From contig VBII01000035.1 in assembly GCA_005887735.1 (NCBI GenBank), positions 1-32,203 of the forward strand: a stretch of DNA of 32,203 nt, in the 5' to 3' direction. Shown piece by piece: positions 1-32,203 of this stretch. How positions within the stretch are numbered: position 1 is the stretch's first letter; each line of letters begins with the position of its first letter. This DNA comes from Chloroflexota bacterium. Lineage in GTDB: Bacteria > Chloroflexota > Dormibacteria > Dormibacterales > Dormibacteraceae. The translations under genes and the position numbers were made by a program. The notes beneath the pieces are model-generated. The model was not told where the DNA came from and made no database searches. It was given only the letters and a program-made list of their open reading frames with translations.

Positions 1-260
1 CCCGCAACCCCCTCGACCACGGGCGCCGAGGCACCGATCTGGCTGTGGCAGCTCGCGCACCGTCCCCCGCGCAGCGCGTAACCGACCACGGGCAGGAGGT
101 CGATTGCGTTGAGCTCCCGGCCGCAGGCGCGGCAGTGCGATCGCGGCCGGATGATTGATTCACCCCTGGGCAGCCGATCCGCCACCAGGTTGATGAAGCT
201 GCCCAGCCCCAGCCCGACAAGGGCGAGGTACACGGTCACAAACAGAGCTATGGATGGCAA
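1..260 (-). CDS. pilD: Prepilin peptidase (PilD/GspO type), N-terminal part, runs off window
   Basis: This is the N-terminal end of the membrane aspartyl protease that cleaves and N-methylates type IV prepilins; the rest lies beyond position 1. It is absent from the ORF track. I read it from TTG at 260, which has an ACAGGA ribosome site 7-8 nt upstream. The translation opens with a hydrophobic segment, then GLGSFINLVADRLPRGESI, which matches the family signature GSFLNVVIxRLP. Two Cys-X-X-C pairs follow (CRAC and CASC), forming the cytoplasmic zinc-binding loop seen in many prepilin peptidases. The catalytic aspartates would lie downstream and cannot be checked. It follows the major pilin on the same strand, with a hairpin in the 77-nt gap, so it is probably the last gene of the pilus operon. 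Family identification is firm; the exact start is inferred. Confidence 0.85.
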   Translation of the reverse strand, partial: MPSIALFVTVYLALVGLGLGSFINLVADRLPRGESIIRPRSHCRACGRELNAIDLLPVVGYALRGGRCASCHSQIGASAPVVEGVA

Positions 261-286
261 TGCAAATTCCTGTCCGAAAACGATTG

Positions 287-310
287 AGGGCGCCGCTTGC
301 ACGGCGCCCT
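287..310 (-). terminator. Strong hairpin between major pilin and pilD
   Basis: The plus strand reads AGGGCGCCG, six loop bases, CGGCGCCCT: a perfect 9-bp GC stem. On the transcribed minus strand it lies 28 nt after the pilin stop and is followed by CAATCGTTTTC, a weak T-run. It could be a partial terminator or an mRNA-stabilising element that lets the abundant pilin be made in excess of the peptidase. Which of these applies is inference. Confidence 0.55.
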
Positions 311-337
311 GCACTTCCCTTCGCTACGCGACGTCCC

Positions 338-796
338 TTACTTCGGAGCGCAACCGCTGATTGCCGCACCGCCTGAATCCGATCCGATGCCATTCCCCCC
401 GGATACGCCCGAGATCCTGCCCGCGCTGTCCCACTCATAGAAGAATTGAGTGGCTCCGTTCCGCGTGTAGTTCGGGTTGGTGTCCGACGGGGTCGTGGTG
501 TAGAGCTTGACGCTGCCGGTGGTCCCGGTCATGTCCTGGGTGTACTTGGCCTGCTCCGGAACGGTGCTGAGGTTGTTGTTCGCCATGTAAGCGTCGAGCG
601 CCGCCTGTACGGTCTTGTACTCGGAGTTGCATGCCTCCACGTTGGCGTGCGTCGTGAGGCCGACCAGGCTGAGGGTCACGATCGCGGCAAGGATGCCGAG
701 GATCGTCACCACCACGAGGAGCTCGATCAGCGTAAAGCCCTGCTGGCCCTTGCGTCCCCGCAAGTTCTTGTTCAACCAACCGTAGAGACCTGCCAT
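338..796 (-). CDS. pilA: Type IV major pilin-like prepilin
   Basis: A 152-residue prepilin, probably the main fibre subunit. A charged leader of about 20 residues ends in Gly before FTLIELLVVVTILGILAAIV, the classic class III signal: cleavage after G, N-methyl-Phe at +1, Glu at +5, and the hydrophobic helix that anchors the subunit and packs in the pilus core. The body has one Cys near the helix end (EACNSEY) and one near the C-terminus (SGCAPK), which could form a pilin disulfide. The ATG at 796 has an AAGGGG ribosome site. It is separated from the upstream pilus genes by 164 nt of repeat-rich DNA, so it probably has its own promoter. Major rather than minor pilin is inferred from the separate transcription unit and the adjacent pilD. 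Confidence 0.9.
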   Translation of the reverse strand: MAGLYGWLNKNLRGRKGQQGFTLIELLVVVTILGILAAIVTLSLVGLTTHANVEACNSEYKTVQAALDAYMANNNLSTVPEQAKYTQDMTGTTGSVKLYTTTPSDTNPNYTRNGATQFFYEWDSAGRISGVSGGNGIGSDSGGAAISGCAPK

Positions 797-960
797 TGAG
801 TCGCCCCCTTGTTAGGCAGCCGCACTTCCAAATGCGGCTCCATCGCTTTTGATTTGATCGGCCCTCAGTGTCGGTCTGGCCACGCCAAACCTGAATAGAG
901 GGAGTGGCCCATCCAATGGGCGGCAGTCCCTACCCAGGCTGGGCCAATGGGCGGAGTCGG
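797..960. promoter_or_regulatory. Repeat-rich upstream region of the major pilin gene
   Basis: No gene fits in this 164-nt gap. It holds an 11-bp direct repeat, CCAATGGGCGG at 913-923 and 944-954 (31 bp apart, close to three helical turns). It also holds an inverted repeat GCCCAT-CCA-ATGGGC at 907-921, a CCCAG-G-CTGGG palindrome at 933-943, and an imperfect hairpin GCCGCA/TGCGGC at 819-838 just before the pilin ribosome site. Helically phased direct repeats suggest a regulator site, and the inverted repeat could end the upstream transcript. I could not pick a convincing sigma-70 promoter. Confidence 0.4.
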
Positions 961-1128
961 CTAGTGCAGTCCCAGGCAGGCCGAGACTGCCGCCCCAAAA
1001 AGCAGGATGGAGCCGAACAGCGAGGCGCAACCCCTCCGCCGAACCGCCTCCAGCTTCGTGTCTCCGATGAGGTTGAGGTCTGCCAGAGGCCTGCGCCGTT
1101 CCTCTTGCTGCGGTCGCTTACGCTTCAT
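961..1128 (-). CDS. Very small PilN-like single-pass membrane protein
   Basis: A 55-residue ORF missing from the track. The ATG at 1128 overlaps the TGA of the preceding PilM fusion by one base and has a GGAGG ribosome site, so translational coupling is very likely. It begins MKRKRPQQEERRRPLADLNLI, highly basic, followed by one hydrophobic helix (LFGSILLFGAAVSACLGL), then TAG. The placement directly after PilM, and the pattern of basic tail, an 'LNLI' motif and one transmembrane helix, match the start of PilN, which binds PilM through exactly this N-terminal motif. The normal periplasmic coiled-coil and ferredoxin-like domain are missing, and no continuation is obvious in the other frames. 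It is either a minimal PilM anchor or a truncated pilN. No pilO follows. Confidence 0.65.
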   Translation of the reverse strand: MKRKRPQQEERRRPLADLNLIGDTKLEAVRRRGCASLFGSILLFGAAVSACLGLH

Positions 1129-3551
1129 CAGCTCCTCCGCATGAGCAGGCCCAGGCAGGCCAGATAGGTCGAATGGCGGACATTCGGTGGCACTCGCGGC
1201 GGCACTGGCAGAAGCATCACCGGCTGGCCGATGAGCCCAGCCAGCTCTGTCAGTAACTGCGAAGGCAGCGCTTGCTCGCTCGAGACGAACACCGGGGCCG
1301 CCCGCCCGAAGTCGCCGTTGGACTGACGCCGGTAGAAACGGAGCGCCGTCCGGAGCGCCGGGGCTAGAGCGGCGGCCGCATCGTCTCCCATCGGTCCGTT
1401 GACCCTGAAGCTGTGCCAGATCTGCGGCACGTGGTCATCGATCAGGAAGATTTCTGCCGGATCCGACGACAGGTCAAGGACGACGCATGCCGGCGCCGGC
1501 ACGGCCCTGGCCACGCTCGCCGACTTCAGCTCGACCACCATCGGCTCTAGGCCGGCCAGCTTGACCGCCTCGGTGATGTTCTTGACCAGCCCCTGATCCC
1601 AGGCTGCGGCGTAGACGATGCGCTCCTGCACTTGCGGGTCGGCCAGCTGCGTCCAGCGAGTCGCCATTTTCTGCGGGTCGAATGACAGCTCCCGGGCGAT
1701 GGCGGCATCGACATCGCGAGGTGTCGATGTTGGCGCGAGGTGCAGGATCCTGAAGGTGGCGACGGAATCGCTTGCCGCAACCAAGGCTCGAGTCTGGGTG
1801 ATCTCAGCCCGAGCCAGCAACGGCTTGAGCGCCCGAGCCACGCCGGCGGGATCCGCCACCTTGCCGCCGACCGACGCGCCATCCGGAACAACGGAGGATG
1901 CACAGCGCATCTCGCCACCCATGGTGCCTTCAACGACTCGAATCGAAGCACCGGACAGGTCGACGGCCAGGCGAGTCGCTATTTTGCGGTCTCCGACCTC
2001 GACGTTCGCCCAAAGGTGTGGATTTGCTCCCGAACACGTGGGGGGCGAGGTCGTGATGCACGCAGAGATCACAGCATCGCGTGCGTTCAGCGGAACCAGA
2101 TAAAGGCGATTGCCCAGCGTGCCCAGGTAGATGCAAATGCCGGTAGTGCAGGCTCCAACCTCCACGGAGCTGCCGGCAGCGCCCAGATCGCCGTACCGGT
2201 TGACTTCCACCATCTGGCCGCCCTGGTTTTGGACCTCGTGGACGTAGCCATCGTCAGCGCCGAAGTACCAGTTACCGGCGCCGTCTGTCGCGGGCGTCGT
2301 GTCGATCGCCGAACCAGTCCCCGCATAGCTTGGAACGGGGTTCAACGACGAGTTGAAGAGGTGGAGCGCCCCGTCCTGGGCGCCGACGCCGAAAAGACTG
2401 CATGAACCGCACCAGTACGGCGCGTCGGCGATGCCGCCGCCAACCTGCTGGCTGTTCAAGAATGTCGGCCCGTTCGACCCGATCCGGTAAAGGGCGACGC
2501 CGCCTCCGCCGAACGTGATCGCCAGCCCGGCAGGTAGGGTCGCGCTTTGAAGCGCTATGCCCGAGGCGTTCGCCCACGGCAGCGGCCAGCTCCCCGCTGA
2601 CTCAAGGCCGTCCTTTGGATCATAGGTGTATTCGACGAGGCGGCTCGAGCTCGCGGTCGAGACGACGGCGTAGATATAGTCGACGACCTGGCCGCACCCG
2701 CTAGTGCAGGGGAATGCAATGGGTCCCGCCACAACCGGCCGGCTGCCGGAAATCGGTGCGCTGGACTTCGAAGCGCAGGCCGTACCGGCGAGGTCATAGG
2801 CCTCGAGGTTGGCGCCGTCCGCGAAGTAAACGAGGCCGCGCAGCGACGGGCTGGCCGCCGGCTGTGTCGCCGGGGCTGCGCCCGAGCTCGTCGTTATCAC
2901 GCAAAGCTGCGATGGGGGCGCGAACGAGGTGTCGTCAATCGTGACGTTCAAGCACGATCCTTCCATCGGACAGCTCGGGCTGCTGGACAGAGGGATGACG
3001 TCCAGGTACTGGCCCGAGTGTCCCGGCCTGGCCAAAACCAGCGGCGGCGCGGTTACGGCCCCGTCGAGGTCAAGCGACCACCGTTCCGTGGCAGAGCCGA
3101 ACGGAAAGTCGAAAACGTTGCCAGCAGCGTCGCCGACGATGTAGTCGTTGAGCTGGCCGAGCTGCACGTGCACTCCGTCGACGTTGAATGGTTCGGACGA
3201 GCTCTCGATCTGCTTGAACTGAGGTGACCTGACGTCCACCGTGGGCCAGCAGCTCAGGTACGTCGCCGAAGCTGTGAGGTTGTTCAACGTCGCGGTCGGA
3301 AGGGAAGGGCATGGAGCGTTGAGCTGGGTGGCCTGCAGGCGGCTGAGGGCAAGCTCGATCGCGGAGTTGTCGGTCGCCTGGTTGGCGACTCGGTTGAGCA
3401 TGGTGTGCGAGACAAGGAAATTCGTGCTCAGCTCGGTCATCAGAGCGCCCGAGATGATGGCGATGAATGCGGTCATGATCAGCACGCCGCTCAGCACACT
3501 GCCTCGCTGCGAACGCCTGCGATCCTTCAACAGAGCGAGGATCGCGGTCAT
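1128..3551 (-). CDS. Minor-pilin/beta-propeller/PilM in-frame fusion
   Basis: An 807-residue ORF combining three parts. Residues 1-45 resemble a PilX-type prepilin start: basic leader, QRG, then the hydrophobic VLSGVLIMTAFIAIISGAL. Residues 50-520 are Cys-containing, Gly/Ser-rich and propeller-like, with repeats such as DGAGNWYFGADDGYVHEV and GLVYFADGANLEAYDLAG resembling PQQ/WD blades. From about residue 524 the sequence (LAVDLSGASIRVVEG, then VVLDLSSDPAEIFLID) looks like the actin-fold ATPase PilM, which is cytoplasmic. The ATG at 3551 overlaps the upstream stop (ATGA). The topology is contradictory: a pilin helix exports what follows it, while PilM must stay inside. A GGAG sits 8 nt before an ATA codon at 1982, where PilM would naturally begin. 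Separate initiation there, or loss of a stop and start by a small deletion, is plausible. Confidence 0.75.
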   Translation of the reverse strand: MTAILALLKDRRRSQRGSVLSGVLIMTAFIAIISGALMTELSTNFLVSHTMLNRVANQATDNSAIELALSRLQATQLNAPCPSLPTATLNNLTASATYLSCWPTVDVRSPQFKQIESSSEPFNVDGVHVQLGQLNDYIVGDAAGNVFDFPFGSATERWSLDLDGAVTAPPLVLARPGHSGQYLDVIPLSSSPSCPMEGSCLNVTIDDTSFAPPSQLCVITTSSGAAPATQPAASPSLRGLVYFADGANLEAYDLAGTACASKSSAPISGSRPVVAGPIAFPCTSGCGQVVDYIYAVVSTASSSRLVEYTYDPKDGLESAGSWPLPWANASGIALQSATLPAGLAITFGGGGVALYRIGSNGPTFLNSQQVGGGIADAPYWCGSCSLFGVGAQDGALHLFNSSLNPVPSYAGTGSAIDTTPATDGAGNWYFGADDGYVHEVQNQGGQMVEVNRYGDLGAAGSSVEVGACTTGICIYLGTLGNRLYLVPLNARDAVISACITTSPPTCSGANPHLWANVEVGDRKIATRLAVDLSGASIRVVEGTMGGEMRCASSVVPDGASVGGKVADPAGVARALKPLLARAEITQTRALVAASDSVATFRILHLAPTSTPRDVDAAIARELSFDPQKMATRWTQLADPQVQERIVYAAAWDQGLVKNITEAVKLAGLEPMVVELKSASVARAVPAPACVVLDLSSDPAEIFLIDDHVPQIWHSFRVNGPMGDDAAAALAPALRTALRFYRRQSNGDFGRAAPVFVSSEQALPSQLLTELAGLIGQPVMLLPVPPRVPPNVRHSTYLACLGLLMRRS

Positions 3552-4072
3552 GGGTTCATCCGCGGATCAAAACGGAAAGTCTGCGATTCGCTGTAGGCCT
3601 GGACCGTGACCGTGAGGCTGACTACGACAGTCGCATTCGTGTCGACGAACCATGAGAACGCAGTCACGTTGGTGGCCGCATGCCCCGTCGCGTCGGTGGT
3701 GGCAACAGTTCGGTCGAGGAAGTTGGAGCCGTCCCAGGCGTAGCTCACCTGGAACGAAGCGGGGACCGGCGTCGAGTTGCTGACCTGGAGTCCGCTCAAC
3801 ACCAGCGGCTGAGTGGTGCATGGGCTCGACGGCACACAACCGGTGTCGCTCGGGGCAGCGCTCCGGGCGAAATCGTCGTAAGCGAAGTACTCGAAGTTGC
3901 GGATCTGGCTGCTCGCTTCGACCCGGCTCGAGGCGATGGTCGCGGCTCGCCAGGATGTCAGCAAGACAGAGGTCAAGGCGGACATCAGCAGCGCACCAAT
4001 GGCCACGGCGATGATCAGCTCGACCAGCGTGTAGCCGTTCTGGCCCTTCATACGGGACCGCGCACCCCTCAT
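3548..4072 (-). CDS. Minor type IV prepilin (PilW-like)
   Basis: A prepilin of about 174 residues. I start it at ATG 4072, whose ATG overlaps the upstream TGA (ATGA), rather than at the longer ORF-track start, which would read through the previous gene. The leader MRGARSRMKGQNG ends in Gly before YTLVELIIAVAIGALLMSAL, with Glu at +5 and a hydrophobic helix, so it is processed by prepilin peptidase. The body contains a Cys pair (GCVPSSPC) and beta-rich sequence. Its size, and its position between another minor pilin and the PilX-like fusion, suggest the PilW/GspJ class of priming minor pilins that sit at the pilus tip. The exact class is uncertain. Confidence 0.85.
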   Translation of the reverse strand: MRGARSRMKGQNGYTLVELIIAVAIGALLMSALTSVLLTSWRAATIASSRVEASSQIRNFEYFAYDDFARSAAPSDTGCVPSSPCTTQPLVLSGLQVSNSTPVPASFQVSYAWDGSNFLDRTVATTDATGHAATNVTAFSWFVDTNATVVVSLTVTVQAYSESQTFRFDPRMNP

Positions 4073-4515
4073 CGATTGATCTTGTAAACCGAAACTGACG
4101 AACCGACGGCCGCGCTGGACGGCCAGGACTTGACGGAGATCGTCCAAACTTGGACTGCCCCTGGTGACGATGCCAGCCACTGCCAGCCGACGTCCGCTCG
4201 CAGTGTGAACGGACCGTTTGGGCAAGCAGCCTGGTAGCCGCCGGCTGAGGCCGGGCTGCTCGGATCCTCGGTCGCGAAGCAATCCGAATAGGGCGCGACT
4301 GAGGAGTCGAACGCGCTGGCGCTGATCGCCTCCATCTCGTACTGGAGGCTGGCTTGCGCCGCCGTATTCCGCTTAGCAATCGTTGAGTCGAGCAGGCCGG
4401 TGCTCAGCGTTCCCACGACCAGCGCAAGCGCGAGGCTCGCTATCACAAGACTGACCAAAAGCTCGACGAGCGTCGTGCCGGACTGTGCCCGGCGCCGATC
4501 CTTCATGCGGGGCAT
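4069..4515 (-). CDS. Minor type IV prepilin (PilV/GspI-like)
   Basis: A 148-residue prepilin. The leader MPRMKDRRRAQSG precedes TTLVELLVSLVIASLALALVVG: Gly at -1, Glu at +5 and a hydrophobic helix, the usual prepilin peptidase substrate. Thr at +1 is less common than Phe but typical of minor pilins. The ATG at 4515 overlaps the TGA of the pilC downstream half by one base, so the two are translationally coupled. It is probably a minor pilin that primes pilus assembly with its two downstream neighbours. Assignment to the PilV/GspI type rests on size and order only. Confidence 0.85.
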   Translation of the reverse strand: MPRMKDRRRAQSGTTLVELLVSLVIASLALALVVGTLSTGLLDSTIAKRNTAAQASLQYEMEAISASAFDSSVAPYSDCFATEDPSSPASAGGYQAACPNGPFTLRADVGWQWLASSPGAVQVWTISVKSWPSSAAVGSSVSVYKINR

Positions 4516-5692
4516 CAGTGGACTTGTTTGAGGAGCCCGTACATGGGCAGGATGACCGATACCGCCACAAATCCCACCGCGCCGCCGACAGCAATCACAA
4601 GCGACGGCTCCATGAGCGCGATCATGTTCCGGACCTTGTAGTCCATCTCTTCGGCCAAGAAGTCGGCGATCTGCTCGAGGCTCGAGTCGAGGGTTCCGGT
4701 TTCTTCGCCGACGCGGATCATGCGGATCATCATCGGCGCGAACAAGCCCGTCGCGTCCAGAGGGGCCGAGAAGCCGTCTCCGGTCATCATTCGATCCTTG
4801 ACCGAATCGAGTCCGCGGCGATAGCGGATGTTGCCGGCCGACGCGATCGCGACCTCGAACGTCTGGCTGATCGGTATCCCCGCCGTGAGCATGGTGGCCA
4901 GCGTTCGGGTGAAGCGCTCGATGATGCTGTAGACCACTATGGTCCCGATCACCGGCAAGCGCAAGATCGCGTAATCCCAGAACACCCGGCCAGGCGGGCT
5001 GCTCATGAGCACCAGTACGCTGACGATGACGACGAAGAGCACGATCACGATCTCAATCCGCCACGTTTGGGCGAACGTGCCAACCCCGAGCAGGATCCTG
5101 AGACGAAGTTAGGAAGCACGAAGACGATCAAAACCGTGCAGACCGAGACCGCCAGCACGAGAATCACCGCGGGGTAGATCATCGCGCTGCGTAACTTCTT
5201 CAGGGCGGTGTCCTGGCGCTGCAGATAGGCGGCAACCTGGATCAGCACACGGTCGAGCGTCCCGCTGTATTCGGCCGCTCGCACCATGTCCACGTACAGC
5301 TCGTCGAAAACGCTCGGGTGACGTCCAATGGCTGACGAGAACGCTTCGCCCGCCTCCAGGTCCGCACAGATGTCCTCGAGCGCCGCGCGGAAGGCGCCTG
5401 AGCTTGATGCTCCTTGAAGGAGCTTGATCGCGTCGGTGATCGGCACGCCAACCCTGATGAAGGTTGCAAGCTGCCGCGAGAAGAGGATCAGGTCTTGGGT
5501 CTTGACCCGAAAGAAGGTCGGAAACTGCCGGTAGATCCAGCGCCATCCGCTGCGCGCCGGCCGCACCGACACGACGCGGAATCCGCGATCGATGAGGTCG
5601 CGGTGCACGGCAGCGGCGGACTCGGCGGTCGCGACGCGCTCTTCGAGCTTTCCGCGCGGCGAGTAGGCCCGATAGGTGAATCTGCTGACCAC
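4515..5692 (-). pseudogene. pilC: PilC/GspF inner-membrane platform protein, broken by deletion and frameshift
   Basis: PilC is the polytopic platform that couples the assembly ATPase to the growing pilus. The N-terminal half (215 aa) runs from GTG 5692, with GGAGGG just upstream; the track's longer start overlaps pilB. It carries the first GspF domain (FSRQLATFIRVGVPITDAI; AAEYSGTLDRVL) and ends after VLPNFVS in a shifted tail at a TGA (5045-5047). The C-terminal half (177 aa) carries the second GspF domain (TRTLATMLTAGIPISQTF; VGEETGTLDSSLEQIA). It can be read upstream of its GTG (5048) as RILLGVGTFAQTWRIEIV in the other frame. Family members have about 14 residues (…LF..LG..LPLPT) between these points, so around 40 nt and the frame are lost near 5099. 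The GTGA overlap could allow split expression, but deletion, or an assembly fault, explains the data better. Confidence 0.85.
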
Positions 5693-5703
5693 TTGCCCTC
5701 CGA

Positions 5704-7623
5704 TCAGATGATGTAGACGCTGCGCATGACTTCGGACACAGTCGTCACGCCGGCTGCGATCTTGGCCCAGGCGTCGGCGCGAAGAGGCAGCATTCCCTCG
5801 GCGACCGCGGCGCTCATGATCTCGGCGTGGCTCGACTTGGCGATCACAAGCCGCTTCACCTCGTCGGACAGGGTCAGCACCTCGAACACGCCGATGCGGT
5901 CGAAATAGCCCGTCCCGTTGCACCGGCTGCATCCCTGCCCCTTGTAGAGCTCGTGGGGAGCCGCCACGCCGACCGACGCGGCGAAATCGATGTCCTCCTT
6001 GGAAGGTGCGTACGCAACGCGGCAGCCGTCGCAGGTTTTCCGCACGAGGCGCTGCGCGACGATTGCGATTACAGAGGACGCGATCAGGAAGCCTTCGATC
6101 CCCATGTCCGTGAAGCGCAAAAGCGCACCCACGGCATCTGTCGCGTGGAGCGACGACAGCACCAGGTGCCCGGTCAGAGCTGACTGGACTGCAATCTCCG
6201 CGGTCTCGCGATCCCGGATCTCGCCGACCAGGATGATGTCCGGGTCCTGGCGCAGGATTGCCCGGAGGCCGTTCGCAAAGCTGATGTCGGCCAGCTTGTT
6301 GATCTGGCTCTGATTGATGTGGTCGAACATGTATTCGACCGGATCCTCGATGGTCATGATGTTGCGAACCTGGCTGTCAAGCTCGTGGATCGAGGCATAG
6401 AGCGTGGTCGTCTTGCCGCTGCCGGTCGGACCGGAAACGATCATCATCCCGTAAGGCGAGTGGAGCAGCCGGTGATACTCGTGGTAGGCGCCTTGCGAGA
6501 ATCCGAGCTGAGGCAGGGTGATGAGCGAGCGGCCGCGGTCGAGCAGCCGCATCACGAGCTTCTCTCCCCAGATCGTTTCCATGGTCGCCACCCTGACGTC
6601 CAGCTCGCGGCCGTCGACGTTGACGCTGATCTGCCCATCCTGGGCTCGCCTCCGCTCGACGATGTTCATGCCGGCCATGATCTTCACCCTGGACGACAGC
6701 GCAGCCGCGGTCGCGCTGGGCAGGTGAGCCATGTCCTGCAGCACGCCGTCGATCCTGAAGCGGACTCGCAGGAAGTCCTTCTGTGGTTCGATGTGGATGT
6801 CAGACGCGCGATCGCGCAACCCCTGGGTGATCAGAAGGTTGACGATCTCGACCGCGGGTGAGTTCGAGGTGACTTTTGAGAGCTCGAGAGTCATCACTCG
6901 GTCGAACTGCGCTTGGGGACGCGATTCGTTGAGCGTCTTGGCGGCGACGTTGAGCCGTGGGTGCATGTCGTGGATGCGCGTCAGGTTCAGCAGGATGTCT
7001 GAAGGCGCTGCGATGTAGGGAGCCACCGCTAGTCCGGTGATCAGGCGAATGTCGTTGATCACCATGAGGTTGCTCGGGTCGTTCATCGCGACGGAAAGAT
7101 GGCCGTTGTCACGGCGAATCGGCAGCACCAGGTTGCGTCGTGCAAAGTCCTCTGGGACGAGCCGGGCAATGTCCGGATCGACGTCCAGGTGCTTCAGGTC
7201 GGCCACTGGAGTCTCCAGGTGTGCGCTGAGGACCACTGTCATGTGGTCCTCATGGACGGCGCCCTGGTTCACCAGCAGCGTCCCGAGCGGGGCGTATGCC
7301 AGGCGCTGAGCATTGAGTGCTCGGGTGAGCTGCTCTTCGGTGATCAGGCCTTCGGCCAGGAGGACCTGGCCAATCCGTTCTTGGAGCGCCGGCGTCTGGC
7401 GCGGGCGGGCGCTCGCCTCGACTGCCACGCCGTCATGTTGGCTGGTCCGGGCATCGTTGGTAATGGGGATTTGCCCAACCACGTGGGCAGTTTGTCCCGG
7501 CTTCAGGACGCTCCGATCCCGCCTCGCCGGCTCACGCGCCCTGGTCTTGCTATCGGTGGGAAGGTCATTCAGGGGCCCAGCCTCGGCGGCTAGGTTCCCG
7601 TCAGACCCATTCGCGCCGCCCAC
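5704..7623 (-). CDS. pilB: Type IV pilus assembly ATPase PilB
   Basis: A 639-residue hexameric extension ATPase. A basic, disordered N-terminus is followed by an MshEN-type domain (about 78-210; IGQVLLAEGLITEEQLTRAL), which in relatives can bind cyclic di-GMP. The GspE core follows: Walker A GPTGSGKTTTLY (about 398), Asp box TIEDPVEY, Walker B-like DIILVGEIRDRETAE (about 461), His box TGHLVLSSLHATDA, and two Cys-X-X-C zinc pairs (CDGC about 530, CSRC about 567). Its presence together with pilC, pilM, pilins and pilD defines the operon. The GTG start at 7623 has GAGG 7 nt upstream and overlaps the 3' end of the regulator gene, implying coupling. No pilT retraction ATPase is in the window. Motifs appear intact. 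Confidence 0.95.
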   Translation of the reverse strand: MGGANGSDGNLAAEAGPLNDLPTDSKTRAREPARRDRSVLKPGQTAHVVGQIPITNDARTSQHDGVAVEASARPRQTPALQERIGQVLLAEGLITEEQLTRALNAQRLAYAPLGTLLVNQGAVHEDHMTVVLSAHLETPVADLKHLDVDPDIARLVPEDFARRNLVLPIRRDNGHLSVAMNDPSNLMVINDIRLITGLAVAPYIAAPSDILLNLTRIHDMHPRLNVAAKTLNESRPQAQFDRVMTLELSKVTSNSPAVEIVNLLITQGLRDRASDIHIEPQKDFLRVRFRIDGVLQDMAHLPSATAAALSSRVKIMAGMNIVERRRAQDGQISVNVDGRELDVRVATMETIWGEKLVMRLLDRGRSLITLPQLGFSQGAYHEYHRLLHSPYGMMIVSGPTGSGKTTTLYASIHELDSQVRNIMTIEDPVEYMFDHINQSQINKLADISFANGLRAILRQDPDIILVGEIRDRETAEIAVQSALTGHLVLSSLHATDAVGALLRFTDMGIEGFLIASSVIAIVAQRLVRKTCDGCRVAYAPSKEDIDFAASVGVAAPHELYKGQGCSRCNGTGYFDRIGVFEVLTLSDEVKRLVIAKSSHAEIMSAAVAEGMLPLRADAWAKIAAGVTTVSEVMRSVYII

Positions 7624-8291
7624 AGCATTGCCTCTGTTCTGCCGTGCAGCTCCAGCTTCCGATAGATCTTCGCCAGGTGATTGCGCACGGTCTTGTGGCT
7701 GATTCCTCGGTTCGCCGCGATGGTTGGAATCGATTGCGCCTGTCCGATCATGGCCAGGATCGCAAGCTCGGTCGGGGAAAGTCGACCGGCGAACGAGTCG
7801 GATTCGGGTGTGCGAAGTGTGTTCGGCCTCTCGAGCAGACGAACCAGAAGCCCTGAGCCGATCGCCCTGTGGCCCGACACCACCGCTCGCACCCCCACCA
7901 GGAATTCGTCGAGCGCCGAATTCTTGCTGAACGCGCCCGCGACATTCATGGCAAGAGCCGCCGCGAGCTCGGCTTCATCACCATCGTCGCCCAGCAGAAC
8001 GACCGGCGTGCCGCGGCCTTCCGAGGCGAGGGCGCGGACGAGCTCGACCCCAGACAGCGGTTCGGCCCGCAGCTCGCAAAACACAAGGTCAATCGCCTCG
8101 GTCCTTGCAATCTCCAACCCGCGATCCGACCGCGAAGCGGTGATGACGTGGGCAGAGAGGGGCGGCGCTTCCAACAGGCTTGCCAAGGCGGCGAGGAAAA
8201 GAGGCTGCCTGTCGATGAGCAGTGCCTCCACACGCTCGACCGCGCGCCGTTCGCTGCCTGGGCTGAGCGATGGCGCCGGGACCACGATCAC
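7590..8291 (-). CDS. LuxR-family regulator with a degenerate (Glu) receiver domain
   Basis: A 233-residue protein with a receiver-like N-terminal domain (about 20-135) and a LuxR/NarL helix-turn-helix (about 168-225; LSPTELAILAMIGQAQSIPTIAANRGISHKTVRNHLAKIYRKL). In the receiver the usual acidic pair is reduced to one Asp (LLIDRQPLF). The phospho-acceptor position (normally VLMDL) reads LVFCELRAEP, with Glu where Asp is expected; Ser-Lys (AFSKNS) is kept. It is therefore likely phosphorylation-independent or permanently 'on', since Glu can mimic phospho-Asp. It is the first gene of the pilus operon and overlaps pilB by 34 nt, so it probably controls pilus expression. The GTG start at 8291 has no clear ribosome site and may be leaderless. 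The target is inference. Confidence 0.85.
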   Translation of the reverse strand: MIVVPAPSLSPGSERRAVERVEALLIDRQPLFLAALASLLEAPPLSAHVITASRSDRGLEIARTEAIDLVFCELRAEPLSGVELVRALASEGRGTPVVLLGDDGDEAELAAALAMNVAGAFSKNSALDEFLVGVRAVVSGHRAIGSGLLVRLLERPNTLRTPESDSFAGRLSPTELAILAMIGQAQSIPTIAANRGISHKTVRNHLAKIYRKLELHGRTEAMLWAARMGLTGT

Positions 8292-8708
8292 ACAGAAACT
8301 CTATGGGCGCCTCGGGCCTGACCGTAATGGGATCGTAGTACTAGGGTCCGAGACAGCCGAGGCGTGTGAGCGGGACTTGATCTGGCCCGGTGATCCTCCG
8401 CCGGCCGTCTTGCGGTCCCCGTCGCGGCAGTCCTTTCGGCGCCGAGATGTCACGGTCGTCCTGGGAACGCCTTGGAAACTCCAAGTATCTGGTGAGCTGT
8501 TCGCCAAACTTGGGCCCCCCAGCGCCCACTGGCCCCCGGAAAATCGGACATCGAAGGCCTTCACAAGTCAACCCCTGCAGGTCAAACCATGCTGGTGCAG
8601 AGTTCAGCCAGGGGCGCAACCTCTATCACTTCTCCTCCTGTCGGGACATTTGTCTTATTTGCCGATCGGCGGAGACGTGCCAAGCTCGCAGCAGTGACAA
8701 AAGGGGGG
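8292..8708. promoter_or_regulatory. Divergent intergenic region between pilus operon and regulatory cluster
   Basis: About 420 nt with no convincing gene; the track ORFs here lack ribosome sites and family features. It must hold the promoters of the minus-strand pilus operon and the plus-strand membrane protein. Visible elements are a hairpin CTTGGA-AAC-TCCAAG around 8472-8486 and CCTGTCGGGAC at 8637-8647. The latter 11-mer recurs at 10033-10043 upstream of the histidine kinase. I could not assign -35/-10 boxes with confidence. Confidence 0.35.
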
Positions 8709-8714
8709 ATGCCT

Positions 8715-9080
8715 ATGCGCGCTGCGCGCCTTCCGGAGACGAGACGCCAACGGTTCTTCTTCGCTGTGTTCTTGCCGCTTGCCGTGCTGGCCAACCTTAG
8801 TTTGGGCTTGTTGATCCTGGTCGGCCTGCATCCGGAGCCCTGGCCGGGTTGGCTGGAGGTGGGGACCGGTGCATTGTGTTGCGTGATCGCGGGCTGGCTG
8901 GCGGCAGCCGCCTGGTCGAAGTCCTACTGGCATCGGAGCATGGCGCGGCAGGTGGCAACCTGGCGCCGTATCTCTGACACCTTCTTTGCTTGGATCGAAG
9001 ACGTGCCGGTGCCCGCCGAGGCCCTCCACAGCCTGCGGTCGTCGCTCGAGGAGGCGGTCCCCAGCTCGGAGCGAAATTAG
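8715..9080 (+). CDS. Small two-helix membrane protein of unknown function
   Basis: A protein of about 121 residues. I choose ATG 8715 because AAGGGGGG lies 6-8 nt upstream; ATG 8709 (two residues longer) is too close to that site, and the track start at 8589 has no support. A basic N-terminus (RAARLPETRRQR) leads into a first hydrophobic helix (FFFAVFLPLAVLANLSLGLLILVGL) and a second one (LEVGTGALCCVIAGWLAAAAW). A soluble, moderately charged C-terminal tail follows (SKSYWHRSMARQVATWRRISDTFFAWI…). I do not recognise a family. It stands immediately before response-regulator and kinase genes, so it could be the membrane input partner for the soluble kinase downstream, but nothing in the sequence proves that. 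Confidence 0.65.
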   Translation: MRAARLPETRRQRFFFAVFLPLAVLANLSLGLLILVGLHPEPWPGWLEVGTGALCCVIAGWLAAAAWSKSYWHRSMARQVATWRRISDTFFAWIEDVPVPAEALHSLRSSLEEAVPSSERN

Positions 9081-9217
9081 CCCCGACGGAATCTAAACGA
9101 CCCGCTGGGGCGTTGTTGGTTCCGGATGGTCACACAGGCGGCTGAACGTGTGCGTGCGTCGAGGTTCGTGACGGTGTATGTTCCGCACGTCGTGCCGAGG
9201 TAGGGCTCGGATGAAAC

Positions 9218-9233
9218 GGAGGCAGCCCGCCTG
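9218..9233 (+). promoter_or_regulatory. Ribosome-binding site directing a CTG start
   Basis: GGAGG at 9218-9222 is followed by exactly 8 nt and then CTG at 9231. In this frame there is no ATG, GTG or TTG between the upstream in-frame TAG and TTG 9279, which lies after the essential receiver acidic pair. A short overlapping ORF, ATG 9211 (MKRRQPA, stop TGA 9232-9234), covers the site and may couple to it. Confidence 0.6.
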
Positions 9234-9884
9234 ATTCGTCTTGGGATCGTTGACGACCATCCAGTCTTCAGACTGGGCTTGATTCGCACTTTCGAGCGCG
9301 AAAACGACCTGGCTGTCCTATGGGAGCTTCCAGGCGTGACGGAGCTTTTCACAATGCTCGACCGGTTTCCGGTCGACGTGGTCCTGATGGACCTCAGCCT
9401 GGGTCCAGGGCAGGACGCCCTGGCGGCGATCATGAATATCAGAGAGAAATACGAGCTGGTCAAGGTGATCGTCATCTCGGCCTCGCTCGATTGGGAGGCG
9501 GCGACGGCGGCCAGGGCGGCCGGGGCCAACGGCTATCTGCCCAAGGACCTGTCGATCGCCGACATGGTCGCCACGATTCGCGGCCTGGCGTCGCCAAACT
9601 TCGGCAAGCACAGCTTCAGGGACCTCCTGGACGTGCAGTCGCGGGGCAGCGCCACGACGCAGGCCTGGCAGCGTGCGTTGAGCCGCAGGGAGCAAGAGGT
9701 GCTCGCCCAGCTGCGCCGGGGGCGCTCCAACAAGGAGATCGCCGCCCACCTCGGGGTATCGATCACGACCGTCAACAAGCACGTCCAGCAGGTCCTCAAA
9801 AAACTGCACGTGAAGACCCGCTCCCAGGCTGTCGCCATGGTGACCGCGGAGCCCTGGACCCAGGTCGCCGGCCGTCGGCGATAG
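9231..9884 (+). CDS. NarL/FixJ-type response regulator with CTG start
   Basis: About 217 residues. The ORF track starts at TTG 9279 and so loses the receiver's acidic pocket. Reading back to CTG 9231 adds LIRLGIVDDHPVFRLG, exactly the beta-1 and Asp-Asp motif the family requires. Phospho-acceptor Asp lies in VVLMDLSLG, the switch Ser in VIVISAS, and the conserved Lys in GYLPKDLS. The C-terminal LuxR helix-turn-helix is complete (LSRREQEVLAQLRRGRSNKEIAAHLGVSITTVNKHVQQVLKKL). On phosphorylation it should dimerise and bind DNA. Its natural partner is the histidine kinase 225 nt downstream, although a second regulator also follows that kinase. Identity is firm; the CTG start is a strong inference from the ribosome site and domain completeness. 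Confidence 0.88.
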   Translation: MIRLGIVDDHPVFRLGLIRTFERENDLAVLWELPGVTELFTMLDRFPVDVVLMDLSLGPGQDALAAIMNIREKYELVKVIVISASLDWEAATAARAAGANGYLPKDLSIADMVATIRGLASPNFGKHSFRDLLDVQSRGSATTQAWQRALSRREQEVLAQLRRGRSNKEIAAHLGVSITTVNKHVQQVLKKLHVKTRSQAVAMVTAEPWTQVAGRRR

Positions 9885-9924
9885 GCCGTCGCGTTAACCA
9901 AGATACTCATCATTTACTGAAACA

Positions 9925-9971
9925 AATGGTCATTTCAGACCATTGACCCGGCGCACATAGGCAGTTAGCCT
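9925..9971 (+). promoter_or_regulatory. Inverted repeat overlapping a candidate promoter for the kinase gene
   Basis: AATGGTC (9925-9931), six bases, GACCATT (9938-9944) is a perfect 7-bp inverted repeat. Its right arm runs into TTGACC (9943-9948), followed after 17 bp by TAGCCT (9966-9971), a reasonable -35/-10 pair. NarL-family regulators often bind such heptamer inverted repeats, so one of the neighbouring regulators may act here. As RNA it could also serve as a weak terminator for the upstream gene. Confidence 0.45.
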
Positions 9972-9986
9972 CATTCACACGTCGTT

Positions 9987-10043
9987 ACCCGGGCGGATAG
10001 GGGAGGCTGCCCCGGGTGAGAGCGGATTTGTCCCTGTCGGGAC
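9987..10043 (+). other. Structured leader of the histidine kinase mRNA
   Basis: Two perfect stem arms lie in the presumed 5' untranslated region: ACCCGGG (9987-9993) with CCCGGGT (10011-10017), and GTCCC (10030-10034) with GGGAC (10039-10043) around a TGTC loop. I compared the region with the cyclic di-GMP, cyclic di-AMP and cobalamin riboswitch cores as I remember them and saw no match. Confidence 0.35.
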
Positions 10044-10108
10044 GCCGCCGTATAGGACTCCCGTTGTTGGCGTTGGATCGGTCACCGGGATGAAAAGTGG
10101 GGTTGGCT

Positions 10109-10822
10109 ATGCCGCCTGTGGTCGTGAGTCCTCCATTGAGGATGGAGGTTCTGCAGGCGGGGGTTGAGGAAGAGGTCCGGCGACTGGTTGCCCGTGAGCT
10201 TCACGACCGGGTTGCCCAGACCCTTACCGGAATGCTGGTTGACGTGGAGAATTTCAAGTCCGAGCAGGTCAGCTGGCAGGACGTGGTGCAGCAGCTGGAT
10301 GGGATCCAGAGCTCTACCCGTCAGGTATTGGCCAGCATTCGCCAGCTCCTGCACGATCTGCGCGGTGAAGAAGCGCTGGACGGCAGCTTTGTGGACGCCG
10401 TCAAAGCGCTCCTGGTGCGATTTGAAGCCAAAACCGGCATTCGGCCCGAGATCGAGATCACCGAAGGCTGGCCGAAGGCACTGACGCCGCAGGCCTCCTT
10501 GAACCTCTATCGGATCATCGAGGAAGCGCTCTCCAACATTCGAATGCACAGCGGGGCGAAGAGCGTTCGCATCGTGCTCGGGCCCCATGCCGAGAACGAG
10601 CTTGGAATCGTTGTTGAGGACGATGGCCGAGGCGTCGACACCGACCCCTCACGGCCGGTAGGCATGGGGACGATTGGAATGCGCGAGAGGGCCATGTTCC
10701 TGGGTGGACATATCCGGGTCGAGAGCGAAAACGGCCATGGGACCCTCGTTCGCGCGATGTTTCCGAAGGATCTGCTTGTATCGCACGATACGGTGATCGT
10801 TGCGAAAAGGAAAAGTTCATGA
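10109..10822 (+). CDS. Soluble NarX/DesK-type histidine kinase (HisKA_3)
   Basis: About 237 residues from ATG 10109; GTG 10097 (track) and ATG 10142 are alternatives. The phosphorylated His is in ARELHDRVAQTLTGML (HisKA_3 dimerisation domain). The HATPase_c domain has its N box (EEALSNIRMHSGAKSV), G1 box (VEDDGRGVD) and G2 box (GMGTIGMRERAMFLGG). There is no transmembrane helix and no recognisable sensor domain; the His-containing helix starts within about 30 residues of the N-terminus. It is therefore a cytoplasmic core kinase that must receive its signal from a partner protein or be constitutively active. Its stop overlaps the ATG of the next response regulator (ATGA), a classic coupled two-component pair. 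Confidence 0.92.
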   Translation: MPPVVVSPPLRMEVLQAGVEEEVRRLVARELHDRVAQTLTGMLVDVENFKSEQVSWQDVVQQLDGIQSSTRQVLASIRQLLHDLRGEEALDGSFVDAVKALLVRFEAKTGIRPEIEITEGWPKALTPQASLNLYRIIEEALSNIRMHSGAKSVRIVLGPHAENELGIVVEDDGRGVDTDPSRPVGMGTIGMRERAMFLGGHIRVESENGHGTLVRAMFPKDLLVSHDTVIVAKRKSS

Positions 10823-11441
10823 CCGTAGCCGTCAGAGCCGCGCGCGTACTCGTAGTCGACGATCAGACGCTCTACCGGACCGGCCTCGCAAGCCTGCTCG
10901 GTGATGATGAGCGGGTGGAGGTCGTCGGCCAGGCGGTCGACGGCGCCGATGGAGTCAAGCAGGCCGCCAAGCTGAAGCCTGACGTCGTGCTCATGGACAT
11001 CAAGATGCCCAACGTCGACGGCATCGAAGCAACTCGGCAGATCATGGAAGCGGTCCCGGGCATCAAGGTATTGATCCTGACCACGTTCGAAACCGACAGC
11101 CAGGTCATCCAGGCGTTGAAGGCCGGGGCCAGCGGTTACGTCCTGAAGGACTCCTCGGCGGCTGCAATCGTCAGCAGCATCGTGGCCGTGATGTCCGGGG
11201 AAAAGGTCATGGCGAGCGCCGTTGCCAACCGAGTCCTCGACATGCTCACAGGGACCGCGACTCCGAAGGAGTTCTACGACGGGCTGACCAACCGGGAGAT
11301 CGAGATCCTCAAGCTCCTGGCGAGCGGGATGGCCAACAAGCAGATTGCTTACCGCCTGAAGATCAGCGAGAAAAGCTCGGGATCTACGACCGGTCTCAGG
11401 CGGTCCTCTACGCCGTAAAGAAAGGACTGGTCGAGGTCTAG
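10819..11441 (+). pseudogene. Response regulator with deleted DNA-recognition helix and frameshift
   Basis: The receiver is intact: VLVVDDQTLYRTG, acceptor Asp in VVLMDIKMPNVDG, Thr in LILTTFE, Lys in GYVLKDSS. The LuxR domain begins normally (LTNREIEILKLLASGMANKQIAYRLKISEK) but then reads SSGSTTGLRRSSTP and stops at 11418. In another frame the expected ending appears right after the break: KLGIYDRSQAVLYAVKKGLVEV, with TAG at 11439-11441. What is missing is the recognition helix (family pattern TVRNHVSNIYE), about 34 nt, near 11371-11374. The flanking GAGAA would plausibly have been repeated at both ends of the lost piece, suggesting slippage deletion. As written, the protein could be phosphorylated but should not bind DNA. 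Assembly error is an alternative. Confidence 0.85.
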
Positions 11442-11467
11442 CCGGCCGGTCCCCGACCGCCGGCTGA

Positions 11468-11488
11468 ACCCAGGCGCCTCGCCTGGGT
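11468..11488 (+). terminator. Hairpin after the two-component genes
   Basis: ACCCAGGCG, loop CCT, CGCCTGGGT: a perfect 9-bp stem 27 nt after the original stop of the response regulator. No T-run follows (CGGCGCACATATATAGG), so it is at best a non-canonical terminator. The AT-rich ATATATAG next to it stands out in this GC-rich region and could belong to the promoter of the sulfur operon. Confidence 0.45.
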
Positions 11489-11588
11489 CGGCGCACATAT
11501 ATAGGTAAGGAACAAGAGTCCCGGCCGGTCCTTGGTGGAATTGCCACAGGCGGCCGGGGGTTGTCATGGGCTAGTGTTGCCGGAACCG

Positions 11589-11675
11589 ATGCGTAGAACG
11601 GTGACTCGCGCCCTCTTCCTCACTCGGCGACGAGCGATCGACTACGCCCGCTGCGCCAGCTGCTTCTGTAGCTAG
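11589..11675 (+). CDS. Cysteine-rich leader peptide upstream of the sulfur operon
   Basis: A 28-codon ORF below the track's size limit: ATG 11589 to TAG 11673-11675. It begins MRRTVTRALFLTRRRAIDYA and ends RCASCFCS. Three Cys codons fall within the last seven sense codons. The order of a basic, Arg-rich start, an 'RRxxxDxxR' core and a Cys-rich end resembles the short leader peptides placed before sulfur genes in Actinomycetota, some of which mediate cysteine-responsive attenuation. Two hairpins follow within 35 nt, before the sulfite reductase start at 11771. The proposed role is that ribosomes stall on Cys codons when cysteinyl-tRNA is scarce, favouring expression of the operon. Presence, length and composition are seen; the mechanism is inferred. 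GGAA shortly before the ATG is only a weak ribosome site. Confidence 0.7.
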   Translation: MRRTVTRALFLTRRRAIDYARCASCFCS

Positions 11676-11690
11676 GCCGAGCTCCTGAGC

Positions 11691-11727
11691 GGGGCCCATT
11701 GGCCCCCACCACGCCTGGCCGGCGTGG
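11691..11727 (+). promoter_or_regulatory. Candidate attenuator hairpins between leader peptide and sulfite reductase
   Basis: GGGGCC-CATT-GGCCCC (11691-11706) and CCACGCC-TGGCC-GGCGTGG (11709-11727) are perfect 6- and 7-bp stems, back to back, 15 nt after the leader stop. A pyrimidine stretch (CTCTCTCTTC) follows the second. Stalling on the leader's Cys codons would place a ribosome just upstream of the first stem. Which stem acts as terminator or sequesters a ribosome site is not determined. Confidence 0.5.
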
Positions 11728-11770
11728 GCTCTCTCTTCGGCATCAGCTCACCAGTTGGAGGCGCATTTCA

Positions 11771-13451
11771 TTGTCGAACCTGTCGGACGGAACCCATATC
11801 GACGGCTTTTCCCGGAACGAGTCCGTCAAGGCGGCGAGCAACCACCTTCGCGGACTCATCAAGGAGGAGCTCGTCGAGGACACTCCTGCCTTCAGCGACG
11901 ACTCCGAGCAGCTTCTCAAGTTCCACGGCGTCTACCAGCAGGATGATCGCGACCGGCGGAAAGAGGCGCGCGCCAAGGGACTCGGGCGGCATCGTCTCGG
12001 CTGACGCCTACCTCGCCCACGATGACATCAGCCGGCGCTGGGCCAACGGGACCTTGCGCGTCACGACCCGCCAGGACTTCCAGCTTCACGGGGTGCTCAA
12101 GGGCGACCTCAAGAAGTCGATCGCGGCCATCAACCAGGCGCTGCTGACGACCCTGGGCGGATGCGGTGATGTCGAGCGAAACATCATGTGCTGCCCTGAG
12201 CCGAAGACAGATCGGTTCCACGAGCAGGCGCACCTGGCCATCGCTGCCATGGTCGCCGCCCTGACCCCGCGCACCGGCGCCTACCACGAGATCTGGCTCG
12301 ACGGCCAGGTGGTCGACTCCTCCGAGCCGGAGGCCGAGCCGCTTTACGGCGAGCAGTACCTCCCGCGCAAGTTCAAGACCACGGTCGCGCTCGAGGGCGA
12401 CAACTGCGTCGACATCTACGCCCACGACCTCGCCCTCGTCGCCATGCGTGGGGACGCAGGCTCGGTGAGAGGTTTCAACGTCCTGGTCGGCGGCGGTCTG
12501 GGCCGGACCCACAACAAACCCGAGACGTTTGTCGCGGTGGCGCAGCCCATGGCGTTCGTTGAGCCCGACCAGGTGGTCGACGTGGCTCATGCGGTTGTCG
12601 CGGTGCAGCGCGACTACGGCGACCGCTCCAATCGCAAGCACGCGCGCCTCAAGTACACGATCGCGGACCGCGGGCTCGACTGGTTCCGCGGCGAGGTCCA
12701 GGCACGCCTACCTTTCGCCCTGCACGCGCCCGAACCACTCCATTGGGAGCCGGTGGACGACCACCTCGGCTGGCACGACCAGGGCGATGGCAAGCTCTAC
12801 GTCGGCCTCTACATCGAAAACGGGCGCATCGCGGACGTGGGCGAGGTCCGCTCCCGCGCCGGGTTGCGCAGGATCGTCGAGGAGATCCGACCGCAGGTGC
12901 GGCTCACGGCGCAGCAAAACGTCATCCTCGCCGGCATCGCTCCGGCTCAGAGACCGCGCGTCGAGGCGCTGCTCGCGGAGCACGGCATGGCCCGGGTCGA
13001 ATCGATCCCCCACGCCATCCGGTACGCGATGGCCTGCCCCGCCATCCCCACCTGCGGCCTGGCGGTCGCCGAGGCCGAGCGCGTGATTCCGAGCCTCATC
13101 CGCCAGATCGCCTCGATGCTCGACGAGCTAGGCCTCGCCGGCGAGCGGATCAGCTTCCGGATGAGTGGCTGCCCCAACGGCTGCTCTCGGCCATACCTCG
13201 GCGACGTCGGCTTCGTCGGGACGACGCTCGGCAAGTACGACGTCATGCTGGCCGGCGATTTCGAAGGCACGCGCCTGAATCGCGTCTACGCACCCAACGT
13301 GCCGATTGGCGACATCCCATCGCTGCTGCGTCCGATCTTCATCGAGTTTCGTTCCAACAGGCGGCCAGGTGAGGGCTTTGGCAACTGGGTCGAACGCATT
13401 GGGTTCGACGCGCTGCGCGAAGGTCTGGCTGCGACGGAGGCGATCGCATGA
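11771..13451 (+). pseudogene. Assimilatory sulfite reductase (siroheme, 4Fe-4S), frameshifted near N-terminus
   Basis: This enzyme reduces sulfite to sulfide. Translation begins at TTG 11771 with GGAGG nine nt upstream. The N-terminal part is typical (RNESVKAASNHLRGLIKEEL, then SEQLLKFHGVYQQDDRDRR). Near 11981 it shifts frame and would stop at 12003. The other frame resumes with GGIVSADAYLAHDDISRRWANGTLRVTTRQDFQLHGV and runs intact to 13451. Between them the family has about 13 residues (pattern …YxFMVRxxxPG); about 38 nt are missing. The siroheme/cluster ligands appear present: CGDVERNIMCCPEP upstream, and MSGCPNGCSRPYLGDVGF near the C-terminus. It overlaps cysH by 4 nt (ATGA). If the deletion is real, sulfate assimilation here cannot finish; if it is an assembly fault, the gene is whole. 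Confidence 0.85.
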
Positions 13452-14173
13452 CCGCTGAATGCACGCTGCGCTGGGCCTATGACACGTTCGCGCGCGTCGC
13501 GATCGTCGCGAGCTTCCAGGCCGAATCGTCGGTGATCATCGACATCGCGTCGAGAATCCGCCCTGACCTGCGGGTGCTGACGCTGGACACCGGCCGGCTG
13601 CCGCCCCAGACGCACGAAATGATCGACCGCGTCCGCGATCGCTACGGAATCGAGGTCGAGGTCATCACCCCAGATCCGGATGAGGTCACGAAGATCGTCG
13701 CGGCGCAGGGCAGCCACCTCTTCTACAGGTCGGTCGAGATGAGGCGGCTGTGCTGCGAGGTGCGAAAGTCGCGGCCGCTCGACCTCGCGCTGAGCGGCTA
13801 CGACGCCTGGGTGACGGGCCTGCGCCGCGAGCAGGCGGCGACGCGCGCCAACACGCAGGTCGTCGCCCTCGATCCCGAGCACCACGGAATCACCAAGATC
13901 GCTCCGCTGGCTTCCTGGTCGAAGGCAGAGGTGTGGGACTACATCCGCGAGCACGAGCTGCCCTACCACTCGCTCTACGACCACGGCTATACCTCCATCG
14001 GCTGCGCTCCCTGCACGCGCGCGACTGTCCAGGGCGAGGACGAGCGGGCGGGCCGCTGGTGGTGGGAGCAGAACGAGGTCAAGGAGTGCGGGCTCCACTT
14101 CCCTGCGAGCGGGGAAGGTGACCCGGTTCGCGAAGCGAGCCCGGTCGGATGGGGAGGTCCAAGCGCTCAGTGA
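13448..14173 (+). CDS. cysH: Assimilatory APS reductase (CysH family, iron-sulfur type)
   Basis: A 241-residue thioredoxin-dependent reductase that converts adenylyl sulfate to sulfite and AMP. The nucleotide-binding PP-loop region shows VAIVASFQAESSVIIDIA. Two Cys pairs, RRLCCEVRK and IGCAPCTRA, are the 4Fe-4S ligands that distinguish APS reductases from PAPS-only enzymes. The catalytic Cys lies in the usual C-terminal ECGLHF motif. With a Cys-Cys pair present, APS should be the preferred substrate, which makes the APS kinase domain encoded downstream partly redundant for this pathway. The ATG at 13448 overlaps the sulfite reductase stop (ATGA). About 25 C-terminal residues after ECGLHF look non-conserved and overlap the next gene. 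Confidence 0.92.
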   Translation: MTAECTLRWAYDTFARVAIVASFQAESSVIIDIASRIRPDLRVLTLDTGRLPPQTHEMIDRVRDRYGIEVEVITPDPDEVTKIVAAQGSHLFYRSVEMRRLCCEVRKSRPLDLALSGYDAWVTGLRREQAATRANTQVVALDPEHHGITKIAPLASWSKAEVWDYIREHELPYHSLYDHGYTSIGCAPCTRATVQGEDERAGRWWWEQNEVKECGLHFPASGEGDPVREASPVGWGGPSAQ

Positions 14174-15201
14174 GATATGCGGGCGCGGTTATTGCGGTCC
14201 TTCTCTTCACTGCGTGCGGCGCACCGGTCCAGTCGGCGTCCCCCAACGATGACGGGCCCCTCACGCTGCGCCTGGGCTACTTCCCGAACCTGACGCATGC
14301 ACCCGCGCTGGCCGGCCTCGGCAAGCGATTCTTCGCGAGAGCACTCGGCAGCTCGGTGACGCTGGAGACGCACACGTTCAATGCCGGCCCCGACGCCGTG
14401 ACGGCGATCCTGTCCGACTCGATCGATGCCACGTTCATCGGACCCAATCCGACCACCAACGCGTTCGCCCAATCGCACGGACAGGCGATTCGCGTCATCG
14501 CCGGCGCAACTTCAGGCGGCGCCCTCCTCGTGGTCAAGCCCAGCATCACATCGGTCGCTCAGCTGAAAGGAAAGAAGATCGCTGATCCCCAGCTCGGCGG
14601 CACGCAAGACGTCGCCCTGCGTTGGTTTCTCAAGAACAACGGATTTCGCAGCGACACAGCAGGCGGCGGCGACGTGAGCGTGCAGCCTCAGGACAACTCG
14701 CAGACGCTGCTCGGGTTCAGGCAGGGACAGATCGATGGGGCATGGGTGCCGGAGCCATGGGCGAGCCGCTTGATCGTCGAAGGTGGCGGCAGGGTCCTGG
14801 TGGATGAGCGCGACCTGTGGCGTCAGGGAAATTTCGTGACCACCAACCTTGCCGTCCGAACCGACTTCCTTCGCGCACATCCGAAACGGGTGAAGGCCCT
14901 GCTGGAAGGGCTGTACCAGGCGGTCGCGTACCTGAGGTCGAACCCGAACGACGCGCAGATGGCGGCAAATGACGCGGTGGCTCAGCTCACCGGCAAAAAG
15001 CTGGCCGCCGCCGTCGTCGCCGCGGCCTGGCCGCACATGACCTTCACGCTCGACCCGCTGGCCCCGACGCTGAAGGCGTCGGCCGCCCACGCCCACGCGG
15101 TGGGGTTGCTGGGCAATGTCGACCTTCACGGGCTCTACGACCTCGCGCTGTTGAACCAGGTCCTCGCCGAGCACGGCCAGCCGCGAGTCCAGGGCTTGTG
15201 A
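14149..15201 (+). CDS. ssuA: Sulfonate/taurine/nitrate-type ABC transporter binding lipoprotein
   Basis: A 350-residue extracellular solute-binding protein of the SsuA/TauA/NrtA group. The basic start (GRSKRSVR) and hydrophobic stretch end at TAC, a lipoprotein cleavage site. Conserved features include LRLGYFPNLTHAPALAGL, the A-x-G-x-x-D-A-type region VTAILSDSIDATFIGPNPTTNAF, LKGKKIADPQLGGTQDVALRWFL and GAWVPEPWASRL. The placement between sulfur-reduction genes suggests it imports an organosulfonate, or perhaps sulfate itself, since no CysPTWA-type importer is present. ATG 14149 overlaps cysH by 25 nt; GTG 14170, overlapping the cysH stop as GTGA, is an equally possible start. The substrate cannot be read from sequence. 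Confidence 0.88.
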   Translation: MGRSKRSVRYAGAVIAVLLFTACGAPVQSASPNDDGPLTLRLGYFPNLTHAPALAGLGKRFFARALGSSVTLETHTFNAGPDAVTAILSDSIDATFIGPNPTTNAFAQSHGQAIRVIAGATSGGALLVVKPSITSVAQLKGKKIADPQLGGTQDVALRWFLKNNGFRSDTAGGGDVSVQPQDNSQTLLGFRQGQIDGAWVPEPWASRLIVEGGGRVLVDERDLWRQGNFVTTNLAVRTDFLRAHPKRVKALLEGLYQAVAYLRSNPNDAQMAANDAVAQLTGKKLAAAVVAAAWPHMTFTLDPLAPTLKASAAHAHAVGLLGNVDLHGLYDLALLNQVLAEHGQPRVQGL

Positions 15202-15962
15202 GCAGCGTCCTCGCGCTTTCAGACAAGCACGCGTTGAGCGTCGAGCGGCTGACCGTCGCCTTTCCGCACGGCGACCGCCTTCTGGTCGCGCTGCAGGGAG
15301 CCACGCTCGAGGTCAAGCGTGGCGAGCTCGTCTGCATCGTGGGAGCTTCGGGCTCTGGCAAGAGCACACTCCTCAACATCCTCGCCGGCCTGGACCGGCC
15401 GACCAACGGACGCGTCCATGTCCATGGGCGGGTGGCGCTCATGTTCCAGGAGGCGGCGCTCCTGCCGTGGCTGACCGCGGCCGGCAACGTTGAGCTGCCG
15501 CTCGAGCTTCGCGGCATCAAGAGCCGGCAGCGACGTGAGCTGGCGCGTGAGCTGCTAGGCCGCGTTCATCTCGCCGGCTTCGAGAAACGGCGCCCTCACG
15601 AGCTCTCCGGCGGCATGAAGCAGCGGGTCGCCCTCGCCCGCGCCCTGGCCCAGGACGCCGACGTGCTGCTCATGGACGAGCCGTTCGCCGCTCTCGACGC
15701 AATAACCCGCGACCTGCTGCACGAAGAGCTGGAGCGGATCTGGAAAGAGACAGGCCTCACGGTCCTGTTCGTCACGCACAACGCGCGCGAGGCGGTGCGG
15801 CTCGGCGATCGAGTCCTGGTCTTCACCAGCCGGCCGGGCCGCGTCGCCCACGAGGTGAAGGTCGGGCTGCCGCGACCGCGCCACCTCGATTCGCCCGACC
15901 TGGCCGTAATCGCCGGCCGGATCACTGAGCGCTTGAAGCAGGAGGTCGCGCTAGGCAACTGA
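15198..15962 (+). CDS. ssuB: ABC transporter ATP-binding protein (SsuB/TauB type)
   Basis: A 254-residue ATPase that powers the transporter. Walker A is GASGSGKST, the Q-loop is LMFQEAALLPWLT, the signature is ELSGGMKQRVALARAL, Walker B is DVLLMDEPFAALD, and the switch His lies in LFVTHNAREA. These features, and the 'LPWLT' after the Q-loop, are characteristic of the sulfonate/nitrate/taurine group. GTG 15198 overlaps the stop of the binding protein (GTGA). The permease follows 4 nt after its stop. All motifs are intact. Confidence 0.95.
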   Translation: MSSVLALSDKHALSVERLTVAFPHGDRLLVALQGATLEVKRGELVCIVGASGSGKSTLLNILAGLDRPTNGRVHVHGRVALMFQEAALLPWLTAAGNVELPLELRGIKSRQRRELARELLGRVHLAGFEKRRPHELSGGMKQRVALARALAQDADVLLMDEPFAALDAITRDLLHEELERIWKETGLTVLFVTHNAREAVRLGDRVLVFTSRPGRVAHEVKVGLPRPRHLDSPDLAVIAGRITERLKQEVALGN

Positions 15963-15966
15963 CCTC

Positions 15967-16806
15967 GTGGCCAAGCTCGAGGTGGGCCAGCCGCAAGCGC
16001 TCGGGTCCACCATCCCGCCGGACCGGCTGGCCGTGGTTTGGTCCAGCCTGTGGCCGAAGCTGGCGGCGATCGCGCTGGCTCTGGCGAGCTGGCAAGTGAT
16101 CGTCTGGTCCGGGTGGAAGCCAGACTACGTGCTGCCCGGTCCACTCCCTGTCTTCCAGCGCCTCGGCGAGGATCTGGGGAACCCCGACTTCCAGCTAGGC
16201 CTCGCGATCACGCTGCGCCGCGCCGTCCTCGGCTACACGATCGCGGTCGCGATCGGCAGCGTGGTGGGCGTCCTGATCGCGCGCGTCGGCCTCCTGCGCA
16301 AGGCGGTAGGCTCGGCCATCCTCGGCCTGCAGTCGATGCCGTCGATCGCCTGGTTCCCGCTCGCGATCCTTCTGTTCGGGCTCAACGAGACGGCAATCTT
16401 CTTCGTCGTGATCCTCGGGGCGGCCCCGGCGATCGCGGGCGGCCTCCTCAACGGCGTGGACCACGTGCAGCCCCTTCTGATCCGGGTTGGTCGCGTGATG
16501 GGCGCGCGCGGATTGGTCCTCTATCGCCACGTGATAATCCCTGCCGCGCTGCCGTCGTTCGTGGGCGGCCTCAAGCAGGGATGGGCGTTCGCATGGCGCA
16601 GCCTGATGGCCGGCGAGATCATCGGCATCGTCGGGCACCAACTTTCGATCGGACAGCAGATCCAGTTCGCTCGCGACTTCGCCGACACGCAGCAGCTGCT
16701 GGCGATCCTGGTCGTGATCTTCGTCATCGGCGTGGTCATCGACAGCTTGTTTGGCGCCTTCGACCGCGCGATCCGGCGGCGATGGGGTCTGGGAGGAGAC
16801 AGCTGA
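15967..16806 (+). CDS. ssuC: ABC transporter permease (SsuC/TauC type)
   Basis: A 279-residue permease from GTG 15967, with about six hydrophobic helices (LAAIALALASWQVIVW, AVLGYTIAVAIGSVVGVLIA, AWFPLAILLFGL, TAIFFVVILGAAPAIAGGLL, LLAILVVIFVIGVVIDSLF among them). The cytoplasmic coupling loop GARGLVLYRHVIIPAALPSFVGGLKQGWAFAWRSLMAGEI carries the EAA-like motif that contacts the ATPase and is typical of the sulfonate/taurine permeases. It completes the three-gene transporter. Its stop TGA overlaps a possible CTG start of the next gene, so the operon continues without a gap. Confidence 0.93.
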   Translation: MAKLEVGQPQALGSTIPPDRLAVVWSSLWPKLAAIALALASWQVIVWSGWKPDYVLPGPLPVFQRLGEDLGNPDFQLGLAITLRRAVLGYTIAVAIGSVVGVLIARVGLLRKAVGSAILGLQSMPSIAWFPLAILLFGLNETAIFFVVILGAAPAIAGGLLNGVDHVQPLLIRVGRVMGARGLVLYRHVIIPAALPSFVGGLKQGWAFAWRSLMAGEIIGIVGHQLSIGQQIQFARDFADTQQLLAILVVIFVIGVVIDSLFGAFDRAIRRRWGLGGDS

Positions 16807-18449
16807 GCGAGGGATTCGTCGTCTGGTTCACTGGATTGTCCGGCGCGGGCAAGTCCACGATCGCGACCGCGCTCCAATCGGAGCTCGCGCGTCGCGGCCG
16901 ACGCGCAGAGCTGCTCGACGGCGACGAGGTGCGGACCCATCTCTCCAAGGGTCTGGGCTTCTCGAAGGAAGACCGCGACACCAACATCCGGCGCATCGGC
17001 TACGTCGCACGCCTGGTCGCGCGCCACGGCGGCGTTGCGATCACCGCGGCCATCTCTCCCTACCGCGACGTTCGCGACGAGGTGCGTAGCCAGACTCCCA
17101 ACTTCGTCGAGGTCTTCGCCCGCTGCCCGCTGGACACGCTGGTCGAGCGCGACGTCAAGGGCCTGTATCGCAAGGCGATCGCCGGCCAGCTCGCCAACTT
17201 CACGGGCGTCAGTGACCCCTACGAAGTGCCGCTTCGGCCCGAGGTCACGTGCGATACGTCGATAGAGAGCGTGGCCGAGTCGGTGGCAAAGGTCATCGAC
17301 AGGCTGGAGCGCCTCGGCCACCTGCCGCGGCAGGTGCCGGAGCGCCTGCCTTCCGGCGACGAGCTGCAGCAGCTTCGCGCCGAGGCCAGGGGGCTGCCGC
17401 GACTGCAGGTTGGGCAGCGCGAGCTGTCCGACATCTTCATGCTCGCCGCCGGCGCGCTCTCACCTCTCGACGGCTTCATGGCGCGCGACGACTACGAGTC
17501 CGTCATCGACCATGGGCGCCTGGCAAGCGGAGCGCCGTTCACGATCCCAATCGTTCTGCGCGCAGAAGCCGTCCCGAGCGCCGATCGGGTCGCGCTGTTC
17601 ACCGGCGATAAGGCGGTCGGCATCCTCAACATCACCGACTCCTACGAGGCAGACCACCTGCGCGAGGCGCGGGCCGTCTACGGAACGGTCGATGACGCGC
17701 ATCCAGGCGTGCGTGTGCTCAAGGAATCCGGCGTTTGGGCGATCGCCGGCGACGTCGTCGCGCTGGCTCGGCCGAGCTCCGGCTTTCCTGAGTTCGACCT
17801 GACCCCTGTCCAGGTCCGCGAGTTCAAAGCGCGGCGCGGCTGGCAGACGATGGTTGGCTTCCAGACCCGCAACCCGGTGCATCGCGCGCACGAATATCTC
17901 CAGAAGGTGGCGCTCGAGATCGTCGACGGCTTGCTGCTGCACCCGCTCGTCGGCGAGACCAAGAGCGACGACATCCCGGCCTCGGTGCGCATGCGCTGCT
18001 ATGAGGAGCTGCTCGCCGGCTACTTCCCCGCCGACCGCGTCCTGCTGGCGACCAATCCCGCCTGGATGCGCTACGCGGGACCAAAAGAGGCCGTCTTCCA
18101 CGCGATAGTCCGGCGCAACTACGGCTGCACCCACTTCATCGTGGGTCGGGACCACGCCGGCGTCGGCAGCTACTACGACACTTATGCGGCGCACCGCATC
18201 TTCGACGCCTACAAGCCTCGGGAACTCGGGATCGAGATCCTTCGCTTCGAGCACACCTTCTTCTGCTCCGCCTGCGGCGGCATGGCGTCAACGCGCACGT
18301 GCCCGCACCCCAAGGAGCTCCACCAGACGCTCAGCGGCACCGCGGTGCGCAAGCTGCTGGAGGTGGGATCGGACCTGCCGGTCGAATTCACGCGGCCTGA
18401 GGTGGCCCGGGTTCTGCTCGAGGCCTCTAAGCAGGAGGCGAGCGCTTGA
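16782..18449 (+). CDS. Bifunctional APS kinase-ATP sulfurylase fusion (kinase first)
   Basis: About 555 residues. The ORF track starts at 16038 inside the permease gene, which is wrong. ATG 16782 is the nearest canonical start; CTG 16803, overlapping the permease stop as CTGA and preceded by GGGAGGAGA, is an attractive alternative. The N-terminal domain is APS kinase: P-loop FTGLSGAGKST, DGDEVRTHLSKGLGFSKEDRDTNIRRIGYVA, and the KGLYRKA loop. The C-terminal domain is ATP sulfurylase of the homo-oligomeric type: QTRNPVHRAHEYLQ, GRDHAGVGSYYD, and a cysteine cluster (FFCSACGGMASTRTCPH). Together they make APS from sulfate and ATP, then PAPS. The order kinase-sulfurylase is that of animal PAPS synthases, opposite to several bacterial fusions. 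Motifs are intact. Confidence 0.92.
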   Translation: MGSGRRQLSEGFVVWFTGLSGAGKSTIATALQSELARRGRRAELLDGDEVRTHLSKGLGFSKEDRDTNIRRIGYVARLVARHGGVAITAAISPYRDVRDEVRSQTPNFVEVFARCPLDTLVERDVKGLYRKAIAGQLANFTGVSDPYEVPLRPEVTCDTSIESVAESVAKVIDRLERLGHLPRQVPERLPSGDELQQLRAEARGLPRLQVGQRELSDIFMLAAGALSPLDGFMARDDYESVIDHGRLASGAPFTIPIVLRAEAVPSADRVALFTGDKAVGILNITDSYEADHLREARAVYGTVDDAHPGVRVLKESGVWAIAGDVVALARPSSGFPEFDLTPVQVREFKARRGWQTMVGFQTRNPVHRAHEYLQKVALEIVDGLLLHPLVGETKSDDIPASVRMRCYEELLAGYFPADRVLLATNPAWMRYAGPKEAVFHAIVRRNYGCTHFIVGRDHAGVGSYYDTYAAHRIFDAYKPRELGIEILRFEHTFFCSACGGMASTRTCPHPKELHQTLSGTAVRKLLEVGSDLPVEFTRPEVARVLLEASKQEASA

Positions 18450-19692
18450 GGTACTACCCGGTTTTCCTCGATCTGGCGGGCCAGCCTTGCATCGTGATCG
18501 GGGATGGGACGTTCGCGACCGAGAAAGCCGCAGGCCTTCGGGAAGCCGGTGCGCTGGTGCGGGTCATCTCATCGCGCGACTACAGACCTGGCGGCCTGCA
18601 CGGCGCGCGGTTGGTGGTGGACGCGAGCGAGGATCTCGAGGTGAACCGCCAGACGTGGGAGGAAGCGGAAAAAGCCGGCATCTTGATCAACGTGGTCGAC
18701 CGGCCGGCCCAGTGCCGCTTCATCGCACCTGCGATCGTGCGGCGCGATCCACTGCTGATCGCCATCTCGACCTCCGGCGAAAGCCCGTTCCTGGCTTCTG
18801 CCCTGCGGGCCCGGCTCGAGCGCTGGCTTGGCAGCGAGTGGGGGCCGTTCACGGCGCTGGTCGGTCGCATCCGCCGCGAGCTGCGGGAGCGCGGCGTCCC
18901 GATCGGGGAACAGACGAGGGTCTACCGCCGGCTGGTCAGCTCGGATATACGAAAGCTGCTGCGGGCCGGTCAGTCCGACAAGGCGGTGGCGCGTGCGGCG
19001 ATCCTTGCCCGGCCGGACGTCGAGTACCCCGGGCGGACGCGGACGTCGTGCTGCACGACGCCCTGATCGCGCCCGCAACTCTCGAGCTGTGTGGTCCGCA
19101 GGCGATCCTCGAATCGGTCGGCAAGCGGGGCGGATCCGAAAGTGCGCAGCAGGATGCCATCACCGCCCGGATGATCGAGCTGGCGCGGGCGGGTCGCGTC
19201 GTGGTGCGATTGAAGGGTGGCGACCCCTTTGTCTTCGGACGGGGCGGGGAGGAGCTGCGCGATCTTCTTGCCGCAGGCGTGGATGTCGTGGTCGTCCCGG
19301 GTGTGACCTCGGCCCTGGCTGCGGGGGAGTCGATTGGCGTTCCCGTCACGCTGCGCGGCATCGCGTCCTCCGTCGCCATCACTACGGCGCAGGGAACGGG
19401 CTCGATGAGCAGGCTCCGTGACCTGGCGGCCGCCACCGACACGCTGGTCGTCATGATGGCTCGCACCAACCTCACCGAAGTGACCGCGGCGATCGCGAGC
19501 GTGGTCGGACGCGAGAGACCTGCGGCCCTGGTCAGCAAGGCGACCTGGACCGACCAACGCAGCGTCGAAGGCCCGATCGGTGACATCGCGCGCATCGCCG
19601 ACAGCGCTCACATCGACCCGCCGGCGACGCTGATCGTCGGCGACGTCGTCACAGCTCTCACCGTAAGCGGCCTCCAGCTCGCCGCTCTTTGA
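18446..19692 (+). pseudogene. Siroheme synthase: precorrin-2 dehydrogenase plus uroporphyrinogen methyltransferase, frameshifted at the junction
   Basis: This protein makes the siroheme cofactor of sulfite reductase. TTG 18446 overlaps the previous stop and has GGAGG seven nt upstream. The N-terminal domain (Met8/CysG-N) has YYPVFLDLAGQPCIVIGDG, VNVVDRP-like INVVDRPAQCRF, and AISTSGESPFLASALR. After about residue 195 it loses frame and stops at 19066. The other frame resumes as ADADVVLHDALIAPATLELC and continues with methyltransferase motifs RLKGGDPFVFGRGGEE, VPGVTSALAAGESIGVPVTLRG and TLIVGDVV to 19692. The missing piece is the first methyltransferase strand and SAM-contacting Gly-rich motif (family pattern VxLVGAGPGDPxLLT), about 70 nt, at about 19028-19034. 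As written the methyltransferase half lacks its start and a key motif. Confidence 0.85.
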
Positions 19693-19714
19693 ATCGTCAT
19701 ACTCGCCTTCCTGG

Positions 19715-22441
19715 GTGAGTGAGGAGCAAAGCCGGCCTCTTCAGCTGACGGCTTTCTGCGTGCGGGGTGAACCGATCAGGTACGCCGACGCGGTGCGCGG
19801 CAGCTTCACGCCGATCGAAGTCGGTGCTGCGTGGGGCCCGCCATGGAGCACGACGTGGTTCCACGTCGTGGGAACGGTGCCCGAGTCGTGGGTGGGACGC
19901 CGCGTGGTCGCGCAGTTCGACCTCGGCTTCGAGGGGCCGACCGGATTCACGTGCGAGGCGCTGGCGTGGAAGGACGGCAAGCCCTGGCGCGGCGTCGATC
20001 CCAACCACCGGTGGCTGCCTGTCGATGGTCCTGACGTCGATTTCTACCTCGAGGCCGCGGCCAATCCGCGGGCGACGGAGCAGGGATCGGAGCCCGCGCC
20101 ATCGATGATCGCCCTTCGTGCATCGCCCGAGCCCGCGTTCGTCCTCCGCCAGGCGGTGTTGACCTTTCGCCCCGCAGTCGAAGCGGAGAGCGACAAAGGC
20201 CGGCTCGATCCATCGCACAAGATCACAGCCGTCGGCCATGCCCACATCGACACGGCCTGGGAATGGCCGATCCGCGAGGCGAAGCGAAAGGTCGCGCGCA
20301 GCTGGTCGACGCAGCTCGCCCTTATGGATGAGTACCCCGACTACGTGTTCGTCGCCTCCCAACCCGCGCAATACGCGTGGATGAAGGAGTCGTACCCCGA
20401 CATCTACCGCCGAATCAAGGAGAAGGTGGCCGCCGGCCGGTGGGAGCCGGTCGGCGCGATGTGGGTCGAGGCGGACTGCAACCTGCCTTCAGGCGAATCG
20501 CTCGTGCGTCAGCTGCTGCACGGCAAGCGCTTTTTCATACAGGAGTTCGGTTACGAGACCAGGATCCTCTGGTTGCCCGACGTTTTCGGCTACCCGGGCA
20601 ACCTGCCGCAGCTCGTCTCCGAGGCCGGCTGCGATTCATTCCTCACCCAGAAGCTTTCGTGGAACGACACCAACAAACCCGAGCACCACACCTTCATGTG
20701 GGAGGGGATCGATGGCACTCGAATCTTCACCCACTTCCCGCCCGCCGACACGTACAACGGCAGCTTCAGTCGTGAAGAAGTCGAGTGGAGCGTCCGCAAC
20801 TTCAAGGACGGCCAGAGCTCAAACCGATCGCTCTACCTGTTCGGTTGGGGCGACGGAGGAGGCGGTCCGCAGGCGGAGATGATCGAGTCGGCACACCAAC
20901 TCGGAGTCGAGATCGGACGCGCAGCCGACTTCTTCGAGGTCGCAGCGGCCGAAGCGAACGGCCTCACCACATGGGTCGGCGAGCTGTACTTCGAGCTGCA
21001 CCGCGGCACATACACGAGCCAGTCGCGGACCAAGCGGTTGATCCGCCGGGCGCAGCAGTCGCTTCGGGAGGCGGAGATGTGGTCGGTGGCTGCCGGCGAT
21101 TATCCGTCGAGCGAGCTCGAGGAGCTCTGCAAGTCCCTCCTGCTCAACCAGTTCCACGATATCCTTCCCGGCTCGAGCATCGACTGGGTGTACGAGGTGG
21201 CGGAGCGCGACCTGGAGCACGTCGCGGCGCGCGCCGCTGAAATCGGTGCGGCGGCCATGTCTGCGATCGTGGGCAAAGGCCAACAACTGGTTGCCTTCAA
21301 CTCGACATCGCATCCTCGCAGCGAGATTGTCAACCTCAGCGGCGAATACGCGCGCATCGAGGCACCGTCGTGCGGGTGGGCCGTTGTCATCGGCCACCCA
21401 GGCGAACGCGAGGTCGCGGTCACCGACCACAGCATGGAGAACGAGCTGCTCCGCGTCGAATGGGACGACCGCGCCGTGCTGACCTCGATCCGGGACAAGG
21501 AAGCGGATCGCGAAGTTCTGAGCGGTCCTGGGAATCTGCTCCAGCTGCACGACGACAATCCCAATCGGTGGGACGCGTGGGACCTCGACGCCGGCTACCG
21601 CGATTCCTTCACCGACGTGACAGCCTTCGAGCTGGCCAGGCTGCGGGGCGGACTGCGCGGAGCGCTGGCCTTCACGCGCAAGTTCGGGGATTCGAGAATC
21701 GTCCAGGTGATGTCGCTCGACGCCGGCTCACGTGTATTGCGCTTCGAGACGCTCGTGGACTGGCAGGAACGGCACAAGATGCTGAAGGTCGCCTTTCCGG
21801 TGACGGTCAGCTCGCGCGAGGCGACCTACGAGATCCAGTTCGGCCACCTCCGCCGGCCCACTCACTACGACACGAGCCAGGCGAGGGCGATGTTCGAAGT
21901 TTGCGCGCAGCGTTGGGCTGACCTGGGCGACGCCGATTACGGCGTCGCGCTGCTCAATGACTGCAAGCACGGCTACGACATCCATGGATCGGTGATGCGG
22001 CTCTCCCTGTTGCGGGGACCGACGCATCCTGACCCGACCGCCGACCTCGGCGACCACCAGTTCACGTATGCCCTGATGCCGCATTCGGGAGATTTCCGAG
22101 AGGCCGGCGTCATCGACGCCGCCGAGGACCTGAACTGGCCGCTGCTGCCCGCTCATGGAAACCTGGCGGCCCGCACCTCCCGGTCGCTCATCGAGATCGA
22201 CACCCGGCAGGTGAAGGTCGAGGCGATCAAGCGCGCCGAGGATTCTGACGCGGCGATCGTGCGGCTGTACGAGGCGTGGGGGAGAAGCTGCACGGCTCGA
22301 GTCCAGACCACGCTGCCTGCCGCGCGGGCACACCTTTGTGACCTCCTGGAACGCAACGTCGAAGAGGTTGCGGTGCGCGATGGGCAGATCGACCTGGAGC
22401 TGGCGCCATTCAAGATCTTGACCTTGAAGCTGGAGCCGTGA
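19715..22441 (+). CDS. Alpha-mannosidase, glycoside hydrolase family 38
   Basis: A 908-residue zinc-dependent exoglycosidase releasing mannose from alpha-mannosides. The catalytic domain shows GHAHIDTAWEWPIRE (zinc His and Asp), ILWLPDVFGYPGNLPQL (nucleophile Asp in LPDVFG), LFGWGDGGGGP and LLNQFHDILPGSS (zinc His). The C-terminal beta domains include DDNPNRWDAWDLDAGYRD and LQFG/IQFGHLRRPTHYDTSQA, as in cytosolic bacterial GH38 enzymes. No signal peptide is visible, so it acts inside the cell on imported or recycled glycans. At 908 residues it is somewhat shorter than many relatives. The GTG start at 19715 has a poor ribosome site. It overlaps the xylulokinase gene (GTGA). Confidence 0.93.
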   Translation: MSEEQSRPLQLTAFCVRGEPIRYADAVRGSFTPIEVGAAWGPPWSTTWFHVVGTVPESWVGRRVVAQFDLGFEGPTGFTCEALAWKDGKPWRGVDPNHRWLPVDGPDVDFYLEAAANPRATEQGSEPAPSMIALRASPEPAFVLRQAVLTFRPAVEAESDKGRLDPSHKITAVGHAHIDTAWEWPIREAKRKVARSWSTQLALMDEYPDYVFVASQPAQYAWMKESYPDIYRRIKEKVAAGRWEPVGAMWVEADCNLPSGESLVRQLLHGKRFFIQEFGYETRILWLPDVFGYPGNLPQLVSEAGCDSFLTQKLSWNDTNKPEHHTFMWEGIDGTRIFTHFPPADTYNGSFSREEVEWSVRNFKDGQSSNRSLYLFGWGDGGGGPQAEMIESAHQLGVEIGRAADFFEVAAAEANGLTTWVGELYFELHRGTYTSQSRTKRLIRRAQQSLREAEMWSVAAGDYPSSELEELCKSLLLNQFHDILPGSSIDWVYEVAERDLEHVAARAAEIGAAAMSAIVGKGQQLVAFNSTSHPRSEIVNLSGEYARIEAPSCGWAVVIGHPGEREVAVTDHSMENELLRVEWDDRAVLTSIRDKEADREVLSGPGNLLQLHDDNPNRWDAWDLDAGYRDSFTDVTAFELARLRGGLRGALAFTRKFGDSRIVQVMSLDAGSRVLRFETLVDWQERHKMLKVAFPVTVSSREATYEIQFGHLRRPTHYDTSQARAMFEVCAQRWADLGDADYGVALLNDCKHGYDIHGSVMRLSLLRGPTHPDPTADLGDHQFTYALMPHSGDFREAGVIDAAEDLNWPLLPAHGNLAARTSRSLIEIDTRQVKVEAIKRAEDSDAAIVRLYEAWGRSCTARVQTTLPAARAHLCDLLERNVEEVAVRDGQIDLELAPFKILTLKLEP

Positions 22442-23937
22442 GCGGCCCTGGCTTGCTGATCGGGCTCGATGTCGGCACCAGCGGCGCGCGTGCGGTCGCC
22501 GTCGACCTTCTCGGCAACGTCGTCGCGTCGGCTTCGGCTCCGTATCCGCTTTCGGTCCCACGGCCTGGATGGACCGAGCAAGACCCCCAGCAGTGGTGGA
22601 GCGCGAGCCAGGACGTTCTGAAACGTGTCGTCTTGCAGCTTTCGGACCCTCCGCTGGCCCTTGGACTGACCGGGCAGATGCACGGGTCGGTCTTCCTCGA
22701 CGGAAGCGATCACGTCATCCGTCCGGCCCTCTTGTGGAGCGACCAGCGGACCGAGAGCCAGTGCCGGACCATCACCGAGAAGGTTGGCGCCGCCCGGCTG
22801 ATCGAGATCACGGGCAACCCCGCGATCACTGGATTTCAAGCGCCCAAGGTGCTGTGGCTGGGCGAGCACGAGCCTGGGTCCTACGCTCGTGTGCGCCACC
22901 TACTGCTGCCGAAGGACTACATCCGCCTTCGCCTGACCGGTGAGTTCGCGACCGACGCCTCGGATGCATCGGGCACACTCCTGCTTGACCTGAATCGCCG
23001 CCAGTGGTCCGACGAGATCCTCGCCGCGCTTGAGATTCCGCGAGCCTGGTTGCCCGAGGTCTTCGAAGGTCCCGACCTCAGTGGCCGCATCACTCCTGCG
23101 GCCGCCTCGGCGACCGGGTTGCCGACGGGCCTTGCTGTGGCCGCCGGTGCGGGCGACAACGCGGCGGCCGCGGTCGGGAACGGGATCGTGCGCGAAGGCC
23201 TGGTCAGCTCGTCGATCGGCACGAGCGGGGTGGTTTTCGCGGACAGCGCCACGCCCCGCATCGAACCCAGAGGACGGCTCCACGCTTTCTGCCACGCGAC
23301 GCCCGGTCGCTATCACCTGATGGGGGTGACGCTCTCCGCGGGAGGCTCGCTGCGCTGGTGGCGCGAAGCTATGGACGGCCAGGACTACGAGGTGCTGTCG
23401 TCGCTGGCCGCTCGAGCACCCGCCGGATGCGAAGGTCTCGTCTTCCTGCCCTACCTCACCGGCGAGCGAACACCGCATCTGGACCCGCGTGCCAGGGGAG
23501 CGTTCGTGGGCCTCAATCTGCGCCATACGCAGGCTCACCTGACGCGCGCGGTGATGGAGGGCGTCGTCTACAGCCTCAAGGATTCCCTCGACCTGATGGA
23601 AGAGATCGGCGTGCCGGTGACTGAGATTCGCGCGACCGGTGGCGGATCACACAGCCTGCTGTGGCGCCAGATGCAGGCCGACGTGTTCGGACGGCCGGTG
23701 CACCGCGTCGACAACGAAGAAGGCCCGGCCTTTGGAGCCGCATTGCTCGCGGGCGTGGCGGGCGGCGCCTACGCGGATGTGCCCGAAGCATGCTCGGTGA
23801 TCCGGCTGCATCGGGGTGTCGAGGCACCTGACGCAGAGCGACATCGCGTTTACCAGGGTTATCACGCGGCCTACGTCGAGGCGTACAAGACATTGGCCCC
23901 CTTGATGCACACGCTCGCCGATCTCAGCGCCTCGTAG
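22438..23937 (+). CDS. xylB: Xylulokinase (FGGY family)
   Basis: A 499-residue sugar kinase that phosphorylates D-xylulose to feed the pentose phosphate pathway. N-terminal FGGY signature: IGLDVGTSGARAVAVDLLG. The segment LGLTGQMHGSVFLD is the hallmark of xylulokinases, distinguishing them from glycerol kinases. The second domain has AAGAGDNAAAAVGNGI, GTSGVVF, LPYLTGERTPHLDPRARG and ATGGGSHSLLWRQMQADVFGRPV. GTG 22438 overlaps the mannosidase stop (GTGA), so the two are co-translated. Pairing a mannosidase with a pentulose kinase is unusual. A role for another ketose cannot be excluded, but the motifs fit xylulose best. Confidence 0.92.
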   Translation: MSGPGLLIGLDVGTSGARAVAVDLLGNVVASASAPYPLSVPRPGWTEQDPQQWWSASQDVLKRVVLQLSDPPLALGLTGQMHGSVFLDGSDHVIRPALLWSDQRTESQCRTITEKVGAARLIEITGNPAITGFQAPKVLWLGEHEPGSYARVRHLLLPKDYIRLRLTGEFATDASDASGTLLLDLNRRQWSDEILAALEIPRAWLPEVFEGPDLSGRITPAAASATGLPTGLAVAAGAGDNAAAAVGNGIVREGLVSSSIGTSGVVFADSATPRIEPRGRLHAFCHATPGRYHLMGVTLSAGGSLRWWREAMDGQDYEVLSSLAARAPAGCEGLVFLPYLTGERTPHLDPRARGAFVGLNLRHTQAHLTRAVMEGVVYSLKDSLDLMEEIGVPVTEIRATGGGSHSLLWRQMQADVFGRPVHRVDNEEGPAFGAALLAGVAGGAYADVPEACSVIRLHRGVEAPDAERHRVYQGYHAAYVEAYKTLAPLMHTLADLSAS

Positions 23938-23944
23938 GTATCGA

Positions 23945-23974
23945 CCTCGCATCGAGGCGTTTCTTAATTGAAAC
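23945..23974 (+). terminator. Possible weak terminator after xylulokinase
   Basis: CCTCG-CAT-CGAGG (23945-23957) is a perfect 5-bp stem followed by GCGTTTCTTAATT, and GTTTC-TTAATT-GAAAC (23959-23974) is a second small inverted repeat. The short stem and T-rich tail could end the mannosidase-xylulokinase transcript, or the AT-rich part could belong to the promoter of the next gene, which starts 22 nt later. Confidence 0.35.
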
Positions 23975-23996
23975 CCGGTGCAAGGGAGGTAACCAC

Positions 23997-24338
23997 ATGG
24001 CGACGACACGACAGAAGACCGCCGCAAAGCGGAACATCAAGAAGGCAGTCTCGGTTTCCGCGGCGCGCCGGCGCAAGGGCGTGGCGCCGAAGCGAGGCAA
24101 GCACCCACTCAGCTCCCAGGCGGAACGCCAGATCCCGTCCGGCAAGTTCGCGTTCCCCAAGGAGCGGAAAGAGCCGCTGACCGACCCTCGTCACGTCCGC
24201 AATGCGGTTGCCCGCTTCAACCAGGTCGAGGGTGTGAGCCAGGCCGAGCGCAATGCTGCGTGGCGTCGGATCAAGTCCGCGGCCAAGAAGTACGGCATCG
24301 AGATCAGGGCCGAGAAGCCCAGGGCGCGGACCCGCTAG
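23997..24338 (+). CDS. Small basic DUF6582-like protein
   Basis: A 113-residue, very Lys/Arg-rich protein. It begins MATTRQKTAAKRNIKKAVSV, a low-complexity basic tail like those of histone-like proteins. The C-terminal half, FAFPKERKEPLTDPRHVRNAVARFNQVEGVSQAERNAAWRRIKSAAKKYGIEI, resembles the small domain called DUF6582, found alone or attached to phage and house-keeping proteins. Function is unknown; nucleic-acid binding is a reasonable guess from charge. The ribosome site AAGGGAGGT before the ATG is among the strongest in the window, suggesting high expression. The gene ends at a TAG lying within CTAG, which is also the stop of the convergent amidohydrolase. Confidence 0.85.
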   Translation: MATTRQKTAAKRNIKKAVSVSAARRRKGVAPKRGKHPLSSQAERQIPSGKFAFPKERKEPLTDPRHVRNAVARFNQVEGVSQAERNAAWRRIKSAAKKYGIEIRAEKPRARTR

Positions 24339-25290
24339 AGAAACAGGCGCTCGGCGGTGTGCGCGTACACCGTCGAGCGAGCCGTTTCCGAGAGTCCCGC
24401 AGCCTCGATGTCGGCGATCGTGGCCTCGATTGCGCCCGGCGGACCCAGCGGCGTGTCAGTGCCGAACACGACATGGTCCGGTCCGAAGAAATCCAGCACG
24501 CACCGGACCGCGTGTGGTGCGCCGAACAATGCTGTGTCGGCGTAGAACTGCCGGAAGTAGTCGAGGGGTGGCCGGGCTAGGACGTCTTTGACCTGCCGGA
24601 ATCCGGGGCCCATCGCGAGCCGCGCGGAGAAGTGGGGAACCATGCCCGCGCCGTGATGCGCGATCAGCTTGAGCTTGGGATGGCGGTCCATCACGCCCGA
24701 ATAGACCAGGCGCGAGAGCGCGGCAGCAGTCTCGTAAGGCCAGCCGATCGACCACCACAGCCCGTAATCGGATTCCGTCTCGGTGGGGTAATCCGGCCAG
24801 GTCGCGTTGCGCGTGGGGTGAAGCCAGATGGTCCGGTCGAGGCTTTCCAACCTGGCGAAGATGGGTTCAAATTGCGGATCGTCGAGGGGCCCAGTGCATG
24901 CAGCTCACCCGTCGCTCTGTCGACTTCTCGGAGCGCAGCCTCGGTGTCGTTGAGCGGCAGCGCCGCGGCAAATCCGACGAACCGGTCTGGATGCCGTCGG
25001 ACGAGCTCGGCCATCTCGTCGTTCGCGATTCGTGCGAGCTCCGCCGCCACAGGCGGCGGGCCGGCCTCCTCGATCGGCGGTACTGCGAGCACGAGCACCT
25101 GCGCGTAGTCGCCCAACGGCTCGAGCCTGCGCCACCTCGCGTCGAGGTCGGTCAAAGAGGGATCGAAGTCGAAGACGCCTTCTCGGTAATAGCGAAGCTG
25201 CCGGCCGGAGATCGCGCCCTCGAGATGCCGCTCGAGCCGCTCTCGATATTTCCTGGGAAGGATGTGCGCGAAAGCATCGATCTTGCGCAT
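24335..25290 (-). pseudogene. Amidohydrolase-2 family metal hydrolase/decarboxylase, frameshifted
   Basis: A TIM-barrel enzyme of the amidohydrolase-2 (ACMSD-like) family. From ATG 25290 it reads MRKIDAFAHILPRKYRERL (metal-binding H-x-H-type start, here A-x-A-H) and continues to REVDRATGELHALG at about 24893. There the frame changes and the expected LDDPQFEPIFARLESLDRTIWLHPTR resumes in another frame and runs to TAG 24335. Missing is the strand pattern …(V/I)QIxTNVNGxP, about 32 nt. Downstream motifs are present: LIAHHGAGMVPHF (metal His and active-site region) and VVFGTDTPLG (metal Asp). The metabolic substrate is unknown. It is convergent with the DUF6582-like gene and divergent from the repeat protein. 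Confidence 0.82.
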
Positions 25291-25339
25291 CGGATAAGGA
25301 TGATCGGTACGATGCCGCTGAATGCCACGAGGGCTTCTG

Positions 25340-25618
25340 ATGCTGGCGGCGATCGGTCGGTGGCAACGACGGCTGGAGCTGCCCAGCTGGCAGAGCCGGT
25401 CCAGCATTGCGAGCGCCTACAGCTCACGCAGCCTGCTGAGCGCCGCCAGCCTGTTCAGTGCGTTCTCGATCCTCTCGATCGGCAGCGCCGGCTCCATCTT
25501 GAGCCTCGGCAGCGCCGGCTCCATCCTCAGCATCGGCAGCGCCGGCTCCATCCTCAGCATCGGCAGCGCGGGATCGATCCTGTCGATCGGAGGCGCCGGC
25601 AAGCGAAACCGGCGCTGA
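25340..25618 (+). CDS. Small protein with nine-residue tandem repeats (Ser/Ile/Gly-rich)
   Basis: A protein of about 92 residues from ATG 25340, which has GAGGG six nt upstream; the track start 25322 lacks one. The first half, LPSWQSRSSIASAYSSRSLLSAASLF, leads into near-perfect repeats of GSAGSILSI (9 residues), ending in basic GKRNRR. Each repeat is 27 nt: three nearly identical units from 25478 to 25558, a fourth more diverged at 25559-25585, and a partial fifth. Ser/Gly/Ala alternating with Ile/Leu at fixed spacing suits a stacked beta-solenoid or a surface/ice- or membrane-associated ribbon; no Cys and no clear signal peptide. It is read opposite to all its neighbours. I do not know its function; similar short proteins seem familiar from high-GC genomes, but I cannot verify this. 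Confidence 0.7.
   Translation: MLAAIGRWQRRLELPSWQSRSSIASAYSSRSLLSAASLFSAFSILSIGSAGSILSLGSAGSILSIGSAGSILSIGSAGSILSIGGAGKRNRR
25478..25585 (+). repeat. 27-bp tandem DNA repeat, about four units
   Basis: Units begin at 25478, 25505, 25532 and 25559 with the core (A/C)TCGGCAGCGCCGGCTCCATC. The first three are almost identical; the fourth carries several synonymous changes (GCGGGATCGATCCTGTCG). Conservation of the peptide in the divergent unit indicates coding selection rather than a DNA-level role. Confidence 0.9.
25593..25615. terminator. Hairpin between convergent genes
   Basis: GCGCCGG, nine-base loop, CCGGCGC: a perfect 7-bp stem at the very end of the repeat-protein gene and 7 nt before the stop of the convergent YwaF-like gene. 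It could serve transcription from either side, but there is no T-run. Confidence 0.35.
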
Positions 25619-25621
25619 TCG

Positions 25622-26308
25622 TCAGGCCGTCGTTTCAGCCATCGCCGGCGTCTGCGGCGAACGCGCAAACGGCAGGTACAGCAGGTTGAAGATGACGATC
25701 GCCACAACCGTGAGCGTGAGGATGTACCACGGCCACGGGCCCATGTAGTCGAGGAAGGTCCGGGTTGGCGGGATGTTCCTCAAGAACAGGTAATTGCCCT
25801 GGGTGAAGTAATCGACCGCTCCAACCGCGACCGCATAGGCGCCGGTGAAGACTGAGACCCTGAGCACAGCTCGCCTGGCCGGTCGCATCCGCAGGGCGAC
25901 GACCAGGTAAAGGGCCCCCAGGACGATGAGCCCGTGCTCGGTGTAGTACTGGAAAAACACAGGCTGCGGGAAATGGCCGGGGATGTCGGGTGTGAAAAGG
26001 CCCGGCAGCGTGCCGCCGAGTCCCCAGAAATAGCTGATCTCGAAGGCAAATCGAGCCCGCCACCACAGCGCCGCCGCGAGAAGGAAGCAACCCGCCTCGC
26101 AGAGGTGGAGGGGAAGGCTCCAGCGCACGGTCCAGGTGCCGTTGGCGATCGTGATCAGCCACCACCCGACCTCCGCCACGACAAGGGCGACCGCCACCAC
26201 TCGAGCTCCGTGGTCGACCCAGCGCCCGGGCCGGCCCCGGGCCGCAAGCAGCACCGCCGCTATGACCGCGGCGATGACTACGAGCGGCAGCACGTGTTCC
26301 GCGGGCAT
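25622..26308 (-). CDS. YwaF/TIGR02206-like integral membrane protein
   Basis: A 228-residue protein with about six or seven transmembrane helices (VLPLVVIAAVIAAVLLAA, VVAVALVVAEVGWWLITIA, LPLHLCEAGCFLLAAALWW, LIVLGALYLVVAL, AVLRVSVFTGAYAVAVGAV, WPWYILTLTVVAIVIFNLLYL). Conserved motifs include WSLPLHLCEAG, the FFWG-like YFWGLGGTLPGLFTPDIPGHFPQPVFFQYYTEHG, and PPTRTFLDYMGPWPWYI, all typical of the YwaF family (TIGR02206), whose function is not established. ATG 26308 has no strong ribosome site. It is followed by the repeat protein on the other strand and preceded by the P450 gene on the same strand, with a 40-nt gap between the two genes. Confidence 0.88.
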   Translation of the reverse strand: MPAEHVLPLVVIAAVIAAVLLAARGRPGRWVDHGARVVAVALVVAEVGWWLITIANGTWTVRWSLPLHLCEAGCFLLAAALWWRARFAFEISYFWGLGGTLPGLFTPDIPGHFPQPVFFQYYTEHGLIVLGALYLVVALRMRPARRAVLRVSVFTGAYAVAVGAVDYFTQGNYLFLRNIPPTRTFLDYMGPWPWYILTLTVVAIVIFNLLYLPFARSPQTPAMAETTA

Positions 26309-26348
26309 GGCGGAAATTTTGCAGCAGGCGAAGCGTGTTGGGGCGTTG

Positions 26349-27524
26349 TTAGTTGCGCGCCGCCACGGTCATGGGCATGCCCCCCGCGGGCCGCAGGGTG
26401 ATCGACGGAGCTGCCTCGACCTCGACCCTGGACAGGAGCTTGAATCGCGGCAGCATGGTCGCGATCGCGATCGTCGCCTCCGTCATCGCGTAGGAGCTGC
26501 CGATGCAGCGGCGCGGACCGCTGCTGAAGGGAAAGTAGGCGAACCTCGGCAGCCGCGACGCGAGACCGTCCTGCCATCGTTCGGGCATGAACTTCTCGGG
26601 GTCTTCGAAAAAGCGCGGGTCACGGTGCATCGCCCACGGGCTCATCAGAACTGTCGTGCCCGCCGGAACCGAGTGAGAGCCGACCGTTGTGGCCCGCACA
26701 GCGAGACGCCCGAAGGCGTACGCCGGCGGGTACATGCGGAGGACCTCGTTGAGCACGGCCTGCGTGTAAGGCAGGCGCTGAACCAGCAGCGCCGGCGACT
26801 CGCCGGGGTCGATCCGCACGCCTGACAGCTCGGCCAGGATCTTGCTTTGAACGTCCTCGTGCCGGGCCAGCACGTACCAGGTCCAGGACAGAAGGCACGC
26901 CGTGGTCTCGTGGCCGGCGAAGAACACCGCGAGGCATGCGTCGCGCACCTCGCGATCGGTCATCGGGCGGCCGTTCTGGTCCCTGGACTCGACCAGCATC
27001 GAAAGCAGGTCGGGTTGCGGCTTGGCGCGGCGTTCCCGAATTGCCTGATAAGCGATCACGTCGAGCTCGCGCATGGACCGAAACAGGCGGAGCGTGCGGA
27101 TGCTCGGGACGGGGAATCGCAGCCGGACCGGGCTTGCGATCCGGCGATTGAACTCATCCATCACTGTCGAGACCAGCCGTTCCGCAACTCCGACCGCATT
27201 CGAGAAATCGATGCCGAAGAGAGTGCGAGTCACGATCTGGAGAGTCATTCGCATCATGTCGGAGTGGATGTCGCGCTCCTGTCCCGGCGCCCAGGTTGCG
27301 CAAGCGCGCTCGGCTTCCTGCGCCATCACGGCGGCGTATGCATCCAGCCGCTCGCGATGAAATGCGGGCAGGATCAGCTTCCGCTGATGGAGCCAGCTGT
27401 CGCTGTCGACGAGGAGCAGGCTTCCGGCCAGAAGGGGGTGCATGATGCTCGTCAGGTAGGCCTTGCTGAAGTCGTCGCGGCGAGTCATGAGGACGTCGTT
27501 GACGAGCTCGGGCCGGCTCACCAC
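26349..27524 (-). CDS. Cytochrome P450
   Basis: A haem-thiolate monooxygenase, 391 residues in the track. Oxygen-activating I-helix: AGHETTA; K-helix ExxR in NEVLRMYPPAY; MPERW; haem-binding FPFSSGPRRCIGSS with the Cys ligand. The N-terminus is incomplete. The same frame is open upstream and reads DPPPTKVRLGQRSEGAFDQFQRDRLGFFRRCAETSDVVPFRFG, normal P450 N-terminal sequence, but contains no ATG, GTG or TTG before the track's GTG. An ATG at 27694 (MSVKFAS, then TAG at 27671) is in another frame, so the real start may lie there with a small indel between. Soluble, no membrane anchor. No ferredoxin or reductase is nearby, and the substrate is unknown. Confidence 0.9.
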   Translation of the reverse strand: MVSRPELVNDVLMTRRDDFSKAYLTSIMHPLLAGSLLLVDSDSWLHQRKLILPAFHRERLDAYAAVMAQEAERACATWAPGQERDIHSDMMRMTLQIVTRTLFGIDFSNAVGVAERLVSTVMDEFNRRIASPVRLRFPVPSIRTLRLFRSMRELDVIAYQAIRERRAKPQPDLLSMLVESRDQNGRPMTDREVRDACLAVFFAGHETTACLLSWTWYVLARHEDVQSKILAELSGVRIDPGESPALLVQRLPYTQAVLNEVLRMYPPAYAFGRLAVRATTVGSHSVPAGTTVLMSPWAMHRDPRFFEDPEKFMPERWQDGLASRLPRFAYFPFSSGPRRCIGSSYAMTEATIAIATMLPRFKLLSRVEVEAAPSITLRPAGGMPMTVAARN

Positions 27525-27727
27525 CAGGACGTCATCAGCACCAAAGCGGAATGGGACGACATCCGATGTCTCGGCGCAGCGACGGAAGAACCCCAGCCGG
27601 TCCCGCTGGAACTGATCAAAGGCCCCCTCAGATCGCTGACCCAGGCGGACCTTGGTTGGCGGCGGCGGATCTAGGACGCGAATTTGACGCTCATGGTAAC
27701 CGGCGAGACTGATCCACCGAGGGAGAC

Positions 27728-28270
27728 CTACTTGACGGCCGTGATCTTGCCGTCCGTGCCCACGTAAAACGTGTACAGCTTGCTCTCCGCGTTCTGGGTC
27801 CTGCCCGAGATCTCCGCCCAGGCAGCCCGAAGATCGCGCCTCACGGTCAAGGCCGCTCCCAGCTTTCCCCCGCGCATGTCGGCGGACGTCTCGGGCAACC
27901 CCAACGCAACCACCGCACCTTTGAATTTGTCATGAGGCGTCATTGGGCGGTCGTACTCGTAGACGTAGCCGCCGTCCTCGGTCTTGTGCAGGTAGCGGTA
28001 ATCACCTGCCTGGCCGATCCTGGTCGCAAACGCGCTGTCGGAATCGATTCCGACCGACTGCAGCCCCATCTGAAGGTTGCCGTCAAAGCAGTTGTAGGTT
28101 CCGGCCACCGGCCGGTCGCTGGCCACGGCTTTCATCACTGTGTCGACACACGAGGGCCGGTCCATCATGGTGGGCAGCTGCGGCCCCGCGCCCGCGAGCA
28201 AGGCACCAAAGATTGCCGCCCCAAAAACCGTGACGACAGGGCGCCTCAGCCGAGGCAGCCGTATATGCAT
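27728..28270 (-). CDS. Secreted protein of unknown function
   Basis: 180 residues from ATG 28270, preceded by GGAGGG at a good distance; the track start at 28399 is unsupported. A basic N-terminus (HIRLPRLRRP) and a hydrophobic stretch (VVTVFGAAIFGALLAGAG) form a signal peptide or N-terminal anchor. The mature part contains two Cys (PSCVDTV and TYNCFDGN), a central aromatic segment (YRYLHKTEDGGYVYEYD) and a C-terminal beta-like segment (SKLYTFYVGTDGKITAVK). This last part resembles small export-associated domains that end in a beta-strand, but I recognise no family. Divergent from the metallo-hydrolase gene. Confidence 0.75.
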   Translation of the reverse strand: MHIRLPRLRRPVVTVFGAAIFGALLAGAGPQLPTMMDRPSCVDTVMKAVASDRPVAGTYNCFDGNLQMGLQSVGIDSDSAFATRIGQAGDYRYLHKTEDGGYVYEYDRPMTPHDKFKGAVVALGLPETSADMRGGKLGAALTVRRDLRAAWAEISGRTQNAESKLYTFYVGTDGKITAVK

Positions 28271-28383
28271 TCGAGCGCACCCTCCAAGGATTCCTGTATA
28301 GGAAACGGCTGACAGGTTGGATCTAGCTCCTCTCGATTCATGGGGAGGGGCTGGTCCGCAAACGAGGGCGCTACATTGCGGAC
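28271..28383. promoter_or_regulatory. Divergent promoter region
   Basis: A 113-nt gap between divergent genes. TATACA on the minus strand (28300-28295) is a possible -10 for the secreted protein, and TACATT (28372-28377), only 7 nt before the ATG of the metallo-hydrolase, could be a -10 for a leaderless message. No good -35 boxes were found for either. Confidence 0.3.
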
Positions 28384-29199
28384 ATGAAAGGCGAGGCACG
28401 ATGTCACATCTGCGTCACGTGCGGCGTCCAGTTCTCACCCAGCGCTGAGGCACCTGAACGCTGCCCCATCTGCGAGGACGAGCGTCAGTACGTCGGATGG
28501 CAGGGCCAGCGATGGACGACGCTGGACGAGCTGCGCGAGAAGCATCACAGCCAGCTGCGTGAGGACATGGGCCTGGTCGGTGTCGGCACGGAACCGTCGT
28601 TTGCTATCGGCCAGCGCGCGCTGCTCGTGCGGTCTCCGCAGGGCAACCTGCTTTGGGACTGCATCACCGTCATCGACGATGCCGCGATCGATTCGCTGCG
28701 TGAGCTCGGCGGCATCCGCGCGATCGCGATCTCGCATCCTCACTACTACTCGTCACTCGTCGAGTGGAGCAGGGCTTTCGACGCCCCAGTCTTCTTGCAT
28801 GCGGCCGACGCACGATGGGTGATGCGAAACGATCGATGCATCGAGTCGTGGAACGGTGAGACGAAAACCCTGTGGGACGGCCTGACCTTGATTCGGGCGG
28901 GAGGGCATTTCGAAGGCGGCACGGTGGTGCACTGGCCGGCGGGCGCGGACGGCCTCGGTGCGCTGCTGAGCGGCGACATTCTCCAGGTCGCGCAGGACCG
29001 GAGGTGGGTCAGCTTCATGTACAGCTACCCCAACTACATCCCGCTGCCCGCGACAGAGATCGACCGTATTGCCGCCGCCGTCGAACCCTTCGCGTTCGAC
29101 CGCATCTACGGCGCGTGGTGGGACCGCAACGTGAAGTCCGACGGCAAGAATGCTGTGCGCCGATCCGCCGAGCGCTACAAGCGCGCGCTCAGCCGCTGA
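28384..29199 (+). CDS. Metallo-beta-lactamase-fold hydrolase with N-terminal zinc ribbon
   Basis: 271 residues. The first 35 residues carry four Cys in two pairs (CVTCGVQFSP…CPIC), a rubredoxin-like zinc ribbon. The rest is a metallo-beta-lactamase-like fold: beta strand RALLVRSPQGNLLWDCI, IAISHPHYYSSLVEW (a reduced form of HxHxDH, lacking the Asp-His), GGHFEGGTVVHW with a later metal His, and LLSGDILQVAQ with the Asp. The metal site therefore seems altered; activity may differ from classical members or use one metal. The ATG at 28384 has no obvious ribosome site. It is next to, and convergent with, the PfkB kinase. Function unknown. Confidence 0.82.
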   Translation: MKGEARCHICVTCGVQFSPSAEAPERCPICEDERQYVGWQGQRWTTLDELREKHHSQLREDMGLVGVGTEPSFAIGQRALLVRSPQGNLLWDCITVIDDAAIDSLRELGGIRAIAISHPHYYSSLVEWSRAFDAPVFLHAADARWVMRNDRCIESWNGETKTLWDGLTLIRAGGHFEGGTVVHWPAGADGLGALLSGDILQVAQDRRWVSFMYSYPNYIPLPATEIDRIAAAVEPFAFDRIYGAWWDRNVKSDGKNAVRRSAERYKRALSR

Positions 29200-29206
29200 G
29201 CCAGGC

Positions 29207-30121
29207 TCAGCCGGGGAGCATCTCCGATCTTCGGGGCGGGTCGGCGCCCGCTCGCGTGCATGTGATGGCGGCGGCCAAGCACGCAAATTCCAGCGCGGCG
29301 CGTAGCTCGTCCAGCTCGAGGCTCAGCTCGGCCTTCATGCGCCCATGGTCATGCAGCCAGGCCAGCAGCGCCGCCCCGAAAGCGTCGCCGGCGCCGATCG
29401 TGTCCACAACCTCCACCTGCGGCGCAGTGACACGCACTCGGAACTCGCGGTGGGCGCCAAAGGCTCCGCGGGCGCCGAGCGTCACGACCGCCATCCGCAC
29501 GCCCTCATCGAGCAGCCGATCGGCGGCGTGCTCGTAATCGACCCCCGGATAGAGCCAGGCCACGTCAGTGTCGCTCGCCTTCACGATGGTGCTTTCCGAT
29601 ATCACGGCACGGAGGCGCTCGCGGTATTCGTCCTCCGGGATGAGCCCTAGCCTGATATTGGGGTCGAGCATCAAGAGCCGACGGCCGCTCTCGCGGTCGA
29701 CGAGCCCGGCCAGCGTCGAGGCCATAGGCTCGAGGACGAGACCAAGCGTGCCCAGGTGCAGGGCGCTCACGTCGGCGCTGAAATGCTCCGGAAGCATCTC
29801 CGGCGTCAGGTTCGGCGCCGAGGTGCCCTGGATGAGGAACTCGTACTCGGCGAGGCCCTCGCTGTCGACGTCGGCGACCGCGATGGTCGTCGACTCCGGA
29901 CCGATCGTCGCGAACCGCAGGTCGGCGCCGTCATCTGTGAGCAGGCCGGCCAGGTCGCGTCCGAACGCATCGGCCGAAAGGTGTCCGAGAAAGGCGGTGG
30001 GGACTCCGAGGCGGGCCAGGGCTCGGGCGGTGTTGAACGGCCCTCCACCCGGCGCCGCGCGTTGAGTGCCGTCGCCGTTGTGAATCATGTCGATCAACGC
30101 TTCGCCGCAGACGACGATCAC
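29207..30121 (-). CDS. PfkB-family sugar kinase (fructokinase-like)
   Basis: A 304-residue ribokinase-fold carbohydrate kinase. N-terminal IVVCGEALIDMI and APGGGPFNTARALARLG give the substrate pocket. The C-terminal PfkB signature is VDTIGAGDAFGAALLAWL, with the catalytic base Asp in GAGD. MLDPNIRLGLI and IVKASDTDVAWL are typical of fructokinases. It probably phosphorylates the sugar taken up by the divergent ABC transporter. GTG 30121 overlaps the stop of the LacI repressor gene (GTGA), so kinase and repressor share an mRNA. Fructose is the best guess, but PfkB specificity cannot be read reliably from sequence. Confidence 0.9.
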   Translation of the reverse strand: MIVVCGEALIDMIHNGDGTQRAAPGGGPFNTARALARLGVPTAFLGHLSADAFGRDLAGLLTDDGADLRFATIGPESTTIAVADVDSEGLAEYEFLIQGTSAPNLTPEMLPEHFSADVSALHLGTLGLVLEPMASTLAGLVDRESGRRLLMLDPNIRLGLIPEDEYRERLRAVISESTIVKASDTDVAWLYPGVDYEHAADRLLDEGVRMAVVTLGARGAFGAHREFRVRVTAPQVEVVDTIGAGDAFGAALLAWLHDHGRMKAELSLELDELRAALEFACLAAAITCTRAGADPPRRSEMLPG

Positions 30122-31146
30122 GGACGAATCTCGCCCGAACCCCTGGTGATCATCTGGGTCACGACCGTGTGATGCTCCGACGGCGATCGATCACCGTCGA
30201 GGCGGCGAAAAAGCATCTCGGCCGCCGTGCGTCCGATCGCGGCAGGGTCCTGGGCGATGACCGTGATCCCAGGCTCCAGGAGATCCGCAAGGAGGAAGTC
30301 GTCGAAGCCGACCAGGGCAGTCCGTTTGTGCAATCCGAGGTGGCGCATTGCGCGGAAGGCGCCGATCGTGATCAGGTTCTGTCCTGCGAAGAGAGCGGTT
30401 GGTCGCGGTGAGGCGGTGAGCAGCTCAGCCACCGCCGCTTCGGCCTTTTCGATTCCATGCAGATCGAGGCGCACCAGCCGTTCATCCAGCTGAATCTTCT
30501 GTGCTGCCAGCTCCTGCACGTAACCGCGATGCCTTTCGGCGGCCGTAGCGATCGTATGCAGGTCGCCCAGGTACGCGATCCGGCGATGGCCTTGTGCGAT
30601 CAGGTGCCGTATGCCGCGGCGCACCCCGGCCGCATTGTCGGTGAGCACGGTGTCCGCGTCGAAAAAACCTGCCGGCCGGTCCACGAAAACGATCGCCGTG
30701 CCAACTTTGCGCTCCGCGAGCAAGTAACTGTGGTCGTGGCTCGCCGGTTGGATGATCAGGCCGTCGACCCGCCTGGAGGCGAACGCGGAAATCAGCTCTC
30801 GTTCCCTTGCCTCGTCTTCGTCCGAGCTGCCGGCGAGGACGAGCACGCCGCGCCGCACCGCGACGTCTTCGATCGAGCGATGCAGCGCGGAGGCAAATGG
30901 GTTGGAAACGTCCTCGAGGACCACGCCGATCGTGGCGCTTCTGCCGTCGGATCTTCGGAGGCTGCTCGCGGTGAGGTTGTGGCGGTAGTCCAGGCGCTCG
31001 CTCGCCGCGGTCACCCTTCGCGCGAGTCGGGGAGAGACGCCGGTTTCGCCGTTCACGACCCGCGAGACGGTCTTGATGCTGACCTTCGCCAGCGCCGCGA
31101 CTTCGCGCATCGTGGGTCGAGATCTGTCACCAGGTTCGTTTGGCAA
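30118..31146 (-). CDS. LacI-family transcriptional repressor
   Basis: 342 residues. The N-terminal helix-turn-helix MREVAALAKVSIKTVSRVVNGETGVSP carries the recognition helix and the usual hinge (LTASSLRRSDGR). The periplasmic-binding-like domain (IGVVLEDVSNPFASALHRSIED to the C-terminus) binds a sugar inducer. TTG 31146 is preceded by GAGGAGG. It is divergent from the sugar-binding lipoprotein gene and upstream of the PfkB kinase. Two perfect GACAACGTTGTC palindromes in the shared promoter (see there) have the central CG expected for LacI-family operators. They overlap the lacI -35 box, so autorepression is likely. Effector unknown. Confidence 0.93.
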   Translation of the reverse strand: MPNEPGDRSRPTMREVAALAKVSIKTVSRVVNGETGVSPRLARRVTAASERLDYRHNLTASSLRRSDGRSATIGVVLEDVSNPFASALHRSIEDVAVRRGVLVLAGSSDEDEARERELISAFASRRVDGLIIQPASHDHSYLLAERKVGTAIVFVDRPAGFFDADTVLTDNAAGVRRGIRHLIAQGHRRIAYLGDLHTIATAAERHRGYVQELAAQKIQLDERLVRLDLHGIEKAEAAVAELLTASPRPTALFAGQNLITIGAFRAMRHLGLHKRTALVGFDDFLLADLLEPGITVIAQDPAAIGRTAAEMLFRRLDGDRSPSEHHTVVTQMITRGSGEIRP

Positions 31147-31203
31147 CGTTAGCCTCCTCGCAAGGCATTAGGGCCGGCTGAAGCGACGCACGCAATTCTT
31201 TTC

Positions 31204-31261
31204 TTGCAGTTTATACGGATCTGTGCTATATCAGACAACGTTGTCTTTTGACAACGTTGTC
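31204..31261. promoter_or_regulatory. Interleaved divergent promoters with two tandem LacI-type operators
   Basis: Plus strand: TTGCAG (31204-31209), 17 bp, TATATC (31227-31232), start expected near 31239. Minus strand: TTGTCT (31238-31233), 17 bp, TATAAA (31215-31210). Two perfect 12-bp palindromes, GACAACGTTGTC, lie at 31234-31245 and 31250-31261, separated by TTTT. The first covers the plus start region and the minus -35 box. One repressor could thus shut both the transporter and its own operon. The layout is seen; binding by the neighbouring LacI protein is inference. Confidence 0.8.
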
Positions 31262-31312
31262 ACGCTGCCTGGGGGCATCCCTATCTGGCCGAATGAAAAG
31301 AGGTGACTCTGC

Positions 31313-32203
31313 ATGAGCGATAGGAAACTTCGGTTCTCGGTCCGGCACAGGGCCATCACCATTCTCGGGCTGCTGATCGCCCTGCTGGGCGCCGCGTGTT
31401 CGCCGGGAGCAGGTGGCGGCGGCGGCGGAAGCGGGACCACGATCACGCTGGCCGCCGTGGACAACCCGCAGATGGCGGACCTGAAACAGCTCGTCGGCGA
31501 CTTCCAGAGCGCGCATTCGAACATCACCGTGAAGATCGTGACTCTGCCTGAAGACCAGCTCCGGCAGCAGGTTACGCAGGACGTCGCCGCGAACAGTGGT
31601 CGGTATGACCTGTTCACGATCGGCACGTACGAGGTTCCGCTATGGGCCAAGAAGGGATGGATCGAAAACCTCAGCCCGTACATCGCGAAGGATTCGTCGT
31701 ACGCACCTGACGACTTGATCCCGGGCATCAGGACCGCCCTCACCTACAACAGCAACCTCTACGCGGTGCCGTTCTACGGCGAGTCTTCGATGCTCATGTA
31801 TCGCAAAGACATGCTGGCGGCCAAGAACGTGACTATGCCCGACCACCCGACATGGGACCAGGTCGCGGCGGCAGCCCGAGCCGTCAACAGCTCGAGTGTC
31901 AACGGAATCTGCTTGAGAGGCCTCCCCGGATGGGGCGAGCAGCTTGCGCCCTTGGACACCGTCGTCAACACGTTTGGGGGTCGGTGGTTCGACAAGAGCT
32001 GGAACGCCACGCTGAACACGCCGCAGTGGAAGGATGCCGTGACCTTCTACGTCAACCTTCTGAAGTCGGCGGGCGAGCCCGGGGCCGGCAGCGCCGGGTT
32101 CACCGAGTGTCTCAACGCGTACAACAGCGGCAAGGTCGCGATGTGGTACGACGCCACCGTGGGCGCGAGCAACTTCACCGGCGACGCGGCAAAGAACTCG
32201 GGC
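31313..32203 (+). CDS. Sugar ABC transporter substrate-binding lipoprotein, 3' end beyond window
   Basis: At least 297 codons, open to the end of the window and not in the ORF track. ATG 31313 has AGAGG nine nt upstream. A basic start (SDRKLRFSVRHR) and hydrophobic core end at LLGAAC, a lipoprotein site, followed by a Gly-rich linker (SPGAGGGGGGS). The mature part is a family 1 solute-binding protein: ITLAAVDNPQMADLKQLVGDFQ, YDLFTIGTYEVPLWAKKGWIENLSPYI, YAVPFYGESSMLMYRKDML, DQVAAAARAV and MWYDATVG. These motifs are close to the sugar-alcohol/mannitol-type binding proteins. Permease genes presumably follow. Expression is under the tandem operators just upstream. Confidence 0.92.
   Translation, partial: MSDRKLRFSVRHRAITILGLLIALLGAACSPGAGGGGGGSGTTITLAAVDNPQMADLKQLVGDFQSAHSNITVKIVTLPEDQLRQQVTQDVAANSGRYDLFTIGTYEVPLWAKKGWIENLSPYIAKDSSYAPDDLIPGIRTALTYNSNLYAVPFYGESSMLMYRKDMLAAKNVTMPDHPTWDQVAAAARAVNSSSVNGICLRGLPGWGEQLAPLDTVVNTFGGRWFDKSWNATLNTPQWKDAVTFYVNLLKSAGEPGAGSAGFTECLNAYNSGKVAMWYDATVGASNFTGDAAKNSG

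Follow-up and report, generated by a model that had tools for sequence, protein, structure and literature searches.

An apparent pilin-propeller-PilM fusion gene in a Dormibacterota pilus cluster is very probably a product of metagenome assembly

Can a pilin helix, a beta-propeller and PilM, a protein of the cytoplasm, belong to one natural polypeptide? The question is raised by the 32,203-nucleotide stretch of DNA analyzed here (the window; contig VBII01000035.1 of a Chloroflexota bacterium), where one long open frame starts with RGSVLSGVLIMTAFIAIISGALMTELS and carries a pilin helix and a beta-propeller in its first ~520 residues, followed by PilM at residues ~527-807. The first-pass annotation of this DNA had found in the frame a contradictory topology, with a prepilin helix that should send the PilM part across the membrane, and had offered as explanations a natural fusion of unexplained orientation, a separate initiation of PilM at an ATA codon, or the loss of a stop and a start through a small deletion. 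The single frame and its three components are as that annotation described them, and the window sequence is unambiguous (zero N). Judged against related genomes, the observation is correct as sequence, but neither one natural gene nor an AUA start follows from it.

The frame forms part of a pilus cluster (Table 1) in the order response regulator, PilB, PilC, two minor prepilins, propeller pilin, PilM, a small membrane protein, the major pilin and PilD. In relatives pilT adjoins pilA on the opposite strand, while in the genome of the window it is a fragment on another contig; the type IVa pilus parts found are PilB, PilC, PilM, PilD, prepilins and PilT.

Table 1. Pilus cluster features in the window and the two genes predicted within the fused frame.
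Feature	Positions	Strand	Evidence or remark
Prepilin peptidase gene pilD, 5' part, runs off the window	1..260	-	PF06750, E=2.9e-24
Major prepilin (GspG/ComGC-like)	338..796	-	N_methyl
Small PilN-like membrane protein gene, 55 aa	961..1128	-	overlaps the pilM stop (TGATG); dN/dS 0.15-0.23; kept in relatives
Fused frame as assembled	1128..3551	-	ATG start, 807 aa, zero internal stops
Predicted pilM; start codon and first codons missing	1128..1985	-	TIGR01175, E=1.2e-9; PilM fold of the orthologue
Join with ~63 nt missing	1980..1998	-	holds GGAG (1994-1991) and ATA (1982-1980)
Predicted propeller-carrying minor pilin gene; last ~17 codons and stop missing	1995..3551	-	tails of relatives
Minor prepilin, PilW-like position	3548..4075	-	N_methyl
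Minor prepilin, PilV-like position	4069..4515	-	N_methyl
pilC/gspF, interrupted at 5100 by a loss of 40 nt	4515..5692	-	two T2SSF halves
pilB/gspE assembly ATPase	5704..7623	-	family match
LuxR-type response regulator	7590..8291	-	family match

PilM is an actin/FtsA-like nucleotide-binding scaffold protein, distinct from the pilus motor ATPase. The earlier description of the C-terminal part as a core pilus ATPase was thus misplaced, the motor ATPase of this cluster being PilB (5704-7623). Its assignment to PilM itself is borne out, although the family scores fall below the curated cut-offs (TIGR01175, 37.7 bits against 133; PF11104, 13.3 against 27). A profile search of PDB sequences returned PilM chains at E=6e-8, and the model of the orthologue from the closest relative (G007; pLDDT 89) has a PilM/FtsA-like fold whose ten best matches among solved structures are all PilM, including 5eoy, 5eou, 2ych and 3jc8, with E-values down to 1.4e-18. 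The protein thus shares its predicted fold with the type IVa PilM of Thermus (2YCH) and Pseudomonas (5EOU/5EOY) and lies in a pilB-pilC-pilM-pilA-pilD cluster; it differs in its length, about 285 residues against ~350, and in its scores below the cut-offs of both families. On modeled fold and position, we classify it as a divergent PilM.

The organization of the two genes in relatives bears directly on the nature of the frame. Among 41 genomes searched, several of the same genus and family carry the gene pair, and a PilM-profile search of 42 family genomes added more; the boundary between the genes could be read in 11 related genomes, on which all counts concerning the fusion are based. In every one of these the propeller gene ends in a conserved tail (...PRLWAxVEVGxxGSPQTVHVxGWSYYSP/G or similar) followed by a TGA, TAA or TAG stop, and none of the 11 contains a propeller-PilM fusion. 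The usual pattern is a pilM start at a GTG a few nucleotides past the propeller stop or at a nearby ATG, and in two of the 11 the pilM start overlaps the end of the propeller gene in another frame. Gene structure in relatives had been named beforehand as the comparison that could overturn the fused reading; it yielded a normal propeller stop and a separate pilM start, with GTG used as often as ATG. Between conserved flanks, the closest relative has 99 nt and the window 36 nt. What the window lacks, ~63 nt, covers the last part of the tail, the stop codon, the spacer and the opening codons of pilM; 63 being divisible by three, the propeller and pilM frames join into one.

Four other long frames were considered as fusions and rejected. 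Those of 1008, 894 and 969 residues in G019, G005 and G004, which might have indicated a recurrent fusion, have an intergenic stop in the DNA in each case, and the 859-residue frame of G053 is an overlapping frame with the propeller stop present. A scan of contigs with the fused protein as query gave zero matches; a scan with the PilM alignment gave nine loci.

The propeller protein is best judged from its intact counterpart in the closest relative (539 aa), whose model (mean pLDDT 76) has a 54-residue helix at positions 19-72, predicted at low confidence, a propeller from about residue 113, and only strands after the pilin-type helix; its best matches among solved structures are propellers of the YxaL/BamB type. 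The protein has no match to PF07963 (N_methyl) or to the PilY1 family, and position 5 of its prepilin motif, RGSVLSGV, is not the usual Glu. Modular pilins are a widespread, established type, to which the combination of pilin and propeller adds one more architecture; the model agrees with the modular plan, in which an additional folded module comes after an N-terminal pilin helix. The protein resembles the S. sanguinis modular pilins PilB and PilC in bearing a bulky C-terminal module on a pilin helix, and the PilY1 tip adhesins in its PilY1-like propeller; it is set apart by uniting propeller and pilin helix in one chain, by the missing PilY1 and N_methyl matches and by its YxaL/BamB-type structural neighbors. 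A position at the pilus tip has been proposed for modular pilins and for PilY1 (PMC8179133), and by analogy of architecture the propeller pilin would be placed there too.

The loss at the propeller-pilM boundary has counterparts elsewhere in the assembly. We aligned the window to the syntenic contig of the closest relative, which is about 81-88% identical, and found clean losses of 24-71 nt, most of them frame-breaking. The losses are specific to the window's assembly. In the window, pilC is short by 40 nt relative to G007, G011 and G013; relative to G007, a LuxR regulator has lost 34 nt of its DNA-binding part, a sulfite reductase 38 nt and an amidohydrolase-like gene 31 nt. Later in this contig an ABC transporter gene lacks 24 nt, in frame, and an ABC ATPase lacks 37 nt; on another contig of this genome 71 nt are gone from the AAA part of lon. 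The loss sites lie at window positions 5100, 11373, 11983 and 24889, at L035:9523 and 11640, and at L041:7470. G011 and G013 match G007 at pilC and at the LuxR gene, and control comparisons of these two genomes with G007 revealed zero frame-breaking losses of 24 nt or more. The ratio dN/dS is 0.05-0.06 on both sides of the pilC break and 0.10 in the sulfite reductase, values that point to strong purifying selection and are unlike those of decaying genes, so that both look functional. One observation speaks against assembly error: over ~27 kb on two other contigs from this genome, zero frame-breaking losses of this kind occur, so that such errors appear to be patchy; lesion rates were sampled on four contigs. 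The closest relative seems to carry errors of the same kind, for it lacks 25 nt in an aldehyde dehydrogenase (C111 near 9214, L076) that is intact in the window's genome (L041:3666). Separately, a 1.1-kb stretch of the window (14098-15197) with an NMT1-like substrate-binding protein gene is absent from the syntenic place in G007.

Taken as a whole, the sequence comparisons lead us to regard the fused frame as very probably an assembly error and not a natural gene. The locus would then be a normal type IVa pilus gene cluster, belonging to a soil Dormibacterota bacterium, with a gene for a propeller-carrying minor pilin followed by a separate pilM, from which the metagenome assembly would have dropped the ~63 nt that held the end of the propeller gene, its stop and the pilM start. 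The pilin helix would insert the propeller pilin and leave the propeller outside the cell, and PilM would be made separately in the cytoplasm, so that the contradiction in topology disappears. The earlier proposal that a small deletion had removed a stop and a start therefore stands as a description, given the ~63 nt missing relative to all 11 relatives, but the loss most likely belongs to the assembly rather than to the organism: the genes are separate in every spanning relative, and similar losses affect unrelated genes of the same assembly. Local assembly errors in metagenome-assembled genomes are known as short mis-joined stretches that yield wrong protein-coding sequences, and they are suspected to be prominent with IDBA-UD (PMC7111523), the assembler used for most of a grassland soil project (PMC6784897). 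Several relatives, for example CF_81 (VBGP01000007) and CF_140, have sample names in the style of that project and are named as Chloroflexi/Dormibacterota metagenome genomes, which makes it likely that the window's genome comes from the same project. The losses described here resemble the published errors in being short mis-joins that alter coding sequences; the published errors are usually recognized by missing read support, whereas ours were recognized by comparison with relatives.

A recent, real in-frame deletion of 63 nt, which would have fused the genes into a probably non-functional product in a pilus locus starting to decay, is unlikely. Such a decay would accord with the break in pilC of the same locus and with the unambiguous sequence of the window, but it sits poorly with losses of the same kind in lon, sulfite reductase and other conserved but unrelated genes, with the strong purifying selection on both halves of pilC, and with the ends of most other losses, which by eye have no obvious microhomology. 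Far less probable still is a functional fusion in which PilM is attached to the propeller pilin in an unusual membrane orientation: the frame is open and in phase, and PilM does join the small PilN-like membrane protein in G019 and G034, yet no spanning relative has the propeller fusion, the conserved propeller tail would be lost, and the pilin helix would put PilM outside the cell. Separate translation of PilM from the ATA at 1982 we consider scarcely credible. The GGAG, the 8-nt spacing and the ATA are present precisely as the first-pass annotation gave them, but the ATA aligns to an internal PilM codon (TTA, Leu, in G007), the GGAG lies within the join itself, and the relatives start pilM at GTG or ATG. 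If the frame is indeed an assembly error, a false lead is removed: neither an AUA-started PilM nor an inside-out PilM fusion needs explaining, and the record is not citable as one. More generally, a short loss from a draft metagenome genome can produce a convincing fusion gene if the number of missing nucleotides is divisible by three, and protein predictions from this assembly should be treated with care.

The small gene directly after pilM, on which the first-pass annotation of the frame is silent, matters more than the fused frame and merits a separate study. In the loci of the family it has 55-70 codons and encodes the motif ERRR...E(I/V/L/M)NL(L/I), with small variations and RRGC in most, and a single hydrophobic segment of helix length with almost nothing after it; its counterpart in another family of the class is 48-52 codons long. 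Its dN/dS (Table 1) indicates purifying selection, and in G019 and G034 the protein is fused to the C-terminal end of PilM. In G023 the motif is an exact NLLP, which we take to be that of classical PilN. The small protein has no Pfam or PDB sequence match and no match to a PilN model, so its reading as PilN draws on position, motif, topology and the fusions. PilO (PF04350) was found in none of the 41 genomes, although very divergent copies could escape the search, and PilN (PF05137), with the same proviso, in one; this sole match lies on a contig (L075, G021:C199) that carries MshI/MshJ-like genes and looks proteobacterial, and is probably contamination of the bin.

From these sequence data we lean towards a class-wide type IVa pilus without PilO, in which PilN would be reduced to 48-70 residues, a putative cytoplasmic PilM-docking tail and one transmembrane helix. 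This short PilN is in some genomes fused to PilM, and the inner-membrane ring would then have no extracytoplasmic part. C. difficile has a PilM-PilN fusion, and in the monoderm model S. sanguinis neither PilN nor PilO could be dispensed with (PMC6916266). Like PilN, and like the C. difficile fusion protein, the small protein of this class is encoded directly after pilM, or joined to it in G019 and G034, and has NL(L/I) before one predicted transmembrane helix; it differs in having no extracytoplasmic domain, no PilO partner among the genomes searched and no match to any PilN model. Our literature search found no report of PilO-less or truncated-PilN pili, and nothing on the topic for type IV pili in Dormibacter. 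A reduced PilN, if true, would show which part of PilM-PilN-PilO is dispensable for type IVa pilus assembly. The small gene was located in the window, at L066:4855-5022 and L070:4843-5052, and on L014, L010, L023 and L031 (G019). In isolate CF_115 (L068:1019-1100), the gene as assembled has a premature stop, reached after some 26 codons.

Follow-up and report, generated by a model that had tools for sequence, protein, structure and literature searches.

The response regulator gene in the window, a 32,203-nucleotide stretch of DNA that is part of a soil MAG, raises the question of where its translation starts. The receiver frame is bounded on the upstream side by an in-frame TAG stop codon (9201-9203, plus strand), and between this stop and the codons for the VDDHP motif, which begin at 9249, no ATG, GTG or TTG is present in that frame. 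The first canonical start is TTG 9279 (9279-9281, plus strand), at which the mechanically derived ORF of 201 aa begins, downstream of the VDDHP codons. The first-pass annotation had reasoned from this that only a start upstream of TTG 9279 other than ATG, GTG or TTG could include the VDDHP motif, and had proposed a CTG codon preceded by GGAGG at 8 nt. Both descriptions are borne out by the window sequence: the CTG is located at 9231-9233 on the plus strand, the GGAGG Shine-Dalgarno sequence at 9218-9222 on the same strand, and the spacer at 9223-9230. As detailed below, comparative evidence strongly supports CTG 9231 as the predicted start codon.

The product starting at this CTG (9231-9884, plus strand) would have 217 aa and would carry formyl-Met-IRLGIVDDHPVFR as its N-terminus. 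It matches the receiver profile PF00072 with 61.6 bits over profile positions 3-110 of 111, and PF00196 with 60.1 bits, the latter match representing the C-terminal LuxR/GerE helix-turn-helix (HTH) of NarL/FixJ-type regulators. The hallmarks of a receiver are present, namely the acidic pair in VDDHP, the phospho-acceptor Asp in LMDLSLG and the conserved Lys in YLPKD. Among known structures, NarL (PDB 1a04) was matched with an E-value of 2.3e-22, and the alignments to the NarL, VraR and DevR structures begin at residues 2-6 (residue 2 for VraR and DevR). The protein thus resembles these regulators in its combination of a receiver with a LuxR-type HTH and can be aligned with them over nearly the full length, whereas its gene differs from theirs by the unusual start codon. 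A specific function cannot be named, because the scores against the NCBIfam equivalog models were far below the cut-offs.

Translation from TTG 9279 would instead yield a receiver that lacks strand beta-1 and the acidic pair. This codon is the earliest canonical start of the frame, and the resulting protein retains a Response_reg match, although the score drops to 46.5 bits and the match starts at profile position 20. The truncated product would therefore still be named a receiver, so that the earlier expectation that automated callers would shorten the protein was correct, while the expectation that they would miss its receiver function was not. A start at TTG 9279 is nevertheless extremely improbable, as this codon is not conserved: it is CTG in L002-L004 and in other orthologues, and the distance from the acidic pair to the next canonical codon ranges from 4 to 62 codons among the orthologues. 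Moreover, the VDDHP segment upstream of TTG 9279 is kept as protein in the orthologue alignment, its changes being synonymous.

Orthologues were found in 18 of the 42 genomes of the family, including the genome of the window, and in one genome of another family; their loci are labelled L001, L002 and so forth. L001-L014 form a single clade with a support of 94/94, the internal branching of which is partly unsure. In 11 of its 14 members, the window included, the codon homologous to CTG 9231 is CTG as well (L001-L004, L006-L010, L013 and L014). It is GTG in L005 and L012, CCG in L011 and in none of the 14 an ATG, the codon for which the first-pass annotation had suggested searching the relatives. 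Outside L011, the sole alternative to CTG is thus GTG, which is itself a start codon. Thirteen alignment columns are occupied by leucine codons in all 11 CTG-bearing members; the start column alone is CTG in 11 of 11, whereas the other 12 have CTG in 2-8 of 11, and CTG makes up 45% of the leucine codons in the orthologues overall. It should be noted that these codon counts come from related species and hence are not independent of one another; we attach no formal probability to them. A non-canonical start codon conserved between species is a feature of weak-start attenuators of the infC or ccpN kind. In L001, L003, L007, L008, L009, L010, L013 and the more distant L112, the frame contains no ATG, GTG or TTG between its upstream stop codon and the acidic pair. 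The frame of L010 reads TAG-CCT-CCA-CTG, with the stop three codons before CTG, and that of its sister L012 reads TAA-AAC-CAA-GTG.

The same alignment bears on a start at the next codon, ATT 9234, which is ATC in relatives. ATT and ATC are listed in table 11, the distant L016 carries an ATG exactly at this position, and an ATC may start the gene of L112. Within the clade, however, this position varies between ATT, ATC and TTC, while in 13 of the 14 members GTG is the only replacement seen for CTG, and initiation at ATT 9234 is therefore highly unlikely. A sequencing error had been named as a finding that could overturn the CTG start. Such an error is unlikely to have produced the CTG of the window, because the separate genomes of four species all have CTG here and hardly differ in the 20 nt preceding it. 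The arrangement of CTG behind GGAGG is also more than chance: in 800 kb from two relatives, GGAGG or AGGAG precedes only about 1-2% of in-frame CTG codons at 4-10 nt, and at the present locus the pairing recurs across species.

GGAGG is located 7-8 nt upstream of the start codon in eight of nine close orthologues (L001-L005 and L007-L009), as expected of a strong Shine-Dalgarno sequence that makes up for a weak start codon. The sequence upstream of the start codon diverges with indels, so that the leader length changes out of frame, and GGAGG and its spacing persist. Read-through of TAG 9201 was rejected on the grounds that the length differences upstream are not multiples of three and that the stops occupy different positions. 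Occlusion of the start by a leader fold was likewise rejected, since the predicted folds differ between species and have no common structure. All nine close orthologues share a GGTGTATnnT box (9173-9182 in the window, plus strand), lying 53-62 nt before the start codon and in no fixed frame, which, judging by the alignment and these distances, may be a promoter -10 element or an operator. The idea that GGTGTAT is a generic promoter motif was dismissed because it is rare genome-wide, with 2 copies in one 400-kb stretch from a relative and 1 copy in a second such stretch.

The leader of the window also contains a mini-ORF (9211-9234, plus strand) that runs from ATG 9211 to TGA 9232-9234 and encodes MKRRQPA; its stop overlaps the start codon as CTGA. 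Ribosomes might therefore begin at ATG 9211 and then either shift frame or terminate and re-initiate into the receiver frame. CTGA resembles the ATGA overlap known from termination-reinitiation (PMC10666635), and in L002 and L003 a GAGGG lies 7 nt before the mini-ORF ATG. The mini-ORF with TGA across CTG is found in the window and in the three species closest to it (L001-L004), and L007 has a TTG-started version. Its start is absent, however, in L005, L009, L010, L012 and L013, and the ATG stands in the other wrong frame in L008 and in frame in L006. Frameshifting can thus not be the shared mechanism, and an upstream stop overlapping the start, as conserved among orthologues in termination-reinitiation, was not found across these loci. 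The TGA overlaps the start because codon 2 encodes Ile, and is in this sense a by-product. A route through ATG 9211 is very unlikely. The first-pass annotation had correctly described this ORF as ending across the CTG, but its suggestion that coupling may help is weakened: with the mini-ORF confined to the nearest species, coupling would be at most a local and optional addition, and reinitiation may add to the output in these four species only.

Several members of the clade depart from the CTG arrangement. L006 lacks the 8-nt spacer that elsewhere separates GGAGG from CTG, and an in-frame ATG located four codons before the CTG probably serves as its start instead. An in-frame ATG is also found in L014, eleven codons before the CTG, but in its near twin L013 a TAG intervenes. 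L006 and L014 may thus not use the CTG. The in-frame ATG or GTG codons found 27-30 codons upstream in L002 and L004 are not conserved and are located before the GGTGTAT box. L010 and L012 may be paralogous copies, as they lack both a clear GGAGG and the usual gene neighbours. Among more distant members, the ATG of L016 stands at the following codon, and TTGs and GTGs occur upstream in L015 and L017, respectively. In L112, GGAGGAAGGAAGGAG is directly followed by ATC, and this candidate start behind a strong Shine-Dalgarno sequence, shared by L112 and L111, sits about 10 codons upstream of the position homologous to CTG 9231. ATC likely starts the gene in these two species, which have this N-terminus in common. 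One could imagine that the non-ATG starts of the whole family (CTG, GTG and probably ATC in L112 and L111) constitute an IF3- or nutrient-sensitive translational attenuator. This broader proposal is tentative and rather doubtful; if true, it would mean that the choice of start codon is in itself a conserved element of regulation.

We also considered whether CTG initiation reflects the initiation apparatus or a general habit of the lineage. In 457 ORFs from 800 kb of two relatives, ATG and TTG were enriched behind GGAGG or AGGAG in the 5' part of genes, and no such enrichment was found for CTG compared to synonymous codons or the gene interior. CTG initiation is therefore no general habit, and a lineage-wide use of CTG starts was rejected. 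A search for other conserved non-canonical starts in the two 400-kb stretches gave no clear case among only 39 usable pairs. Relaxed initiation machinery was rejected as well: 35 of 37 genomes contain IF3, and the genome of the window carries the exact, standard initiator-tRNA stem GGGCTCATAACCC. The anti-Shine-Dalgarno sequence CACCTCCTT was found at the 16S ends of two family members. Since the machinery looks ordinary, CUG is expected to initiate as poorly as in E. coli, in which its efficiency is about 0.86% of that of AUG; the codon accounts for about 0.024% of bacterial starts (PMC11497404). A switch to CTG is almost never seen in related genomes, with 2 cases among 61,358 ancestral AUG starts (PMC5622118). 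As a separate observation, GGAGG and AGGAG are uncommon before starts in the two relatives (G013:C81 and G005:C18; L113-L152), which suggests that many genes of the lineage are leaderless or independent of Shine-Dalgarno sequences.

Taken with the conservation of the locus, we consider it very probable that a full-length NarL-type regulator is made from CTG 9231 by virtue of its strong Shine-Dalgarno sequence, a start that selection appears to have kept as an attenuator. GGAGG, at 8 nt, would select the CTG, and initiation would presumably occur with fMet. Synthesis is expected to be low and possibly sensitive to initiation factors, since the pairing of CUG with the initiator tRNA is poor and IF3 screens this codon. 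A weak start codon offset by a strong Shine-Dalgarno sequence would most likely keep a DNA-binding regulator scarce, and it appears to have been selected as such an attenuator in this Dormibacterota family. The retention of CTG over the whole clade together with the strong Shine-Dalgarno sequence indeed suggests that weak initiation has been selected for in this regulator gene.

Conserved weak starts are known from other genes. The IF3 gene infC starts with AUU or AUA and is autoregulated by IF3. The likeness lies in a conserved weak start that lowers initiation, presumably through screening by IF3; in contrast to infC, the window gene has CTG and does not encode a translation factor, so that no autoregulatory loop is expected. 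The closest precedent appears to be ccpN of S. aureus and B. subtilis, together with cvfC1 of S. aureus, which have conserved AUA and AUU starts with extended Shine-Dalgarno sequences and an expression of about 10-30% of that obtained with AUG (PMC13009471). Here, too, a weak start (AUA in ccpN, AUU in cvfC1) and a strong Shine-Dalgarno sequence are conserved between species, and ccpN likewise encodes a transcriptional regulator. The window gene differs in having CTG, in encoding a two-component receiver-HTH regulator, in belonging to another phylum and in being known from sequence alone. No response regulator with a CTG start was found in the open-licence literature. To the known conserved weak starts, the window gene adds the rarer CTG codon and an unusual depth of conservation. 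The CTG, GTG and in-frame-ATG versions of this one gene form a natural set with which to probe why weak starts persist. Callers restricted to ATG, GTG and TTG would truncate the orthologue differently from genome to genome.

Downstream of the regulator, the window encodes a histidine kinase with HisKA_3 and HATPase profile matches (10097-10822, plus strand), with which, by synteny, the regulator would likely pair. A second response regulator gene (10819-11418) has a 34-nt deletion relative to L031 and L032, located between two GAGAAG repeats with its junction near 11371, which shifts the frame and removes the HTH recognition helix; mutation and assembly artefact are indistinguishable here. Upstream, at 8718-9077, a small and apparently membrane-bound protein is encoded, for which no Pfam or NCBIfam match was obtained. 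It lies beside the response regulator in most relatives, and the order TM-RR-HK-RR is retained at most of the orthologous loci.

Follow-up and report, generated by a model that had tools for sequence, protein, structure and literature searches.

The window, that is, the whole stretch of 32,203 nucleotides that was analysed, belongs to a 2.7-Mb, 78% complete metagenome-assembled genome (MAG) of an uncultured soil bacterium in the class Dormibacteria of Candidatus Dormibacterota. Its named relatives are MAGs assigned to Chloroflexi or Candidatus Dormiibacterota/Dormibacteraeota, which places the host outside Actinobacteria. Pfam searches identified on the forward strand, on which all leader and operon features described below also lie, a sulfate-assimilation operon headed by a sulfite reductase hemoprotein gene (cysI-like, 11771–13451, Pfam NIR_SIR) with a TTG start. 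This gene is followed by cysH and genes for an NMT1-type binding protein, an ABC ATPase, a fused APS kinase/ATP sulfurylase and a siroheme-type TP_methylase (13448–19692), and genes for an alpha-mannosidase (GH38) and an FGGY carbohydrate kinase (19715–23937) lie on the same strand 3' of the sulfur operon. A LuxR-type response regulator gene (10819–11418) is located just upstream, and compared with the relative L031 a gap of about 31–34 nt at 11365–11380 interrupts its DNA-binding domain. The sulfite reductase gene likewise carries a 38-nt gap near 11981 (11975–11990) relative to its close relatives L031 and L032, leading to a frameshift in the assembly that may be an assembly error or a real lesion. 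An actinobacterial origin of the operon was considered and rejected: the CysI protein matched the enzymes of Allomeiothermus, Paenibacillus and Nostoc at 45–48% and a plasmid-borne nitrite/sulfite reductase of Streptomyces at 29%, and with the former being nearer, transfer of the whole operon is not suggested.

Between the regulator gene and the operon, at 11589–11675, lies a 28-codon ORF with an ATG start and a TAG stop (11673–11675) that encodes MRRTVTRALFLTRRRAIDYARCASCFCS and is kept in relatives. The peptide terminates in RCASCFCS, with the three Cys codons at 11652, 11661 and 11667, and the ORF is followed by two perfect hairpins at 11691–11706 and 11709–11727, so that the initial annotation was right to describe an ORF ending in CASCFCS directly before the sulfite reductase operon with two perfect hairpins after it. 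Among the 61 genomes searched, 21 of the same family had a clear match to sulfite reductase. Each of these 21 carried a leader of this kind 5' of the enzyme gene, which is more than chance would give, and at least 17 contained the core (L/I)xRRxxIDYxxCASC(F/V/A)CS. In four of the 21 (L010, L017, L040 and L041), a TSUP-like permease, as read from the sequence, starts between the leader and cysI, so that the leader stays at the head of the operon.

A codon table by position across 26 leaders of the cysI group distinguished the constraints acting along this ORF. Within the LTRRRAIDYA segment (11619–11648), the residues L-T-R-R-R are constant and the synonymous codons encoding them drift freely, with up to five Arg codons at a single position; the Asp is also constrained at the amino-acid level, and drift is evident in the codons for Thr and Arg. 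Such drift with the residues kept indicates that the leader ORF is very probably translated and that its peptide is under selection. The final eight codons, CGC TGC GCC AGC TGC TTC TGT AGC (11649–11672), show almost no synonymous change at the 26 loci and are frozen letter for letter, suggesting that selection also acts on this Cys segment at the RNA level. The last Cys codon was TGT in 41 of 42 leaders and the earlier ones were TGC in 76 of 79 cases, counts that lack phylogenetic independence from locus to locus, and the genomic share of TGT among Cys codons was 0.20 in about 200 kb of the host genome including the window. The sole Cys codon of the Streptomyces leader L153 is also TGT. Short ORFs are frequent in a genome of 66% G+C, and the conservation could in principle reflect a promoter or another non-translated element in which this ORF arose by chance. 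That explanation is hardly credible given that the Arg residues are kept despite synonymous drift, that the in-frame conservation reaches the stop codon and that the leader recurs before unrelated genes.

A promoter-like element, the -10-like hexamer TAGTGT at 11572–11577, is positioned 11 nt 5' of the leader ATG. In 32 of 42 leaders, a TANNNT box precedes an in-frame start by 9–11 nt, and the corresponding share of background ATG/GTG codons is 0.19%, a contrast that is somewhat inflated by the use of other ATG/GTG codons of the same loci, mostly in coding sequence, as background and by the presence of more than one candidate start in most leaders, with the effect still large. From the position of the box, the 5' UTR is predicted to span no more than a few nucleotides, and the mRNA is therefore probably near-leaderless, starting just upstream of 11589.

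The relationship of this ORF to described leaders was explored with curated families and with a dedicated model. The window leader matched NF042934, an NCBIfam family named 'putative leader peptide' (cis_reg_atten), over all 19 positions (E 3e-5), its 23.5 bits falling short of the cut-off of 27 bits, and NF042933, the Ms5788A family, with 23.3 bits (E 3.8e-5, below the cut-off of 45). The other Dormibacteria leaders tested reached at most 23.2 bits, some having no match, and a control leader of Streptomyces situated 5' of nitrite/sulfite reductase passed NF042934 with 33 bits. None of the 301 Chloroflexota genomes contained a leader above the NF042934 cut-off. Because NF042934 was thus too weak across these genomes, a search model was built from the Dormibacteria leaders themselves, and it recovered leaders throughout the family as well as, with weaker matches, related ones in other parts of the class. 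Its convincing matches were confined to Dormibacteria among 399 Chloroflexota genomes, where the marginal matches outside the class (L111, L113, L114 and L115) were discarded because none fits the leader pattern. Judged by its sequence, the window leader appears to be a variant, from outside Actinobacteria, of an already described type of leader; it would work as the actinobacterial leaders do, and membership of a curated family is not claimed. The suggestion of the initial annotation that this is an example outside Actinobacteria is accordingly supported by the Chloroflexi / Candidatus Dormiibacterota relatives, and the conservation of the Cys codons, which it had proposed to check, is found in the same-family cysI leaders. 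Neither plasmids, searched by tblastn with the bare leader peptide, nor one search of the open-access literature on Dormibacter and leader peptides yielded a counterpart, the single literature match concerning secondary metabolites, and Rfam returned no family match for the window, only a sub-threshold snoRNA match at 12427–12473 on the other strand.

The related leaders recovered by the Dormibacteria model precede a range of genes, named here from a reading of the translated proteins without profile matches. Leaders L081–L087 and more divergent ones are followed by beta-carbonic anhydrase, L088 and L089 by cysE-cysK (serine acetyltransferase and cysteine synthase), L080 by a TSUP permease with APS kinase, L093 by siroheme synthase (cysG) and L094 by a cysteine-dioxygenase-like gene. 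The beta-carbonic-anhydrase-like gene, whose product begins MSVTDEL, lies 3' of Cys leaders in many Dormibacteria (L081–L087, L091, L092 and L095), and some of the carbonic-anhydrase leaders sit in genomes without a sulfite reductase match.

Folding of the region between the leader and cysI revealed a stem, P1, whose 5' arm (11676–11681) begins immediately 3' of the stop codon and whose 3' arm UUCGGC lies at 11736–11741; it is present in the MFE fold, contains covarying pairs in relatives and encloses both perfect hairpins. Hairpin 1 (P2, GGGGCC-CATT-GGCCCC, 11691–11706) has 6 bp, and hairpin 2 (P3, CCACGCC-TGGCC-GGCGTGG, 11709–11727), which was also detected in a scan for terminator-like elements, has 7 bp and a weak U-tract (GCTCTCTCTT). 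One covarying P1 pair takes in the stop codon itself, TAG accompanying a G-C pair and TGA an A-U pair. Downstream, the Shine–Dalgarno sequence (SD) GGAGG (11757–11761) overlaps GGCGCA (11760–11765), the partner of the Cys codons, and this segment (11757–11765) is invariant or nearly so in relatives. RNAalifold analysis of 20 cysI leaders predicted that UGCGCC, which corresponds to Cys-Ala codons (11652–11657 in the window), pairs with GGCGCA over the SD. The same program placed a local hairpin, AGCUGC-UUCU-GUAGCU, over the Cys codons (11658–11673), in which base changes in the divergent leaders L018 and L020 (G-C to C-G, as read from the sequence) preserve the pairing. For seven carbonic-anhydrase leaders, RNAalifold predicted that UGCCUCU (Cys-Leu-Cys codons) pairs with GGAGGCA, which is the SD, in a helix enclosing a stem that begins at the leader end. 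The helices of the two sets differ in sequence, and in both cases the input of the program was the alignment alone. Conserved predicted pairing of regulatory codons with the SD, as expected of a translational attenuator, is thus found in both sets.

Comparative controls supported the cysI-set structure as a whole. In the proposed arrangement, 86% of the cells were paired, compared with 28–55% when the partner was slid; three pairs had changed on both sides, and the covariation score was matched by none of 500 shuffles, a score that according to the warning of the tool is no probability. The leader arm is invariant in the cysI set, and the Cys-codon/SD helix itself accordingly has no compensatory change. 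The mean probability that the SD is paired with the leader fell from 0.65 to 0.27 in the cysI set after shuffling of the spacer; the value for the window was 0.41, below most relatives, and the divergent leaders L090–L092, L094 and L095 had no predicted SD pairing with the leader. Duplex energy was abandoned as evidence: in controls drawn from about 200 kb of the host genome including the window, the leader/SD duplex was not better than duplexes formed with the SD regions of other genes in that genome, nor than those after synonymous recoding, and the energy was not significant by itself in either control. The case therefore rests on comparative structure. Modelling of a stalled ribosome raised the mean accessibility of the SD modestly, from 0.21 to 0.35 in the cysI set and from 0.15 to 0.34 in the carbonic-anhydrase set, and in the window from 0.32 to 0.37.

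The two hairpins invite a different interpretation, namely classical transcription attenuation, in which hairpin 2 would be the intrinsic terminator and a ribosome stalled at the Cys codons would favour an antiterminator. The scan for terminator-like elements gave two overlapping matches, both on hairpin 2, where 0.2 would be expected, and both the window and its near relatives have a T-rich stretch after hairpin 2 (TTTTTT in L005 and TTCTTTTT in L031), which forms a convincing U-run in a few close relatives such as these. However, a good U-run is present in only part of the same-genus leaders, most leaders from the rest of the family have none, and hairpins of this kind are absent from the carbonic-anhydrase leaders. 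Hairpin 2 was predicted at 0.99–1.00 in the window for every ribosome position, a modelled stall disfavoured it in none of nine leaders, so that a competing antiterminator was not found, and inspection of alignment A3 by eye revealed no conserved antiterminator. Behind mycobacterial cys leaders, too, no terminators were found (Seliverstov et al. 2005, PMC1262725). Transcription attenuation is therefore an unlikely explanation. The proposal of the initial annotation is thus supported in part: the cysteine-codon leader is strongly supported by the conservation of the peptide and its codons and by the recurrence before sulfur-related genes, but a role of the two hairpins as the attenuator is not supported, these being missing from the carbonic-anhydrase leaders, mostly devoid of a U-run and, for hairpin 2, predicted in every ribosome state.

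Since the Cys codons are predicted to pair with the SD, P1 joins the two segments and hairpin 2 is predicted to form regardless of the ribosome, translational attenuation is favoured over classical transcription attenuation. The element is accordingly proposed to be a cysteine-responsive translational attenuator, with a probability of roughly two in three. Transcription would start a few nucleotides from the leader AUG, as judged from the -10 box, and translation of the leader would begin without delay. With cysteine in ample supply, the ribosome would read the three Cys codons, terminate and depart, whereupon P1, beginning right after the leader stop, would place the Cys-codon segment beside the cysI SD. 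The segment UGCGCC(AG)CUGCUU would then pair with GGCGCA and its flanks, leaving cysI poorly translated, and lower expression of the operon would presumably follow by polarity or Rho. When Cys-tRNA is short, we infer that the ribosome would stall at the Cys codons and occupy that segment, so that the SD would be freed and the sulfite reductase gene and the remaining operon turned on. Ribosome stalling, cysteine as the signal, the switch and the size of the switch thus belong to the inferred part of this scheme, and the leader with its two tiers of conservation, the promoter-like box and its placement, the conserved complementarity between Cys codons and SD and the covarying P1 are features of the sequences themselves. 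Conservation and RNA folding suggest that the leader lets the cell switch on sulfur assimilation when cysteine is scarce.

A Rho-dependent variant, in which a Rho loading site in the untranslated spacer or in cysI left untranslated would become exposed once the leader has been read to its end, and in which stalling would block this exposure, has a precedent in the mechanism already proposed for mycobacterial cys leaders (PMC1262725). The long spacer after the leader stop would suit it, and it is compatible with SD sequestration as the first step. The spacer is, however, highly structured and only 51–59 nt long in the main carbonic-anhydrase set, and Rho-dependent attenuation appears even less probable than an intrinsic terminator.

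The amino-acid constraint on L-T-R-R-R and D upstream of the Cys codons would be unneeded by a purely codon-counting attenuator and is otherwise unexplained, and a role for the nascent peptide was considered for this reason. LTRRRxxD in the exit tunnel would arrest the ribosome, and the Cys codons would either mark the site of arrest or sense cysteine or the redox state; the Streptomyces leader VSRRHVDLGRMSSAIC retains a similar motif. The arrest is predicted, and the Cys codons with the surrounding RNA are fixed at the nucleotide level too, which argues against such a reading; it is doubtful, albeit somewhat more plausible than a terminator, and it may operate together with translational attenuation.

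Comparison with known systems places this proposed translational attenuator close to, and apart from, the actinobacterial leaders. For the polycysteine leaderless short ORFs of mycobacteria (Canestrari et al. 2020, Mol Microbiol 114:93-108), the accounts given by PMC9031893 and PMC13236596 describe an attenuation that depends on how fast elongation proceeds with the cysteine available. The Dormibacteria leader resembles them as a short ORF with Cys codons before sulfur genes, on an mRNA that is predicted to start close to the ORF and to be near-leaderless. It differs in its phylum, in having C-x-x-C-x-C in place of contiguous Cys codons, in its conserved P1 stem and in its sub-cut-off score to NF042933. 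Candidate cys leaders of Mycobacterium, Propionibacterium acnes and Bifidobacterium contain runs of Cys codons by the stop and precede cys operons (PMC1262725). The Dormibacteria leaders share with these a short ORF immediately 5' of sulfur genes, with conserved Cys codons close to its stop, as expected of a mycobacteria-type leader, and the lack of a clear terminator; no conserved terminator-like hairpins were found in the actinobacterial candidates, whereas a covarying stem and a helix between Cys codons and SD are predicted for the Dormibacteria leaders. The LEU element found at leuA in Actinobacteria (Seliverstov et al. 2005, PMC1262725) has Leu codons that pair with the SD and contains a pseudoknot, and a leader-peptide mechanism was doubted by its authors. 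Codons of the Dormibacteria leader are likewise predicted to pair with the SD, although these are Cys and not Leu codons and the pseudoknot is particular to LEU.

These likenesses raise the idea that the Dormibacteria and actinobacterial leaders constitute a single class of cysteine sensor, ancient and common to both, whose conserved nascent peptide (RR..xD) and Cys-codon/SD helix act jointly on a regulon including carbonic anhydrase, and which may predate the split of the phyla or have been moved between them as a regulatory cassette. The Dormibacteria model gave no matches on a Streptomyces replicon where NF042934 finds four leaders above its cut-off, so that common descent is not proven, and the idea is put forward tentatively, as possible and short of an even chance. 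If true, the cassette would have travelled independently of the gene that it controls.

Control of sulfur assimilation by Cys-codon leaders has so far been described in Actinobacteria, and here it would extend to an uncultured soil phylum, in which the leader precedes several different sulfur-related genes. The proposed RNA mechanism, in which the Cys codons double as an anti-Shine–Dalgarno sequence, is explicit and testable. The Dormibacteria leaders also provide a comparative handle on why the non-Cys residues of the peptide are conserved and on the age of this control relative to Actinobacteria, and they point to a likely role for short ORFs below annotation limits in Candidatus Dormibacterota genomes.
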